Below are positions 1 through 64,000 of a DNA stretch of 64,000 bases, piece after piece. The position numbers and the translations under genes are program-made. Location of the stretch: NCBI RefSeq assembly GCF_913778665.1, contig NZ_CAJYVQ010000008.1, forward strand, positions 372,001-436,000, given 5' to 3'. This DNA is from an uncultured Stenotrophomonas sp. (lineage in GTDB: Bacteria; Pseudomonadota; Gammaproteobacteria; Xanthomonadales; Xanthomonadaceae). Position 1 is the first letter of the stretch; each line of letters begins with the position of its first letter. A model generated the notes under the pieces. That model had not been told where the DNA came from and made no database searches. It saw only the letters and a list, made by a program, of their open reading frames with translations.

Positions 1-138
1 GAACGCTGGGAGTTTGACGACATCACGCGTTGCCCGACAGTACACACCTCGCTGGGGCTTCCCGTGGAGTGGCGGGACACTCCGTTGCCACTGCGTGTTC
101 GCAGTGGACGCTTCAGCATTCGCATCCCTTCTCCCTGA
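1..138 (+). CDS. C-terminal end of an unknown protein (cut by window edge)
   Basis: Frame 1 is open from the first base to a TGA at 136-138 and gives 45 residues. They begin ERWEFDDITRC and end with a basic, strand-like tail (LPLRVRSGRFSIRIPSP). The stop directly abuts the stop of the convergent thioesterase gene at 139, which is typical of tight tail-to-tail gene packing and favours a real coding end. I do not recognise the family from this fragment, and no function is proposed. A chance open frame is possible in this high-GC DNA. Confidence 0.5.
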   Translation, partial: ERWEFDDITRCPTVHTSLGLPVEWRDTPLPLRVRSGRFSIRIPSP

Positions 139-576
139 TCAGGCCGGGAGGGCGAGCTCGCCTGCTTCGCGCAGTCGTTGCGCATACTCCTCGGTAAACA
201 GTCCCGCCAGAGCCTGCCGCTGTGTTGCGTCGATCTCACGTGCCGCATTGGCCGCATAATCGAAGTGCACCATCACGCAGCGCCCGCTGGCGACCAGCAC
301 ATCGTGCTGGAACGCCTGCTGCACGATCGACAACGAAGACCGGCCGATGTTCTCGATGCGGGTCTCGATCCGTACCTCACGCCCGGCGTGGATCTGCTGC
401 AGGAAGTCGATCTCGTAGCGGCGCAGGATCAGCGACAGGTCGCGCATGCTGGCCTCTTGGCTGAAGTGGCGGAAGATCGCCTGGCGGCCTTCCTCGAACC
501 AGACGGGCAAGGCGGTGTTGGTGACGTGGCCGAGAACATCCACTTCGGAAAAGCGCGGAAAGACGGTAATGGACAT
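139..576 (-). CDS. acyl-CoA thioesterase, 4-hydroxybenzoyl-CoA thioesterase (hotdog) family
   Basis: The protein has 145 residues, the normal size for a single hotdog domain. Residues 10-30 carry the family signature of an Asp followed by a GHV(T/N)N-like turn and a helix with EEGR ([15 protein letters not shown]). In this family that Asp region is the active site for hydrolysing acyl-CoA thioesters. The ATG at 576 is preceded by GCGAGGAA at suitable spacing. A longer upstream open frame runs antisense over rimK and is not credible. The gene is convergent with the fragment at 1-138 and divergent from rimK. It is probably cytoplasmic; the substrate cannot be told from sequence. Confidence 0.85.
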
Positions 577-705
577 GGGGTTCCTCGCGGGCAGGCCTGG
601 CCCTTGCAGTGTGCCGCCAGTGCCAGGCCAAGCCAGGCCGCAGGGCATCATCCACCCGCCACACGCCCGCGCTATGCTTCGCGCCTGCCGACCGATACCG
701 CCGCG

Positions 706-1584
706 ATGAAGCTCGCCATCCTGTCCCGCAACAGCTCCCTGTACTCCACCCGCCGGTTGGTCGAGGCGGCACGCGCGCGCGGCCATACCGTGCGCATCCT
801 CGACCCGCTGCGCTGCTACATGCGCATCGCCGCCGATGGCTTCTCGATGCACTACAAGGGCCGGCCGATGACCGGCGTGGACATGGTCATCCCGCGCATC
901 GGTGCGTCGATCACCCGCTACGGCACCGCCGTGCTGCGGCAGTTCGAGCTGATGGGGGCGCGCACGCCCAATCCCTCCGACGCGATCCTGCGCTCGCGCG
1001 ACAAGCTGCGCGCGCACCAGCTGCTGGCAGCCAAGGGGATCGACATGCCGGTTACGGTGTTCGGCGACAACCCCGACGACACCGTCGACCTGCTGTCCAT
1101 GCTCGGTCCGCCCCCGCACGTGGTGAAGCTCAACGAAGGCACCCAGGGCCGCGGCGTGATCCTCACCGAGAAGGCCAGCGCCTCGCGTGGCATCGTCGAG
1201 GCGCTGCGCGGCCTGTATGCCAATTTCCTGATGCAGGAATTCATCGGCGAGGCCAAGGGCGCCGACCTGCGCTGCTTCGTGGTCGGTGACCAGGTGGTGG
1301 CGTCGATGCAGCGGCAGGCGCCGGAAGGCGATTTCCGCTCCAACCTGCATGCCGGTGGCACCGCCGTGGCCGCCAAGGCCAGCCGCGCCGAGCAGCAGGT
1401 CGCTGTGCGTTCGGCCAAGGCGCTGGGCCTGTCGGTGTGCGGGGTGGATCTGATCCGCTCCGCACGGGGCCCGCTGGTGCTGGAGGTCAACTCCACGCCG
1501 GGGCTGGAAGGGATCGAAGCCGCCTGCGGGGTGGACGTGGCCACTCGCATCATCGAGCATGTTGAGAAGCTTAAAAAGCCTTGA
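706..1584 (+). CDS. rimK: ribosomal protein S6--L-glutamate ligase RimK
   Basis: The 292-residue ATP-grasp protein matches RimK length. The start (MKLAILSRN), the ATP-grasp core ([14 protein letters not shown], near residue 145) and the metal-binding C-terminal stretch [14 protein letters not shown] are characteristic. RimK adds glutamate residues to the C-terminus of ribosomal protein S6, and related enzymes ligate glutamate to other targets. The ATG at 706 has no obvious Shine-Dalgarno. It was chosen because upstream sequence in the same frame is not conserved-looking and because the N-terminus fits the family. The gene is transcribed divergently from the thioesterase and is followed by a clear terminator at 1716-1747. 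Confidence 0.93.
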
Positions 1585-1599
1585 TTATTCAGTGGCTTG

Positions 1600-1747
1600 A
1601 AATTCTTTCCGGCGGATGAGACTGCACTTAACACGCCTTTAATCGGCCCGGGCGTAGCCTTCAGCGAACCGCAGCTCTGCCTCTCAGCAGGATCGGTATC
1701 GGGATACAACTTCAGACCCAGGCGGGGGCACCGCCTGGGTCTTTTTT
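1600..1747 (+). ncRNA. possible small RNA or rimK 3' transcript ending at a strong terminator
   Basis: The 246 bases between rimK and the next gene contain no credible ORF but end in a textbook terminator. About 100 bases of non-repeat sequence precede the hairpin. This could be a trailing 3' UTR of rimK or an independent small RNA. I recognise no Rfam family and see no strong promoter, so this is only a candidate. Confidence 0.2.
1716..1747 (+). terminator. Rho-independent terminator downstream of rimK
   Basis: A perfect 10-base stem (ACCCAGGCGG at 1716-1725 with CCGCCTGGGT at 1731-1740) and a 5-base loop are followed by CTTTTTT. Confidence 0.9.
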
Positions 1748-1830
1748 ATGCCTGCCGGAGGTCCCTTGTGGGCGCGGCGTGACGGCCGTAGAGTGGCCGC
1801 CATCGTTCCTGGATGGATCGGAGGCTGGCG

Positions 1831-2307
1831 ATGTACCGCATCACGATGATCGCGTTGTTGCTGGGTCTGGCCGGAGCCGCAGCGGCCAAGACGGAAAAAC
1901 CCGTTGTACAGATGGACCGGCAGTCGCCGGTGGCCGACCAGGTGCGCCAGGTCGAAAAGGCGCTCGAGGACGGCGATTACAGTGAAATCTCCGCAGATGA
2001 CCGCAGCGAGGTGCGCCAGGCACTGGCCCGCATCACCGCGCGCATGGGTGACCGCCAGAGCCTGCAGGAGCTTCCGCCGCAGGTACAGGGCGAGGTCTTC
2101 AACGACCAGGAGCGTATCAATACCCTGCTGACCCGCGCCCACGATGACAGCCGGCAGGTCTGCCAGTACACGCGCACCACCGGCAGCAACATGCCCAAGA
2201 GCCGCTGCCTGACGGTGGCCGAGCGGCGCCGGATCGCGGAGAAGGGCAAGGCGCTGTTGAATGACCAGCGCACCTTCAACAATTTGAATCCGGAAACCTC
2301 GCGCTAG
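1831..2307 (+). CDS. secreted protein of unknown function, paralogue 1 of a tandem pair
   Basis: The protein has 158 residues with a signal peptide (MYRITMIALLLGLAGAAAA, cleavage near residue 19), so it should be periplasmic or secreted. The start at 1831 has CGGAGG six bases upstream; an ATG 18 bases earlier lacks this. The mature part is charged, helical and Gln/Arg-rich. It shares with its neighbour the blocks VFNDQ, LT.A..DSR..CQ, GSN and C.TVAER, including two conserved Cys that could form a disulfide. I recognise no named family. Its position ahead of the second paralogue and a two-component system suggests a shared stress or envelope response, which is inference. Confidence 0.8.
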   Translation: MYRITMIALLLGLAGAAAAKTEKPVVQMDRQSPVADQVRQVEKALEDGDYSEISADDRSEVRQALARITARMGDRQSLQELPPQVQGEVFNDQERINTLLTRAHDDSRQVCQYTRTTGSNMPKSRCLTVAERRRIAEKGKALLNDQRTFNNLNPETSR

Positions 2308-2395
2308 GCTCCCAAGGCCCCGACCATTGGCACTTGCTGGCGTGAAGGCGGTGCGAATAGAGTCGGGATTCGCCACAGACAAGGATTTGTTTGCC

Positions 2396-2866
2396 ATGAA
2401 ACAGGCTTTGATGTCGGCCGTCCTGTTGTCAGGACTGGCCCTGGTCAGTACCGCATCGGCGTCCAAGACCAAGGACGTGTTCGTGCCCGGTCAGCCGCTG
2501 CAGCAGCAGATCGCGCGTATCGAGGTGGAGCTCAAGGACGGCGAAACCTATTCGGAGCTGAAGCAGGAGGAGCGCACCCGCGTCAATGACGCGCTGTCGC
2601 GCATGCGCACCGCCGTGGAGCAGTATCCGACGCGCGATTCCATGCCTGAACCGGTGCAAACCCAGGTCTTCAACGATCAGCAGGTCGTGAACACGGTTTT
2701 GACACAGGCGCGTGAAGATAGTCGTCTAATATGCCAACGTGAAAAGCCCATTGGTTCAAACCGGACCACCACGCAGTGCATGACCGTCGCCGAACGCGCC
2801 CGCCAGAAGGAGCGGGCACAGCAGGACATGAGGCAGGTCATGCGCGTCGGCAATACAGTCAATTAG
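2396..2866 (+). CDS. secreted protein of unknown function, paralogue 2 of a tandem pair
   Basis: The protein has 156 residues and a signal peptide (MKQALMSAVLLSGLALVSTASA). It is clearly homologous to the gene just upstream: VFNDQQVVNTVLTQAREDSR against VFNDQERINTLLTRAHDDSR, with both Cys and the TVAER block kept. The start at 2396 was chosen for the signal peptide; the open frame extends upstream without one. Only eight bases separate its stop from the GTG of the response regulator at 2875, so the two are probably co-transcribed. No family name is recognised. An extracytoplasmic sensor partner or target of the adjacent kinase is one possibility. Confidence 0.8.
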   Translation: MKQALMSAVLLSGLALVSTASASKTKDVFVPGQPLQQQIARIEVELKDGETYSELKQEERTRVNDALSRMRTAVEQYPTRDSMPEPVQTQVFNDQQVVNTVLTQAREDSRLICQREKPIGSNRTTTQCMTVAERARQKERAQQDMRQVMRVGNTVN

Positions 2867-2874
2867 AGGTGACA

Positions 2875-3552
2875 GTGAGAATCCTGGTAATCGAAGACAA
2901 CAGCGACATTGCGGCCAACCTGGGCGACTATCTGGAGGACCGCGGGCATACGGTGGACTTCGCCGCTGATGGCGTCACCGGCCTGCATCTGGCCGTAGTG
3001 CACGAGTTCGATGCGATCGTGCTGGATCTCAACCTGCCAGGCATGGATGGCATCGAAGTCTGCCGCAAGCTGCGCAATGAAGCGCGCAAGCAGACCCCGG
3101 TGCTGATGCTGACGGCCCGCGATTCGCTGGACAACAAGCTGGCCGGCTTCGATTCCGGCGCCGACGACTACCTGATCAAGCCGTTCGCGCTGCAGGAAGT
3201 GGAAGTGCGTCTGAACGCCCTGTCGCGCCGCGGCAAGGGCGTGCAGACCCGCGTGCTGGAAACCGGCGACCTGGAGTACAACCTGGACACGCTGGAAGTG
3301 CGCCGCCAGGGCAAGCTGCTGCAGCTCAACCCGACCGCACTGAAGATCCTGCAGGCGCTGATGGAAGCTGCACCGGCGGTGGTGACCCGTCAGGAACTGG
3401 AAACCCGCGTGTGGGGCGAGGAACTGCCCGACTCGGATTCCTTGCGCGTGCATATCCACGGTCTGCGTGCGGTGGTCGACAAGCCGTTTGAAGTGCCGCT
3501 GATCCAGACCCGCCATGGCATCGGATACCGCATCGCCACCCCGGAAGCCTGA
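2875..3552 (+). CDS. OmpR-family response regulator (VgrR/ColR-like)
   Basis: The protein has 225 residues: an N-terminal receiver domain (IEDN acidic pair, phospho-acceptor Asp in VLDLNLPGMDG, and TAR and IKPF switch residues) and a C-terminal winged helix ending in a GIGYRI beta-hairpin. The start is a GTG at 2875 preceded by TTAGAGG; a second GTG six bases upstream lies inside that Shine-Dalgarno and is less likely. The sequence resembles the Xanthomonas ColR/VgrR group, which regulates envelope, iron and virulence genes, but I cannot separate it from other OmpR-type regulators. The cognate kinase gene follows four bases after the stop. Confidence 0.9.
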   Translation: MRILVIEDNSDIAANLGDYLEDRGHTVDFAADGVTGLHLAVVHEFDAIVLDLNLPGMDGIEVCRKLRNEARKQTPVLMLTARDSLDNKLAGFDSGADDYLIKPFALQEVEVRLNALSRRGKGVQTRVLETGDLEYNLDTLEVRRQGKLLQLNPTALKILQALMEAAPAVVTRQELETRVWGEELPDSDSLRVHIHGLRAVVDKPFEVPLIQTRHGIGYRIATPEA

Positions 3553-3556
3553 TTCC

Positions 3557-4882
3557 GTGGCAACCAAGGTTGAGCGCCGGCGCACGCCCTACCGGCGGCG
3601 CCTGCGCAGCCGCATCATCGTGTCGTTCGTGTTGTTGGGCTTCTGCCTGACAACACTGTTCGCGTTCGCCACCAACTGGGCCCGCTTGCGCGTGGAAAAC
3701 CAGCTGGTGGAAGAGTTGATGAACCGCAACATCGACGAGTACGCACGGCGCTACTACGAGCATCCCGGGCACAACCCGGATGCGCCCGTGCTGCAGATCA
3801 AGGCATACGCCTATTCCAAGGACAAGTTCGACCGGGTGCGGGAAGAGCGCGCGCAGTGGGCGGGCTTCTCAGACGGTATCCACAGCGTCAGCGGCGATGA
3901 GCACGGCGAGCCGTACTCCTACAAGCTGGCGGTGCGCAAGACACCCGACGCCTGGTTCTTCCTCGCCTACGACATGACCGACAGCGTGCGCGGCGGCAAG
4001 CAGCTGAACCGTGCACTGGTGTTGTCGGTGCTGGTGTTCAGCGTGCTGTCGCTGGTGCTGGGCTGGTGGTCGGCCTCGAAGGTGATGAAGCCGGTCTCGG
4101 ACCTCGCCGCCCGCCTGCGTGCCTATCGCGGTGGCACCAGCGATCCCGAGCCCCTGGCTCCCCGCTTCCCCGATGACGAGGTGGGGCAGCTGGCACAGGC
4201 GTTGGACGACTATTCCTCGCGGCTGACCGAAGTGGTGCAGCGCGACCGTGAGTTCAATGCCGACGTCAGCCATGAATTGCGTACCCCGCTGGCAGTGATC
4301 CGTGGCGCCACCGAACTGCTGCTGACCCGCCCCGGCCTGGACGAGAAGGTCCTGCAGCGCCTGCAGCGCATCCAGCGTGCCGAACAACAGTGCAGCGACC
4401 TGATTGGCGCCCTGCTGCTCCTGTCGCGCAACGAGCGCGGGCAGGGCACCAGCAATGTGGCCCGTGTCGCCGAACAGCTGCTCGACGCACACCGCGCACA
4501 GCTGGGCGGCAAGCCGCTGGAGCTGGCGCTGGAAGGTGAGCGCAACCTGGTGATCGATGCGCCCGAGGCGGCCTTGTCGGTGGCACTGGGCAACCTGATC
4601 GGCAATGCAGTGAAGTACTCGCAGGACGGCGAGGTGCGGGTCTTTGTCGGCGCCAACTCGGTGTCGGTGACCGACAGTGGTCCGGGGCTGAGCGAAGAGG
4701 ATGCCGCCAAGCTGTTCCAGCGAGGTTATCGCGGCACGCACGCCGGCCACTCGCAGGGCGGCGGTATCGGCCTGTCGATCGTCAGCCGCCTGTGCGACCT
4801 GTACGGCTGGCAGGTGAGCGTGCGTCCGGGCGGCGAGCGCGGTGTGATCGCGACGCTGACGTTCTCGCCGAAGCCGCTGTAA
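3557..4882 (+). CDS. sensor histidine kinase paired with the 2875 regulator
   Basis: The protein has 441 residues from a GTG at 3557, four bases after the regulator stop; an ATG at 3515 in the same frame would overlap the regulator and add 14 residues. Two membrane helices (about residues 20-40 and 165-185) bracket a periplasmic domain of about 120 residues. These are followed by HAMP, a H-box (FNADVSHELRTPLAVIRG), an N-box (NLIGNAVKYS) and G-boxes (DSGPGL, GGGIGLSI). It should autophosphorylate on the H-box His and phosphorylate the upstream regulator. The signal is unknown. The gene is followed by SMAG repeats. Confidence 0.9.
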   Translation: MATKVERRRTPYRRRLRSRIIVSFVLLGFCLTTLFAFATNWARLRVENQLVEELMNRNIDEYARRYYEHPGHNPDAPVLQIKAYAYSKDKFDRVREERAQWAGFSDGIHSVSGDEHGEPYSYKLAVRKTPDAWFFLAYDMTDSVRGGKQLNRALVLSVLVFSVLSLVLGWWSASKVMKPVSDLAARLRAYRGGTSDPEPLAPRFPDDEVGQLAQALDDYSSRLTEVVQRDREFNADVSHELRTPLAVIRGATELLLTRPGLDEKVLQRLQRIQRAEQQCSDLIGALLLLSRNERGQGTSNVARVAEQLLDAHRAQLGGKPLELALEGERNLVIDAPEAALSVALGNLIGNAVKYSQDGEVRVFVGANSVSVTDSGPGLSEEDAAKLFQRGYRGTHAGHSQGGGIGLSIVSRLCDLYGWQVSVRPGGERGVIATLTFSPKPL

Positions 4883-4906
4883 GCGGGCTTCGCCCTGCTT
4901 TGGTGG

Positions 4907-4926
4907 GTGCCGACCTTGGTCGGCAC
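4907..4926. repeat. SMAG-type palindromic repeat
   Basis: GTGCCGACC, TT, GGTCGGCAC form a perfect 9-base stem preceded by GGTGG in place of the usual GTAG lead. It lies downstream of the histidine kinase and may act as a transcript 3' end. Confidence 0.6.
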
Positions 4927-5157
4927 TGAAGCCTCCGCAAGGCCCCATATGGCTCCAATGTCGCAAGCAACACGAAAGCGCCTCTTCGAGGTAGTAGGAA
5001 CTTGAAACCGCGCCTGTCGCTCGGTTGCGGCGGCGTGTCGTGGCTCACGGTTCCGGCGATCCGCACCGCGGTTGCCGCATTTACCTCCTGACAGACTGGC
5101 ATGCAGATGGCCAGATGCATGCGCCGGAATCGCCCGTCGTCAGCCAGGAGCGTCGCC

Positions 5158-5574
5158 ATGTCAGACCGCACCCGTTACCCCAACCTGCACCAGCTGGTCG
5201 GCGAGTCGGTCAGCCAGCTGTCGGCGCACGTTGCCCAGCGTGTCGAGAACCTGTTGTCCCGGTGCGACGGCCTGATGCCGATCCTCGTGGCACAGATGGA
5301 CATGGATGACATCACTGGCGGCGCAGCACAGCGCGCCGGGCTGGAACCACCGCAGGCCGGCACGCTGGCCGACGTCCGGCACACCGTCGCAGGCATCACC
5401 CTACTGACAAGGATGATGTATGCCGCACATATCGCACGCACGCGCGGAGGCCCGCTGCAGGTCGTATCACCGGACGCAGTGGAAGGGCTGCTGCTGGCCG
5501 CACGCGAACTGACCTGCTACGCGCAGCAGCAGTTGCAGGCAGAGAGGGCCCGGGGTTCGGCGACGCTGCAGTAA
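5158..5574 (+). CDS. conserved small protein of unknown function
   Basis: The protein has 138 residues and no signal peptide or membrane helix, so it is probably cytoplasmic. The start at 5158 is supported by CCAGGAG seven bases upstream; an ATG at 5101 in the same frame has no such signal. The sequence is predicted to be mostly helical (VGESVSQLSAHVAQRVENLLSR near the start, LLLAARELTCYAQQQLQAER near the end). I recognise no domain. It stands alone between the two-component pair and the convergent coaE gene, with SMAG-like sequence on both sides. Confidence 0.65.
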   Translation: MSDRTRYPNLHQLVGESVSQLSAHVAQRVENLLSRCDGLMPILVAQMDMDDITGGAAQRAGLEPPQAGTLADVRHTVAGITLLTRMMYAAHIARTRGGPLQVVSPDAVEGLLLAARELTCYAQQQLQAERARGSATLQ

Positions 5575-5582
5575 ACGTCGAC

Positions 5583-5605
5583 GTAGATCCACGCCATGCG
5601 TCGAT
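5583..5605. repeat. degenerate SMAG repeat
   Basis: GTAGATCCACGCCATGCGT with a partly mismatched palindrome lies between two convergent genes. It matches the GTAG-ATCCACGC subclass seen elsewhere in the window. Confidence 0.5.
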
Positions 5606-5607
5606 GC

Positions 5608-6228
5608 TTACGCAGGGAAATTTCCCGCCAACCCCAAATATCGCGCATGCAGCGCTTCCACCTGCGCCTGCAGGTCCTCCGGCCGCCCATCATTGACCAC
5701 GACGTCATCGGCCAGCAGCAACCGCTGCGTGCGGCTGGCCTGGGCGGCGATCATGCGGTCAGCCAGCGCGGCGTCGATGCCGTCGCGCTGCATCAGGCGG
5801 GCATGCTGCACGGCTTCCGGCGCATCCACCAGCAGCACCCGATCCAGCCAGGGGTAGGCGTCGCGCCCACCCACCTCGGTCAGCAGCGGGATGGCTGCAA
5901 TCGCATACGGACTGGTCGCCTGCTCGCATTGCTGTTGCATCAGCAGGCGGATGGCCGGGTGGGTAATGGCTTCCAGCGCCGTGCGCTCGGCCGGGTCGGC
6001 AAACACGTGGGCACGCAGGCGACTGCGGTCCAGCTTGCCGTCGGCCTGCAGCATGTCGGCTCCAAACCGCTCGGCGATGCGGGCCAACGCCGGGCTGCCG
6101 GCGGCGACCACCGCGCGGGCGGCCAGGTCGGCGTCGGCCACTACGATGCCCAGCGCTTCGAAGCGCCGGGTCACCTCGCTCTTGCCGGCAGCAATGCCGC
6201 CGGTCAGGCCCACCACATACCGGCTCAT
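5608..6228 (-). CDS. coaE: dephospho-CoA kinase CoaE
   Basis: The 206-residue P-loop kinase catalyses the last step of coenzyme A synthesis, phosphorylating the ribose 3'-OH of dephospho-CoA. The N-terminal GLTGGIAAGKS P-loop, the D-A-D motif (VVADADLAARAVV), THPAIR and IPLLTE are all CoaE landmarks, and the length is standard. It is the last gene of a leftward pilC-pilD-coaE run, with 11 bases between pilD and coaE. That arrangement is usual in gamma-proteobacteria and probably gives co-transcription with the pilus genes. The start at 6228 was chosen to begin MSRYVVGLTGG. Confidence 0.95.
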   Translation of the reverse strand: MSRYVVGLTGGIAAGKSEVTRRFEALGIVVADADLAARAVVAAGSPALARIAERFGADMLQADGKLDRSRLRAHVFADPAERTALEAITHPAIRLLMQQQCEQATSPYAIAAIPLLTEVGGRDAYPWLDRVLLVDAPEAVQHARLMQRDGIDAALADRMIAAQASRTQRLLLADDVVVNDGRPEDLQAQVEALHARYLGLAGNFPA

Positions 6229-6239
6229 GGGGGATCCCC

Positions 6240-7103
6240 TCAGCGCAGCCCGCTCAGGACCAGATACTGCTCCACCAGCGGCGCGCCCCACATGAAGTAC
6301 AGCCAGCCGGCGATGGCCAGGTAGGGGCCGAACGGGATCGGGGTGGCGCGGTCACGGCCCCGGCTGTACAGCCAGATCGAGCCGATGATGGCACCCAGCA
6401 CCGAGGACAGCAGGATGATCGGCAGGATGCCCTTCAGGCCGCACCAGGCGCCGAGCGCCGCCAGCAGCTTGAAATCGCCGTGGCCCATGCCTTCCTTGCC
6501 GGTCAGCTGCTTGAACAGCCACCAGACGGTCCACAGCGACAGGTAGCCAACCGCCGCGCCCACCAGGGCGGGCTTGGCCGGCATGTACAGGTTGTCGATG
6601 CTGCCTATCAGGCCCAGCCACATAAGCGGCAGGGTCAACTGGTCCGGCAGCAGCTGGGTGCGCAGATCAATGCCGGACAGGGCAATCAGGAAGCAGGTCA
6701 GCACGATGGCGCCGAAGCCCTGCCAGCCGAAGCCGAACTGCCAGACGCAGGCCAGCACCAGCACCGAGGTCAGCGCTTCCACCAGCGGGTACTGCAGCGA
6801 GATCGGCGCCTTGCAGTGGCGGCACTTGCCGCCCTGGATGATCCAGCTGAACAGGGGAATGTTCTCGTACCAGCTCAGCTTGTGCTTGCAGTGCGGGCAG
6901 TGCGAAGGCTCGACCACGATGCCCGGTGGGGGTGGTTCATAGAAGTCCGGTTCTTCCAGGACCTCGCGCGCGTCGCGCTTCCACTGCCATTCCAGCCGCT
7001 TGGGCAGGCGCAGGATGACGACGTTCAGGAAACTGCCCAGCAGCAGTCCGAAGGCGGCCGCGGCGGGGTAGCCGAGGCCGGGATGCTGGTCTAGAAAAGC
7101 CAT
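6240..7103 (-). CDS. pilD: type IV prepilin peptidase / N-methyltransferase PilD
   Basis: The protein has 287 residues and spans the inner membrane about eight times. It cuts the leader of prepilins and methylates the new N-terminal Phe. An N-terminal GSFLNVVILRLP block precedes two CxxC pairs (CPHC, CRHC) that bind zinc in the methylase domain. The aspartate protease sites are visible as the Asp in GIDLRTQLLPD and in the GMGHGDFKLL motif. The ATG at 7103 follows the pilC stop by seven bases. It should process both pilins encoded at 8725 and 9262. Confidence 0.96.
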   Translation of the reverse strand: MAFLDQHPGLGYPAAAAFGLLLGSFLNVVILRLPKRLEWQWKRDAREVLEEPDFYEPPPPGIVVEPSHCPHCKHKLSWYENIPLFSWIIQGGKCRHCKAPISLQYPLVEALTSVLVLACVWQFGFGWQGFGAIVLTCFLIALSGIDLRTQLLPDQLTLPLMWLGLIGSIDNLYMPAKPALVGAAVGYLSLWTVWWLFKQLTGKEGMGHGDFKLLAALGAWCGLKGILPIILLSSVLGAIIGSIWLYSRGRDRATPIPFGPYLAIAGWLYFMWGAPLVEQYLVLSGLR

Positions 7104-7110
7104 GTATGTT

Positions 7111-8370
7111 TTATCCGACGACGGCGCCGAGTTTGAAGATGGGAAGGTACATGCCGATGACCATACCGCCAACGACGACGCCAATGAAGACCATGATCAT
7201 TGGTTCGAGCAGGCTGCTCAGGGCGTCAACGGCATTGTTGACCTCCTGCTCATAGTACTCGGCCACCTTGAACAGCATGGCGTCCAGCGCGCCGGCTTCC
7301 TCACCGATGCCGGTCATCTGGATGACCATGTGCGGGAACAGGGCGGTCTGCTTCATCGCCATGTTCACCGGATAGCCCACCGACACGTCGTCACGCATGC
7401 GCAGCACGGATTCCTCGTAGACCTTGTTGCCGGTCGCGCCAGCGACGATTCCGAGTGCTTCCACCAGCGGCACGCCGGCCTTGAAGGTCACTGCCGTAGT
7501 ACGGGCGAACCGGGCAATCGAGCTGTTGTGCATGATCTGGCCGATCACCGGCACCTTCAGGATCAGACGATCCATCGAGTGCTGCATCTTTGGCGATCGC
7601 TTGTATGCCATGACGAAGCCTACGCCAGCGCCGATCACGACGATGAGCATTAGCCACCACCAGGACACCATGAAACGCGAAGCAGCAACGATCATCTGGG
7701 TGAAGGCGGGCAGTTCCGCGCCAAAACCACGGAAGACCTCTTCGAACTGAGGAACCACGAAGATCAGCAGGATTGCACTCACGGCAATCGCGACGGCGAC
7801 AACCATGGCCGGGTAGAACAGCGCTTTCTTGATCTTGCCTTTAAGGCCTTCGATGTTCTCTTTATAGGTGGCAACCGTATCGAGGACCGTTTCCAGGACG
7901 CCGGCGCCTTCGCCGGCGCGGACAAGGTTCCGATAGAGCTCGTCAAACTGGACCGGATGCTTGCTGACCGCCTCATAGAGCGATGAGCCGCCTTCAATGT
8001 CCGTCTTGATGGTTTCTACCATCTTCTTCATGCGCGGGTTCTTGTGCCCACTGCCGATGATGTCCAGTGCCGATACGATCGGTACGCCGGATTTCATCAT
8101 TGTGGCCATCTGCCGACTGAAGAAGGCAATGTCCTTAGGTGAAACGGGTTTACCTGCCGCGCCGAACAGCGGCTTTGGCTTGGGCTTGACCTGCCCGGGG
8201 TTGATACCCTGTTTACGCAACTCAGCTCGCAGCAGATTGGCGTTCTTCGCCAACTGCTCGCCCTTCATCTTGATCCCCCGCTTGTCGGTCCCCTCCCAGA
8301 CAAACGGTTGCAGCTCCATGGTGGCGCGGGCCACCGGCTCCCTCTTGATCGCACTGCGACTGACAGACAT
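7111..8370 (-). CDS. pilC: type IV pilus inner-membrane platform protein PilC
   Basis: The protein has 419 residues, the normal length, with two GspF-type domains. Each starts with an FxRQMATMM- or FARTTAVT-like segment and ends in hydrophobic helices. It sits in the inner membrane and couples the motor ATPases PilB/PilT to pilin assembly. The start at 8370 (MSVSRSAIKREP) has GGGGAG upstream; the frame stays open farther upstream without conserved sequence. It is transcribed divergently from pilA across a 354-base regulatory region and is the first gene of pilC-pilD-coaE. Confidence 0.96.
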   Translation of the reverse strand: MSVSRSAIKREPVARATMELQPFVWEGTDKRGIKMKGEQLAKNANLLRAELRKQGINPGQVKPKPKPLFGAAGKPVSPKDIAFFSRQMATMMKSGVPIVSALDIIGSGHKNPRMKKMVETIKTDIEGGSSLYEAVSKHPVQFDELYRNLVRAGEGAGVLETVLDTVATYKENIEGLKGKIKKALFYPAMVVAVAIAVSAILLIFVVPQFEEVFRGFGAELPAFTQMIVAASRFMVSWWWLMLIVVIGAGVGFVMAYKRSPKMQHSMDRLILKVPVIGQIMHNSSIARFARTTAVTFKAGVPLVEALGIVAGATGNKVYEESVLRMRDDVSVGYPVNMAMKQTALFPHMVIQMTGIGEEAGALDAMLFKVAEYYEQEVNNAVDALSSLLEPMIMVFIGVVVGGMVIGMYLPIFKLGAVVG

Positions 8371-8433
8371 ATCGGCTCCCCAAGACCCGCCATCCCCAGG
8401 CGGGCGTCTAGCCGTCGATGGTAGCGGGTTCGC

Positions 8434-8460
8434 GCCCGTCTGGGCAGTTGCCAGACGGGC
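8434..8460. promoter_or_regulatory. inverted repeat between pilC and pilA
   Basis: GCCCGTCTGG at 8434-8443 and CCAGACGGGC at 8451-8460 form a perfect 10-base stem with a 7-base loop. No T-run follows on either strand, so it is not an obvious terminator. It lies 64 bases upstream of the pilC start and could be an operator or a leader hairpin. Confidence 0.35.
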
Positions 8461-8494
8461 CGTCATGCGAAATCGTGCCCGATGCCGGCCAAAG

Positions 8495-8511
8495 GTGACG
8501 CACTGCGTCAC
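8495..8511. promoter_or_regulatory. 17-base perfect palindrome upstream of pilA, candidate activator (PilR) site
   Basis: GTGACGCA, C, TGCGTCAC is a perfect 8-1-8 palindrome about 115 bases upstream of the sigma-54 promoter. That is the usual distance for an NtrC-family enhancer site. PilR, encoded at 13897, is the obvious candidate, but the assignment is inference. Confidence 0.45.
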
Positions 8512-8610
8512 ATTGCCGCGTCCATCGCAGATTCGCAGTCAGGGGGTTCCCATCCGCAAAATTGCTGCCATCATGGGCGCGGGGAAATCCAGGGGGAGGC
8601 GTGCCGGGGT

Positions 8611-8626
8611 TGGCACGCAACCTGCG
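8611..8626 (+). promoter_or_regulatory. sigma-54 promoter of pilA
   Basis: TTGGCACG followed by four bases and CTGCG matches the -24/-12 consensus (TGGCAC-N5-TTGC) with one mismatch and exact spacing. Transcription should begin near 8637 and leave a leader of about 88 bases before the pilA ATG. A PilS/PilR pair is encoded nearby. Confidence 0.8.
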
Positions 8627-8724
8627 TTGATCCACCCGCAGGGGCAGGACCCGCTCAGCCGACCATCGGTCGGATCGATCCTGTCCGCTGACATCAACCA
8701 CCACTATCTTGGGGATGTACCAAA

Positions 8725-9153
8725 ATGAAGAACCAGAAGGGCTTCACCCTTATCGAACTGATGATCGTCGTTGCGATCATCGCCATCCTGGCTGCCATCG
8801 CTCTGCCGGCGTATCAGGACTACACCGTCCGCGCGCGTGTCTCGGAAGCCTCCGTCATCGCTGCTGGCGCCAAGGTGACTGTTGCCGAGAACATCGCCAA
8901 CAACGGCGGCGCGCTGCCGGCTGACGCCTGCGTCGGTGTCGACACCACGATCCCGGCCGACAACCCGAACGTTGCCTCGATGACCTGCACTGCCAATTCC
9001 GGCGCGATCCAGGTCACCATGACCACTGACAAGGGCAAGGGCACCATCCTGACCTACACCCCGACCGCCCAGTCGGGCGCAGTGGGCACCACCTGGCGTT
9101 GCGTGGGCAGTGGTAGCGCTGCGAAGTACTACCCGGCGGAATGCCGTTCGTAA
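8725..9153 (+). CDS. pilA: type IV major pilin PilA (first copy)
   Basis: The 142-residue type IVa prepilin has a short basic leader (MKNQKG), a processed Phe+1 and Glu+5 ([17 protein letters not shown]), then the usual [12 protein letters not shown] helix. Four Cys (DACVGVD, MTCTAN, WRCVG, AECRS) include the C-terminal disulfide-loop pair. PilD should cleave after Gly6. It has its own sigma-54 promoter and terminator, so it can be expressed on its own at high level. The first 42 residues are almost the same as in the second pilin; the surface-exposed part differs. Confidence 0.96.
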
Positions 9154-9177
9154 TAGCGGCTTCTTAGCTCACTCAGA

Positions 9178-9205
9178 GAACCCCGCTTAGGCGGGGTTCT
9201 TTGTT
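9178..9205 (+). terminator. Rho-independent terminator of pilA
   Basis: GAACCCCGC, TTAG, GCGGGGTTC is a perfect 9-base stem followed by TTTGTT, 24 bases after the pilA stop. Confidence 0.9.
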
Positions 9206-9261
9206 GGAGTCCGGGGGATACGTCAAATTTTGAAGGTCGTGCCTATTGGGGAGGCACACAT

Positions 9262-9678
9262 ATGCGCGCAAATAGGGGATTTACGCTCATCGAGTTGATG
9301 ATTGTGGTCGCAATCATTGCAGTTCTGGCAGCGATCGCGTTGCCAGCGTATCAAGACTACACCGTGCGGGCCAGGGTTTCAGAGGCGCTCCTGCTGGCAT
9401 CAGCGGCGAAAGTCACCGTCACTGAAAATGTCAATAACATTAATAGGTTGGATGCAACGGCTTGCGTCGGCGTCGACGATACAGGCGCGGCTACAAAGAA
9501 CGTGGGCTCGTTGACCTGTACGGGCAACGGCGTACTCACTGTAGTCACGACTGAGATTGCAGGGCAAGTGACGTTGCAACTCGCGCCCGCCTACAATCCA
9601 AACGAAGTCATTCGTTGGACCTGCACGCGAATTGCGGGGCCCGACAAGTTTGTTCCATCGGAGTGTCGGTCTTCCTGA
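9262..9678 (+). CDS. second type IV pilin, AT-richer paralogue
   Basis: The 138-residue prepilin has leader MRANRG, then [17 protein letters not shown] with Glu+5, the same [13 protein letters not shown] segment and the same four-Cys layout as the pilin just upstream (TACVGVD, LTCTGN, WTCTR, SECRS). A GGGGAGG ribosome site precedes the ATG. No sigma-54 site is visible between the pilA terminator and this gene. Base composition drops here and codon choice shifts (TTG, AGG and AAT appear), in contrast to pilA. It may be an alternative major pilin or a variable pilin acquired with the next gene. Confidence 0.92.
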
Positions 9679-9760
9679 TGCCGAGTAAATAGCAGGGTAG
9701 CTCACGGAAGAGTGTGATCCTTCGCCAGAATTTGGTGGCGAATGGCATGGGGAGATAGGA

Positions 9761-11905
9761 ATGCAAAGCGAGAGGTTCTCGCAGTGGGGGCGGCTGATGA
9801 ACGTCTCGGCGATCGCTCGCCAGTGCGTCTGTGCAGCAATTGTCGGCATGGCACTCCTGCTGGTGCAGTTGTGGCAGATCGTTGAGAACTTCGGACTGAA
9901 CAGCGGTGGCGTAAAGAACAACGTGATGCAGATGCAGATCGCGGCACAGATTGCTTCTGATCCGTTGACGGCTGCTGCAATCGTGGCGTTCGCGCTGCTT
10001 GCAGTGATTAGTCATCTGCTGCTTGCTCTGGGCGCGGTGGCTGTGTACAGGGGCGGCTGCAGGGTTGTTGCACCTGCCCGCCGGGATTCTCTACTCCTTT
10101 ATCTTGCTTTTCTGACAGCGGTGATGGTTTCGGCCATCTTGGCCAATCAGTGGCTGTACCCTCTGTCAGAGGCATTTGCATTCATGGACTTGCTTCTGGT
10201 CCAGACATGCTCGCCCTTATTGCTTGGGCTGTTGTGTCTGCTGTGCGGCGGGATGTTGCTTGCATCGATGATCACGCTTGTGCAGCACTTCCCGCGGGTG
10301 TCGTATGCGCTTGTGCCTATGCTGGCGATGATTGCAGGTGGCCCGTTACTTTGGCAGCTCCTGCCTGCAGTGAAGGCAGGGGATTCGGCACGTAGCCAGC
10401 CGGATGTCATCATCTTGGGAATCGACTCTCTCCGACCCGATTTCATCCCTGCGTATGGGCAATTTCCAGCTCGTTTGACACCTGCTATCGATCGAGCACT
10501 GGAGCGAGCGGTGATCTTGAGGGATGCAAGAACTCCTCTGGCGCGTACATTTGTGTCTTATTCAAGCATCCTCACCGGACAGAATCCGGTCAATAACGGC
10601 GTCCGGTTCAATCTTCATCCCAGGTCAGATTTTGGTCGCGACAACACAATCGCTTGGGCTCTCAAGGAGCGCGGTTATCAGACATTGTTCGCGATGGATG
10701 AATCGAGGTTCGCCAACTTCGACGCGAGCTTCGGGTTCGATGTGCTGGTGGGGCCAACGCCTGGGGCATTGGACTTTGTTGTAGGTGGCACATTTGACAC
10801 GTTTGCTACCAATTTGCTTCTATCGGTCCTGCCGACAACAAGCGCGTTGAGTCCGGTCAAGGGCAATCGCGCCGCCTATCGCAGTTACAGGTTGAGCGAT
10901 CATCCGCAGCGCGTCATCCGCGAGCTGCGGGATCTCTCGCCTGACAAGCCCTTGTTCATGATGGGTCACCTTTGTCTGCCTCACTGGCCCTATCTGCCAA
11001 GTGACGTGCATGGTGACGATCTGCCCGCTTGGATCCGGGAAGTCAATGGCTACGCGGATGCGCCAGCTCAGTATCTTCGCGCGTTACAAGGTGTGGATGG
11101 ACAGTTCCAAACCATCTGGAATGAGCTGGAGGCCCAAGGTCGGCTCGCCAATGCTGTAGTGGTTGTGCTCTCCGACCATGGCGAGGATTTCGCGATGGAG
11201 CGAGATCGGCTCGCAGCGAATGACCCAACTCGGCCGGATTTCCGGTTCTTTGGCCATGGGAACTTTGCTCTCTCCAGAGCGCAGAATCACGTGGTCATGG
11301 CCATTCAACAGTATCGCGATGGGCGACCACTTTGGGCGCCAAGGACGATGAATGGTGCCGCATCCACGATCGATGTCGCACCGACGTTGCTGGATCTCGT
11401 TGGTGCGCAGACAGACCGTTTGGAGGGGCAATCGTGGAAACAGGCGCTCGACCAACTCGGGCATCTGCCTGAGGACCGGATCCGCTTTTTCGAGAATGGA
11501 ATCCGATCCGCTGGCGTGGAGCGAGCGCAGATCGACGAAAGGGCTGTCGCTGGCGAGATGTCGTATCTGTATCGAGTCACGCCCGATATGCGCTTTGAGA
11601 TCCGACCTGACCTGATTCCTGGAAAGCTTGCGGAGAAACAGAGGGGCGCTGTGCGAGGAAATGTCGGCGTGATGACTGATCCTCCGATAGGATTCGATAT
11701 CCAGGCATCTGCGCCGTGTTGGCAGGTTGTTGACTACACCGCTCGGACAATGGGATGTACTGGCTATCCGTCCGATATCATTGGCGTTTGGGAGCTGCAG
11801 GCCGCCGTATGTCGACATTTCCGCGATGACCCCGGATTCGAGGCCGCCTGGTGTCGCAGTAGCAAGCCAGTTGCGGAAGAAGAGGAGATCGTCAAGGAAG
11901 GGTAG
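9761..11905 (+). CDS. membrane-anchored sulfatase-fold protein with Thr nucleophile; probable pilin- or envelope-modifying phosphotransferase
   Basis: The protein has 714 residues: about five N-terminal membrane helices (to about residue 205), then a periplasmic alkaline-phosphatase/sulfatase-type domain. Visible metal-site residues are Asp222 (GIDSLRPDF), the H-x4-H-P-Y-like HLCLPHWPY near 403-410, and Asp472-His473 (LSDHGED). Where sulfatases have Cys/Ser in the C-x-P-S-R motif, this protein has Thr263 in ARTFVSYSSILTG. That is the arrangement of phosphoethanolamine and phosphoglycerol transferases (EptA, LtaS), so a transferase is more likely than a sulfatase. A strong GGAGATAGGA site precedes the ATG. 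It is AT-rich and sits directly after a pilin, so modification of that pilin is a reasonable inference. Confidence 0.8.
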   Translation: MQSERFSQWGRLMNVSAIARQCVCAAIVGMALLLVQLWQIVENFGLNSGGVKNNVMQMQIAAQIASDPLTAAAIVAFALLAVISHLLLALGAVAVYRGGCRVVAPARRDSLLLYLAFLTAVMVSAILANQWLYPLSEAFAFMDLLLVQTCSPLLLGLLCLLCGGMLLASMITLVQHFPRVSYALVPMLAMIAGGPLLWQLLPAVKAGDSARSQPDVIILGIDSLRPDFIPAYGQFPARLTPAIDRALERAVILRDARTPLARTFVSYSSILTGQNPVNNGVRFNLHPRSDFGRDNTIAWALKERGYQTLFAMDESRFANFDASFGFDVLVGPTPGALDFVVGGTFDTFATNLLLSVLPTTSALSPVKGNRAAYRSYRLSDHPQRVIRELRDLSPDKPLFMMGHLCLPHWPYLPSDVHGDDLPAWIREVNGYADAPAQYLRALQGVDGQFQTIWNELEAQGRLANAVVVVLSDHGEDFAMERDRLAANDPTRPDFRFFGHGNFALSRAQNHVVMAIQQYRDGRPLWAPRTMNGAASTIDVAPTLLDLVGAQTDRLEGQSWKQALDQLGHLPEDRIRFFENGIRSAGVERAQIDERAVAGEMSYLYRVTPDMRFEIRPDLIPGKLAEKQRGAVRGNVGVMTDPPIGFDIQASAPCWQVVDYTARTMGCTGYPSDIIGVWELQAAVCRHFRDDPGFEAAWCRSSKPVAEEEEIVKEG

Positions 11906-12099
11906 AGATAGGCTGAGCGTCGTATGATCTGGGTGTTTCGTTCGGTAGCTCTCCAAAAGCAGTCGTTGGTGGGCTATCAAGACAAGGACCAAAAGCTTAA
12001 ATGGGTTCTGATGTGCATGGAGCATCTACATCGCCCCTCATGTAGGCCGCTTCGCGGGAAATCCGCAACAAGGGCTTTAAATCCAATCAAGAGGGCATC

Positions 12100-13830
12100 A
12101 TGAACACCGCTACCACCACCAACCTGGTCGGAATCACCGGCCTGGCCCGCCGCCTGGTCCAGGACGGTGCCCTCGACGAGGCCGCCGCCCGCGACGCCAT
12201 GGCCAAGGCCGCCGCCGCCCGCCAGCCGCTGCCGCAGTGGTTCGCGCAGAACAAGCTGGTCAGCGCCTCGCAGCTGGCCGCCGCCAACGCGGTCGAGTTC
12301 GGCATGCCGTTGTTCGATGTGTCCACCTTCGACGCCGGCCAGAACGCGATGAATCTGGTCAGCGAGGAGCTGCTGCGCAAGCACAATGTGCTGCCGCTGT
12401 TCAAGCGTGGTGGCAAGCTGTTCGTCGGCACCAGCAACCCGACCCACTCGCTGGATGAGATCAAGTTCCACACCAACCTGGTGGTCGAGCCGATCCTGGT
12501 CGACGAGGACCAGATCCGCCGCACGCTGGAGCAGTGGCATGCCAGCCATGACACGCTCGGTGATTCGCTGGGCGGTGACGACGAAGGCATGGGCAACCTG
12601 GAGGTAGCTGCGGGCGATGAGGATCTCGGCGCCGGCAGCGATTCCGGCATCGATGCCAAGGGCGACGACACCCCAGTAGTGAAGTTCGTCAACAAGGTGC
12701 TGGTCGATGCAATCCGCAAGGGCGCTTCGGACATCCACTTCGAGCCCTACGAAGACGATTACCGCGTGCGCCTGCGCATCGACGGCCTGCTGAAGATGGT
12801 CGCGCGTGCGCCGGTGAAGTTGAACCAGCGCATCGCGGCGCGCCTGAAGGTGATGGCGCAGCTGGACATCGCCGAAAAGCGCGTGCCGCAGGACGGCCGC
12901 ATCAAGCTCAATCTGTCCAAGACCAAGCAGATCGATTTCCGTGTCAGCACGCTGCCGACGCTGTTCGGCGAGAAGGTGGTGCTGCGTATCCTGGACGGCA
13001 GCGCAGCCAAGCTGGGCATCGACAAGCTGGGCTACGAGCCGGACCAGCAGAAGCTGTTCCTGGATGCGATCCACAAGCCGTACGGAATGGTGCTGGTGAC
13101 CGGCCCGACCGGTTCGGGCAAGACAGTGTCGCTGTATACCGCGCTGGGCATCCTCAACGACGAGACGCGCAACATCTCCACCGCCGAAGATCCGGTGGAA
13201 ATCCGCCTGCCCGGCGTCAACCAGGTACAGCAGAACAACAAGCGGGGCATGACCTTTGCCGCTGCGCTGCGCTCGTTCCTGCGACAGGATCCGGACATCA
13301 TCATGGTCGGCGAAATCCGTGACCTGGAGACGGCGGAGATCGCGATCAAGGCGGCGCAGACTGGTCACATGGTGCTGTCGACGCTGCACACCAACGATGC
13401 GCCGCAGACCATCGCGCGCCTGATGAACATGGGGATCGCGCCGTACAACATCACCAGCTCGGTGACGTTGGTGATCGCCCAGCGCCTGGCACGCCGGTTG
13501 TGCGGCAACTGCAAGAAGCGTTCGGAGCTTCCGGCGCATGCGCTGCTGGCCGAAGGGTTCACCCAGGCGCAGCTGGATGCGGGCATCGAGCTGTATGAGG
13601 CGGTGGGCTGCGACGAGTGTACCGAGGGCTACAAGGGCCGTACCGGTATCTACCAGGTGATGCCGATGACCGATGAAATCGCCACCATCGTGCTGGCCGG
13701 TGGCAACGCACTGCAGATTGCCGATGCCGCGCAGCAGATCGGGGTGAACGACCTGCGGCAGTCAGCGTTGAAGAAGGCCGCGGCAGGCATCACCAGCCTG
13801 GCCGAGATCAACCGAGTCACCAAGGATTGA
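12100..13830 (+). CDS. pilB: type IV pilus extension ATPase PilB
   Basis: The 576-residue GspE-type ATPase powers pilus extension from the cytoplasmic face of the inner membrane. An N-terminal MshEN domain (about residues 40-150) precedes the catalytic core. That core has a Walker A GPTGSGKT at about 335-342, a Walker B IIMVGEIRD and an Asp box. A zinc-binding pair of CxxC motifs lies at 468-471 and 504-507. AAGAGGG precedes the ATG. The gene lies 194 bases downstream of the AT-rich pilin/phosphotransferase pair, in normal high-GC sequence, and should work with PilC and PilD encoded to its left. Confidence 0.96.
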   Translation: MNTATTTNLVGITGLARRLVQDGALDEAAARDAMAKAAAARQPLPQWFAQNKLVSASQLAAANAVEFGMPLFDVSTFDAGQNAMNLVSEELLRKHNVLPLFKRGGKLFVGTSNPTHSLDEIKFHTNLVVEPILVDEDQIRRTLEQWHASHDTLGDSLGGDDEGMGNLEVAAGDEDLGAGSDSGIDAKGDDTPVVKFVNKVLVDAIRKGASDIHFEPYEDDYRVRLRIDGLLKMVARAPVKLNQRIAARLKVMAQLDIAEKRVPQDGRIKLNLSKTKQIDFRVSTLPTLFGEKVVLRILDGSAAKLGIDKLGYEPDQQKLFLDAIHKPYGMVLVTGPTGSGKTVSLYTALGILNDETRNISTAEDPVEIRLPGVNQVQQNNKRGMTFAAALRSFLRQDPDIIMVGEIRDLETAEIAIKAAQTGHMVLSTLHTNDAPQTIARLMNMGIAPYNITSSVTLVIAQRLARRLCGNCKKRSELPAHALLAEGFTQAQLDAGIELYEAVGCDECTEGYKGRTGIYQVMPMTDEIATIVLAGGNALQIADAAQQIGVNDLRQSALKKAAAGITSLAEINRVTKD

Positions 13831-13900
13831 GGTAGATCAACGCCGCGCGTGGATAGCGCGGCCCCACTCACCGCGCGGCCGAGCATGGGCTCGGCTCTAC
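13830..13900. repeat. two adjacent SMAG-type repeats between pilB and pilR
   Basis: GTAGATCAACGCCGCGCGTGGAT begins at 13832, and a second unit ending GGCTCGGCTCTAC (read in reverse, GTAGAGCCGAGCC) runs to 13900. The TAG of the second unit's GTAG is the pilR stop codon. Confidence 0.7.
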
Positions 13901-15270
13901 TCCATCCCCAGCTTCTTCAGCTTGTAGCGCAGCGCGCGGAAGGTGATGCCCAGCTGCGCGGCGGTGCGGGTCTTGTTCCAGCGGTTCTCTTCCAGCGCGC
14001 GCTGGATGGCGCTGCGCTCAAGCTGCTCGATGTACGAGGGCAGGGCCGCGCTGCCTGGCTGCAGGTCGGCCACCGCTTCGGCGGGCGCAGCGCTGCCGGG
14101 TGCGCGCGGGGCGTGCTGCGGCAGGCGAAGGTCGTCGGCGCCGATGCAGTCTTCCTCGGCCAGGGCCAGAGCGCGTTCCAGGATGTTCTCCAGCTCGCGT
14201 ACGTTGCCGGGGAAGCCGTACTGCGCCAGTGCTTCCAGCGCCGATGGCGCCAGCAGCGGGGTGGCACGGCCGTGGCTGCGGGCCAGCCGTGTCAGCACCG
14301 CAGCTGCCAGTTCCGGCAGGTCCTGGCGGCGCTCGCGCAGCGGCGGCACCTTCAGTTCGATGACGTTGATGCGGTAGTAAAGATCGTGGCGGAAGCGCCC
14401 GTCCTCGACCAGCTCGGCCAGGTCCTTGTGGGTGGCCGAGAGGATGCGCACGTCCACCGGCTCTTCGTTGGCGGCGCCGACCGCGCGTACCGACTTCTCC
14501 TGGATCGCGCGCAGCAGCTTCACCTGCATCTGCAGCGGCAGCTCGGCCACTTCGTCCAGGAACAGGGTGCCGCCATGCGCGGCCTGGAACAGGCCGGGCT
14601 TGTCGGCATGCGCGCCGCTGAAGCTGCCCTTGCGGTGGCCGAAGAACTCGCTCTCCATCAGCTCGCCGGGAATGGCGCCGCAGTTGACCGGCACGAACGG
14701 GCCGGCCGCACGCGCGCCCTGGGCGTGGATGGTGCGCGCGACCAGTTCCTTGCCGACTCCGGATTCGCCCAGGATGTAGACCGGTGCCTGGCTGCGCGCG
14801 ACCTTGCCGATGGTGGTACGCAGCACGTCCATGGCCGGCGAGTCGCCGAGCAGGCGCGCGCCCTGTTCGGCACTGGGACCGGGCGCGGGGCGCTCGGCGT
14901 TGTTGAGTTCCAGCGCGTGCTTGACCAGGCCGCGCAGCACCGAGATGTCCACCGGCTTGCTGACGAAGTCGAAGGCGCCGGCCTTCAGGGCTTCCACGGC
15001 CAGGTCCATGCTGCCGAAGGCGGTGATCATCGCCACCGGCGTGCGCGGGTAGTGCTGGGCGATCTCGCTGACCAGCTCGATGCCGTTACCATCCGGCAGC
15101 CGCATGTCGGTGATGCACAGGTCATATGGGTTGCTGGCCAGCAGCTCGCGCGCTTCGGCAAGGTTGGCGGCGGTACTGATGCGCAGCCCCATGCGGCCGA
15201 GGGTCAGTACCAGCAGTTCGCGGATATCGCGTTCATCGTCGACGACGAGGGCGCTGCGGGTTTCGTTCAT
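13897..15270 (-). CDS. pilR: NtrC-family sigma-54 activator PilR
   Basis: The protein has 457 residues: a receiver domain (phospho-Asp in CITDMRLPDG, about residue 54), a central AAA+ domain (Walker A GESGVGKE, GSFSGA in place of the canonical GAFTGA sigma-54 contact loop, Walker B GGTLFLDEV) and a C-terminal Fis-type helix-turn-helix (TRTAAQLGITFRALRYKLKK). It activates pilA transcription with sigma-54 after phosphorylation by PilS. A matching sigma-54 promoter lies at 8611. Its stop codon is supplied by a SMAG repeat. It starts 60 bases after the pilS stop, so the two are probably co-transcribed. Confidence 0.95.
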   Translation of the reverse strand: MNETRSALVVDDERDIRELLVLTLGRMGLRISTAANLAEARELLASNPYDLCITDMRLPDGNGIELVSEIAQHYPRTPVAMITAFGSMDLAVEALKAGAFDFVSKPVDISVLRGLVKHALELNNAERPAPGPSAEQGARLLGDSPAMDVLRTTIGKVARSQAPVYILGESGVGKELVARTIHAQGARAAGPFVPVNCGAIPGELMESEFFGHRKGSFSGAHADKPGLFQAAHGGTLFLDEVAELPLQMQVKLLRAIQEKSVRAVGAANEEPVDVRILSATHKDLAELVEDGRFRHDLYYRINVIELKVPPLRERRQDLPELAAAVLTRLARSHGRATPLLAPSALEALAQYGFPGNVRELENILERALALAEEDCIGADDLRLPQHAPRAPGSAAPAEAVADLQPGSAALPSYIEQLERSAIQRALEENRWNKTRTAAQLGITFRALRYKLKKLGME

Positions 15271-15330
15271 GGGCGTGAAAGATAAACGAGGGGGCTGGAT
15301 GCGACAAATGTTTGACGCACAGATTCGGAG

Positions 15331-16944
15331 TCAGTGCGGCAACAGCGTATGCGGGCCGGGCAGCACCAGGCGGAAGCAGGACCCTCCGGCCGGCACCGGG
15401 ATGTAGTCCAGGCGGGCCTGGTTGGCCCGACACAGCTCGCGGGCGATGTACAGGCCCAGCCCGGTGCCGTGCTCGGAGGTGGTGAAGAACGGACGGAACA
15501 ACTGCGCGGCCACGCTTTCGGGAATGCCCGGGCCGCGGTCCATCACGTCGATCACCGCGCTGCGCTCGTGCTGGGCCACGCGCAGGCGCACCCGCGCCGG
15601 CTGTTGGCCGATCCGCCCGTACTTCAGCGCGTTGTGCACCAGCACGGTCAGCACCTGGTACAGGTGGCGGGTATCGACCTGCGCCATCACCGAGGTGTCG
15701 TTGATGATCGGTTCGATGCTGTCCGTCTCCAGCGTCTGCCCCTGCTTGTACTCCAGCACGAAGCGGCGCACGAAGGCGGCCAGGTCGACGTTTTCGGGGG
15801 TGGCGCGTTCGCGCCGGGCCAGGCCCAGCACGCTTTCGACGATGCCGTTGGTACGCTGGCACTGCTGGCGGATGATCTGCAGCAGGCGGCGGTCACTCTC
15901 GTTGAAACCGGTGCCTTCTTCCAGCAGCTGCACGGCGTAGTTGATCGCGGCCAGCGGATTGCGGATCTCGTGCGCGAGGCTGGCCGAGAAGCGCCCCATC
16001 GCCGACAGGGTGAGCGATTCGGCGCGGCGCGAGACCACGCTGGAGTCGTCCAGGAACACCAGCGCCAGGTCGCTGCCGGCCAGCAGCCTTGCGAAGCGTG
16101 GCTGCACTTCAGGCTGGTCGGGATTGAGCTGCAGCGGCAGTTCGTCCTGCGCCCAGCCATTGCGCCAGCGCTGCAGGCGGCGGGCCAGTTCGGGCGCGGC
16201 GCTGGCCAGATCCAGGCGCCCGCTCTCGCCGTTGCCGTCATTGTCGCCGAGCAGCACCGAGGCGGCTTCATTGGCCAGGGTAATGCGGTTGTCGGCGTCG
16301 ACCACCAGCACACCGGTGCGCATGCGGCGGATGATCAGTTCGTTGATCTGGAACAGGTTGGCCACTTCGTCGCCGCGCTGGTTGGCCAGCTGCTGGTTGC
16401 GGCGTGCGCGGCTGCCGACCTGGTAACTGATGAAGGCCAGCGCCAGGTAGCTGGTGGCAAACATCGCCAGTTCGGCCAGGGTGCGCGTCGGGTCGCCGCC
16501 TTCCAGCAGCTTCCAGGTGTATTCGACGCCGGTGGCCAGGCTGGCGGCCAGCGCCAGGCCCAGGCCCAGGCTGAGCGGCAGCAGGGTGGCGGCGGCGGCA
16601 AGGTTGAACAGCAGCGACATCGAGATGCCGGCACTGGCGCCGGGCAGGGCATGCGACAGCAGGGTGGCGGCAACAATGTCCACCAGCACGCCACAGACCA
16701 CGATCGGGCGCAGCCAGCGCTCGTTGCGGCCGATCGCCAGGGCCAGCAGTGACAGCACCAGATAGATGGCGGCGACGGCATCGGCCAGGCGCGGGTGATG
16801 GGCCTCGCCGACCATGGCCGACAACGGGCTGTAGAGCAGGGCGGCGATGACCGTCGCGATCAGCACCCGGTACAGCGCGAAGAAGTACAGCTCACGCCGC
16901 GGGATCGATTCGATGCGGTCGATCAATGAAGCACTGGGTGACAC
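15331..16944 (-). CDS. pilS: sensor histidine kinase PilS
   Basis: The protein has 537 residues from a GTG at 16944 preceded by AAGGGGAG seven bases upstream; the open frame extends 25 residues further to a start without such a site. Six membrane helices in the first 190 residues are typical of PilS, where they sense pilin in the inner membrane. A PAS domain (MRTGVLVVDADNRITLANEAA), an H-box (SASLAHEIRNPLAAI), an N-box (VHNALKYG) and G-boxes (DRGPGIP, GTGLGLYIA) follow. It phosphorylates PilR. A 445-base noncoding stretch lies between this gene and sucC. Confidence 0.93.
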   Translation of the reverse strand: MSPSASLIDRIESIPRRELYFFALYRVLIATVIAALLYSPLSAMVGEAHHPRLADAVAAIYLVLSLLALAIGRNERWLRPIVVCGVLVDIVAATLLSHALPGASAGISMSLLFNLAAAATLLPLSLGLGLALAASLATGVEYTWKLLEGGDPTRTLAELAMFATSYLALAFISYQVGSRARRNQQLANQRGDEVANLFQINELIIRRMRTGVLVVDADNRITLANEAASVLLGDNDGNGESGRLDLASAAPELARRLQRWRNGWAQDELPLQLNPDQPEVQPRFARLLAGSDLALVFLDDSSVVSRRAESLTLSAMGRFSASLAHEIRNPLAAINYAVQLLEEGTGFNESDRRLLQIIRQQCQRTNGIVESVLGLARRERATPENVDLAAFVRRFVLEYKQGQTLETDSIEPIINDTSVMAQVDTRHLYQVLTVLVHNALKYGRIGQQPARVRLRVAQHERSAVIDVMDRGPGIPESVAAQLFRPFFTTSEHGTGLGLYIARELCRANQARLDYIPVPAGGSCFRLVLPGPHTLLPH

Positions 16945-17389
16945 GCCGGAACTCCCCTTCTGGCTGCCTGGAACTGGGTTTTGACGGCGGTGGCCGACAG
17001 CCGATGTTCCCCCGATCATCGGAATCGCGTTGCGTAGCCTCCAGCTTGCTCCACGGCTTCGGTCGAACCGGGCGCACGCCGTCGAGCGAACTCGACGCTA
17101 CCAGGGCGAGTATAGGCCCCGCGCAGCTCGGCGTGGTGCCGTTTGCAGGCGCCGGGCAGGTGGTTCGGCTGCGCAATCGGGCTGCCTGCCGATACCGGTG
17201 GCCTGGGCCGGCCCGGGCGCAACTACCTGAATGGCGGCGGAAATCTGCCCGGGTCTGGCCATTTGTCCATACTTCTTTGCGCCCCGGCGCCGGCTCGGCC
17301 ACAATAGTGGGCCCGCCGCGGTCCATGCCGGCGCCCCGCCGGGGCCCCTGAGGAATTGCGTGCGGTCGTTCCTATTCCCACGGTGACGC
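16945..17389. other. 445-base divergent intergenic region between pilS and sucC
   Basis: Open frames are present on both strands but their composition is not protein-like, and none has a good start site. One SMAG repeat (17081-17101) is recognisable. Promoters for pilS and sucC should lie here; I could not pick a convincing -35/-10 pair for either. Confidence 0.4.
17081..17101. repeat. SMAG-type repeat
   Basis: GTCGAGCGAACTCGACGCTAC, read in reverse, is GTAGCGTCGAG-TTCG-CTCGAC: the GTAG lead plus a short palindrome. Confidence 0.65.
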
Positions 17390-18559
<1,170 letters not shown>

Positions 18560-18580
18560 TACCGACACCAAGGAATTCCA

Positions 18581-19456
18581 ATGTCTGTTTTGATCAACAA
18601 GAACACCAAGGTGATCGTGCAGGGCTTCACCGGCCAGCAGGGCACCTTCCACGCCACTCAGATGATCGAGTACGGCACCCAGGTTGTCGGCGGCGTGACC
18701 CCGGGCAAGGGTGGCACCACCCATATCGACCTGCCGGTCTTCAACACCGTGGCCGACGCCGTGCAGAGCACCGGCGCCAACGCTTCGGTCATCTATGTGC
18801 CGCCGCCGTACGCCGCTGACGCCATCCTGGAAGCCGCCGCTGCCGGCATCAAGGTCATCGTCTGCATCACCGAAGGCATCCCGGTGCTGGACATGCTGCG
18901 CGTCAAGAACGTGCTGACCCGTTCGCATCCGGACACCGTGCTGATCGGGCCGAACTGCCCGGGCGTCATCACCCCGGGTGAGTGCAAGATCGGCATCATG
19001 CCGGGCCACATCCACCAGCCGGGCAAGATCGGCATCGTGTCGCGTTCGGGCACCCTGACCTATGAAGCGGTCAAGCAGACCACTGAAGTCGGCCTGGGCC
19101 AGTCCACCTGCATCGGCATCGGTGGTGACCCGATCAACGGCCTGAACTTCGTCGACTGCCTGAAGCTGTTCAACGAAGACCCGCAGACCGAAGGCATCAT
19201 CATGGTCGGCGAAATCGGCGGTGATGCTGAAGAAGCTGGTGCCGAGTACATCAAGAACCACGTGAAGAAGCCGGTTGTCGGCTTCATCGCCGGTGCGTCG
19301 GCTCCGGCCGGCAAGCGCATGGGCCACGCGGGCGCGATCGCCTCGGGCGGCAAGGGCACTGCGGAAGGCAAGTTCGCCGCCATGGAAGCTGCCGGTGTCG
19401 TCACCGTGCGTTCGCCGGGCGACCTGGGCGCTGCCATCGCCAAGCTGGTGAAATAA
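18581..19456 (+). CDS. sucD: succinyl-CoA synthetase alpha subunit
   Basis: The 291-residue CoA-binding subunit has an N-terminal Rossmann fold ([14 protein letters not shown]), the [11 protein letters not shown] block, and the phospho-histidine site in the [14 protein letters not shown] region (His near residue 247). A clear AAGGAATTCC ribosome site precedes the ATG. It pairs with sucC as an operon that ends at a terminator at 19525-19546. Confidence 0.97.
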
Positions 19457-19461
19457 GATTG

Positions 19462-19511
19462 TTGCCGGCTTCCGGCCGGCACGATGGGTAGAGTCGACTG
19501 TCAGTCGATTG
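19462..19511. repeat. SMAG-type repeats downstream of sucD
   Basis: Two units are adjacent: TTGCCGGCTTCCGGCCGGCA, then GGGTAGAGTCGACTGTCAGTCGATT with the GTAG lead. Confidence 0.65.
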
Positions 19512-19524
19512 CTTGAAACAGAGA

Positions 19525-19546
19525 AGCCGCCTCCGGGCGGCTTTTC
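19525..19546 (+). terminator. Rho-independent terminator of sucCD
   Basis: AGCCGCC (19525-19531) and GGCGGCT (19536-19542) form a 7-base stem followed by TTTTC. Confidence 0.75.
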
Positions 19547-19572
19547 TGCGTCTGGCAGCATCCCGGTCGACC

Positions 19573-19596
19573 CATCCACGCAGGGCGTGGATCTAC
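19573..19596. repeat. SMAG-type repeat upstream of nadE
   Basis: CATCCACGCAGGGCGTGGATCTAC is a palindrome that, read in reverse, begins GTAGATCCACGC. Confidence 0.7.
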
Positions 19597-19665
19597 TGGG
19601 GATGGCCCGGCGGGCGCACGGTGCGGCGTTACAATGGGCGCATTGCAACCACAGGCTGGACCCCC

Positions 19666-21300
19666 ATGGCTTCGATCCGCATCGCGATGGCGCAGTTCGA
19701 CTTTCCGGTCGGCGATGTCGCCGGCAACACCGAGCGCATCATCGAGATGATCGGCCAGGCGCGCGATGAGTACGGCGCCGAGCTGGTGATGTTCCCCGAG
19801 CTGGCGGTCAGCGGCTACCCACCGGAGGACCTGCTGCTGCGCCCGGGCTTCCTGTACGAGTGCGAGCAGGCGATGGCGCGCATCGCCGCGGCCTGCCGTG
19901 GCATCACCGCCGTGGTCGGCTGGCCGCAGGCCGCTGGCGCAGTGGTCTACAACGCCGCCAGCGTGCTGCGTGATGGCCTGGTGGAACAGACCTACCGCAA
20001 GCGCGAGCTGCCCAACTACGCGGTGTTCGACGAACGCCGCTACTTCGATGTCGACCCCGACGGCGGCAGCTGCGTGTTCGAGGTCAACGGCATTCCGGTC
20101 GGCCTGCTGATCTGCGAAGACCTGTGGTTCGCCGAGCCGCTGGCCGACACCGTGCGTGGCGGTGCACAGCTGGTGGTGGTGCCCAATGCCTCGCCCTACG
20201 AGCGTGGCAAGCATGCCCAGCGCGACGCGGTGCTGGCCGCGCGCACCCGCGAGAGCGGGGCGGCGATTGCCTACCTCAACGTGGTCGGTGGCCAGGATGC
20301 GCTGGTGTTCGACGGTGCCTCGGTGGTTGCCGATGGCGACGGCACCGTGCACCCGGCGGCGGCGGCCTTCGTCGACCAGTGGCTGGTGGTGGATTACGAC
20401 GGCGAAACGCGCCGCTTCCTGCCGCACGTGTGGATGGACGATGGCGACGAGAGCATGGACGCGCTGGCTTGGCGTGCGGTGACCCGCGGCATCCAGGACT
20501 ACTGCCGCAAGAATGGTTTCAAGAAGGTATGGCTGGGCCTGTCCGGCGGTATCGATTCGGCGCTGGTGCTGGCCCTGGCCGTGGACGCGCTCGGTGCGGA
20601 GAACGTCACCGCCGTGCGCCTGCCGTCGCGCTACACCGCCGGCATGTCCAACGACCTGGCGGCCGAGCAATGCCAGGCACTGGGCGTGAAGCTGGAAGCG
20701 GTCTCGATCGAGCCGGCATTCAAGGGCCTGATGGAATCGCTGGCACCGATGTTCGAGGGCACCACGCCGGACGTGACCGAAGAAAACCTGCAGTCGCGCA
20801 GCCGTGGTGTGATCCTGATGGCGCTGGCCAACAAGTTCGGTGGCCTGCTGCTGACCACCGGCAACAAGAGCGAGTACGCGGTGGGCTACGCCACCATCTA
20901 CGGCGACATGTGCGGTGGCTATGCGCCGCTGAAGGACTTGTACAAGACCGAGGTGTTCGGCTTGTCGAAGTGGCGCAACACTGTGGGCGGCGCACCGGTG
21001 ATCCCGCCGGCGGTGATCAGCCGCCCGCCGTCGGCCGAACTGCGCGAGAACCAGCTGGACCAGGACTCCCTGCCGGCGTACGACGTGCTGGACGGCATCC
21101 TGTACCGCTACATCGACCAGGAGCAGTCGCGCGGGGAGATCGTCGCCGCCGGCTACGACCCGGCCGTGGTTGACCGCGTGCTGCGCCTGGTGCGCATCAG
21201 CGAGTGGAAGCGGCACCAGGCCGCGCCGGGGCCCAAGGTCTCGCGTCGCGCGTTCGGCCGCGAGCGTCGTTACCCGATCAGCAACGGCTACAAGGGGTAA
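19666..21300 (+). CDS. nadE: glutamine-dependent NAD(+) synthetase
   Basis: The protein has 544 residues in two parts. The N-terminal nitrilase-type glutaminase (about 1-250) has Glu in FPELAVSGYPPEDLL, Lys in YRKRELPNY and Cys in LLICEDLWF as its triad. The C-terminal synthetase has the SGGIDSA pyrophosphatase P-loop. The enzyme amidates deamido-NAD using ammonia from glutamine and ATP. The ATG at 19666 gives the family start MASIRIAMAQFDFPVG; the open frame upstream runs through SMAG sequence and is not coding. TACAAT at 19631 is a plausible -10 element. Confidence 0.95.
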   Translation: MASIRIAMAQFDFPVGDVAGNTERIIEMIGQARDEYGAELVMFPELAVSGYPPEDLLLRPGFLYECEQAMARIAAACRGITAVVGWPQAAGAVVYNAASVLRDGLVEQTYRKRELPNYAVFDERRYFDVDPDGGSCVFEVNGIPVGLLICEDLWFAEPLADTVRGGAQLVVVPNASPYERGKHAQRDAVLAARTRESGAAIAYLNVVGGQDALVFDGASVVADGDGTVHPAAAAFVDQWLVVDYDGETRRFLPHVWMDDGDESMDALAWRAVTRGIQDYCRKNGFKKVWLGLSGGIDSALVLALAVDALGAENVTAVRLPSRYTAGMSNDLAAEQCQALGVKLEAVSIEPAFKGLMESLAPMFEGTTPDVTEENLQSRSRGVILMALANKFGGLLLTTGNKSEYAVGYATIYGDMCGGYAPLKDLYKTEVFGLSKWRNTVGGAPVIPPAVISRPPSAELRENQLDQDSLPAYDVLDGILYRYIDQEQSRGEIVAAGYDPAVVDRVLRLVRISEWKRHQAAPGPKVSRRAFGRERRYPISNGYKG

Positions 21301-21324
21301 GGGCGGCCCGGCCCCCCTTCCCGG

Positions 21325-21385
21325 GTAGGTGCGGACCTTGGTCCGCACGGTGTTCGACGATCATCCACTCAGGGCGTGGAACTAC
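21325..21385. repeat. pair of SMAG repeats between nadE and lipase gene
   Basis: GTAGGTGCGGACCTTGGTCCGCAC at 21325-21348 and, facing it, CATCCACTCAGGGCGTGGAACTAC at 21362-21385. The TAG of the second unit, read on the minus strand, is the stop codon of the lipase gene. Confidence 0.75.
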
Positions 21386-22572
21386 TGCGCGGCGTCCAGC
21401 AGTTCTTCCAGGCCGGTGGCTTCGGCGGCTTCGTCGAAGCGGGCATCAGCCAGGCGACCACGTACGAACACCAGCCCATCCGCAGCCGCTGCATCCAGCG
21501 TGCCTCGATGATCAACCGGATAGCGACGGAATGCTACCGGCTCGCCTCGCAGGGTCAGGCCGGCGGCATACAGCAGGGTGGTCAGATAGGGCACATCGCG
21601 GTCTTCGCTGCCATGACCCAGCATCAACGGCTGGCTGAAACCGCGGCGCGGTACGCCCAGATAGTCGTAAAGCAGGACCCAGATGCCGGGCACGCTGGTC
21701 AGTGGTGCGCTGAACATCGACCCGGTATCGGCCCCCTCCAATGTGGCCGCCAGTTCGCCCAGGCATTGCTGACGTGCCAGCGCGACCCGCGCGCGGCCTT
21801 CATCGCTGAGGACGCGGTCGATCTGCGGCGCAACCTGCAACAGGCCGTCGAGCAGGTAGGCGTGATACGCGTTGAGCGCGCCGGGATTGGCGACGCGGTT
21901 GTCCGGCTTCATCACCAGGGCAGTCAGCTCCACCGCGGTGGGCGTTCCCGTGGTGAAGCTGCCGCGGTATCGCAACGAAGCCCCACCGTAGGTGGGCGCA
22001 AGGTAGCCTGCAGTGAGCGCGGCGGCGCCGCCCTGCGAATGACCTACCGAGACCCAATGGGGGGACAGGCGGTTGCCGAGTAGCTGGTGGCTGGCCTTGA
22101 CGAGATCGATCGCGTTGCGCGCGGCAGTGCGCACGTGCAGGTAGGCATGGTCGCCTGGACTTCCGAGGCCTTGGTAGTCTGCGGCGACGACGGCGTAGCC
22201 CTGTGCCAGGAACTGATCGAGGAAGCGCCCGTCGCGTTCGGGTTGATAGGGGCCGGAGACCGAGGGCGCGCAGTGATCTGCGATGCCCTGGGTGCCATGC
22301 GCCCAGGAAACGACCGGCCAGCCGCCTGCTGGCGCCGTGCCTGCAGGCAGATAGAGTAGACCGGTGCCCCGCGCCAGCCGACCGTGATGATCGGGCGTAC
22401 GGTAGCTGAGCAGGTATGCCTGGGATGCCTTCGAGGGCACCCAGGCGGCACGATAGGGCGCTGCGCTGAGCAGCTCGCCCGGTTCTGCGGCCTGGACGGC
22501 GATGGGCAGGCCCAGCAGGGCAGCGGTGACGGCGGCCAGCAACGGGCGGGCGCGGGAAACGGATGGGGACAT
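21382..22572 (-). CDS. secreted alpha/beta-hydrolase, secretory lipase (LIP) family
   Basis: The protein has 396 residues with a signal peptide (RPLLAAVTAALLGLPIAVQAA, cleavage near residue 29). The nucleophile elbow is VGHSQGGAA, a catalytic Asp is likely in GHGSEDRDVPY, and a catalytic His in YPVDHRGTLD. The family hydrolyses lipids or other esters outside the cytoplasm; the substrate is not predictable. The start at 22572 gives the signal peptide; 25 more residues in frame upstream look noncoding. Its TAG stop lies in a SMAG repeat, which also separates it from nadE. Confidence 0.85.
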   Translation of the reverse strand: MSPSVSRARPLLAAVTAALLGLPIAVQAAEPGELLSAAPYRAAWVPSKASQAYLLSYRTPDHHGRLARGTGLLYLPAGTAPAGGWPVVSWAHGTQGIADHCAPSVSGPYQPERDGRFLDQFLAQGYAVVAADYQGLGSPGDHAYLHVRTAARNAIDLVKASHQLLGNRLSPHWVSVGHSQGGAAALTAGYLAPTYGGASLRYRGSFTTGTPTAVELTALVMKPDNRVANPGALNAYHAYLLDGLLQVAPQIDRVLSDEGRARVALARQQCLGELAATLEGADTGSMFSAPLTSVPGIWVLLYDYLGVPRRGFSQPLMLGHGSEDRDVPYLTTLLYAAGLTLRGEPVAFRRYPVDHRGTLDAAAADGLVFVRGRLADARFDEAAEATGLEELLDAAQ

Positions 22573-22710
22573 GTGGACTCCAGACAGGCGGAAATGGCCG
22601 TGCGCCGGAGTGTGGAAGGCGTTGCGCGTGCGGTCTGGGAACGGCATCGCAACGGCAGGGAATTCGTAGTATTCCTAGCGCCGATGGCCGGGTCCCTTGG
22701 GCGCGCCTGC

Positions 22711-22733
22711 CATCCACGCACCGTGGATCCACC
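22711..22733. repeat. degenerate SMAG repeat
   Basis: CATCCACGCACCGTGGATCCACC is a palindromic core of the ATCCACGC type between the bamD terminator and the lipase gene. Confidence 0.5.
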
Positions 22734-22740
22734 GGGTAAA

Positions 22741-22768
22741 AAAAAGGCCCCTTGCGGGGCCCTTTTTC
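22741..22768 (-). terminator. Rho-independent terminator, probably bidirectional, at the end of bamD
   Basis: GGCCCC (22746-22751) and GGGGCC (22756-22761) are flanked by A-runs on the left and T-runs on the right. It can stop bamD transcripts on the minus strand, directly at its stop codon. Confidence 0.85.
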
Positions 22769-23656
22769 TTATTTCTTTTCCAGTCGCGCGTTGCGCTGGC
22801 CGGTGCTGGCGGACTTCTCGCCAGCGAACGGGTTCAGCTTGCGGATCATCCACGGGTACTTCGGCCACTTGCCTTCCAGCCACGGGTGATCCGGCTGGTT
22901 CAGCTGAAGGACGCGACGGGCGTCATCGGCCAGGGTCTTGTTGCCCAGGTGGGTGTAGGAATCGGCCAGCACCGCGACGGCATCGTACTGGAAGGCGCTT
23001 TGCGGGTAGTTTTCCAGCAGGTAGTTGGCGCGGCCGGCGGCCGAGACCCAGGCGCCGCGGCGCATGTAGTACAGGGCGTTGTCCAGCTCGTGCTGGGCAA
23101 ACACGTCACGCAGCTCCAGCATGCGCTGGCGTGCATCGGCGGCGTAGCGGCTGTTCGGGTAGCGGTCGACCACGATGTTGAAGTCCGAATACGCCTGGTG
23201 CGGCGTGGACAGATCGCGGCGGCTGGCGTCCAGGGACCATACGCGGCGCAGGAAAACCGTACTGCGGTTGGAGTTGGCCAAGCCGCGCAGGTAGTACAGG
23301 TACGCGATGTTGCGATGGGTCGGGTAAGTACGGATGAAGCGGTCGATGCTGGACACCGCGTCATCGTGCTTGCCGGCCTTGTACTGGGCGTAGGCGGTTT
23401 CGATCATCGCCTGTTCGGTGTACGGGCCATACGGATACTGGGCCACCAGGCGGCGGAAGCTGCTTTCAGCCCCGCTCCAGTTGCCACCCTGCATCAGCTT
23501 GTGGCTCTTCTCGTACAACTGTTCGACCGGCGTCCCTTCATCGGGCCGATCGCCCTTCTTGGCGCCACGGTGGCAGCCGGTGGCGGCGATGACCAGCACC
23601 AGCAGCAGGGCGGTGAGGCGGACGGGCGCGGAGAGCATGGAGGAGCGTCGGATCAT
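22769..23656 (-). CDS. bamD: outer-membrane assembly lipoprotein BamD
   Basis: The protein has 295 residues: a lipoprotein signal ending in IAATGC (lipidated Cys28), then about five TPR-like helical repeats. Family landmarks include EQLYEKSHKLMQGGNW, the QYPYGPYTEQA block, and DRYPNSRYAADARQRM. BamD works with BamA on the periplasmic face of the outer membrane to insert beta-barrel proteins. The start is uncertain: an ATG at 23656 was taken, and an ATG at 23638 would give a shorter n-region. It is divergent from rluD, a common arrangement. Confidence 0.93.
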   Translation of the reverse strand: MIRRSSMLSAPVRLTALLLVLVIAATGCHRGAKKGDRPDEGTPVEQLYEKSHKLMQGGNWSGAESSFRRLVAQYPYGPYTEQAMIETAYAQYKAGKHDDAVSSIDRFIRTYPTHRNIAYLYYLRGLANSNRSTVFLRRVWSLDASRRDLSTPHQAYSDFNIVVDRYPNSRYAADARQRMLELRDVFAQHELDNALYYMRRGAWVSAAGRANYLLENYPQSAFQYDAVAVLADSYTHLGNKTLADDARRVLQLNQPDHPWLEGKWPKYPWMIRKLNPFAGEKSASTGQRNARLEKK

Positions 23657-23769
23657 GAGGTCGAGGCGGGACGCGGCTGGAATACGAAGGGTCGATGATA
23701 GCCTAGTGTCCTGTCCAGCGACTGAAACCGGCCGCCGGGACCCCAAAATTTCAAAGAATGCCCCCTGCC

Positions 23770-24759
23770 ATGTCTGAACAACCCTCTGAATCGGCCCGCC
23801 AGGCCATCGTCCCCGACACTGCTGCCGGCCGCCGTTTCGACGCCGTCGTGGCCGAATTGTTCCCCGAATACTCGCGTTCGCGCCTGACCGAGTGGATCAA
23901 GGCCGGTGAGGTCCTGCTGGATGGCGCCCAGGTGCGCCCGCGCGATCCGTTGCGCGGCGGCGAGGTGGTGACCCTCAACGTGGTGCTGGAAACCCAGACC
24001 GACGCCCAGCCGGAGGACATCCCGCTCGACGTGCTGTTCGAGGATGAGCACCTGCTGGTGATCAACAAGCCGGTCGGCCTGGTGGTGCATCCGGGGGCCG
24101 GCAACCACAGCGGCACCCTGGTCAATGCCCTGCTGTTCCGCGACCCGTCGGTTGCGGTGCTGCCGCGCGCTGGCATCGTGCATCGCCTGGACAAGGACAC
24201 CAGCGGCGTGATGGTGGTGGCCAAGACCCTGGAAGCGCAGACCGCGCTGGTCGAGCAGCTGGCCGCACGCGACGTGCATCGCCAGTACCTGGCGATCGTG
24301 ATGGGTGCGCTGGTGGCCGGTGGCACCGCCGATGCCCCGATCGACCGCCATCCGCGCGACCGCCTGAAGATGGCGGTGCGCGAGGACGGCAAGGAGGCGA
24401 TCACCCACTACCGACTGCGCGAGCGCTTCCGTGCGCACACCGCGCTGGAGTGCCGCCTGGAAACCGGGCGTACCCACCAGATCCGCGTGCACATGGCGCA
24501 CGTGCGCCATCCGATCATCGGTGACCCGCTGTACGGCGGTGCGCTGAAGCTGCCCAAGGGCGCAAGCGACGAGTTGGTGGCCGCGCTGCGCGGCTTCAAG
24601 CGCCAGGCCCTGCATGCCGAGACCCTGGAGTTCACCCACCCGATCACCGGTGAGCCGGTGCGCAATACCGCGCCGGTGCCCGAGGACATGCTGCACCTGA
24701 TGAAGGTGCTGCGCGAAGACAGCGAAGCCTTCGCCGCGCGCGAGCGGGACCGCTGGTGA
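23770..24759 (+). CDS. rluD: 23S rRNA pseudouridine synthase RluD
   Basis: The protein has 329 residues: an N-terminal S4 RNA-binding domain ([23 protein letters not shown]) and a catalytic domain with the RluA-family HRLDKDTSG motif carrying the catalytic Asp. RluD makes pseudouridines in helix 69 of 23S rRNA. The ATG at 23770 ([11 protein letters not shown]) is preferred to one 12 bases upstream because it fits the family N-terminus. Its stop overlaps the start of pgeF by one base (TGATG), so translation is probably coupled. Confidence 0.93.
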
Positions 24760-25526
24760 TGACCACCGCGCTGCCGTTGCTGAAGGCCGACTGGCCGGCG
24801 CCTCCGGGCGTCCACGCGCTGACCACGCGCCGGCATGGCGCGGGCATCTCGCCGGCACCGTTCGCGCAGTTCAACCTGGGCAACCGGCACGCGGCCGAGG
24901 GTGACACCCCGGCCAACGTCGAGCACAACCGCCAGCTGCTGCAGCAGGGGCTGGCGTTGCCGTCGGCACCGCACTGGCTGCGCCAAGTGCACAGCAGCAC
25001 CGTGCTGCGCTTCAACGCGCCGCCGGTGCCGGGTGCCGCCGAGCCGGTGGCCGACGCCGCAGTGACCTCGGTGCCCGGCGTGGTGCTGGCGATCCTGACC
25101 GCCGACTGCCTGCCGGTGGTGTTCGCCGCCGCTGATGGCAGTGAGGTGGGCGCGGCCCACGCAGGCTGGCGTGGCCTGGCCGACGGCATGCTGGAGGCCA
25201 CCGTGGCCGCCATGCAGACGCCGCCAGCGCAGTTGCGCGCTTGGCTGGGACCGGCCGCCGGGCCGGCCGACTACGAGATTGGCGAGGAGGTCTATCACGC
25301 GTTCGTCGGCCACGATCCGGCCGCCGAGGTGGCGTTCGCAGCGACCCGCGCAGGTCATTGGAAGGTGGACCTGTTCGCGTTGGCCCGCCAGCGCCTGCAG
25401 GCGGCGGGCATGGACCCGGCGCAGGTATACGGCGGCACGGTGTCGACCATGGCCGATCCGGACCTGTACTCGCACCGGCGCGACCGCCGCACCGGACGCA
25501 TGGCGACGTTGGCCTGGATGCAATGA
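24759..25526 (+). CDS. pgeF: peptidoglycan editing factor PgeF / YfiH-type multicopper-oxidase-like (DUF152) protein
   Basis: The protein has 255 residues. The metal/active-site residues of the YfiH family are visible: His in RQVHSSTV, Cys in TADCLPVVF and His in AAHAGWRGLADG. Members act as purine nucleoside phosphorylases or remove misincorporated L-Ser from peptidoglycan stems, depending on the study. The ATG overlaps the rluD stop; an in-frame GTG lies one codon upstream. The gene also overlaps the following DCC gene by four bases, so the three form one operon. Confidence 0.9.
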   Translation: MTTALPLLKADWPAPPGVHALTTRRHGAGISPAPFAQFNLGNRHAAEGDTPANVEHNRQLLQQGLALPSAPHWLRQVHSSTVLRFNAPPVPGAAEPVADAAVTSVPGVVLAILTADCLPVVFAAADGSEVGAAHAGWRGLADGMLEATVAAMQTPPAQLRAWLGPAAGPADYEIGEEVYHAFVGHDPAAEVAFAATRAGHWKVDLFALARQRLQAAGMDPAQVYGGTVSTMADPDLYSHRRDRRTGRMATLAWMQ

Positions 25527-25942
25527 AGCCGGTTGACGGTCCAAGCCAGACGGCGGTGATCGTCTTCGACGGCGTCTGTGCGTTGTGCAGCCGCTGGGTG
25601 CGCTTCCTGCTGCGCTTCGACCGGCAGGGGCGTTACCGCTTCGCGGCGATGCAGGGCGCGCAGGGCAGTGCGTTGCTGCGCGCCCACGGCCTGGACCCCA
25701 ACGACCCGCTGTCGTTCCTGCTGGTGGATGCGCAGGGCGCGTGGACCGATACCGATGCGATCCTGCGCGTGCTGGCGGGACTGGGCGGTGCCTGGCGCCT
25801 GACCGGCGTGCTGCGGTCAGTGCCGCGCGGCTGGCGGGATGCCGCGTATCGCGTGCTGGCGCGCAACCGCTACCGCTGGTTTGGCAGGCATGATGCGTGC
25901 CACCTGCCGGCGCCGGAACACCTCGCGCGGTTCCTGGATTGA
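25523..25942 (+). CDS. DCC-family thiol-disulfide oxidoreductase (DUF393)
   Basis: The protein has 139 residues with the family signature D-G-V-C-x-L-C near residue 17 (FDGVCALCSRWVRF). This is a CxxC pair in a thioredoxin-like fold. The second half has the expected LLRSVPRGWRDAAYRVLARNRYRWFG region. The ATG overlaps the pgeF stop (ATGA). The redox partner is unknown. It ends just before a SMAG repeat that separates it from the convergent otsA. Confidence 0.88.
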   Translation: MKPVDGPSQTAVIVFDGVCALCSRWVRFLLRFDRQGRYRFAAMQGAQGSALLRAHGLDPNDPLSFLLVDAQGAWTDTDAILRVLAGLGGAWRLTGVLRSVPRGWRDAAYRVLARNRYRWFGRHDACHLPAPEHLARFLD

Positions 25943-25954
25943 TCACCTGTCTTC

Positions 25955-25982
25955 TGTAGCGTCGAGCAAGCTCGACGCTACA
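25955..25982. repeat. SMAG repeat between convergent genes
   Basis: TGTAGCGTCGAG, CAAG, CTCGACGCTACA is a perfect 12-base palindrome bearing GTAG at both ends. It may serve as a bidirectional 3' end. Confidence 0.85.
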
Positions 25983-25994
25983 GGGGCGGCCTCG

Positions 25995-27359
25995 TCAGCC
26001 CTCCAGCACGTCCAGATAGCTGCGCCGCCAGTGGTTGATGTCGTAGGTGCGCAGGTGCTCCATCATTGCGTGCCAGCGTTCCTTGCGCCTGTGCAGCGAC
26101 ATCGTTGCGGCCGTGGCGATGGCGTCGGCCACGCCGTCCAGATCGTGCGGGTTCACCAGCAGCGCCTGCTTCAGTTCGTCGGCGGCGCCGGCCAGCAGCG
26201 ACAGCACCAGCACGCCGGGATCGTCCGGGTCCTGCGAGGCCACGTATTCCTTGGCCACCAGGTTCATGCCATCGCGCAGCGGGGTGACCAGGCCCACCGC
26301 CGCCGCCCGGTAGAAGCCGGTGAGGGTGGCATGGGTGAAGTTCTGGTTGACGTAGCGCAGCGGCGTCCAGTCCGGCTCGGCGTGGCCGCCGTTGATGTGG
26401 CCGGCGATCTGCTCCAGCTGGCTGCGCAGCTGACGGTACTCGGTGACATCACCGCGCGAGACCGGGGCAATCTGCAGGTAGGTCAGCGAACCGCGCTGGT
26501 CCGGGTGGCGCTCCAGGTAGCGCTCGAAGCCGAGGAATCTTTCGGGCAGGCCCTTTGAATAGTCCAGGCGGTCGACGCCGATCGCCAGTTGGCGGTCGCG
26601 CAGGCTGGCGCGCAGGTTCTTCACTGCCGCCTTGGCCGCGGCGGTACCAGCCTGCCGCGCGATCAGCTCGGTGTCGATGCCGATCGGGAAGGCTGCTGCA
26701 CGGAAGCGACGTCCGCCCGGCGCTTCCAGCTCGCCGTTGTCGAGCACGCGACCACCGCCGAACAGGCGCAGGTAGGTCTGGAAGCGATCAGCATCGCGCT
26801 GGGTCTGGAAGCCAACCAGATCGTAGGCATACAGCGCCGAAAACAGCCGCAGGTGATCGGGCATCGCCTGCAGCAGGTCGGCCGAGGGCATCGGGATATG
26901 CAGGAAGAAGCCGATGCGGCAGCCGATGCCACGCTCGCGCAGCAGCGCGCCAAGCGGGATCAGGTGGTAGTCGTGGATCCAGACGATGTCGTCTTCGCGC
27001 AGCAACGGTGCGAGCTTGTCGGCGAACAGCGCGTTGACCTTGTGGTAGGTCTCGCGGGTACCGCGGTCGTAGTCGACCAGGTCGAGGCGGAAGTGCAGCA
27101 GCGGCCACAAGGTGCGGTTGGCGAAGCCATTGTAGTAGCCATCCACCTCGCGCTTGCTCAGGTCCAGGGTGACGAATTCGATGTCGCCGTCCTTCTGCGT
27201 GTGCAGCGTGCCACTGCCATCGCGCACGCTCTTGCCGCTCCAGCCGAACCACATCCCGCCGCGTTCCTTCAGCGCGGCAAGCAGGCCGACCGCCAGGCCG
27301 CCGGCACGGTTTTCGCCGGGCACGGCTACACGGTTTGAAACCACAACCAGACGGCTCAC
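25995..27359 (-). CDS. otsA: trehalose-6-phosphate synthase OtsA
   Basis: The 454-residue GT20 glycosyltransferase condenses UDP-glucose (or a similar donor) with glucose-6-phosphate to trehalose-6-phosphate. Landmarks are [13 protein letters not shown] at the start, [28 protein letters not shown], the donor-site [18 protein letters not shown] and the [12 protein letters not shown] block. It starts at a GTG that overlaps the stop of the GH15 gene (GTGA). It is the last gene of a leftward otsB-GH15-otsA operon whose product OtsB removes the phosphate. Confidence 0.96.
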
Positions 27360-29149
27360 GACGCCTCCTGCCAGGATCGCGACAGGCGCATCGCGGCGGT
27401 GATCAGGCCGACGTGCGAATAGGTCTGCGGGAAATTGCCCCAGGCCTCGCCGCTGTCGAAGGCCAAGTCCTCCGACAGCAGGCCCAGGTGGTTGCGCTGC
27501 TTCAGCAACGTCTCGAACATCTCGCGTGCCTCATCCAGACGCCCGATCGCGGCCAGCGCATCGATGTACCAGAACGTGCAGATGGTGAAGCTGGTTTCCG
27601 GTTCGCCGAAGTCATCCGGTGCCACATAGCGGTACAGCGAGTTGCCATGCTTGAGGTCGCGTCCGATGGCTTCGACGGTCGCGATGAAACGGGCGTCCAG
27701 TGCATCGATGAAGCCGATATCGGCCAGCAGCAGCAGCGAGGCGTCCAGGCGATGGCCACCGAAGGTATCGGTGAAGTGCCCCAGTTCTTCACTCCACGAC
27801 TCGGCCATGATGCGCGCGTGGATGGTGTCGGCACGCTCGCGCCAGTGGTGGGCACGGTCGTCGCGCTTCAGGCGCACGGCGATCTTGCACAGGCGGTCGC
27901 AGGCGGCCCAGCACATTGCGCTGGTATAGGTATGCACCTCGGTACGGCCGCGGAACTCCCACAGGCCGGCATCGGGTACATCGTGCAGCGCGAAGGCCTG
28001 CTCGCCGAGGGGTTCAAGGCGGGCGAAGGTGTGTGCGTCACCCGGGTCCTGCAGGCGGCGGTCGAAGAACAGCTGGGTGGAGGCCAACACCACGCTGCCG
28101 TACACATCGTGCTGGCGCTGCACCCAGGCCAGGTTGCCACGGCGCACCGGGCCCATGCCGCGGTAGCCGGACAGCGTGGGCACCTCGTCCTCGTCCAGCT
28201 TGGCCTCGAAGCCGATGCCATACAACGGCTGCAGCGTGCCGTCGGTGGTAGCCAGGTTGAAGATGTAGCCGAGGAACTGCTCCATCGTGCGCGTGGCGCC
28301 AAGACGGTTCAGTGCACGCACCACGAAGGCGGCATCGCGCAGCCAGCAGTACCGGTAATCCCAGTTGCGCACGCTGCCGGGCGCTTCCGGAATGGAAGTG
28401 GTCATCGCCGCGATGATCGCGCCGCTGTCTTCGTACTGGCACAGCTTGAGCGTGATCGCGCTGCGGATCACCGCATCCTGCCATTCCAGCGGAATCGACA
28501 GGTAGCGCACCCATTCGCGCCAGTAGTCGCGGGTGCGCTGGAAGGCTTCCTGCACGTAGCCGCTGATCGATCGGTTCAGCGATTCATCCACACCCAGGAT
28601 CAGGTGGATGGGGTGGTTGAGCACGAACGGCAGGCCCTCGCGCACGAAGCGCACGGGGACGTCGGTGGTCAGCCGCAGCACGTGCTCGGGCAGGATCCAG
28701 CGTACGTGGTTGCTGCCCCACGTGGACTCGGGAACGCGCGCGCCCCAGTCGGCCAGCGGACGTGCACGCACAGTGATGCGTGGGCTGCCGGCCAAGGGGC
28801 GCACCTGCCGGATCAGGCTGACCGGCCGGTAGAAGCGGTCGTTCTGGCGCCAGCGCGGGGCGAAATCGAGGATCTCCAGCGCGCCGCCATGCGTGTCACG
28901 CAGCACGGTACGCAGGATCGCGGTGTTGGTGAGGTACTCCTGCTCGCTGTCGGCAAAGTCCTCCAGCTCGATGGCGAAGTCGCCGCCGGTCTGCTGGTTG
29001 GGGCCGAGCAGGGCGCAGAAGGTGGGGTCGCCGTCGAAGGTGGGCAGGCAGCTCCAGACAACGCGGGCATGTTTGTCGACCAGGGCGCCGAAGCTGCCGT
29101 TGCCGACCACGCCCAGATCAAGATCGGGTTGGGTCATCACGCGGTACAT
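27356..29149 (-). CDS. glycoside hydrolase family 15 protein (glucoamylase/trehalase-like)
   Basis: The protein has about 597 residues: a beta-sandwich N-domain (DLGVVGNGSFGALVDKHARVVWSC) and an (alpha/alpha)6 barrel. The barrel has the family block SVRNWDYRYCWLRDAAFVVRAL, a likely catalytic Glu in FDSGEAWGNFPQTYSHVGL, and LLSEDL nearby. GH15 members hydrolyse glucosidic bonds; some bacterial ones act on trehalose. The ATG at 29149 was chosen. Another ATG lies at 29137, and a TTG at 29182 would overlap the otsB stop. Its place between otsB and otsA links it to trehalose or glucan turnover. The substrate is inferred. Confidence 0.88.
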   Translation of the reverse strand: MYRVMTQPDLDLGVVGNGSFGALVDKHARVVWSCLPTFDGDPTFCALLGPNQQTGGDFAIELEDFADSEQEYLTNTAILRTVLRDTHGGALEILDFAPRWRQNDRFYRPVSLIRQVRPLAGSPRITVRARPLADWGARVPESTWGSNHVRWILPEHVLRLTTDVPVRFVREGLPFVLNHPIHLILGVDESLNRSISGYVQEAFQRTRDYWREWVRYLSIPLEWQDAVIRSAITLKLCQYEDSGAIIAAMTTSIPEAPGSVRNWDYRYCWLRDAAFVVRALNRLGATRTMEQFLGYIFNLATTDGTLQPLYGIGFEAKLDEDEVPTLSGYRGMGPVRRGNLAWVQRQHDVYGSVVLASTQLFFDRRLQDPGDAHTFARLEPLGEQAFALHDVPDAGLWEFRGRTEVHTYTSAMCWAACDRLCKIAVRLKRDDRAHHWRERADTIHARIMAESWSEELGHFTDTFGGHRLDASLLLLADIGFIDALDARFIATVEAIGRDLKHGNSLYRYVAPDDFGEPETSFTICTFWYIDALAAIGRLDEAREMFETLLKQRNHLGLLSEDLAFDSGEAWGNFPQTYSHVGLITAAMRLSRSWQEAS

Positions 29150-29178
29150 CTCGGTTGCGGCCGTGGGGGTTGGCCGGG

Positions 29179-29937
29179 TCAATAGGCATTCTCACGCAGC
29201 CAGGCGTGCACGCTGCGTATGTCGGGCAGTGCGAACACCGCTGCGCTGGGTTCACGTTCACCGACCAGCACGCTCCAGCCATGCTGGCTGTTGGCAGCAT
29301 CGAAGCCGAATTCATCGGTGAGATCATCGCCCATGAACACGGGCAGGCGGCCGCGGAACGGCATGTACTGCATCATCCTCCGCACTGCACGGCCCTTGTC
29401 GGTGCCGACCGGCACGAACTCGACCACGTGGTCGCCGGGTTGCAGGCGGTAGCCGGCGCGGCCGCGCACGTGGCGGTCGGCGAATGCGCGGACCTCGCTG
29501 GCGGCATGCGGTGCGCCGCGCCAGTGCAGGGCCAGGCCAGCGCCCTTGTCTTCGATCAGTACGCCGGGATGGCCGTGGGCAAAGCGCATTGCCTGCTGGT
29601 GCAGCGCGTGCAGCCATTCGGCGGTGTCATCGTCGTGCTCATCGCGCAGCACGCGGCCGTCCTGGCCACGCAGCTCGTGGCCATGCAGGCCGGCGGCCGG
29701 AAGTTGCAGGGGAGCGAACAGCTGGTCCAGCTGTTCAAGCGGACGACCGCTGACCAGTGCCACGGCACCTTCCAGGCGGTCGCTGATGCGACCGATGGCT
29801 TCACGCACATCGGGCAGCAGCTGCACGGCATCCGGGCGTGCAGCGAATTCAATCAGGGTGCCATCGACATCGAGGAACAACGCACAGGCGTCGTCCAGCA
29901 AGGGCGGTGGCGGACGCAGGGGGAGCGGTTCAGCCAT
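29179..29937 (-). CDS. otsB: trehalose-6-phosphate phosphatase OtsB
   Basis: The 252-residue HAD phosphatase converts trehalose-6-phosphate to trehalose. The nucleophile motif LFLDVDGTLIEF, motif II LVSGRPLEQL and the Mg-binding FMGDDLTDE are all intact. The ATG at 29937 is preceded by CAAGGTGAGG, a good ribosome site. It is the first gene of the leftward operon. The upstream 180 bases consist mostly of inverted-repeat sequence (30021-30108) before the end of the TonB receptor gene. Confidence 0.94.
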   Translation of the reverse strand: MAEPLPLRPPPPLLDDACALFLDVDGTLIEFAARPDAVQLLPDVREAIGRISDRLEGAVALVSGRPLEQLDQLFAPLQLPAAGLHGHELRGQDGRVLRDEHDDDTAEWLHALHQQAMRFAHGHPGVLIEDKGAGLALHWRGAPHAASEVRAFADRHVRGRAGYRLQPGDHVVEFVPVGTDKGRAVRRMMQYMPFRGRLPVFMGDDLTDEFGFDAANSQHGWSVLVGEREPSAAVFALPDIRSVHAWLRENAY

Positions 29938-30020
29938 GGCCCTCACCTTGCCAGCGTGGGCGTGTAGGGCAGGTCGAGGCAGGGCGACAGTTCACTGACC
30001 TGCCGGCCCTGGACCCGGCG

Positions 30021-30108
30021 ACGGGGTAGCGTCGACTGCTCTTCGCGCAGATCGCGAAAATCCCGCGCTGCGCGCGATAGTCGACTAACAGACGACTCTA
30101 CCCCGTCG
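30021..30108. repeat. nested inverted repeat with GTAG ends (composite SMAG)
   Basis: ACGGGGTAGCGTCG at the left and CGACTCTACCCCGT at the right face each other. Inner GTCGACT/AGTCGAC arms and further short palindromes lie between. It resembles two SMAG units facing each other around a shared loop, between otsB and the receptor stop codon. Confidence 0.6.
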
Positions 30109-30118
30109 ATTCTGCGAA

Positions 30119-32554
30119 TCAGAACGTATAGCGGACGCGGCCGTAGTAGTACGCGCCGTTGCTGCCGATCGGCGACAACACGTCGTACGGCAGGTTGCCG
30201 AAGTAATGGATATCGCTGTTGGATCGATCCGGGTAGTTGTCGGTCAGGTTCTGGCCGCCGATGGCGACGCTCCACTGCGCGGTGATGCGGTATTCAACTT
30301 CCGCATCCAGCTGCCATTCGGCCTGGTAGGTCTGGCGCGGGATGTAGCCATCACCGAAGTTGAACACGCGGGTGGCGCTGCCATAGCGGTTCACGCGCGT
30401 GCTCAGCGACCAGCGGTCGTTGCTCCATGCCGCCGAGAAGCTGCCACGGGTACGCGGCGTGGCATCCGTGAGCGTGTTGGTTTCTTCGATGCCGAACAGC
30501 GCATAGTCCGGATCCAGCGCCTGCAGCTGCGCCGGCGTCGCCAGCACATTCTTCAGCGTGGTCCTGGTGTAGGCATAGGTGCCGGTCAGCAGCAGCTGGC
30601 CATCGCCCAGCGACTGGCGCCAGTTGCTCACCAGCTCGGCGCCGCGGGTACGGGTGTCGGCGGCATTGACGAAGAAGCTGGCGCTCTGCAGGCCGGTGAC
30701 GCCGTAGTTGGCGGCCACGTAGTCGGTCAGCGCATCGCCGGTGATGCTCTCCGAGAGCGCGATGCGGTCGTCGATGTCGATCTGGAAGAAGTCCAGCGAC
30801 AGGTCGAAGTGCTCGCCGATGCGGCTGGTGAAGCCCAGCGAGGTGTTGAGCGACTTCTCCGGCTTCAGGTCACGTGCGCCGAGGCCGCGCGCGATCGGGT
30901 TGTTGACCGAGAGCAGGCGGCCCTGCACCAGCTGGCCGCCGGCGTTGTAGCCGGTAGAGGTGGATTCGTAGCCGATCTGCGCCAACGACGGCGCACGGAA
31001 GTTGTTGGAGATGGCACCACGCAGCGCGAACGCCGGGGTGAACGCGTAGCGCAGGCCGAGCTTGCCGGTCAGTTCGCCACCGAAGTCATCGTTATGCTCG
31101 TAGCGTGCAGCCAGATCGGTGGAGAACTTGTCGCCGAACTGGCTGGACAGGCTGGCATAGGCACTGGCGACATCGCGCGACAGGCGCGCTGCATCCTGCG
31201 GGGTCAGGCCGCCACCGGCCTGCGAGCCGGTCGGGCGATCGATGTACGGGCCGGCGGCGTAGCTGGCCGGGTCACCCGGACGGGTCTGGTAACGCTCGTG
31301 GCGCCCTTCCACGCCCAGGCCCAGCGTGTGGCTGATGCTGTCGCTCTGGGTGAACACGCGGCTCAGGTCGAGGTTGCCCACGGCCTGCGCGTACGCGTAG
31401 TCGGCGGTCTTGAAACGGGTCGGGCTGGTCGGGCCCAGTGAGGCGTTGAGCGAATCGCGCAGGCGGTAGGTGAAGTCGTTCTGGCCGTAATCCAGGCTGC
31501 CGTCATAGCTCCATTCGCCCCACTGGCCGCGCACGCCGGCCACGGCCTGCACGTCGCGGTTTTCGCCTTCGGATACCGGCCGGTAACCGTCCGGATAGAC
31601 CTGCTTCCAGTTGGCGTCGCTGTCGGGGTAGCGGAAGTAGTTCGCGCCTTCGGTATCACGCTGGTTGAAGGTGCCGAATGCATAGAAGGTGGACGTCTGG
31701 CCGACCGGGATTTCGGTATTCAGCCACAGGTTGATGTCCTTGCTCCTGCCATCGCCCAGCACGTAGTTGCGCTTGCCCTGCAACGCCAGGTTGTCCGGAG
31801 TCTGGTCCCACGGCGGAATCTGGTCGAAGCCGGCGCGGTTGGTGCCGTTGCGGTGTTTGTACTCCAAACCGACGCGCAGGAAGCCGCCGTCCTCGCCCAG
31901 CGAGGTGCCCACCTTGGCGCTGATGTTGCCGGTCTGGCCATCGGTGAGGGTGCGGCCGATGGGTTTCAGGTCGGTGTGGTTGGCGCCGTAGCTGGCCTCG
32001 ATCTCACCACCGTCGCCGCCGTTGTCGAGGATCACGTTGATCACGCCGGCCACCGCATCGGAGCCGTACAGCGCACCGGCGCCATCGCGCAGCACTTCAA
32101 TGCGCTTGATCGCGCTGACCGGAATCGAGTTGAAATCGACCGGGGTGGTGCCCTTGCCGATCTTGCTGTCGGTGTTGACCAGCGCGGTGTGGTGGCGGCG
32201 CTTGCCGTTGACCAGCACCAGCACCTGGTCCGGCGACAGGCCTCGCAGCTGAGCGGCGCGCACGTGGTCGGCGCCACCGGAGTTGGACTGGCGCGGGAAG
32301 TTGAACGACGGCAGCAGCGCCTGCAGTGCGCTGCCCAGCTCACCGTTGACCACGCCGGCCTTGCGGATGTCCTCGGCGGTGAGCACGTCCACCGGCGAGG
32401 TGGATTCGAGCACGGTGCGGTCGGCGGCGCGGGTGCCGGTGACGATCACCGTGTCCAGGTTGGTGGCGTCCTGGGCCAGGGCCGGGACGGCGGCGGAGGA
32501 AAGCGCGAGGGCGATGGCGACGCCGAGCGGCGACGCGGACGGACGGGTGGACAT
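30119..32554 (-). CDS. TonB-dependent outer-membrane receptor (copy 1 of a paralogous pair)
   Basis: The protein has 811 residues with a signal peptide ending in AALPALAQ-like sequence (SSAAVPALAQ). A TonB-box-like stretch (DTVIVTGTR), a plug domain (QLRGLSPDQVLVLVNGKRRH, IEVLRDGAGALYGSDAVAGVINVI) and a 22-strand barrel ending in YYYGRVRYTF follow. A TGGAG site precedes the ATG at 32554. There is no N-terminal signalling domain, so it should be a plain transporter. The plug is nearly the same as in the receptor at 55717. The ligand is unknown; this group resembles Xanthomonas carbohydrate/iron TonB receptors. No Fur box was found upstream. Confidence 0.93.
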   Translation of the reverse strand: MSTRPSASPLGVAIALALSSAAVPALAQDATNLDTVIVTGTRAADRTVLESTSPVDVLTAEDIRKAGVVNGELGSALQALLPSFNFPRQSNSGGADHVRAAQLRGLSPDQVLVLVNGKRRHHTALVNTDSKIGKGTTPVDFNSIPVSAIKRIEVLRDGAGALYGSDAVAGVINVILDNGGDGGEIEASYGANHTDLKPIGRTLTDGQTGNISAKVGTSLGEDGGFLRVGLEYKHRNGTNRAGFDQIPPWDQTPDNLALQGKRNYVLGDGRSKDINLWLNTEIPVGQTSTFYAFGTFNQRDTEGANYFRYPDSDANWKQVYPDGYRPVSEGENRDVQAVAGVRGQWGEWSYDGSLDYGQNDFTYRLRDSLNASLGPTSPTRFKTADYAYAQAVGNLDLSRVFTQSDSISHTLGLGVEGRHERYQTRPGDPASYAAGPYIDRPTGSQAGGGLTPQDAARLSRDVASAYASLSSQFGDKFSTDLAARYEHNDDFGGELTGKLGLRYAFTPAFALRGAISNNFRAPSLAQIGYESTSTGYNAGGQLVQGRLLSVNNPIARGLGARDLKPEKSLNTSLGFTSRIGEHFDLSLDFFQIDIDDRIALSESITGDALTDYVAANYGVTGLQSASFFVNAADTRTRGAELVSNWRQSLGDGQLLLTGTYAYTRTTLKNVLATPAQLQALDPDYALFGIEETNTLTDATPRTRGSFSAAWSNDRWSLSTRVNRYGSATRVFNFGDGYIPRQTYQAEWQLDAEVEYRITAQWSVAIGGQNLTDNYPDRSNSDIHYFGNLPYDVLSPIGSNGAYYYGRVRYTF

Positions 32555-32682
32555 GGGGGCTCCAGCAACAACGACGACGGGGAAGGGTGAGATAGTTTCA
32601 CTTACATCCATCCGGATGAAGCGATATATTATCTTCGCGTGATGGCCGGTGCCGATGCAAGCCCCTGCCGGTCCGGCATGAG

Positions 32683-32703
32683 CTGATGCCCTGTTGGCAT
32701 CAG
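32683..32703. promoter_or_regulatory. inverted repeat upstream of the DUF3574 lipoprotein gene
   Basis: CTGATGCC, CTGTT, GGCATCAG is a perfect 8-base palindrome in the divergent region between the receptor and lipoprotein genes. It is a candidate operator or small hairpin; no factor can be named. Confidence 0.3.
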
Positions 32704-32768
32704 CACGCCGGGCCAGTGGCGCTGTACGCTGCCGGCTCGCCCTGTCCCCCTTCCCCGGAGCTGTAACG

Positions 32769-33251
32769 ATGAAACACCTTGGCCTCGTCTTCGCTGTGCT
32801 GCTGGCCACCAGCGGCTGCGCCAGCCTGTCCTCGCAGGCGCCCAGCGCCTATGCCTCGGCCACCACCGCCGACCTGAAGGGCGATGCCGCGCGCCCGTCC
32901 GATGGCCATGGCTGGGTACGCAGCGAGCTGTACTTCGGCGTGGGCGAGGAACAGGGCGCGGGCAACCGTCCGCAGGCCGACACCATCAGCGAGGCGCAGT
33001 GGCGCGCCTTTCTGGACAAGCAGGTGACCCCGCGCTTCCCGGATGGCCTGACCGTGTTCGATGCCTATGGCCAGTGGCTGTTCCGTGGCGATGCCTCGCC
33101 CAACCGCCTGCGCACCAAGGTACTGGTGGTGCTGCACGAGGACACTCCGCAACGTCGCGCTGACATCGAAGCGATCCGCCTGGCGTGGAAGCAGCAGACC
33201 CAGCATCAGTCGGTGCTGTGGTCGCGGCAGCCGGTCGAGGTATCGTTCTGA
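32769..33251 (+). CDS. DUF3574 lipoprotein
   Basis: The protein has 160 residues with a lipoprotein signal (LLATSGC, lipidated Cys17). The mature part carries the DUF3574 pattern: a short ELYFG strand, then a helix (SEAQWRAFLDKQVTPRFPDGLTVFDAYGQW) and a strand-rich end (KVLVVLHED). GGAG lies upstream of the ATG at 32769. The function of the family is unknown. It is transcribed divergently from the TonB receptor and followed 33 bases later by another exported protein. Confidence 0.85.
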   Translation: MKHLGLVFAVLLATSGCASLSSQAPSAYASATTADLKGDAARPSDGHGWVRSELYFGVGEEQGAGNRPQADTISEAQWRAFLDKQVTPRFPDGLTVFDAYGQWLFRGDASPNRLRTKVLVVLHEDTPQRRADIEAIRLAWKQQTQHQSVLWSRQPVEVSF

Positions 33252-33284
33252 GTTGAAGGTGCCGCTGCGGTGCCGCAGGAAGCG

Positions 33285-34145
33285 ATGATGAACTACAGGG
33301 AATGCGTGCTGGGCCTGGTGCTGGCAGGACTGCTGGCACCGTCGGCGCAGGCACATGGCGACGACGGCGAAACGCTGCGCTTCCAGGTGGCCGCTCACGT
33401 GCAGGCGCACGCTGACCCCCAGCGGGATGGCAGCATCGCCGTGCAGTTGTCGCCGTCGGGCAAGCGCCAGGTGCTGGCTGGCGCGGAAGATGCCGACGGC
33501 AATTCGCGGTGGTCGCTCGAAGACGTCGATTTCGATGGCTACCCGGAACTGGTTGCACGCGCTTCGGTGGGGATGGTCAACGAAGCGTTGGCGGTGTACC
33601 GGTTCGACCCGGCCAGCCTCTCGTATCGCGCACTGCAGGCCGAAACGCACGGCAACGACAGCTGCGGTGATCTGATGGGGCTGAGCGTCGAGGCAAAGAC
33701 CCGCACGCTGACCAGCAGCTGCCGCAGCGGCCCGATGTGGTACACCGACCAGTATCGGTTTGCGGGCGCAAAACTCTATCTGTACCGCAGCGAGCGCCTC
33801 CTGATGCTGGGCGATACGCTGAACGCGGCCCTGCATTGGGGGCAGACCGACGACCAGGGGCCGTTGGCCGTCTGGCGGACCTATGCTGCCGATGGACGCG
33901 TGCTGGAAGCGGCCATCGCCGATGGCCTCGGCGCGCCACCGGAGGGGCCACTGCGTGGCCAGCAGGCCTCCGTTCTGGCGGCCCGCGTGTTCCTGTTCGA
34001 TCGCCCCGGTGCATCGAGCACGAAGCGTTACCTGGTGCAGGGCGATCGCGTTGAGATGCTCGATGAACAGGACGGTTGGATGAAGCTGCGCTACCGCAAC
34101 CCGAAGCAGGGCGTGGTGGAGGGCTGGATCAACGTCAATGATTGA
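33285..34145 (+). CDS. exported protein of the XAC2610-like type with C-terminal SH3-like domain
   Basis: The protein has 286 residues with a signal peptide (LGLVLAGLLAPSAQA). The middle has a DVDFDGYPELVARASVG stretch resembling Ca-binding repeats of XAC2610-like proteins. The end (VFLFDRPGASSTKRYLVQGD, then DGWMKLRY and VEGWINV) looks like a bacterial SH3 domain that might bind cell wall. Two consecutive ATGs at 33285 and 33288 follow AGGA; the first was taken. XAC2610-type proteins have been linked to inhibition of lysozyme-like effectors in Xanthomonas, but I cannot confirm that role from sequence. Confidence 0.65.
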   Translation: MMNYRECVLGLVLAGLLAPSAQAHGDDGETLRFQVAAHVQAHADPQRDGSIAVQLSPSGKRQVLAGAEDADGNSRWSLEDVDFDGYPELVARASVGMVNEALAVYRFDPASLSYRALQAETHGNDSCGDLMGLSVEAKTRTLTSSCRSGPMWYTDQYRFAGAKLYLYRSERLLMLGDTLNAALHWGQTDDQGPLAVWRTYAADGRVLEAAIADGLGAPPEGPLRGQQASVLAARVFLFDRPGASSTKRYLVQGDRVEMLDEQDGWMKLRYRNPKQGVVEGWINVND

Positions 34146-34254
34146 CGAGACGTCTACCCGCAGTTTGCATATCGAGGCGATGCGCAACTTGCCCACGGAG
34201 GCATCACTTCATCGGGTCTAGCCTCGGGCATTCCCCCGTTCGAGGATGTATCCG

Positions 34255-35973
34255 ATGAGCAAGCGCGTGGCCGAAATCGTGGTGGATGCCCTGCAGCAGG
34301 CTGGCGTTCGACGTTGCTACGGCATCGTCGGCGATACGCTCAACCACGTGACCGATGCGATGCATGGCAGCGATATCGCGTGGGTGCACGTACGCCACGA
34401 GGAAGTGGCCGCCTTCGCTGCCGGCGCCGATTCGCTGGTCAGTGGTGAGCTGACCGCCTGTGCCGGGTCCTGCGGGCCCGGCAGCCTGCACTTCATCAAT
34501 GGCGTGTTCGAAAGCAACCGCAACCGCGCGCCGATGGTGCTGATCGCCAGTCAGGTGGTGACCAGCGAGCTGGGCATGGAATTCCCCCAGGAAGTGGACT
34601 TCAAGGCGGTGTACGCCAGCTGTTCGGTGTTCTGCGAGCAGGTGCACAGTGCCGAGCAGGCGCGGCGTGTGGTGACCCTGGCCTGCCAGGCAGCGATCAG
34701 CCGCCGCGGCGTGGCAGTGGTGATCCTGCCGGCCGACATCAGCCAGGCCGAGGTGAAGCACGATGTGCCGTTCTCGGTGCACTACACCCAGCCCGTACTG
34801 CGCCCTTCAGACGCAGAACTGCAACGCATCACCGAACTGCTGGGGCAGGGCAAGCGCATCGGCATCTATGCCGGCGCCGGCTGCCAGGGTGCGCACGCGC
34901 AGTTGCTGGAGCTGGCACGACGCCTGCAGGCGCCGGTCGCGCACACCTCGCGCGCCAAGGATTTCGTCGAGCCGGACAACCCGTACAACATGGGCATGAC
35001 CGGTATTTTCGGCATCGAGTCCGGCTTCCACACGCTGATGGAATGCGACACGCTGTTGCTGCTCGGCGCCGACTTCGCGTGGGGCCAGTTCTATCCGGAC
35101 AAGGCGACGATCATCCAGGTCGACCGCGACGGCAGCCACCTTGGCCGTCGCCACCCGGTGAGTCTGGGCGTGGTCGGTGATATCGCACCGACGCTGGACG
35201 CGCTGCTGCCGATGCTGCCGCCGCGCGAGGACAGCACGTTCCTCGATGAGTGCATCGTGCGCCGCGACAAGGCCCTGAAGAAGCGCGAGCAGGAAGAACA
35301 GCCGGGCGAGGGTGAGCTGATCCATCCGCAGCACCTGACTGCGCTGCTGTCGAAGTACGCCGCAGACGACGCGCTGTTCACCGCCGACGGCGGCTCGCCG
35401 ATGGTGTGGGTACTGCGGCATATCCGTGTCAATGGTCGCCGCCGGACGCTGACCAGCCTGCTTCACGGCACGATGGCCAACGCGATGCCGCAGGCACTGG
35501 GCCTGCAGAAAGCGTTCCCGGGCCGGCAGGTGATCTCGCTGTCCGGCGATGGTGGCCTGGCGATGCTGCTCGGTGATCTGCTGACCGCGGTGCAGGAAAA
35601 CCTGCCGATCAAGGTGGTGGTGTTCAACAACGGCTCGCTGAACTTCGTCGAGCTGGAACAGAAGGTGGAAGGCCTGCTGGACAACTACACCGATCTGAAG
35701 AACCCGGATTTCGGCCGCCTGGCCGAAGTGATCGGCTTCCACGGCCGCACCGTGACCCGCAGTGAGGATCTGGAGGAAGCGGTGCAGGATTTCCTCGCGC
35801 AACGCGGCCCGGCGTTGCTGGACGTGCACACCAGCCGCGCAGAGCTGGTGATGCCGCCGCAGATCGAAGCCAAGCAGGTGGCCGGTACCGCGTTGTATGC
35901 CGCCAAGGCGGTGTTGAATGGCCGCTTCGACGACGTGAAGCATCTGCTGGTGGACAACTTCCTGAAGAAGTGA
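34255..35973 (+). CDS. poxB: thiamine-diphosphate enzyme, PoxB-type pyruvate:quinone dehydrogenase
   Basis: The protein has 572 residues in three domains. The N-terminal PYR domain has its catalytic Glu in VRHEEVAAFAAGA. The central domain binds FAD in true PoxB (GIYAGAGCQGAH). The C-terminal PP domain has the ThDP motif GDGGLAML followed by NNGSLNF. PoxB decarboxylates pyruvate to acetate and CO2, passing electrons to ubiquinone at the inner face of the membrane. The ATG at 34255 follows CGAGGA at eight bases; the upstream ATG at 34246 does not. The C-terminal tail is short, so membrane attachment is uncertain. An acetolactate-synthase-like relative is the alternative. Confidence 0.82.
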   Translation: MSKRVAEIVVDALQQAGVRRCYGIVGDTLNHVTDAMHGSDIAWVHVRHEEVAAFAAGADSLVSGELTACAGSCGPGSLHFINGVFESNRNRAPMVLIASQVVTSELGMEFPQEVDFKAVYASCSVFCEQVHSAEQARRVVTLACQAAISRRGVAVVILPADISQAEVKHDVPFSVHYTQPVLRPSDAELQRITELLGQGKRIGIYAGAGCQGAHAQLLELARRLQAPVAHTSRAKDFVEPDNPYNMGMTGIFGIESGFHTLMECDTLLLLGADFAWGQFYPDKATIIQVDRDGSHLGRRHPVSLGVVGDIAPTLDALLPMLPPREDSTFLDECIVRRDKALKKREQEEQPGEGELIHPQHLTALLSKYAADDALFTADGGSPMVWVLRHIRVNGRRRTLTSLLHGTMANAMPQALGLQKAFPGRQVISLSGDGGLAMLLGDLLTAVQENLPIKVVVFNNGSLNFVELEQKVEGLLDNYTDLKNPDFGRLAEVIGFHGRTVTRSEDLEEAVQDFLAQRGPALLDVHTSRAELVMPPQIEAKQVAGTALYAAKAVLNGRFDDVKHLLVDNFLKK

Positions 35974-36063
35974 GGGTTGGGGCTGGATGCTGGGCTGCGC
36001 CCTGCACCCGCAGAGGCCAAGGCAACAGCCGAAGCAACAGCAACAGCGGGCATTCCGTGGGAT

Positions 36064-36165
36064 GGCGGGGTGGGTCCGGTTGCGGGGGACGCTGCAAGTA
36101 CGTCCTTGTAAGCTCGATCGCGCCATTCATGGCGCTCACGCCCCCGCAACCGGACCCACCCCGCC
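36064..36165. repeat. 102-base inverted-repeat element, copy A
   Basis: A perfect 25-base inverted repeat (36064-36088 and 36141-36165) encloses a 52-base loop. The loop contains a small hairpin, GCGCCAT-TC-ATGGCGC. Arms begin GGCGGGGTGGGTCCGG. The same element, in opposite orientation, is at 53671-53772, and a related one is at 36408-36502. It is not a SMAG unit. It lies within a 670-base gap (35974-36643) that holds only repeats and no supported gene. Confidence 0.85.
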
Positions 36166-36193
36166 CTCGGCAATCTTCCGCTGCTGTTGGTGG

Positions 36194-36328
36194 GTGTCGA
36201 TCTTGCTCGACACGGTAGATCCACGCCGTGCGTGGATGAACGAACGAATGATCGGAATGATCTTCTGTAGAGCCGAGCCATGCTCGGCTCAGAAGCCTCG
36301 CGTATATCAGCCGAGCATGGGTTCGGCG
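36194..36328. repeat. cluster of four SMAG-type repeats
   Basis: The units are a GTGTCGATC-palindrome at 36194-36213, GTAGATCCACGCCGTGCGTGG at 36215-36237, GTAGAGCCGAGCCATGCTCGG at 36267-36290, and a facing half-unit CAGCCGAGCATGGGTTCGGCG at 36308-36328. The cluster separates inverted-repeat copies A and B. Confidence 0.8.
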
Positions 36329-36407
36329 CAACAACGAGAGCCTGCCTTTGCTTTTGATCTTTTGATTCTCTTCCGTGGCTGGCACACGCAGGGAACTGTC
36401 AGAGGCC

Positions 36408-36502
36408 GGGCGGGTGGGCGTCGCGGGGGTGTCCGCGGCATGGATGCTGCGGCCAAGCCCCGAGGATGGGTTCACGGCGTCCCCCGCGACGCCCACCCGC
36501 CC
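36408..36502. repeat. 95-base inverted-repeat element, copy B
   Basis: A perfect 22-base inverted repeat (36408-36429 and 36481-36502) encloses a 51-base loop. The arms contain GGCGTCGC where copies A and C have GTCCGGTTGC, yet they remain fully complementary. The loop shares CATGGATG and TTCACGGCGT with copy C. It ends 141 bases before the permease start. Confidence 0.8.
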
Positions 36503-36643
36503 CGGGCCAGCCCGGAAACTTGCGATTCGCGCCCAGGCACGAGGGGCCCCGCCGTTGGCTGGAACCCATCATTCCACCGTGGAATTGGCGCCCGGGCCCC
36601 GCTGGGCCTACCATCGGCGGTCCCCACCCCCACCGCCCCTTCC

Positions 36644-38254
36644 ATGTCCGCTCCCGCTTCCGCCGCACCGCGTCGCTGGTTCGTCTCCGGCGACTTCAAC
36701 GGCTTCTTCGGCCTGGTCGTCGACAACCTGTCCATCCTCGGCTTCATTGCCATGGCCCTGGTCGGGATCTTCCAGTTCCCCGCCGACGTGGTGTTCGGTC
36801 GCATGTTCCCCGGCACCGCCTTCGGCGTGCTGGTCGGCAATCTGCTGTACACGCTGATGGCACGGCGCCTGGCCGCGCGCACCGGCCGCGACGATGTCAC
36901 CGCCATGCCGCTGGGCCTGGACGCGCCGACCAGCATTGGCATGGCCCTGCTGGTGCTTGGCCCGGCCTTCATCGCCTTCAAGCAGCAGGGCCTGGACCCG
37001 CACGCGGCAGGCATCGCCACCTGGCAGCTGGGCATGGCCGCGCTGGTCATCATGGGCGTGCTCAAGTTCGTGCTGTCGTTCTTCGGCGAAGCGGTCACCC
37101 GCGCGCTGCCACGCGCGGCGCTGCTGGGCTCCATTGCCGGCATCGCGCTGGTGCTGATGGGCCTGCTGCCACTGCTGGAAACGCTGCGCTCGCCGCTGGT
37201 CGGCTTCACCACGCTGGGCCTGCTGCTGTATGTGCTGATCGCCAAGGGCAAGCTGCCGGTGCGTGGCCCCGGCGTGCTGCTGGCCTTCGTGTTCGGCACC
37301 GTGCTGTATTACGGCCTGGGCGTGGCCGGACTGGGTGCACCGGGCTTCCATGTGCCGGAATGGGTGCCACCGCAGGTGGTGCTGCCGCTGCCGACGCTGG
37401 GCTTCCTTGAAGGCCTGCCCACGGCGATGACCTACCTGCCGTTGCTGCTGCCGTTCGGCCTGCTGATGGTGGTCGGTGGCATCAACGTCTCCGAGAGCGC
37501 ACGTGCGGCCGGCGATGACTATCGCACCCGTGACATCCTGCTGGTGGAAGCGGTGGCGACGCTGGTGGCCGGTGTCTGCGGCGGCGTTGCGCAGACCACA
37601 CCGTACATCGGCCAGCCGGCGTACAAGCACATGGGCGCACGCAGCGGCTATACGCTGCTCACCGGCCTGTTCGTCGGCATCGGCGGCATGCTCGGCATCA
37701 TCTCCGGGCTGGTGCAGTGGCTGCCGCTGGCGGTACTGGCGCCGATCATCGTGTACGTGGCGATTGACATCACCACCCAGGCGTTCCAGGCCACGCCGCG
37801 CCACCATACCGGTGCGATGGTGTTCGGTTTCCTGCCGTCGGTGGCCTACCTGCTGGCGATCAAGGCGCCGGGCTGGATCGCACCGGACCAACTGCCGCAG
37901 CTGCTGACCAAGCTCGACGGCCACGGCCTGCCGGAACTGGCGGTGATCTTCACCCTCGGCAACGGCTTCATCATCACGTCAATGCTGTGGATCTCGGCGG
38001 TGGCGGCGATGGTGGATGGCCGCCTGCGCCGCGCCTGCTGCTTCCTGCTGGTGGCGGCGCTGCTGACCCTGTTCGGCCTGATCCATTCGGTGGACCCGCG
38101 CGGCGGCATCTACCTGCCGTGGGATCTGGAAGGCCTGGCGCGCATCATCAGCTGGCAGTTCGCGGGCGCCTACGTGGCACTGGCGGTGCTGCTGGGATTG
38201 TTGTCGCTGCAGAAGCAACCGGTGAAACCGCTGGGTGACGGCACCGATCATTGA
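36644..38254 (+). CDS. NCS2-type nucleobase permease family protein
   Basis: The protein has 536 residues and about 12-14 membrane helices. The N-terminal SGDFNGFFGLVVDNLSIL, GRDDVTAMPLGLDAPTS, and the VCGGVAQTTPYIGQPAYKHMGARSGYT stretch resemble the AzgA/NCS2 xanthine-uracil permease group. The substrate is unassigned. The ATG at 36644 was chosen because the open frame upstream runs through repeat element B and is not protein-like. No clear ribosome site is visible. The stop overlaps the convergent glutathione transferase gene by seven bases. Confidence 0.82.
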   Translation: MSAPASAAPRRWFVSGDFNGFFGLVVDNLSILGFIAMALVGIFQFPADVVFGRMFPGTAFGVLVGNLLYTLMARRLAARTGRDDVTAMPLGLDAPTSIGMALLVLGPAFIAFKQQGLDPHAAGIATWQLGMAALVIMGVLKFVLSFFGEAVTRALPRAALLGSIAGIALVLMGLLPLLETLRSPLVGFTTLGLLLYVLIAKGKLPVRGPGVLLAFVFGTVLYYGLGVAGLGAPGFHVPEWVPPQVVLPLPTLGFLEGLPTAMTYLPLLLPFGLLMVVGGINVSESARAAGDDYRTRDILLVEAVATLVAGVCGGVAQTTPYIGQPAYKHMGARSGYTLLTGLFVGIGGMLGIISGLVQWLPLAVLAPIIVYVAIDITTQAFQATPRHHTGAMVFGFLPSVAYLLAIKAPGWIAPDQLPQLLTKLDGHGLPELAVIFTLGNGFIITSMLWISAVAAMVDGRLRRACCFLLVAALLTLFGLIHSVDPRGGIYLPWDLEGLARIISWQFAGAYVALAVLLGLLSLQKQPVKPLGDGTDH

Positions 38255-38991
38255 CCGGGGACGCCGCGCATGGCCCGGCGATACTGTCCGGAATCCAGCT
38301 CCGGGTAATGGCGGAAGATGCCGTTGGTGTTGAACGGCACCCTTCGTTCCGAGGCCAGGTAGGCGGCGATGTTCGGCCGCTTCGCCACCCGCTCCTGCAG
38401 CGCACGCAGCAGGGGCAGGGTGGGGCCGAGGGCCTGCATGCGGCGCGGGAACATGTAGTCCAGCCCGCTCAGCAGCTGGAACAGCGACAGATCCACATAG
38501 GAATGCTCACGCAGTGCGTGGCGGCCGCCGTTGGCGGCCAGTACCTGTTCGAAGTAACCAAGGAACTTCGGCAGGCGTTCATCGCGTAGCGAGACCGCCC
38601 GCGCCTTGGCTTCGGTCTTCTGTTCTTCGTAGTACTTCGAGGCCGCGATGGGGTGGTGGGTGTCGTGCACCTCGGCCACCAGGTCGGCAATGGTCAGCTG
38701 CACTTGCAGCGCTTGCATCCGCCGCGAGGCCGCCTGCGGCACCAGGTCCAGCGTTGGGCCGAGGAAATCGAGGATGGCCGCGACCTGAGCGATCACCTGC
38801 CGGCCGGCCTTCAGGAACGGCGGCGCGAACGGTTGCATGCCTTCGCTTCCACCATCCAGAAACGGGTGCATTACCGCATCGCCGTGTACCCGCGCCATGT
38901 CGATGTAATCGGCCCCCGCGTCTTCCAGTGCCAGGCGCACGAATTCACCGCGGCCCTGGATGCCGGTCCAGTAGTACAGCGCGTACTGCAT
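38248..38991 (-). CDS. glutathione S-transferase family protein
   Basis: The 247-residue protein has an N-terminal thioredoxin-like domain, starting MQYALYYWTGIQGRGEFVRLALEDAG and including the PFAPPFLKAG cis-Pro region. A helical C-terminal domain (YVDLSLFQLLSGLDYMFP, with the conserved Asp of the N-capping box) follows. It resembles sigma/mu-type bacterial GSTs that use a Tyr near the N-terminus (Tyr6 or Tyr7) to activate glutathione. The substrate is unknown. It is convergent with and slightly overlaps the permease gene. Confidence 0.9.
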   Translation of the reverse strand: MQYALYYWTGIQGRGEFVRLALEDAGADYIDMARVHGDAVMHPFLDGGSEGMQPFAPPFLKAGRQVIAQVAAILDFLGPTLDLVPQAASRRMQALQVQLTIADLVAEVHDTHHPIAASKYYEEQKTEAKARAVSLRDERLPKFLGYFEQVLAANGGRHALREHSYVDLSLFQLLSGLDYMFPRRMQALGPTLPLLRALQERVAKRPNIAAYLASERRVPFNTNGIFRHYPELDSGQYRRAMRGVPGQ

Positions 38992-39093
38992 GGGAGTGCC
39001 TCCTCAGGACAGGACGCATAGCGTCGCGCTACCCACGCAAAGCGCGCGTGAGTGCGATGCCTGCCTGGTATTGGGCATTGGACGGCGGAGTGT

Positions 39094-39585
39094 TCAGTCC
39101 GATGGCACGATGGTGATGATGTCGTGCTCATTGACGCTGCCAGCCAGCGTGTAGCGATATCCCTTGGCCAGGACCTCAACGTAGCTGTCATGTGCGGCAA
39201 GGATGAAAAGCTGCAGGTCGTGGACATTGCGAGGATCGTAGTGCGCGAGCAGCGCTGCAAGGCCAGGATCGTCGATGACCCGGTAGAGGCCGGGGAACGG
39301 GCAAAGACCGGTTCGCCGCCAATATGCGGTTTCATCGGCTGGTGCGGCTCCCTCGACGATCTCGCCGTGGCGCATCTCATGAAGATTGCCGCCCCGGCAG
39401 CGCGCTTCATGGACAAGTTCGAAATCCACCTGCAACGAGCGGTAGCGCATCTCCGGTTGCGCTGCATAGTCCTCCAACGTCTGTGCCTCCACGTTCACCT
39501 GTGCGCTCGCGTTCTGCTCGCGATACACCAGCGTCAGGTCCAGCGTGCTGATGCGGAAAGGCACGGGTTCCGGGCGAAGCTCCAT
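39094..39585 (-). CDS. protein of unknown function
   Basis: The protein has about 163 residues, without signal peptide or membrane helix. The start is uncertain: the ATG at 39585 (MELRPEPVPFRIST) begins the regular amphipathic sequence, and the frame is open 28 codons farther upstream. The middle has a Cys- and Trp-containing stretch (YWRRTGLCPFPGLYRVIDDPGLAALLAHYDP). It is flanked by GST on the left and a divergent DUF3014 gene on the right. No domain is recognised. Confidence 0.6.
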   Translation of the reverse strand: MELRPEPVPFRISTLDLTLVYREQNASAQVNVEAQTLEDYAAQPEMRYRSLQVDFELVHEARCRGGNLHEMRHGEIVEGAAPADETAYWRRTGLCPFPGLYRVIDDPGLAALLAHYDPRNVHDLQLFILAAHDSYVEVLAKGYRYTLAGSVNEHDIITIVPSD

Positions 39586-39741
39586 AGGTCGTTCGTCGAG
39601 GGGGCAGGACTGTTCATTGGGCCGTCCGCCGCACGGCGCTGTCAACGCGTTTTCCGAACCGCACCGCAACGGGTGGGGAACCCTCGGAAATCAGCCGGGT
39701 CACACCCTGTCCATGCAGGTGAAACGATGAGGTGATGCGTC

Positions 39742-40566
39742 ATGCAGAGCGGAAAGGCGGTATGGCCCTGGGTGTTGGGCGTGGTGGTGATCGGTGGCGC
39801 GGGTGGCTGGCTGTTCCGCGATCAACTGAAAAGCCTGGCAGACGGTGTCCCGGTGCCGGTGCAATCGACTCCTGACGCCACCCGCGCACCGCCGCAACCG
39901 ACGGCCGCTGCGGAACCCGCGCCGGCGTCAGCCCCGATCAAACATCCGCTGGATACCGAGGCCGCCGCCGACCCGGCGCTGCCGAAGCTGGCCGATAGCG
40001 ATGCCGCAGCCTGGGGCGCGCTCAGCCAGCTGTTCCAGGGCGAGGGGCCGCTGACCCTGCTGCTGCGCGATCACCTGATCCAGCGCCTGGTCACCCAGGT
40101 CGACAATCTGGACAAGCCCAGTGTGCCGCCCACCGCGCTGGCCGCACGGCCGCTGCCGGGCAGTCTGCAGGTCGAGTCCGCTGAGGACGGCGAGCGGATC
40201 GCTGCCAGCAACGGGGCACGCTACACGCCCTATGTGCAGGCATTCACCGCGATGGATCCGGCGGCGACGGCTACCGCGTACAAGCGCTTCTATCCGCTGA
40301 TCCAGCAGGCCTATGTGGACCTGGGGCGGCCTGAGGGTTACTTCAACGACCGCCTGGTCGCGGTGATCGATCACCTGCTGGAGACCCCGGACCTGGCGCA
40401 GGCGCCGCTGGTGCAGCGCGATGAGCGGGGCCGCTACCGCTTCGTCGATGCGACCCTGCAGTCGCGATCGATCGGCCAGAAGGCGCTGCTGCGCATGGAT
40501 CCGGCGCAGGCGCGGGCGGTCAAGCAGCAGTTGCAGGCGATCCGCAGTGCGATCACGCGTGGTTGA
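39742..40566 (+). CDS. DUF3014 membrane-anchored protein
   Basis: The 274-residue protein has one N-terminal membrane helix (WPWVLGVVVIGGAGGWLF), a Pro/Ala-rich linker to about residue 70, and the DUF3014 domain (LLRDHLIQRLVTQVDNLDKPSVPP, RYTPYVQAFTAMD, FYPLIQQAYVDLGRPEGYFNDRLV). The bulk should be periplasmic. The function of DUF3014 is unknown. It is convergent with the di-haem peroxidase gene, 11 bases apart. Confidence 0.88.
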   Translation: MQSGKAVWPWVLGVVVIGGAGGWLFRDQLKSLADGVPVPVQSTPDATRAPPQPTAAAEPAPASAPIKHPLDTEAAADPALPKLADSDAAAWGALSQLFQGEGPLTLLLRDHLIQRLVTQVDNLDKPSVPPTALAARPLPGSLQVESAEDGERIAASNGARYTPYVQAFTAMDPAATATAYKRFYPLIQQAYVDLGRPEGYFNDRLVAVIDHLLETPDLAQAPLVQRDERGRYRFVDATLQSRSIGQKALLRMDPAQARAVKQQLQAIRSAITRG

Positions 40567-40577
40567 GCCGGCGGCCG

Positions 40578-41729
40578 TCAAAGGGCCTGCAGGAAGGCTT
40601 CGATGTCCTGCAGATCCTGCCTGCTGAGCCCGCGGGGACGCAGCAACGGGTCGGGTTCCGGGAAGGGTGCGGCGTTGGCCGGCAGGTCGGCCGGCGCACG
40701 TGGCCGGGCGCCGCCGACGTTGTAGAACGCCAGTACCCCGGACAACCTCGGGATCATGCCGTTGTGCATGTACGGTGCAGTAGCTGCAACACCGCGCAGC
40801 GAGGGGGTACGGAAGCGGCCGCTGTCGGCGGGATCGCCGGTCACCGCGTAACGCCCCAGGTCCTGCCGTGCGCGCCCATGGAAATGCAGGCCCAGGTTGT
40901 GGAAGCCGTTGTCGGTGAGCGCCGCCCCGCTATGGCAGTTCATGCAGCCGGCCTGGGTGCGGAACAGGTGCAGGCCACGCAACTGGGCATCGTCCAGCAC
41001 ACGCGCATTGCCACGCAGGAAGCGATCAAAGCGGCTGTTGCGCGGGGACAGGCTGCGCTCGAAGGCGGCGATGGCCTGGCCAAGCTGGGCGGCATCGATG
41101 CGTGGCTGCGCAAACACTTCGTTGAACGCGTAGCGGTAGGACGCATCACCGCGCAGGCGGCGCACCGCGCCCTGCGTGGTGAATCCCATCTCGATCGGAT
41201 CGGCGATGGGGCGCAGGGCCTGCTGCTCCAGCGTGGTGGCGCGGCCATCCCAGAACAGCGGCGCAATGTGCGCACTAGCCGCGACGCTCGGTGCATTGCG
41301 GCGACCGGGGCGACGGTCGTGCCCGAATGACACACGGCGGCCATCGGCCCAGCCCAGGTCCGGGTCGTGGCAGCTGGCGCAGGCGAGTTGCCGCGACTTC
41401 GACAGGATCGGGTCGAAAAACAGCCGACGACCCAGCGCCACCTTGGCTGGCGTAGCGGGGTTGTCCTCGGGGTCCACCGCCGATGGCAGCGGGGCCAGCT
41501 CCTGCCAGACCACGCCGGGCTCCACGTCGGGCGCGGGCCAGCTTGCGCTGGGCCCGCTGTACAGGGCGCGCAGGCAGGCGCCTTCCGGCCGCGCAGGCAG
41601 CACGTCGGGGCACGGCATATCACGCGCGGGCGCAGGCATGCCCGCGCCGCCCAGCAAGAGGGCGGCGACGGGCAGGACCAGCCACAAGCGCCGATGGGCG
41701 CGCATGCCGAGGGGCGGTACAGCGGTCAT
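40578..41729 (-). CDS. di-haem cytochrome c peroxidase family protein (CcpA/MauG-type)
   Basis: The protein has 383 residues with a signal peptide (LWLVLPVAALLLGGAGMPAPA) and two haem-c sites: CASCHD near residue 120 and CMNCHS near residue 260. RFRTPSLRGVAATAPYMHNG is a hallmark of the family, in which the Met/His region ligates haem. Members reduce H2O2 in the periplasm, while MauG/MbnH relatives oxidise protein residues. The start is uncertain (ATG at 41729, or 41705). It begins 14 bases after the TonB receptor stop, so it is probably the last gene of the fecI-fecR-receptor operon. Confidence 0.88.
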   Translation of the reverse strand: MTAVPPLGMRAHRRLWLVLPVAALLLGGAGMPAPARDMPCPDVLPARPEGACLRALYSGPSASWPAPDVEPGVVWQELAPLPSAVDPEDNPATPAKVALGRRLFFDPILSKSRQLACASCHDPDLGWADGRRVSFGHDRRPGRRNAPSVAASAHIAPLFWDGRATTLEQQALRPIADPIEMGFTTQGAVRRLRGDASYRYAFNEVFAQPRIDAAQLGQAIAAFERSLSPRNSRFDRFLRGNARVLDDAQLRGLHLFRTQAGCMNCHSGAALTDNGFHNLGLHFHGRARQDLGRYAVTGDPADSGRFRTPSLRGVAATAPYMHNGMIPRLSGVLAFYNVGGARPRAPADLPANAAPFPEPDPLLRPRGLSRQDLQDIEAFLQAL

Positions 41730-41742
41730 CGGCACGACGCGG

Positions 41743-44511
41743 TCAGTAGCGGTAACCCACTTCCAGCCAGAACTGACGGCCGATGTCATACAGCGGTGCA
41801 TTGCCAACGGCGGAAGATGCGCCGTGGACGTTGCGGCGGTTCAGCAGGTTGGTGATGTCCACGTTGGCGTAGACCGTTCCCCGCTGTGCAGACAGTTCAC
41901 GTTGCCAGCCCAGCCGGGCGTTCCAGGTGAGCGATGGGGAGTACTGTCGCTCTTCCCACACGTCGATGCGCTCGCCCTGGTACATCTCGGTCTGCAGTGT
42001 CCTGGCGATCCTTCGATAGCCGGCCGAATAGACCAGCATGTTGGTCACGGTCAGTTCCAGCGGCGCGATGCGGGTAATGGTGTTCATGCGCGCCGTCCAT
42101 GGACGGGTGTAGTTATTGGCCGGTTTCTGCTGGTAGCGCACGTAGCGGCCGTCGTAGCGGATCCATGGGTTCAGGTAGAACAGGTCAGCGCTGTCGTCGT
42201 AAAACGGCACCGCCTTGCGCACGTCGGTCCAGTCCAGCGAGAACAGCGCTTGAGTATGCGTGGCCCCGGCAGACCAGCCGTGCAGCGGCTGCGCGGTCAA
42301 CGAGTAGATGTTGCTCAGGCCGCTGCCGGTGCTGGACCAGGTGCTGTAGTTGCTGGCCAGCGCGGGATCGTCCGGCGTGATGCCGGTGATGCGCCCGCTC
42401 ACGTTGATGACCTGGTCGCGCAGCCGACGGTTGACCGCCTTCAGGTTGAAGCGCCAGCCCGCCCAGTCCTGCCGCCACGCCAGCATCAGTTCATCTGCGT
42501 AACCCACCTTGCCGATGTTGAAGTAGGTGTCATTGCCGGCCCGCGTGCCCGTGGTCCATGGGCTGTTGAGGCTGGTCCGGCGTTCGTTGTTGTAGCGCAG
42601 CTGGTTGACGCCGTCGCGAAGCTTCCAGGTGGCCATGTTGCGGCCGTAGTAGCGGTTGGCGCCCAGGGTCAGCAGGGTGCCGTCGCGCGGCTCCCAGCTC
42701 AGCGCAAAGCGAGGAGCCACCGTGGTCTGGCCGATGTAACTGTCGCGCTCGATGCGCAGACCCGGTCGGATCGAGACAGCGCCGTAACGCATGTCGTCGT
42801 CGATGTGCGCAGCGAAGCTCTCCACGTTGAAGCCGATGTGGCCGGTGGCGTAGCGGGTGCGGCGGGTGAAGTACTGACCGGGCCAGCCCGCCAGCGTGGT
42901 CAGGCCCATGTTGCAGGCAGTATCGATCTCGCCTGTGTTCAGCGTGCAGGTCGTGGTACGCGCTGGCGTGGTGTAGGTGCTGTTCTCGGTCAGGCGGCGA
43001 TAGTCGAACCGTTGCCGGGTCAGCTCCACGCCGGTGGTCAGCTGATGGACGCCATCGCCAAGATCGAAGGCGTGGGTCTGTGCCTGCGCACTGTAGGTGA
43101 GGCGTCGCTGCCGTTGTTCGATGTCACCGAACTCGCCTTCCAGTGTGGATGCGTTGGTGCCCCAGTCCTTGCTGGTCGAGCGCAGCCAGGTGAAGTGGTC
43201 ATCGCTCTGGGCATCACGTGACTGCTCGGTGCTGCTCCAGCTCAGACGTTGGTTGATCGTGCCCCAGTCCGCCTGCCAGGTGCCTCCCAGGTTGATCATC
43301 GTGCCGCCGCTGTCGATGCGCACGCCGGCGCCGCGGATGTTCGACCGGAACAGCTGGTTTTCCGATGGCGCGTGCGTGAAGGACGCATCGACGGTCAACC
43401 GATCGCTGGCCTCCCAGACCGTTTTCACCATCGCCTGGTCCGAGCGCTGGCGCTGCACTTCGCGCTCCGATCCGTAGCTGTCGACCAGGTGAGCGGAATA
43501 GAAGTAGGTGGGAATCGTGGAGCGCTTGCGGGTCAAGTTGGCCAGCACGCCCAGCGTATCGGTCACCTTGCCTTCCAGCGTGGCACGCCAGGTTTCCTTG
43601 GTGAACTCGGGTTGGCCATCGCCCCACGAGGACGCATTGGCATAGTCCTCGCGCATGCTTTCATCCAGCAGGTAGCGGGTCCAGGACGAGCGCGTGGTCT
43701 GGTAGGAAACGCTGCCGGAGAAGGCGTCCTTAGGCGTGCGGACGTTGGCTTCAATGACGCCACCGCTGAAACCGCCGTAGGCGGCCGGGACGTTGCTGTC
43801 CAGCACCGTCAGGTCGGCCAGCAGGTCGGTGTCCAGGGCGAAGGCCTGGCTGTTGCCCGGGGCGGTCGCAAGGCGGTAAGGGGACGGGTCGCCACCGGGA
43901 TCGATGTCGTTGTTGAAGTTCATGCCATCGACCACGAAGGCATTCTGGTAAAACGGCGCACCGTTGATGCTGACATTGGCCGGAGAGATGTCGCCGGGGG
44001 TGAAGCTGCTCGATTGGGCGTTGTCGAACTGGACGGCGGGGTTGATCCGCAGCAGGCGCCCGATGTCACCGTTGCCGGTGGTCTGGGCATGCATGTAGTC
44101 CTGGTCCAGGCGCAGGCCTTCGGCATAGCGGAACGGCTGGACCTCACCACTCACGCGCAGCGGCAAGGTCTTCCGTGCTGCTGCCATCGGCACTGCGTTG
44201 CCCGCTGCCTGCAGCGTGTAGCTGCCGCCTGCGCCAGGCTGCAGGCGCAGGCCGGTACCCGCCAGCAGCCGAGCAAAGCCCTGTTCGGTGCTGAAGGTGC
44301 CCGACAGTGCCGGCGCCATGCGTCCGGCGGCCAGCGCCGGGTCGAAGGACAGGGCGATGCCACGCTGGGCGGCGAAGGTGCTCAGGGCCAGGCCGAGCGG
44401 GCTGGCGGCCTGTGCGGTAGCGGCAACGGCCTGCATCGGAGCCTCATGGGCGAACACGGGCGTGGTCGTCAGGGCAATGGCCAGCAGGCTGAGCCGGAAG
44501 GGTCGGGTCAT
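41743..44511 (-). CDS. FecA-type TonB-dependent receptor with N-terminal signalling domain
   Basis: The protein has about 922 residues. A signal peptide (RLSLLAIALTTTPVFA) is followed by an STN signalling domain (about residues 35-100: GLALSTFAAQRGIALSFDP, GFARLLAGTGLRL). Then come a plug with VDGMNFNNDIDPGG and a long barrel ending in FWLEVGYRY. The STN domain should contact the FecR-like protein encoded upstream. The plug is unusual in lacking the usual LRG-Q-V-L-V-NG core and carries the phrase SINGAPFYQNAFVVDG. The ligand is unknown; a ferric chelate is likely given the Fur box at 46093. The start lies among three ATGs (44511, 44520 or further). Confidence 0.9.
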   Translation of the reverse strand: MTRPFRLSLLAIALTTTPVFAHEAPMQAVAATAQAASPLGLALSTFAAQRGIALSFDPALAAGRMAPALSGTFSTEQGFARLLAGTGLRLQPGAGGSYTLQAAGNAVPMAAARKTLPLRVSGEVQPFRYAEGLRLDQDYMHAQTTGNGDIGRLLRINPAVQFDNAQSSSFTPGDISPANVSINGAPFYQNAFVVDGMNFNNDIDPGGDPSPYRLATAPGNSQAFALDTDLLADLTVLDSNVPAAYGGFSGGVIEANVRTPKDAFSGSVSYQTTRSSWTRYLLDESMREDYANASSWGDGQPEFTKETWRATLEGKVTDTLGVLANLTRKRSTIPTYFYSAHLVDSYGSEREVQRQRSDQAMVKTVWEASDRLTVDASFTHAPSENQLFRSNIRGAGVRIDSGGTMINLGGTWQADWGTINQRLSWSSTEQSRDAQSDDHFTWLRSTSKDWGTNASTLEGEFGDIEQRQRRLTYSAQAQTHAFDLGDGVHQLTTGVELTRQRFDYRRLTENSTYTTPARTTTCTLNTGEIDTACNMGLTTLAGWPGQYFTRRTRYATGHIGFNVESFAAHIDDDMRYGAVSIRPGLRIERDSYIGQTTVAPRFALSWEPRDGTLLTLGANRYYGRNMATWKLRDGVNQLRYNNERRTSLNSPWTTGTRAGNDTYFNIGKVGYADELMLAWRQDWAGWRFNLKAVNRRLRDQVINVSGRITGITPDDPALASNYSTWSSTGSGLSNIYSLTAQPLHGWSAGATHTQALFSLDWTDVRKAVPFYDDSADLFYLNPWIRYDGRYVRYQQKPANNYTRPWTARMNTITRIAPLELTVTNMLVYSAGYRRIARTLQTEMYQGERIDVWEERQYSPSLTWNARLGWQRELSAQRGTVYANVDITNLLNRRNVHGASSAVGNAPLYDIGRQFWLEVGYRY

Positions 44512-44599
44512 CGAGGGCATGGAGGGCACGCAAGGAAAGGATTCACTCCCTTTGCCACCCGAGCGTGGAAAAAGTGTCACTGCTGGCGATGCGGGCCGG

Positions 44600-45580
44600 T
44601 CAGCGTGGCGTTCCGGCGCGCAGCCGGGTCCACAGTCCGGCCGGTCCGCGCTGTATGTCCAAGCCGTAGAGGGCGGCCAGCATGGCTACGCTGCGGGCCG
44701 GGTCATCCACCGGAAACGCGCCGGACACCTGCTGGGATGCGATCGCATCGTCACAGCCCAGCCAGCCGGATTGATAGCGCCCCAACTGTTCAAGCACGCG
44801 GCGCAGGGGCTGTGCATCGACCACCAGCATGCCGTGGCGCCAGGCGTCGACGGCCGGTGCGATGGCATGCACCGGCGCGAAGGCATCCGCGTGGAAGGCC
44901 ACCTGCCGCCCAGCCTCGATGACGCGTTGCTGCTGCGTCTCCGCCAGCACGACCCGTACCGCCCCTTCCAGCACCGCCAACACGGTGGCCGCGCCGGTCT
45001 GCTGCACATTGAAGCGCGTGCCCAGGGCCTGCATGCGCCCTGCCGGACTGGCAAGCACGAACGGCCGGGCAGGCTGCTGCGGGTCGGGCACGGTCTTAAT
45101 CAGCACTTGGCCATGTCGCAGCCGCAGCAGGCGCTGCTGGCCATCGAAGGCGATGTCCACGGCGGTGTCGGTGTCCAGCTGCAGCACGCTGCCATCGTCC
45201 AGCATGTGGCGGCGGCGTTCGCCGATGGCGGTGCGCACGCTGGCATTCCAGGCGGCATCGTCGTACAGGCGCCAGGCCAGCCAGCCTCCCAGCGGAGCAA
45301 CCAGCAGTGCGGCGACACCACGCAGCAGCGCACGGCGGCCGGGCGAGGGCGCGCGCTGCAGTGCGCTGTGGGCCAGTGGCGATGGAACCTGCCCGCTCAA
45401 CGCCAGCAAGCGTTCCGCGCGCTGCCACGCGCGTGCATGGTCGGGATCGGCATCGTGCCAGTGCTGCCACCGTGCGCGCTGCACCGCGCTGCCGTCTTCG
45501 TGCAGGCGCATCAGCCAGTCGGCAGCCTGTTCCAGTGCGCGTGGCGGAAGGGCCGGTGCGGTGGCGGTCTCAGCCGGCAT
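44600..45580 (-). CDS. FecR-family anti-sigma factor / signal transducer
   Basis: The protein has 326 residues: a cytoplasmic N-domain that binds the sigma factor (ALEQAADWLMRLHEDG, DPDHARAWQRAERL), one membrane helix near 85-105, a periplasmic FecR domain (RRHMLDDGSVLQLDTDTAVDI, GQVLIKTVPD), and a C-terminal domain (AQPLRRVLEQLGRY, ARSVAMLAALYGLDI) that meets the receptor's STN domain. The start at 45580 overlaps the end of the sigma-factor gene by 11 bases, which indicates translational coupling. Confidence 0.92.
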   Translation of the reverse strand: MPAETATAPALPPRALEQAADWLMRLHEDGSAVQRARWQHWHDADPDHARAWQRAERLLALSGQVPSPLAHSALQRAPSPGRRALLRGVAALLVAPLGGWLAWRLYDDAAWNASVRTAIGERRRHMLDDGSVLQLDTDTAVDIAFDGQQRLLRLRHGQVLIKTVPDPQQPARPFVLASPAGRMQALGTRFNVQQTGAATVLAVLEGAVRVVLAETQQQRVIEAGRQVAFHADAFAPVHAIAPAVDAWRHGMLVVDAQPLRRVLEQLGRYQSGWLGCDDAIASQQVSGAFPVDDPARSVAMLAALYGLDIQRGPAGLWTRLRAGTPR

Positions 45581-46064
45581 GCGCAAGGCAGCCCATCAGC
45601 GCCCGTTTCATGTGCCGCTTCACCGTGGACAGCGACAGCCCCAGCTGATCGCTGATGGCCTCATAGCGAAGCCCGTCGAACTGCGCCAGCAGGAACACCC
45701 GGCGCGCCATTGCCGGCAACCCGTCCAGCATCGCATCGATCTGCTGCAGGGCCTCACGCACCAGCGCCTGTTCTTCCAGCGAGGGCTGCACCGGCTCCGG
45801 CACCTGTGCCAGGTATTCCAGGTAGGCGCGTTCCAGCGCCTGGCGGCGGAACCAGTTGGCGGCCAGCCCGCGCGCGACCGTGGTCAGGAACGCACGCGGC
45901 TCACGCAGGGCTGCGAGATCGCGCCCGTGCAACAGCCGCGCGAAGGTGTCCTGGGTGAGATCGTCGGCCACGTCGCGATTGCCCACGCGTCCGCTCAGCC
46001 AGCCGTGCAGCCAGACACGATGGTCGCGGTACAGCATGCCCAGTTGTTCGTGTCGGGGGCCCAT
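45570..46064 (-). CDS. FecI-type ECF sigma factor
   Basis: The protein has 164 residues: a sigma region 2 (VADDLTQDTFARLL, the usual D-x-x-Q-E/D-x-F core-binding motif) and region 4 (LDGLPAMARRVFLLAQFDGLRYEAISDQLGLSLSTVKRHMKRAL, helix-turn-helix for the -35 box). It should be released by the FecR partner to transcribe the receptor operon. The ATG at 46064 was chosen; a long open frame upstream is noncoding. A probable Fur box begins 29 bases upstream, so iron repression is expected. Confidence 0.92.
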   Translation of the reverse strand: MGPRHEQLGMLYRDHRVWLHGWLSGRVGNRDVADDLTQDTFARLLHGRDLAALREPRAFLTTVARGLAANWFRRQALERAYLEYLAQVPEPVQPSLEEQALVREALQQIDAMLDGLPAMARRVFLLAQFDGLRYEAISDQLGLSLSTVKRHMKRALMGCLAHAG

Positions 46065-46092
46065 GAAAGAGGATGTGTGGCCTTGATAGAAA

Positions 46093-46107
46093 TGAGAATG
46101 ATTCGCA
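46093..46107 (-). promoter_or_regulatory. Fur box upstream of the ECF sigma factor gene
   Basis: TGAGAATGATTCGCA fits the 7-1-7 Fur consensus (TGATAAT-N-ATTATCA) at 11 of 14 positions. It lies immediately before the start codon region of the sigma-factor gene, where bound Fur would block transcription. Confidence 0.7.
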
Positions 46108-46239
46108 AGTATCGCACCCGCGATGCTCGGATTCCAGTGCCAGGCGCGCAGTGGCTTGCGCTGGATCAACGCGGCGGCAACATGCGGTGCGGCATGCTGG
46201 CCACTGGCTGACTGGCCTCGGGGTGCAGTCGCAGCCACC

Positions 46240-46267
46240 CTTGAAACAGGGTGGGGCAACCGCATCT
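46240..46267 (+). promoter_or_regulatory. sigma-32 heat-shock promoter of clpB
   Basis: CTTGAAA, 13 bases, then CCGCATCT. The -35 is an exact match and the -10 (CCCCATnT) has one mismatch, with consensus spacing. Transcription should begin about 45 bases before the clpB ATG. Confidence 0.85.
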
Positions 46268-46317
46268 TTCCAGCATTGCCGGCGCGGGCCGGCCCTGATG
46301 ACCGATGAGGATTCGCA

Positions 46318-48903
<2,586 letters not shown>

Positions 48904-48910
48904 ATCATGC

Positions 48911-48940
48911 GGGGCGCTGCCTGATCGCAGCGCCCCGTTT
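48911..48940 (+). terminator. Rho-independent terminator of clpB
   Basis: GGGGCGCTGC (48911-48920), CTGATC, GCAGCGCCCC (48927-48936) is a perfect 10-base stem, followed by GTTT. Confidence 0.8.
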
Positions 48941-48951
48941 CCTGCGAAGTA

Positions 48952-48970
48952 CGCCGGGCCATGCCCGGCG
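48952..48970. repeat. SMAG-type core palindrome
   Basis: CGCCGGGC, CAT, GCCCGGCG is a perfect 8-base stem between clpB and the convergent mipA-like gene. Confidence 0.65.
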
Positions 48971-48975
48971 CTCAC

Positions 48976-49776
48976 TCAGAAGCGGTGCGTATAACCGCTC
49001 ATCAAGCCGAACTGGTTCGCCTTCTGCACGATCGGGCTGTCGGCGGCATCGCCAAGCAGGCGCGTGCCTTCGGCCGAGATGTACCAGTTGCCGTTGCGGC
49101 CCACGCGGTGGCTCCACTTCAGGCCGATACCGGCACTGACCAGGCCGGCCTTTGGCTTGTGCTGGGCAAAGCCGCTACGCGCCGCCTGTTCCGGGCTGAC
49201 GCCGTACCAGGTCTCCATGTAACCGCGGTTGCCGTAGTCGGTGGAGACACTGCCGCTGACCACGCCACCGGCCAGGTCGAACAGGGGCATGGTCAGGTTC
49301 AAGTGCACCTGCTGGGTGGCCAGGCCGTTCTCGGCCTTGTCCTCATCCTTGCGGGTGAACTGCCAGGAACCGCTCAGCACGGCTTCGCCCAGCGTAAAAC
49401 CAGCCGAGACGCCGACCAGGGGACGGGTATCGATATCACCCATGCCGCGCAGGAAGTCGGAACCACCGAGCAGGGAGTCCTTTTCCTTGCGGATGCCGCT
49501 GGCGCCGACGTAGGCCCGCACGCGGGTGTGCTCGCCGATGGAGGTGCCCCAGCCGATGCCGCTGGTGCCCAGAAACCAGCCTCCCGGCGAGGTGACATCA
49601 AAGGACAGCGAAGGCGTCGCACGATACTCCTCGCTGCCGCTGTAGCGCGGCGCCACGCCACCGCCGGCAGCGACCTCGAAGGTCCAGTGGTCATCCTTGG
49701 CGTGGGCGATCGGGGCGGCGAACAGCGGCAACAGGGCCAGGCAGAACAGGGCGGGGGAACGGCGAAGCAGGGACAT
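48976..49776 (-). CDS. MipA/OmpV-family outer-membrane protein
   Basis: The protein has 266 residues with a signal peptide (FCLALLPLFAAPIAHA) and a beta-barrel pattern ending in Phe (GLMSGYTHRF). Family blocks are FEVAAGGGVAPRYSGSEEYRATPSLSFDV and SWQFTRKDEDKAENG. MipA/OmpV proteins scaffold peptidoglycan enzymes or act as pores. The ATG at 49776 follows GAGAG. The gene lies 140 bases downstream of, and on the same strand as, a regulator-kinase pair, so it is likely a target of that system, as inferred for similar clusters. Confidence 0.88.
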   Translation of the reverse strand: MSLLRRSPALFCLALLPLFAAPIAHAKDDHWTFEVAAGGGVAPRYSGSEEYRATPSLSFDVTSPGGWFLGTSGIGWGTSIGEHTRVRAYVGASGIRKEKDSLLGGSDFLRGMGDIDTRPLVGVSAGFTLGEAVLSGSWQFTRKDEDKAENGLATQQVHLNLTMPLFDLAGGVVSGSVSTDYGNRGYMETWYGVSPEQAARSGFAQHKPKAGLVSAGIGLKWSHRVGRNGNWYISAEGTRLLGDAADSPIVQKANQFGLMSGYTHRF

Positions 49777-49916
49777 GGAAACTCTCGACAATGGGAGGAA
49801 AGCAGCGCGCGCATCCGGCGAGTGCTGCAGGGTCGCTAGCGTGGCGATACGCCGGCGACCGATCCGTCCGCAGTTGTGCGGGAGTTGTAAGCAACTGTAA
49901 TCGTGCCCGTGGGCGT

Positions 49917-51206
49917 TCAGCTGGCAGCCAGCGGCCAGTGCATTTCCAGGCGCGCGCCGCCCAGCGTGGCGCGGCTGATGCGCAGCTCGCCGCCGTGTCG
50001 GGCGGCGATGCGGTTGACGATGGCCAGGCCCAGGCCGAAGCCGCCGGTATCGCGGCTGCGGCTGTCGTCCAGGCGGGTGAATGGACGCATCACCTTCTCA
50101 CGATCGGCTTCGGCGATGCCGGGGCCGTCGTCATCCACACGCAGGCAGGCCCGGCCGCCGACGCCGACCAGCGAGACTTCCACCTGCGAATGCGTGTGGC
50201 GCAGCGCATTGCCCACCAGATTGCTCAGTGCCAGCTGCAGCAGGCGCGGCTCGGCATCCACCCGTGGCAACGCACTGGGCTGCACGCGCAGGACCACGCC
50301 GCCGCGTTCGGCATCACGGCGTGCATCGGCCAGACAGGCCTGCAGCCAGTCGTCGGCTTCGATGCGCTGCATCGGCTCGCCTTCGCTGGGATGCTCCAGA
50401 CGCTCATAGGCCAGCAGTTCGCTGACCAGCCGGTTGAGTTCGGCCAGATCGCCATGCAGCCCCTGTGCCAGCCGTGCACGGCGTTCGCGATCATCACTGT
50501 CCTGCATCAGGTCCAGGCCGAATGCCACGCGCGCGATCGGCGTGCGCAGTTCGTGCGAGATCGCATGGGTCAGGTCGCGCTGGCGCTGCACCAGTTCGGC
50601 CACGCGTGCGGCCATGCGGTTGGAATGGTCGACGATGACCCGGATCTGAGAGCGCGGCGAGACCTGGGCGCGTGCCTGCAGATCGCCGGCGCCGATGCGG
50701 TCGGCGTGCAGGCGCAGCGCTTCCAGGTCGCGCCAGAGCAGGCGTACCCACGCATACAGGCTGGCACCGACCAGCAGCAGGATGCTGAGGTAGGCGGCAA
50801 TGGTCATGTACGTTGTCATCTGCACCGCGCCAGGCAGGCGCAGGTGCAACCAGCGCCCATGGATGCCCTCGATGGGCAGCAGCACCTGCTGGTACTGATC
50901 GCGCACGATGAAGCCATCGGCCTTTACGGCTGCCTGTTCCTGCGCGTCGAGCGCGGGAGGCGTGGCGAGCAGGGTCAGGGCGATGCCATAGTGGGGCTGC
51001 CACTGCTGCAGGCGCTCGCGCTGCTGGCCGGCGTCCAGGCCCGCCAGGCCGCTGCGCAGGGCGTATACCTGTCCGCGCACTTGCTCGACGAACACGCGAT
51101 CCTGCACGGGCGTGTAGATGCCGTCCAGGATGTGGTTGAGGAAAAACACCGACACCAGGAAGCAGGCACCGGTGACAAACCACAACCACAGGAACAGCCG
51201 CTTCAT
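49917..51206 (-). CDS. sensor histidine kinase (RstB-like)
   Basis: The protein has 429 residues: a first membrane helix at residues 4-25 (LFLWLWFVTGACFLVSVFFL), a periplasmic domain of about 110 residues, a second helix near 135-155 (TIAAYLSILLLVGASLYAW), and HAMP. These are followed by an H-box (LTHAISHELRTPIARVAFGLD), an N-box (SNLVGNALRHTHS) and G-boxes (DDDGPGI, GFGLGLAIV). The start overlaps the regulator stop by four bases (ATGA). It should phosphorylate the regulator at 51203. The stimulus is unknown. Confidence 0.9.
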   Translation of the reverse strand: MKRLFLWLWFVTGACFLVSVFFLNHILDGIYTPVQDRVFVEQVRGQVYALRSGLAGLDAGQQRERLQQWQPHYGIALTLLATPPALDAQEQAAVKADGFIVRDQYQQVLLPIEGIHGRWLHLRLPGAVQMTTYMTIAAYLSILLLVGASLYAWVRLLWRDLEALRLHADRIGAGDLQARAQVSPRSQIRVIVDHSNRMAARVAELVQRQRDLTHAISHELRTPIARVAFGLDLMQDSDDRERRARLAQGLHGDLAELNRLVSELLAYERLEHPSEGEPMQRIEADDWLQACLADARRDAERGGVVLRVQPSALPRVDAEPRLLQLALSNLVGNALRHTHSQVEVSLVGVGGRACLRVDDDGPGIAEADREKVMRPFTRLDDSRSRDTGGFGLGLAIVNRIAARHGGELRISRATLGGARLEMHWPLAAS

Positions 51207-51940
51207 GCGGTCCAGGCCGACGGGTTGAACTGGTAGCCGCGGCCCCACACGGTCTTGATCCGCCGCGGTTCGCGCGCGTCATCGCCCAGCTTGCGGCGCA
51301 GCTTGCCGATGCTGACATCGACACTACGGTCCAGGCCGTCGAAGCCGATGCCGCGCACCGCCTGCAGGATCTGGTCGCGCGACAGGATCTGCCCCGGCTG
51401 GCTGGCCAGCAGCCACAGGATCTCGAATTCGGTGGTGCCCATGTCTACCGGCTGGCCATGCAGATGCACCTCGCGCTGCATGCGGTCGATCAGCAGTTCA
51501 CCATGCATCAGTCGGCAGGGCGTGCCGGTGTTGCTGCTGCCGTGGCGGCGGCGCAGCAGCGCGCGCAGGCGCGCCAGCAGCAGGCGTGGTTCGATCGGCT
51601 TGTGCACGTAATCGTCGGCGCCCGATTCCAGGCCCAGTACCTGCTCGATATCGTCCTCGCAGGCGGTCAGCATCAGGATCGGCACATCGGAGAAGCTGCG
51701 GATCTGTCGGCATACGTCGATGCCGCCGAGGCCGGGCAGCATCAGGTCCAGCACCACCAGCTCCGGCGCATGCTGGCGGCAGGCCGCGCCAGCCAGGTCG
51801 CCACGAGCGATGTGCTGCACGGCAAATCCATGCTCGTGCAGGTAGTCGCTGACCAGTTCGGCCAGGCGACGATCATCTTCCACCAGCAGGACCTGGGTGG
51901 GTGTGCCGCTGGCGGCGGGTGTCCAAGGGGATGGCTGCAT
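51203..51940 (-). CDS. OmpR-family response regulator (RstA-like)
   Basis: The protein has 245 residues with an unusual N-terminal extension of about 14 residues (MQPSPWTPAASGTP) before the receiver domain. The domain has an EDD acidic pair, a phospho-Asp in VVLDLMLPGLGG, TAC in place of the usual TAR, and HKPIEP. The winged-helix domain ends in WGRGYQFNP. It pairs with the overlapping kinase gene and probably controls the MipA-type gene downstream. The start is open to doubt because an internal GTG exists near the receiver (VLLVEDD). Confidence 0.9.
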   Translation of the reverse strand: MQPSPWTPAASGTPTQVLLVEDDRRLAELVSDYLHEHGFAVQHIARGDLAGAACRQHAPELVVLDLMLPGLGGIDVCRQIRSFSDVPILMLTACEDDIEQVLGLESGADDYVHKPIEPRLLLARLRALLRRRHGSSNTGTPCRLMHGELLIDRMQREVHLHGQPVDMGTTEFEILWLLASQPGQILSRDQILQAVRGIGFDGLDRSVDVSIGKLRRKLGDDAREPRRIKTVWGRGYQFNPSAWTA

Positions 51941-52122
51941 GCGCGTTGGGCCTCCGTGCCCGGGCAGGAGCGCCCGGCGGCGAAGCCTAGCAACGGCCCA
52001 TGACCGCTGCCTGAATCGCGGCCAACCTGATAACCGGCGGTACGGACGTCATCGCCAGCGGCTCTCAGTGCCACGCCCCGGCTGGCCTATGGTGGCGGTT
52101 TCCCCGGATGGAGCCTGGCGCA

Positions 52123-53409
52123 ATGAGCGACCCGCAGTGGCAACTGGAAACCCTGGCCGTGCACGGCGGCTACCGTCCCGACCCGACCACCCGCGCGGTG
52201 GCGGTGCCGATCTACCAGACGGTTGCGTACGCCTTCGATGACACCCAGCACGGGGCCGACCTGTTCGACCTGAAGGTGCCAGGCAATATCTACACCCGCA
52301 TCATGAACCCCACCACCGACGTGCTGGAGCAGCGCCTGGCCGCCCTGGAAGGTGGCATCGGCGCACTCGCGCTGGCCTCGGGACAGGCCGCGATCACCTA
52401 TGCCATCCAGACCATTGCCGAAGCCGGTGACAACATCGTCGCCTCCAGCGCGCTGTACGGCGGCAGCCTCAACCTGCTGGCGCACACGCTGCCGCAGTAC
52501 GGTATCCAGGCGCGTTTCGCCGATCCTGCCGATCCAGCTGCGTTCGCTGCGCTGATCGACGACCGCACCAAGGCGGTGTTCGTCGAATCGATCGGCAACC
52601 CGCGCGGCAACGTCACCGACATCGCCACCATCGCCGAGGTCGCGCATGCCGCCGGCGTGCCGCTGATCGTCGACAACACAGTGGCCACACCGTTCCTGCT
52701 GCGCCCGTTCGAGCACGGCGCCGACATCGTGGTGCATTCATTGACCAAGTACCTGGGCGGCCACGGCAACAGCCTGGGCGGTGCAATCATCGACTCGGGG
52801 CGTTTCGACTGGGCCGCGCAGCCAAAGCGTTTTGCCCGCCTCAACCAGCCCGATCCCAGCTACCACGGCGTGGTTTACACCGAAGCACTGGGCCCTGCCG
52901 CCTACATCGGCCGCGCGCGGGTGGTGCCACTGCGGAATACCGGTGCGGCGCTGTCGCCGTTCAATGCGTTCCTGATCCTGCAGGGCATCGAGACCCTGGC
53001 CCTGCGCATGGAACGCATCAACGCCAACGCACTGGCCGTCGCGCAGTACCTGCAGGCGCATGACAAGGTTGCCTGGGTGCGATACGCCGGGTTGGCCGAC
53101 GATCCGGAACATGCTGCCGCACAGCGCTACCTTGGCGGGCACGGCTCGGGCGTGTTGACCTTCGGCCTGCCCGGCGGCCGCGAGGCAGGCGCACGTTTCC
53201 TCGATGCGCTGAAGCTGTTCACCCGGCTGGTGAACCTGGGTGACGCCAAATCGCTGGCGACCCATCCAGCGTCCACCACCCATCGCCAGCTGGATGCCGC
53301 TGAACTGGCCAAAGCGGGTGTGAGCGAGGACACCGTGCGGCTGTCGATCGGCATCGAACACATCGGCGACCTGCGCGCGGACCTGGAGCAGGCGCTGGCG
53401 GGCGCCTGA
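52123..53409 (+). CDS. metY: O-acetylhomoserine sulfhydrylase MetY
   Basis: The 428-residue PLP enzyme of the Cys/Met-metabolism family makes homocysteine (or methionine) from O-acetylhomoserine and sulfide. Landmarks are LETLAVHGGYRPDPTTRAVAVPIYQT at the start, YTRIMNPTTDVLEQRLAALEGG, the PLP lysine in HSLTKYLGGHG, and VNLGDAKSLATHPASTTH near the end. Length and the GNPRGNVTDI block favour MetY over cystathionine gamma-synthase. The ATG at 52123 has GGAG upstream. It stands alone and ends at a strong terminator. Confidence 0.92.
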   Translation: MSDPQWQLETLAVHGGYRPDPTTRAVAVPIYQTVAYAFDDTQHGADLFDLKVPGNIYTRIMNPTTDVLEQRLAALEGGIGALALASGQAAITYAIQTIAEAGDNIVASSALYGGSLNLLAHTLPQYGIQARFADPADPAAFAALIDDRTKAVFVESIGNPRGNVTDIATIAEVAHAAGVPLIVDNTVATPFLLRPFEHGADIVVHSLTKYLGGHGNSLGGAIIDSGRFDWAAQPKRFARLNQPDPSYHGVVYTEALGPAAYIGRARVVPLRNTGAALSPFNAFLILQGIETLALRMERINANALAVAQYLQAHDKVAWVRYAGLADDPEHAAAQRYLGGHGSGVLTFGLPGGREAGARFLDALKLFTRLVNLGDAKSLATHPASTTHRQLDAAELAKAGVSEDTVRLSIGIEHIGDLRADLEQALAGA

Positions 53410-53511
53410 TAGCCGCGCGCTTGGTGCATATCGCCACAGGCGATCACCACCGGTGCCGCGATGCGCTACGGTGGAACTGCCTCTCCAAGGCGTGGCAACG
53501 TGGCGATCCAG

Positions 53512-53547
53512 ATCCCCGGTCGATGCGGGTCGACCGGGGATTTTTTT
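53512..53547 (+). terminator. Rho-independent terminator of metY
   Basis: ATCCCCGGTCGA (53512-53523), TGCGGG, TCGACCGGGGAT (53530-53541) is a perfect 12-base stem, followed by a T-run. Confidence 0.9.
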
Positions 53548-53557
53548 GTTTCCGGGG

Positions 53558-53590
53558 TCAGATCCGTTTTCCTGTGGAAAACGGATCTGA
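53558..53590. repeat. perfect 15-base inverted repeat with 3-base loop
   Basis: TCAGATCCGTTTTCC, TGT, GGAAAACGGATCTGA. It is preceded by GGGG and followed by GCC. It has no GTAG lead and is not a SMAG unit. It stands just after the metY terminator in the 442-base gap (53410-53851), which carries no gene. Confidence 0.8.
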
Positions 53591-53603
53591 GCCTTGCGCC
53601 GAC

Positions 53604-53623
53604 GTGTCGACCCAGGTCGGCAC
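53604..53623. repeat. degenerate SMAG repeat
   Basis: GTGTCGACCCAGGTCGGCAC is an imperfect palindrome close to the GTGCCGACC unit at 4907. Confidence 0.5.
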
Positions 53624-53670
53624 CTGCCAAGGCAGAACGCCGTTCCGACAGATCGCAGGAATCTGTCGAA

Positions 53671-53772
53671 GGCGGGGTGGGTCCGGTTGCAGGGGCGTGA
53701 GCGCCATGGATGGCGCGACCGAGCCTCCATGGACGGATTCACGGCGTCCCCTGCAACCGGACCCGCCCCGCC
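53671..53772. repeat. 102-base inverted-repeat element, copy C
   Basis: The 25-base arms (53671-53695 and 53748-53772) differ by a single G:T-type mismatch and enclose a 52-base loop containing GCGCCATGGATGGCGC. Its loop is the reverse complement of copy A's loop with scattered substitutions, so the whole element is inverted relative to copy A. The right flank (to about 53830) also matches, in reverse, the left flank of copy A. Confidence 0.85.
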
Positions 53773-53851
53773 ATCCCACGGATAGTCAGCTTTTGCTTTT
53801 GCCGTTGCCTTGGCAGGTGCAGGGCTGCAAGCCCTGCCGCACCCACACCCC

Positions 53852-55549
53852 TCACACCACCGGAATGCTGTGCTGCCCCAGATTCCGGTACGGCGGCGTG
53901 GACATGATCATCTCCGCCAGCGAATAGGCCAGCTCGCGCTCGGCCATCACCGTGCCATCGGCGCCGTGTTCCAGCAGATGCTTCACTTCGGCATCGCTGT
54001 GCGCGCGTGCCAGCAGGGTCAGGTCCGGGTTGATCGCGCGCAGCTTGGCCAGCGCCTCACCGGCTTCCAGCGGCTGCGGAATCGCCAGCACCGCGATCTT
54101 GGCGCGCTCCGGATGGGCCTCGGCCAGCACCCGGTCGGCGGCGGCACTGCCGCGGATCGCCGCCAGGCCCTTGGCATGCGCCTGTTCGACATGTTCCTTG
54201 TTGTCATCGATCACCAGCACCGGCACGCCGCGATCACGCAGCACCTGCGCCAGCTCGCTGCCGACGCGGCCGTAACCGATCACGATGGCGTGGCCATGCA
54301 GGTCGCGGGACGGGCCGATGGCCTCCGGCGGCTCCGGTGCCTGCGGTTGCTGCTCCTGCTTGGCCTGCCAGCGGTCGAGCAGGCCGAACACCAGCGGGTT
54401 GAGCATGATCGACACCAGCGCACCGGCCAGCACCAGCGACTGGCCTTCCTTCGGCAGGATCTGCAGAGCCACGCCGAGGCCGGCGATGATGAAGGCGAAC
54501 TCGCCGATCTGCGCCAGGCTGGCCGAGATGGTCAGCGCGGTGCTGGTCGGGTGGCCGAATGCACGCACGATGAAGAAGGCGGCGGCCGACTTGCCGAACA
54601 TGATGATCAGCACCGTGGCCAGCACCTGCCACGGATGCTGGATGAGGATGTTGGGGTCGAACAGCATGCCGACCGACACAAAGAACAGCACCGCAAATGC
54701 GTCGCGCAGCGGCAGCGAATCGGTCGCGGCCTTGTGGCTCAATTCCGATTCGTTGAGCAGCATGCCGGCGAAGAACGCGCCCAGCGCGAACGAGACACCG
54801 AACAGCATGGCCGAGCCGAACGCTACGCCCAGCGCGATCGCCAGCACCGACAGGGTGAACAGTTCGCGCGAACCGGTACCGGCGATGCGTTCGAGGATCC
54901 ACGGGATGACCCGGCGGCCGACCACCAGCATCACCGCCACGAACAGGCCCAGCTGCACGAACGTCCAGCCGATGTCGGCCAGCACGCTGCCCAGCGAGTG
55001 CGATTCCTTGGCCGCATCGGGACCGAACACGCCGGCCATCACCGGCATCATCACCAGCGCCAGTACGCAGGCCAGGTCTTCCACGATCAGCCAGCCGACC
55101 GCGATCTTGCCGCGCATGGTTTCCAGCAGGCGGCGTTCCTCCATCGCCCGCAGCAGCACCACGGTACTGGCGGTGGCCAGCGAGAAACCGAAGATGACGC
55201 CATGGATGGCCGGCCAGCCCATCAGCGAGGCCACACCCCAGCCGAGCAGGGTGGCGACTGCGATCTGGCCGATGGCACCGGGGATGGCGATGGCCTTGAC
55301 CGCCATCAGGTCCTTCAGCGAGAAATGCAGGCCGACGCCGAACATCAGCAGCATCACACCCAGCTCGGCCAGCTGATTGGCCAGCGCCTGGTCAGCGACG
55401 AAGCCGGGGGTGAACGGGCCTACACAGATGCCAGCAACCAGGTAACCGACCAGGGGAGACAAGCGGAGCTTGTTGGCCAGCGCGCCAAAGATGAAGGCGA
55501 GCCCCAGGCCAACGGCCACGATGTTGATCAGGTCGGTGTCATGGTGCAT
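53852..55549 (-). CDS. ybaL: YbaL/KefB-type monovalent cation:proton antiporter (CPA2)
   Basis: The 565-residue inner-membrane antiporter has about 12 helices (FALANKLRLSPLVGYLVAGICVGPFTPGF near the start, GVMLLMFGVGLHFSL, FALGAFFAGMLLNESE), followed by a cytosolic RCK/TrkA-N domain from about residue 420 (HAIVIGYGRVGSELAQVL, a Rossmann dinucleotide motif). Length and domain order fit YbaL. The ATG at 55549 was chosen; the frame continues upstream into a palindromic region that is not coding. Ion specificity is unknown. Confidence 0.9.
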   Translation of the reverse strand: MHHDTDLINIVAVGLGLAFIFGALANKLRLSPLVGYLVAGICVGPFTPGFVADQALANQLAELGVMLLMFGVGLHFSLKDLMAVKAIAIPGAIGQIAVATLLGWGVASLMGWPAIHGVIFGFSLATASTVVLLRAMEERRLLETMRGKIAVGWLIVEDLACVLALVMMPVMAGVFGPDAAKESHSLGSVLADIGWTFVQLGLFVAVMLVVGRRVIPWILERIAGTGSRELFTLSVLAIALGVAFGSAMLFGVSFALGAFFAGMLLNESELSHKAATDSLPLRDAFAVLFFVSVGMLFDPNILIQHPWQVLATVLIIMFGKSAAAFFIVRAFGHPTSTALTISASLAQIGEFAFIIAGLGVALQILPKEGQSLVLAGALVSIMLNPLVFGLLDRWQAKQEQQPQAPEPPEAIGPSRDLHGHAIVIGYGRVGSELAQVLRDRGVPVLVIDDNKEHVEQAHAKGLAAIRGSAAADRVLAEAHPERAKIAVLAIPQPLEAGEALAKLRAINPDLTLLARAHSDAEVKHLLEHGADGTVMAERELAYSLAEMIMSTPPYRNLGQHSIPVV

Positions 55550-55605
55550 CGGCACTCGCAGAAATCGGGGGGATGCCCCGATTTTCACCGATGAGGCCAG
55601 ATACG

Positions 55606-55644
55606 GCAAACCCGCCGGCCACGTGCCGTGGCCGGCGGGTTTGC
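55606..55644. repeat. 18-base perfect inverted repeat between ybaL and the TonB receptor gene
   Basis: GCAAACCCGCCGGCCACG, TGC, CGTGGCCGGCGGGTTTGC. With A/T-flanked ends it can act as a bidirectional terminator, or be a stray repeat. It is upstream of ybaL and downstream of the TonB receptor, so it would stop receptor transcripts. Confidence 0.75.
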
Positions 55645-55690
55645 CCACGCATTTCTACCCCCGCCTTCTACTGGATATGCGGCGAGGGTA

Positions 55691-55710
55691 TTCCGGCCAG
55701 CGGCCGGCAC
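55691..55710. repeat. SMAG-type palindrome
   Basis: TTCCGGCCAGCGGCCGGCAC, read in reverse, gives GTGCCGGCCGCTGGCCGG, the most typical SMAG core. It lies seven bases from the receptor stop. Confidence 0.7.
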
Positions 55711-55716
55711 TGCCGC

Positions 55717-58104
<2,388 letters not shown>

Positions 58105-58439
58105 CGGGATGGGGCTCCGGTTGGCAGGGGCGGCACCGGAATCGACATCACGGGGGTGAGGCGGACGGCGGTTGTTGCGGTGCGCAATACAGCAATTAAC
58201 GGGATATTCAGTGCGTGTCAAATGCCGGGCGTCAGAAAAAACGTTGCAGCAGCAACCATTTAGCGACAGCTGGCAGTGGCGCGGCGTGGGGGTCCGGGAC
58301 TGCGCGGGGCCGACGAGGGAGAGAGTTGGCCTGCCGCCGCGCATCCCGGGACGCGTCAAGTATTCGTTAACGCTAGAATTGCGTCGCAGGAACAGTGCTC
58401 ACCAGCACATTCCATCCGGTTATATGGACCCCTCCCCCG
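58105..58439. other. 335-base divergent region between TonB receptor and ABC-F gene
   Basis: No ORF with a plausible start is present. AT-rich stretches around 58185-58265 fit a promoter for the leftward receptor. TAGAAT at 58373-58378 is a plausible -10 box for the rightward ABC-F gene. No SMAG unit or large inverted repeat was found. Confidence 0.4.
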
Positions 58440-60305
58440 ATGATCTCCCTTCGTAATTTCGCCTTGCGCCGCGGCGAGCGGCTGCTGTTGTCCAATGTCG
58501 ACCTGACCCTGCACGCCGGTTACCGGGTAGGTGTGGTCGGCCGCAACGGTGCTGGCAAGTCCAGCCTGTTCGCGGCGGTGAAGGGCGAGCTGGAGGCCGA
58601 CAAGGGTGACGTCGACCTGCCCGGCAAGGTCCGTATCGCCAGCGTGGCCCAGGAAACTCCGTCGCTGCCGGACCCGGCGCTGAGCTTCGTGCTGGGCGGC
58701 GATACCGAGGTGGCCGCGGTGCTGGCCGAAGAGGCCGAGGCAACCGCCCGCGAAGACTGGGAGGCGGTGGCCAACGCACACACGAAGATGGCCGAGATGG
58801 GCGCCTACGACGCCGAAGCGCGCGCCGGCAAGCTGCTGCACGGCCTGGGCTTCCCCGCCGAGACGCACCACCGCGCGGTGTCCTCGTTCTCCGGTGGCTG
58901 GCGCGTGCGCCTGAACCTGGCCCGCGCGCTGATGATGCCCAGCGACCTGCTGCTGCTCGACGAACCGACCAACCACTTGGATCTGGACGCGGTGTACTGG
59001 CTGGAGCAGTGGCTGCTGAAGTACCCGGGTACCCTGCTGCTGATCTCGCATGACCGCGAGTTCCTCGACAACGTCGCCACCCACACCCTGCACCTGCACG
59101 GTGGCGGCGCCAAGCTCTACCCGGGCGGCTATACCGATTTCGAGCGCCAGCGCGCCGAACAGCTGCGCCAGCAGCAGATCGCGCACGAGAAGGAACAGGC
59201 CGAGCGCGCGCACCTGCAGAGCTTCATCGACCGTTTCAAGGCGCAGGCCAGCAAGGCCGCGCAGGCGCAGAGCCGCATGAAGCGCCTGGCCAAGCTGGCC
59301 GGCACCGAAGCGGTGCGTGCCGAGCGCGAGTTCCGCATCGAGTTCGCGCCGCCGGCCAAACTGCCGTTCTCGCTGATCCGCCTGAACCACGTCGAGGCCG
59401 GCTACGGCAAGGACGCGGTAATCCTGCACAACGTCGGCTTCGGCCTGGAAGCGGGCCAGCGCATCGGCCTGCTCGGCCCGAACGGTGCGGGCAAGACCAC
59501 GCTGGTGAAGACCCTGGTGGGCGAGCTGGCGCCGATCGTCGGCGAGCGCATGGCGCACCCGGACCTGAAGATCGGCTACTTCGCCCAGCACACGGTGGAG
59601 TCGCTGCACGAAGGCCAGTCGCCGATGGAGCACTTCCGCGAGATCGCCCCGGACGCACCCAACCAGTCGTTCCGCGATTTCCTCGGCAAGTGGAATTTCC
59701 CGGGTGACCGCGCGTTCGAGCCGGTCGATGGCTTCTCCGGTGGCGAACGTGCCCGCCTGGCACTGGCGCTGATCGCTTGGCAGCAGCCGAACGTACTGCT
59801 GCTGGACGAACCGACCAACCACCTCGACCTGGAAATGCGCGAGGCGCTGGCCGAAGCACTGGCCACCTTCGAGGGCGCGATCGTGATGGTCTCGCATGAC
59901 CGCCACCTGATCGGCCTGGTCTGCGATACCTACTGGCGTGTGGCCGATGGCGTGGTCGAGCCGTTCGACGGCGATCTGGATGCCTACGCCGCCTGGCTGC
60001 GTACCCGCCCTCAGGCACAGGGTACCAAGGCGCGCATGGAGCAGGTGGAAGAGCCGGTGGTGGTCAAGACCGCGCCGGTGGCGCAGGTGGTGCAGAAGAA
60101 GCCGGTGAACCCGCACAAGCTGGCCGCTGCCGAAGCCAGGGTGGCCGAGCTGGAAGGGGTACTGGCCGAACTGGACCGGCAGCTGGCCGACCCGGCCAAC
60201 TACGCCGATGCCACCCGCATGGCCGTGCTTGGCCGCGATCGGGAAACCGCCGCCGCGCAGCTGGAAAAGGCTGAAGCGGCGTGGATGGAGCTGCTGGAGT
60301 CCTGA
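58440..60305 (+). CDS. ABC-F family ATPase (YheS-like)
   Basis: The 621-residue soluble protein has two ABC domains and no membrane helices. Walker A motifs are VGRNGAGKSSL and GPNGAGKTTL, signature motifs SSFSGGWRVRL and FSGGERARL, and Walker B motifs LLLLDEPTNHLDLDAVYW and LLLDEPTNHLDLEM. A linker of about 80 residues lies between domains, and a C-terminal coiled coil (AAAEARVAELEGVLAELDRQ) follows. Family members bind the ribosome E-site. YheS is the best fit by start and tail. The ATG at 58440 fits the family N-terminus; a GTG at 58395 preceded by AGGA is an alternative. Confidence 0.92.
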   Translation: MISLRNFALRRGERLLLSNVDLTLHAGYRVGVVGRNGAGKSSLFAAVKGELEADKGDVDLPGKVRIASVAQETPSLPDPALSFVLGGDTEVAAVLAEEAEATAREDWEAVANAHTKMAEMGAYDAEARAGKLLHGLGFPAETHHRAVSSFSGGWRVRLNLARALMMPSDLLLLDEPTNHLDLDAVYWLEQWLLKYPGTLLLISHDREFLDNVATHTLHLHGGGAKLYPGGYTDFERQRAEQLRQQQIAHEKEQAERAHLQSFIDRFKAQASKAAQAQSRMKRLAKLAGTEAVRAEREFRIEFAPPAKLPFSLIRLNHVEAGYGKDAVILHNVGFGLEAGQRIGLLGPNGAGKTTLVKTLVGELAPIVGERMAHPDLKIGYFAQHTVESLHEGQSPMEHFREIAPDAPNQSFRDFLGKWNFPGDRAFEPVDGFSGGERARLALALIAWQQPNVLLLDEPTNHLDLEMREALAEALATFEGAIVMVSHDRHLIGLVCDTYWRVADGVVEPFDGDLDAYAAWLRTRPQAQGTKARMEQVEEPVVVKTAPVAQVVQKKPVNPHKLAAAEARVAELEGVLAELDRQLADPANYADATRMAVLGRDRETAAAQLEKAEAAWMELLES

Positions 60306-60311
60306 CCGGTC

Positions 60312-60418
60312 GTGCCGGCCAGCGGCCGACTGGCTCTTCTGTAGAGCCGAGCCACGCTCGGCTTTCGCACGCAGCGCGGCATTGGACACAGAGCAGCCGG
60401 GCGCGGGCTCGGCGCTAC
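60312..60418. repeat. SMAG repeats between convergent ABC-F and ampR genes
   Basis: GTGCCGGCCAGCGGCCGAC at 60312-60330, GTAGAGCCGAGCCACGCTCGG at 60341-60363, and a facing degenerate unit (GGGCTCGGCGCTAC) ending at 60418. Confidence 0.75.
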
Positions 60419-60419
60419 A

Positions 60420-61283
60420 TCATCCCTGCGCCTGCAGCCACTCGCGGAAACGCTTTGCCGGCTCACGCTCGGCGCGAGAGCGCAGCCGGGTCAGCCAGTA
60501 GCGGCCCAGCTCCAGCGTGGTGCTGAACGGCTGCAGCAACCGGCCCTCGGCCAGCTCCTGCTCGAACATGCGCAACGGCAGCAGCGCCACGCCGGCACCG
60601 CCAGCCGCCGCCATCGCCACCGTCAACGACGAATCGAACACCGGCCCGCGTGCTTCCACGCCGTTGACACCCGCCGCCTGCAACCAGCGCGGCCATTCGT
60701 CGCTGCGGTAGGAGCGCAGCAGCGGCACCGAGCCCAGGTCGCGCGGCTGTTTCAGCCGACGTGCCAGGGCCGGTGCGCACAGTGGCGCGAATGGCGCGTC
60801 GAGGATTGCGGTGCAGGCCTGGCCCTGCCAGTCGCCGTCGCCGAAGCGGATCGCCAGGTCAAGGCCTTCGCCAGCCAGATCGATGCGATTGTTGTGGGTC
60901 TGCAGGCGCAGCTCGATGTCCGGGTGGGCGGCCTCGAACGCGGCCAGCCGCGGCAGCAGCCAGCCGGTGGCGAAGGTGCCGACCACACCGAGGGTCAGCA
61001 CCTCACGCGCCGGCCCGCCGGTGTAGCGCGCGATGCTGGCCGAGATGCGTTCGAACGATTCGTTGAGCACCGGATACAGCGCGGCGCCTTCATCGGTGAG
61101 GGCGACACCGCGCGGCAGGCGGTGGAACAGGCGGATGCCGAGACGGTCCTCCAGGCCTCGGATCTGATGGCTCAGCGCCGCTTGGCTGACGCACAGCTCC
61201 AGTGCGGCACGGGTGAAGTTCTGATGGCGGGCGGCGGCTTCGAAGGCGCGCAGCGCGTTCAGCGGCAGGGTGGGGTGCAGCAT
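60420..61283 (-). CDS. ampR: LysR-type regulator AmpR
   Basis: The 287-residue LysR regulator has an N-terminal winged helix-turn-helix (LNALRAFEAAARHQNFTRAALELCVSQAALSHQIRGLE, abbreviated landmarks LNALRAFEAAARH and SQAALSHQ). Its effector domain resembles AmpR (THNNRIDLAGEGLDLAIRFGDG). It sits divergently next to the L2 gene, the arrangement known in S. maltophilia. AmpR senses cell-wall muropeptides and induces beta-lactamase expression during beta-lactam exposure. The ATG at 61283 gives the family start MLHPTLPLNAL. Confidence 0.93.
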   Translation of the reverse strand: MLHPTLPLNALRAFEAAARHQNFTRAALELCVSQAALSHQIRGLEDRLGIRLFHRLPRGVALTDEGAALYPVLNESFERISASIARYTGGPAREVLTLGVVGTFATGWLLPRLAAFEAAHPDIELRLQTHNNRIDLAGEGLDLAIRFGDGDWQGQACTAILDAPFAPLCAPALARRLKQPRDLGSVPLLRSYRSDEWPRWLQAAGVNGVEARGPVFDSSLTVAMAAAGGAGVALLPLRMFEQELAEGRLLQPFSTTLELGRYWLTRLRSRAEREPAKRFREWLQAQG

Positions 61284-61458
61284 GGCGCAGTCGTGAGCTG
61301 GAATGATGGCTGATCGTAACCCGTTATCTGTAAGTGCCGTCAATTAAGGGGTTGAATGCGCAACACATGAATTGAACTAATGTCTGGCGATGATTTTTTG
61401 CGCTGGTCGTCCTTGGAAGAGGGGGCCAATAATCCATTGGTCCCCAGGAGAACCCCGC
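61284..61458. promoter_or_regulatory. ampR-blaL2 divergent control region
   Basis: The 175 bases between divergent ampR and L2 starts are AT-richer than the flanks, with several T-N11-A half-sites expected for a LysR regulator. AmpR should bind here to control both genes. I cannot fix the exact operator by eye. AGGAGA stands just upstream of the L2 ATG. Confidence 0.6.
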
Positions 61459-62370
61459 ATGCTTGCCCGTCGCCGATTCCTGCAGTTCAGTGGTGCCGCC
61501 GTTGCTTCCTCGCTCGCCCTGCCGTTGCTGGCACGCGCGGCAGGCGCGACCTCCACCGCCGGCCCGACCGATGCCGCCATCACCGCCGCCCGCGATTTCG
61601 CCGCGCTGGAAAAGGCCTGCGCCGGACGCCTCGGCGTCACCCTGCTCGACACCGCCAGTGGTCGCCGCGTCGGCCATCGCCAGGACGAGCGTTTCCCGAT
61701 GTGCAGCACCTTCAAGAGCATGCTGGCCGCCACCGTGCTCAGCCACGCCGAACGCACTCCCGCCTTGCTGGACAAGCGCGTGCCGGTGCGCGAGGCCGAC
61801 CTGCTCTCGCATGCGCCGGTGACCCGCCGCCATGTCGGCAAGGACATGACCGTGCGCGATCTCTGCCGGGCCACGGTCATCACCAGCGACAACACCGCCG
61901 CCAACCTGTTGTTCGGCGTGGTCGGCGGGCCGCCTGCGGTCACCGCGTTCCTGCGTGCCAGTGGCGATACGGTCAGCCGCAGCGACCGGTTGGAGCCGGA
62001 AATGAACAGCTTCGCCGAAGGCGATCCGCGCGACACCACCACGCCGGCGGCGATGGCTGGTTCGCTGCAGCGCGTGGTGCTGGGGCAGGTGTTGCAGCCG
62101 GCTTCGCGCCAGCAGCTGGCCGACTGGTTGATCGACAACGAAACCGGCGATGCCTGCCTGCGTGCGGGGCTGGGCCAGCGCTGGCGGGTGGGCGACAAGA
62201 CCGGCAGCAATGGCGAGGACGCGCGCAACGACATCGCCGTGCTGTGGCCGCGCGCGGGCGGCGCACCGTGGCTGCTGACCGCCTATCTGCAGGCAGGCGC
62301 AATCAGCAACGAGCAGCGTGCGCTCGTGCTGGCCCAGGTGGGGCGGATCGCCGATCGGCTGATCGGATGA
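61459..62370 (+). CDS. blaL2: class A beta-lactamase L2
   Basis: The 303-residue serine beta-lactamase hydrolyses penicillins and cephalosporins in the periplasm. Active-site motifs are intact: S83-T-F-K86 (Ambler S70/K73), S143-D-N145 (SDN loop), E179-P-E-M-N183 (E166/N170) and K247-T-G249. The N-terminus, MLARRRFLQFSGAA, is a twin-arginine signal, which fits Tat export of L2. AGGAGA precedes the ATG. The gene is divergent from ampR and should be inducible through it. Confidence 0.97.
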   Translation: MLARRRFLQFSGAAVASSLALPLLARAAGATSTAGPTDAAITAARDFAALEKACAGRLGVTLLDTASGRRVGHRQDERFPMCSTFKSMLAATVLSHAERTPALLDKRVPVREADLLSHAPVTRRHVGKDMTVRDLCRATVITSDNTAANLLFGVVGGPPAVTAFLRASGDTVSRSDRLEPEMNSFAEGDPRDTTTPAAMAGSLQRVVLGQVLQPASRQQLADWLIDNETGDACLRAGLGQRWRVGDKTGSNGEDARNDIAVLWPRAGGAPWLLTAYLQAGAISNEQRALVLAQVGRIADRLIG

Positions 62371-62455
62371 GGTAACCGGGGTCATTCAGACGCGGCTTGC
62401 CGGATCGGTTCGGCGCGCGCATCCTGCGCGCGTTCGAACCCCACGGAAGACCCCG

Positions 62456-63670
62456 ATGAGCCATGAGTTGATCTACCTGCTGCTGATCTTCGCGCTGCTG
62501 GTGATCCCGCGCGCGCTGCAGCGCTTCAGCCTGCCCGCACCACTGACCTGCCTGCTGTTCGGCATCATCGGCATGCTGTGGCTGGGCGACCAGGCCCACG
62601 ATGCTGTGATCGGCCTGCTGGCCACGCTGGGTATTTCCTCGCTGTTCCTGTTCGCGGGCCTGGAAGTGGACCTGCAGGCGCTGCGCCGTGGCATGTGGCC
62701 GCTGCTGGCGCACCTGGTGATCCGTAGCGCGACCTTGTTCGGCGTGGGCTGGCTGGCTTGGCGCTATGCGGGGCTTCCCTGGCAGGCCGCGGGCCTGTTG
62801 GCGCTGGCGCTGCTGACGCCCTCCACCGGTTTCATTATGGATTCGCTGTCGCGGCTGGGCTTGAGCGAGGACGAGCGGTTCTGGGTGACCAGCAAGGCCA
62901 TTGCCGGCGAACTGCTGGCGCTGGCCGCATTGTTCATCGTGCTGCAGGCGGGCGATCCGGGCCACATGGCGCTGTCCAGCCTGGCCCTGCTGGCGATGAT
63001 GGTCGGCCTGCCGCTGCTGTTCATTGCATTGGGACGCTGGGTGGCGCCGCACGCGCCCGGCTCGGAATTCTCGCTGCTGGTGATGGTGGGCATGGTGGCG
63101 GCCTACATCACCTACCTGTTGGGCGTGTACTACCTGGTCGGCGCGTTCATCGCCGGGCTGGTCGCGCGCCTGCTGCACCAGCGCATGCCGCTGCTGGCCT
63201 CGCACGAAAACCTGCACGCGCTGCGCCTGTTCGCCTCGTTCTTCGTGCCGTTCTACTTCTTCAACGCCGGCACCAAGGTGCCCAGCGAGGCGCTCAGCTT
63301 CGAGGCGCTCGGGCTGGGCATCGTGATTACCCTGGTGGTCCTGCCGCTGCGCATCGGCGTGGTCTGGCTGCAGCGCCGGGTGATGTTCGGCGAGAGCTTC
63401 CGCAGCAGCCTGCGGGTCTCGCTGGCGCTGGCGCCGACGCTGATCTTCACCCTGGTGCTGGCGGCGATCATGCGCGAGCGCTTCCAGATTCCGGCGGTAC
63501 TGTTCGGCGCGCTGCTGCTGTATGCCGCGTTGACCACGCTGCTGCCATCGCTGGTGTTCCGCACCCCGTTCGATGTCGATCCGGTGGAACAGGAGCCGGC
63601 AGGCGAGGGCGAGGCGGCACCGGTTGCGGCGACCGAAGCGGTGGCGGCAGCACCGCACGCCAAACGCTGA
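62456..63670 (+). CDS. CPA2-family cation:proton antiporter
   Basis: The 404-residue inner-membrane protein has about 12 helices and no RCK domain; its Ala/Glu-rich cytosolic tail (PVEQEPAGEGEAAPV) is short. Blocks typical of the Na/H exchanger domain are FSLPAPLTCLLFGIIGML, LFLFAGLEVDLQAL, LTPSTGFIMDSL and FFVPFYFFNAGTKV. Ion specificity is unknown. It starts 85 bases after the L2 stop on the same strand, but I see no evidence of co-regulation with the beta-lactamase. Confidence 0.85.
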   Translation: MSHELIYLLLIFALLVIPRALQRFSLPAPLTCLLFGIIGMLWLGDQAHDAVIGLLATLGISSLFLFAGLEVDLQALRRGMWPLLAHLVIRSATLFGVGWLAWRYAGLPWQAAGLLALALLTPSTGFIMDSLSRLGLSEDERFWVTSKAIAGELLALAALFIVLQAGDPGHMALSSLALLAMMVGLPLLFIALGRWVAPHAPGSEFSLLVMVGMVAAYITYLLGVYYLVGAFIAGLVARLLHQRMPLLASHENLHALRLFASFFVPFYFFNAGTKVPSEALSFEALGLGIVITLVVLPLRIGVVWLQRRVMFGESFRSSLRVSLALAPTLIFTLVLAAIMRERFQIPAVLFGALLLYAALTTLLPSLVFRTPFDVDPVEQEPAGEGEAAPVAATEAVAAAPHAKR

Positions 63671-63723
63671 GCAGGCGCGGCGTGCGGTTTGCGCCCATCG
63701 TTCATGGCCGTTAGGGTTGGGGC

Positions 63724-64000
63724 ATGAGACTGCCCGCCGTTGCCACCGCCACCGTCCTCCTGCTCAGCCTCGCTGCGTGCACGCAGCGCACCGATACGGT
63801 CGCCCATGACCTCGCGACCGCACCGGCCGATGCGTTCTTGGCTGCGGTCGCCGCCCACTGCGGCCATGCCTATGCCGGCAAGGTGGTCGAAGACACGCCG
63901 GCCCCGACCGGCAAGGATCCGTTCGCCGGACAGCGCTTGGTGATGCATGTGCGTGGCTGCGCCGATCCAGCACATGAGCTGCGCATCCCGTTCCACGTGG
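63724..64000 (+). CDS. putative lipoprotein (runs off window)
   Basis: An ATG at 63724 opens a frame to the window edge. Its first residues are a lipoprotein signal (MRLPAVATATVLLLSLAAC, lipidated Cys19). The visible 92 residues contain paired Cys (AAHCGHAYAGK and VRGCADPAHELRIPF) that could form a disulfide. The start lies 53 bases after the antiporter stop. I do not recognise a named family, and the C-terminal part is outside the window. Confidence 0.75.
   Translation, partial: MRLPAVATATVLLLSLAACTQRTDTVAHDLATAPADAFLAAVAAHCGHAYAGKVVEDTPAPTGKDPFAGQRLVMHVRGCADPAHELRIPFHV

Follow-up and report, generated by a model that had tools for sequence, protein, structure and literature searches.

Three long inverted repeats in a 64,000-nucleotide stretch of a Stenotrophomonas genome (hereafter the window) raise the question of what is being maintained at these sites. 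A sequence-only reading had described the three copies, A, B and C, as about 100 bases long with perfectly complementary, co-varying arms, and had left a non-autonomous mobile element, a structured RNA and a protein-binding cruciform as possible explanations for a family that it could not name.

Inverted repeats A, B and C in the window

An arm-pair scan that required 15 nt or more per arm, tolerated one mismatch and set the loop at 30–75 nt gave four matches in the window, three of which are A, B and C. Their folding z-scores were −10.1, −5.3 and −10.5, respectively, and 0 of 200 shuffled sequences were equally stable, so the three repeats are present where they had been reported and are not a product of chance. 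Copy A occupies positions 36061–36168 on the minus strand, taken here as its RNA-sense strand, and is defined by its arms, its fold and a score of 130 bits with the covariance model R1 described below. Its 28-nt arms (36061–36088 and 36141–36168) are 96% complementary with 52 nt between them; counted more narrowly, the arms span 36064–36088 and 36141–36165. Copy B, the divergent partner of A, lies on the plus strand at 36406–36504 (80.7 bits); its arms of 22–24 nt (36408–36429 and 36481–36502) are 100% complementary and enclose 51 nt. Copy C is a single element on the plus strand at 53668–53775 (135.2 bits), with 28-nt arms (53668–53695 and 53748–53775) that are 93% complementary and 52 nt apart. 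Perfect arms, as claimed for all three, are thus found in B but not in A or C, and mismatch-free copies account for 6 of 104 in the whole genome when counted over a self-aligned stretch with a mean of 28.6 pairs. Because the arms of A and C are almost alike, replacement of arm sequence can be seen within the window only as B against A and C; the co-variation that had been read from these three copies was upheld on alignments of 31 and 62 copies.

The arms and loop had been recognized correctly at the outset, but the conserved sequence runs past the arms, and two hairpins with GGA loops as well as the pairing of A with B had been missed. In the core of A (36101–36131, minus strand), the octamer of the first hairpin (hp1), CATGAATG at 36124–36131, has GGA changed to GAA, and that of the second (hp2), CAAGGACG at 36101–36108, is intact. 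The core of B (36439–36468, plus strand) has an intact hp1 octamer, CATGGATG at 36439–36446, and an hp2 octamer, CGAGGATG at 36461–36468, in which GGA is present and the first loop base is other than A. A and B therefore contain just one fully consensus hairpin each. Both are intact in the core of C (53705–53735, plus strand), with CATGGATG at 53705–53712 and CATGGACG at 53728–53735, 23 nt from start to start.

Further modules surround the three copies. Next to A is an outer tract of GCAACA-type hexamer units (36019–36047, minus strand) of a kind also found beside other copies, and a short GC hairpin, GCTGGGCTGCGCCCTGC (35989–36005), stands between the gene 3′ end at 35973 and A. Next to C, the hexamer tract GCTTTTGCTTTTGCCGTTGCC (53789–53809, plus strand) is accompanied by the short GC hairpin GCAGGGCTGCAAGCCCTGC (53819–53837), which lies ahead of the 3′ end of a minus-strand gene at 53852. 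The central part between A and B (36217–36290) contains two SMAG-type palindromes, beginning with GTAGATCCACGCC and TGTAGAGCCGAGCC, which were assigned by sequence and by Table 1 of PMC2817692. Hexamer tracts beside elements (GCAACA or GTTGMC units) vary in length, for example at loci L123 and L126, and might be prone to slippage.

A dispersed family with a common fold

When the 108 bases of C were used as a BLAST query against the 4.41 Mb genome that contains the window (G000), at least 40 near-full-length matches were found, 40 of 113 first-look candidates having been scored. R1 was built from an alignment of 31 copies, 30 from BLAST and B. Among the best 150 of 4076 candidates scored in G000, it gave at least 144 matches, or at least 112 after opposite-strand duplicates were removed by hand, which establishes the kinship of A, B and C as members of one family. 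The weakest match listed has 31 bits and at least 106 matches reach 60 bits; the 106-copy set used below is the 112 without six copies below 60 bits, and the 104-copy set drops two more. Because the number of candidates scored per genome was limited, these and all other copy numbers are lower bounds.

The 112 matches form 77 clusters, 42 single elements and 35 pairs. The pairs are arranged minus-then-plus in 34 of 35 cases, minus-minus in one and plus-minus in none, with gaps of 95–252 bp, and A–B is one of the 34 divergent pairs. In all 15 pairs inspected, the two partners have different arm sequences; sub-families with common arms exist within the family. By eye, 12 of these 15 pairs form a larger symmetric unit in the order short GC hairpin, hexamer tract, minus element, central part, plus element, hexamer tract and short GC hairpin, the central part carrying SMAG or GGGGTCAGATCC palindromes. 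Outer modules are missing on one side at L128, L131 (the A–B pair) and L133.

The predicted fold has three hairpin parts over about 110 nt, namely an outer stem and two inner hairpins with GGA loops, both of which end in C-ANGGAN-G (loop token CANGGANG). In an alignment of 62 diverse copies (A3), the arms have no sequence in common across genera, and yet 95.0% of 2597 cells hold standard pairs, compared with 63.3% after shuffling and with 40–46% in slid controls, over which A3 has a large margin even if taking the structure from A3 itself favours it. The covariation score of 0.753, against 0.182 for shuffled alignments, was reached by 0 of 500 shuffles. Both sides have changed in 38 of 42 pairs, a count met by one of 500 shuffles; the outer stem contributes all 27 of its pairs, helix 2 contributes 8 of 9, and the third hairpin 3 of 6. 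As the sequence-only reading had proposed, it is the fold and not the base sequence of the arms that is preserved.

Copies were found throughout G000, in its relatives and in other gammaproteobacteria. Of 41 genomes from the genus and order, 23 matched R1 (E ≤ 0.001; best 92 candidates per genome scored), as did 35 of 149 from the family, where 15 of 54 genera were represented (E ≤ 1e-8; best 25 candidates per genome scored). A second model, R2, built from A3, matched 70 of 369 Gammaproteobacteria genomes and 62 of 271 genera (E ≤ 1e-6; best 10 candidates per genome scored). Two core CANGGANG loops inside unrelated arms are present in 27 of 28 inspected R2 loci, L331 being the exception, and some R2 copies with two CANGGANG have merely 48–53% G+C. 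Neither C nor a core had a match in a plasmid collection; viral contigs gave none to one exact core pattern, which matches 81 of the 342 loci collected here.

Strand bias, GGA loops and a proposed link to CsrA

A DNA palindrome has no strand preference, so an excess of G-U over A-C pairs on one strand points to a transcribed RNA. We aligned the arms of each copy to each other, scoring G-U and A-C alike. Read on the strand with the GGA loops, the 104 copies of G000 contain 2707 Watson-Crick, 96 G-U, 34 A-C and 139 other pairs; G-U is in excess in 50 copies and A-C in 14. The same bias was seen in 48 copies of a set from other genomes (65:14), which is A3 without its first 14 rows (13 from G000 and one from G021) and includes other species of the same genus, and in 34 copies from other gammaproteobacteria (32:8), the copies of both sets having been found through structure models. 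It holds for elements on either chromosome strand (53:18 and 43:16). The 40 copies that came from BLAST only show a weaker bias (26:13, p = 0.053, a value that, like all p-values for wobble pairs, is optimistic because the copies are related) than the remaining 64 (70:21). The latter all score at least 60 bits, far above the weakest match, which makes selection by the model an improbable cause of their ratio. Transcription-associated mutation could produce the same bias and would likewise imply that this strand is transcribed.

The loops themselves are nearly fixed. In A3, CANGGANG is found in hp1 of 60 of 62 copies, in hp2 of 58 and in both of 56. The second base of the hp2 loop, which is free, is T in 37 copies, G in 12, A in 8 and C in 5, whereas the first A is unchanged in 59 of 62 and GGA is present in 61 of 62. 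In G000, the sense strand has two CANGGANG in 90 of 106 copies and one in the other 16, at least 196 sites across the set, and the antisense strand has one in 7 of 106. The two sense sites are 23 nt apart in 86 copies and 22 nt apart in 4.

Motility, biofilm and secretion come under the global regulator RsmA/CsrA, and a spacing of 23 nt suits bridging by a CsrA dimer. The GGA-loop hairpins of the element agree with the form of the CsrA SELEX consensus, which the excerpt of PMC4347634 used here gives as RUACARGGAUGU with GGA within a hairpin loop; hp2 is UACANGGAUGUA in 9 of 27 inspected R2 loci. Each half of the dimer binds one motif according to the relevant part of PMC4333381. G000 has one CsrA gene, and the CsrA family (PF02599) is present in 312 of 369 genomes, namely in 65 of the 70 with R2 matches and in 247 of the 299 without (Fisher p = 0.042). 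This co-occurrence lends weak support to a link with CsrA. In five element-bearing genomes no CsrA exceeded the cut-off even at E up to 10; four of them are 67–88% complete, but G394 is 98% complete and stands as a counterexample. According to PMC7694677, none of the sequenced Xanthomonas genomes yielded a CsrB, CsrC or RsmV/W/X/Y/Z homologue in a BLAST search.

A named RNA motif has a similar core. TwoAYGGAY (Rfam RF01731) is listed for human gut, gammaproteobacteria and Clostridiales in the consulted part of Weinberg 2010 (PMC2864571), and it is predicted to bind CsrA in that of Gardner 2014 (PMC4333381). Our Rfam scans covered the window and a number of loci. Of 18 loci scanned permissively, L182 (45.6 bits) and L323 (44.0 bits) passed the RF01731 gathering score of 43 bits, L120 (41.3 bits) and L326 (35.3 bits) fell below it, and the others were unlisted. 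Coarser scans gave 0 of 20 G000 loci at E ≤ 0.1 and 0 of 20 other loci at gathering. Nine R1 elements of G000 score 30–41 bits on RF01731, with a best score of 41.3 and none over gathering; copies A, B and C gave no match at E ≤ 1, and the window as a whole has no Rfam match at gathering. Matches to microRNA, Ysr224 and C4 in the permissive scans were below their own thresholds and were set aside as chance matches to any long hairpin. We also observed a separate TwoAYGGAY RNA in G000 (L303, G000:C1:144844-144909; 46.5 bits, over gathering) that is the best RF01731 match of this genome and is missing from the R1 list. Two AYGGAY-type terminal loops in one structure are indeed found in the element, as ANGGAN closed by C-G (in the hp1 and hp2 frequencies given above), with A or G rather than Y as the second loop base in 20 of 62 hp2 and 5 of 62 hp1 loops. 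The family is not entirely nameless, in that its core resembles a named motif; the window copies themselves fail to match it. On the modelled fold, we class the element as a variant of the TwoAYGGAY/CsrA-binding RNA, unusually dispersed, long-stemmed, abundant and often divergently paired, for which binding is predicted.

Competing explanations and relation to known systems

The family, its fold, covariation and strand bias, the near-fixed CANGGANG loops and the divergent pairing are supported by computation. One explanation is that the element is a palindrome at the DNA level, a REP-like cruciform or protein-binding DNA whose arms are matched by intrastrand template switching or gene conversion and which has no RNA function. 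The long GC-rich arms, the intergenic position, the inverted pairs and the SMAG elements nearby would all suit it, and paired changes by themselves fit maintenance of RNA and of DNA alike. A DNA-only mechanism, however, has no strand preference, whereas G-U exceeds A-C on one strand in three sets; moreover, the most conserved positions include unpaired bases of the loops, and CANGGANG is nearly restricted to one strand. We consider this explanation improbable, and the cruciform option is disfavoured by the strand bias of the wobble pairs. The bias and the two near-fixed loops make a structured RNA the best fit among the options of the sequence-only reading. Such an RNA might still act merely as a bidirectional transcription end or as an mRNA 3′-end stabilizer, a long hairpin that stops exonucleases and whose loops are incidental, and functions of this kind are hypothesised for REPs in the part of PMC3733652 available. 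Gene context, determined with a simple codon-model ORF caller for 73 of the 77 clusters (four single elements were left out for missing sequence), agrees with such a role: no cluster lies inside an ORF (0 of 73), and the outer side of the element faces a gene 3′ end in 68 cases and a 5′ end in 38 (p = 0.005), the flanking genes being convergent at 29 clusters, tandem at 33, divergent at 10 and unknown at one. A stricter version, a 3′-UTR element co-directional with the upstream gene, is unsupported, as the single elements that lie between tandem genes run with those genes in 6 cases and against them in 10, which gives no hint of their being carried on the upstream mRNA. Against a 3′-end role, no U tract directly follows the stem of A, B or C, and C has an ordinary U-tract terminator upstream (53512–53547); a barrier would need neither near-fixed GGA loops nor a fixed spacing of 22–23 nt. 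We regard this explanation as unlikely.

The third explanation is a non-autonomous mobile element (MITE or REPIN-like) spread in trans by a transposase. It accords with the high copy number, the dispersed and divergently paired copies, the sub-families with common arms, the patchy distribution and the alternating arrays at L192 and L194. At these two loci, in other genomes of the family, elements stand in rows of four and five with alternating orientation, like giant BIMEs. For the transposase class covered, RAYT (PF01797), no locus has an R1 match above 23 bits beside it (0 of 67 loci, 66 in 21 relatives and one in G000; about 1.5 kb on each side where the contig allowed), and the same count led us to reject the idea, taken from the accessible part of PMC3733652, that the element is the terminal inverted repeat (TIR) of a TIRYT transposase. 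In G000, SMAG flanks the one PF01797 gene found, and some loci of relatives adjoin SMAGs or the GGGGTCAGATCC palindrome. G000 has this single PF01797 match despite several SMAG-type palindromes. A self-complementary (G)GGGTCAGATCC palindrome occurs in the window at 53555–53593 and at L090, L092, L095 and L179; it fits the GGGGWSAS TIR motif and is found near the RAYT genes of some relatives and in the central part of several pairs. Orthologous loci retain an element of at least 60 bits in 15 of 30 cases at the A–B site and in 9 of 30 at site C, some being cut by contig ends. The sequence-only reading had named empty sites in related strains as a test. No recognisable clean empty allele was seen at either site; deletion scars and missing regions were seen instead. 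Among 12 alleles of site C inspected, four (L275, L279, L280 and L285) retain the outer modules around a raggedly deleted hairpin, which argues against a mobile element. Among 14 alleles of the A–B site inspected, L256 is without B and L255 without A, L246 has the left of A fused to the right of B, and a different arm and loop type occupies B in L244 and L250. The entire region is absent in others, for instance L259, L281, L286 and L291, which can be read neither as loss nor as never gained. At the orthologous sites, elements have thus been deleted or exchanged for another type; insertion was not seen but may have occurred. At L283, which corresponds to site C in a relative, the element is adjoined by a long tandem array of CAGCAGTTCCAA type. 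We give mobility little credence as the main explanation of the family.

Our preferred reading, to which we assign a probability of roughly 0.6, is that the element is a REP-like variant of TwoAYGGAY, present in high copy number and often in divergent pairs, which would be transcribed and bind RsmA, its copies serving either as decoys or as sites in 3′ regions. Transcription would yield the sense strand, which is the minus strand at A and the plus strand at B and C, and the transcript is predicted to fold into a three-way junction in which an outer stem P1 of about 22–30 bp, free in sequence, carries two C-ANGGAN-G hairpins of the form bound by CsrA/RsmA. With two sites 23 nt apart, one RsmA dimer could bridge them, and the long stem may keep both hairpins open and protect the RNA. 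About a hundred intergenic copies, with the outer side more often near a gene 3′ end, might titrate RsmA collectively; alternatively, they might recruit RsmA to many 3′ regions. Points that speak against this reading are the weak tie to CsrA with its five exceptions, the absence of co-direction with upstream genes, the single fully consensus hairpin in each of A and B, the weaker wobble bias of the BLAST-only copies, and the scarcity of RF01731 matches, which the window copies lack altogether. A fuller version, in which some 200 dispersed docking hairpins in one Xanthomonadaceae genome form a distributed decoy that replaces sRNAs of the CsrB/RsmZ type, divergent pairs give transcripts from either side one sense copy, and relatives of the element occur in many gammaproteobacterial lineages, is put forward tentatively and is, taken jointly, somewhat doubtful. 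If the RNA reading is true, genome-wide CsrA-type hairpins would be a direct candidate for what relieves RsmA in the Xanthomonas group, an RNA motif listed without known function occurs as a dispersed repeat family, and selection can act at the RNA level on repeats commonly regarded as DNA palindromes.

In the openly licensed literature, as far as its available text extends, we found no description of the element as a dispersed repeat, and each of the known systems resembles it in part. Like REP, SMAG and REPIN-BIME sequences, it is an intergenic palindrome with many copies in alternating orientation or inverted pairs. Unlike them, it is about 110 nt long instead of 20–40 nt, its consensus has no GTAG head, its loop is complex and it lies away from the RAYT genes examined, so the earlier view that it is not a SMAG/REP unit stands. 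S. maltophilia TIRYT genes have TIR families in close pairs, one of them self-complementary, in the portion of PMC3733652 consulted. The element shares the close pairs and the genus with these families, but as far as the published descriptions at hand set the two apart, it is GGGGTCAGATCC that fits the published GGGGWSAS, and the element is beside no examined RAYT gene. With CsrB/C, RsmX/Y/Z and RsmU of Xanthomonas it has in common GGA motifs in hairpin loops that follow the CsrA consensus; it differs from these CsrA/RsmA-sequestering sRNAs in having two sites per module, many dispersed copies and no known promoter. RsmU is described, in the accessible part of PMC7694677, as a 3′-UTR-derived sRNA whose overexpression effects remained after its GGA motifs were changed, and the two CsrA-related sRNAs of Alcanivorax are not described as repeats in the part of PMC9788540 available. 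TwoAYGGAY also has two A-N-GGA-N hairpins in one fold on an outer stem; compared with the available description of that motif, the element is distinguished by an outer stem of about 22–30 bp, about a hundred copies in G000 and its many divergent pairs.
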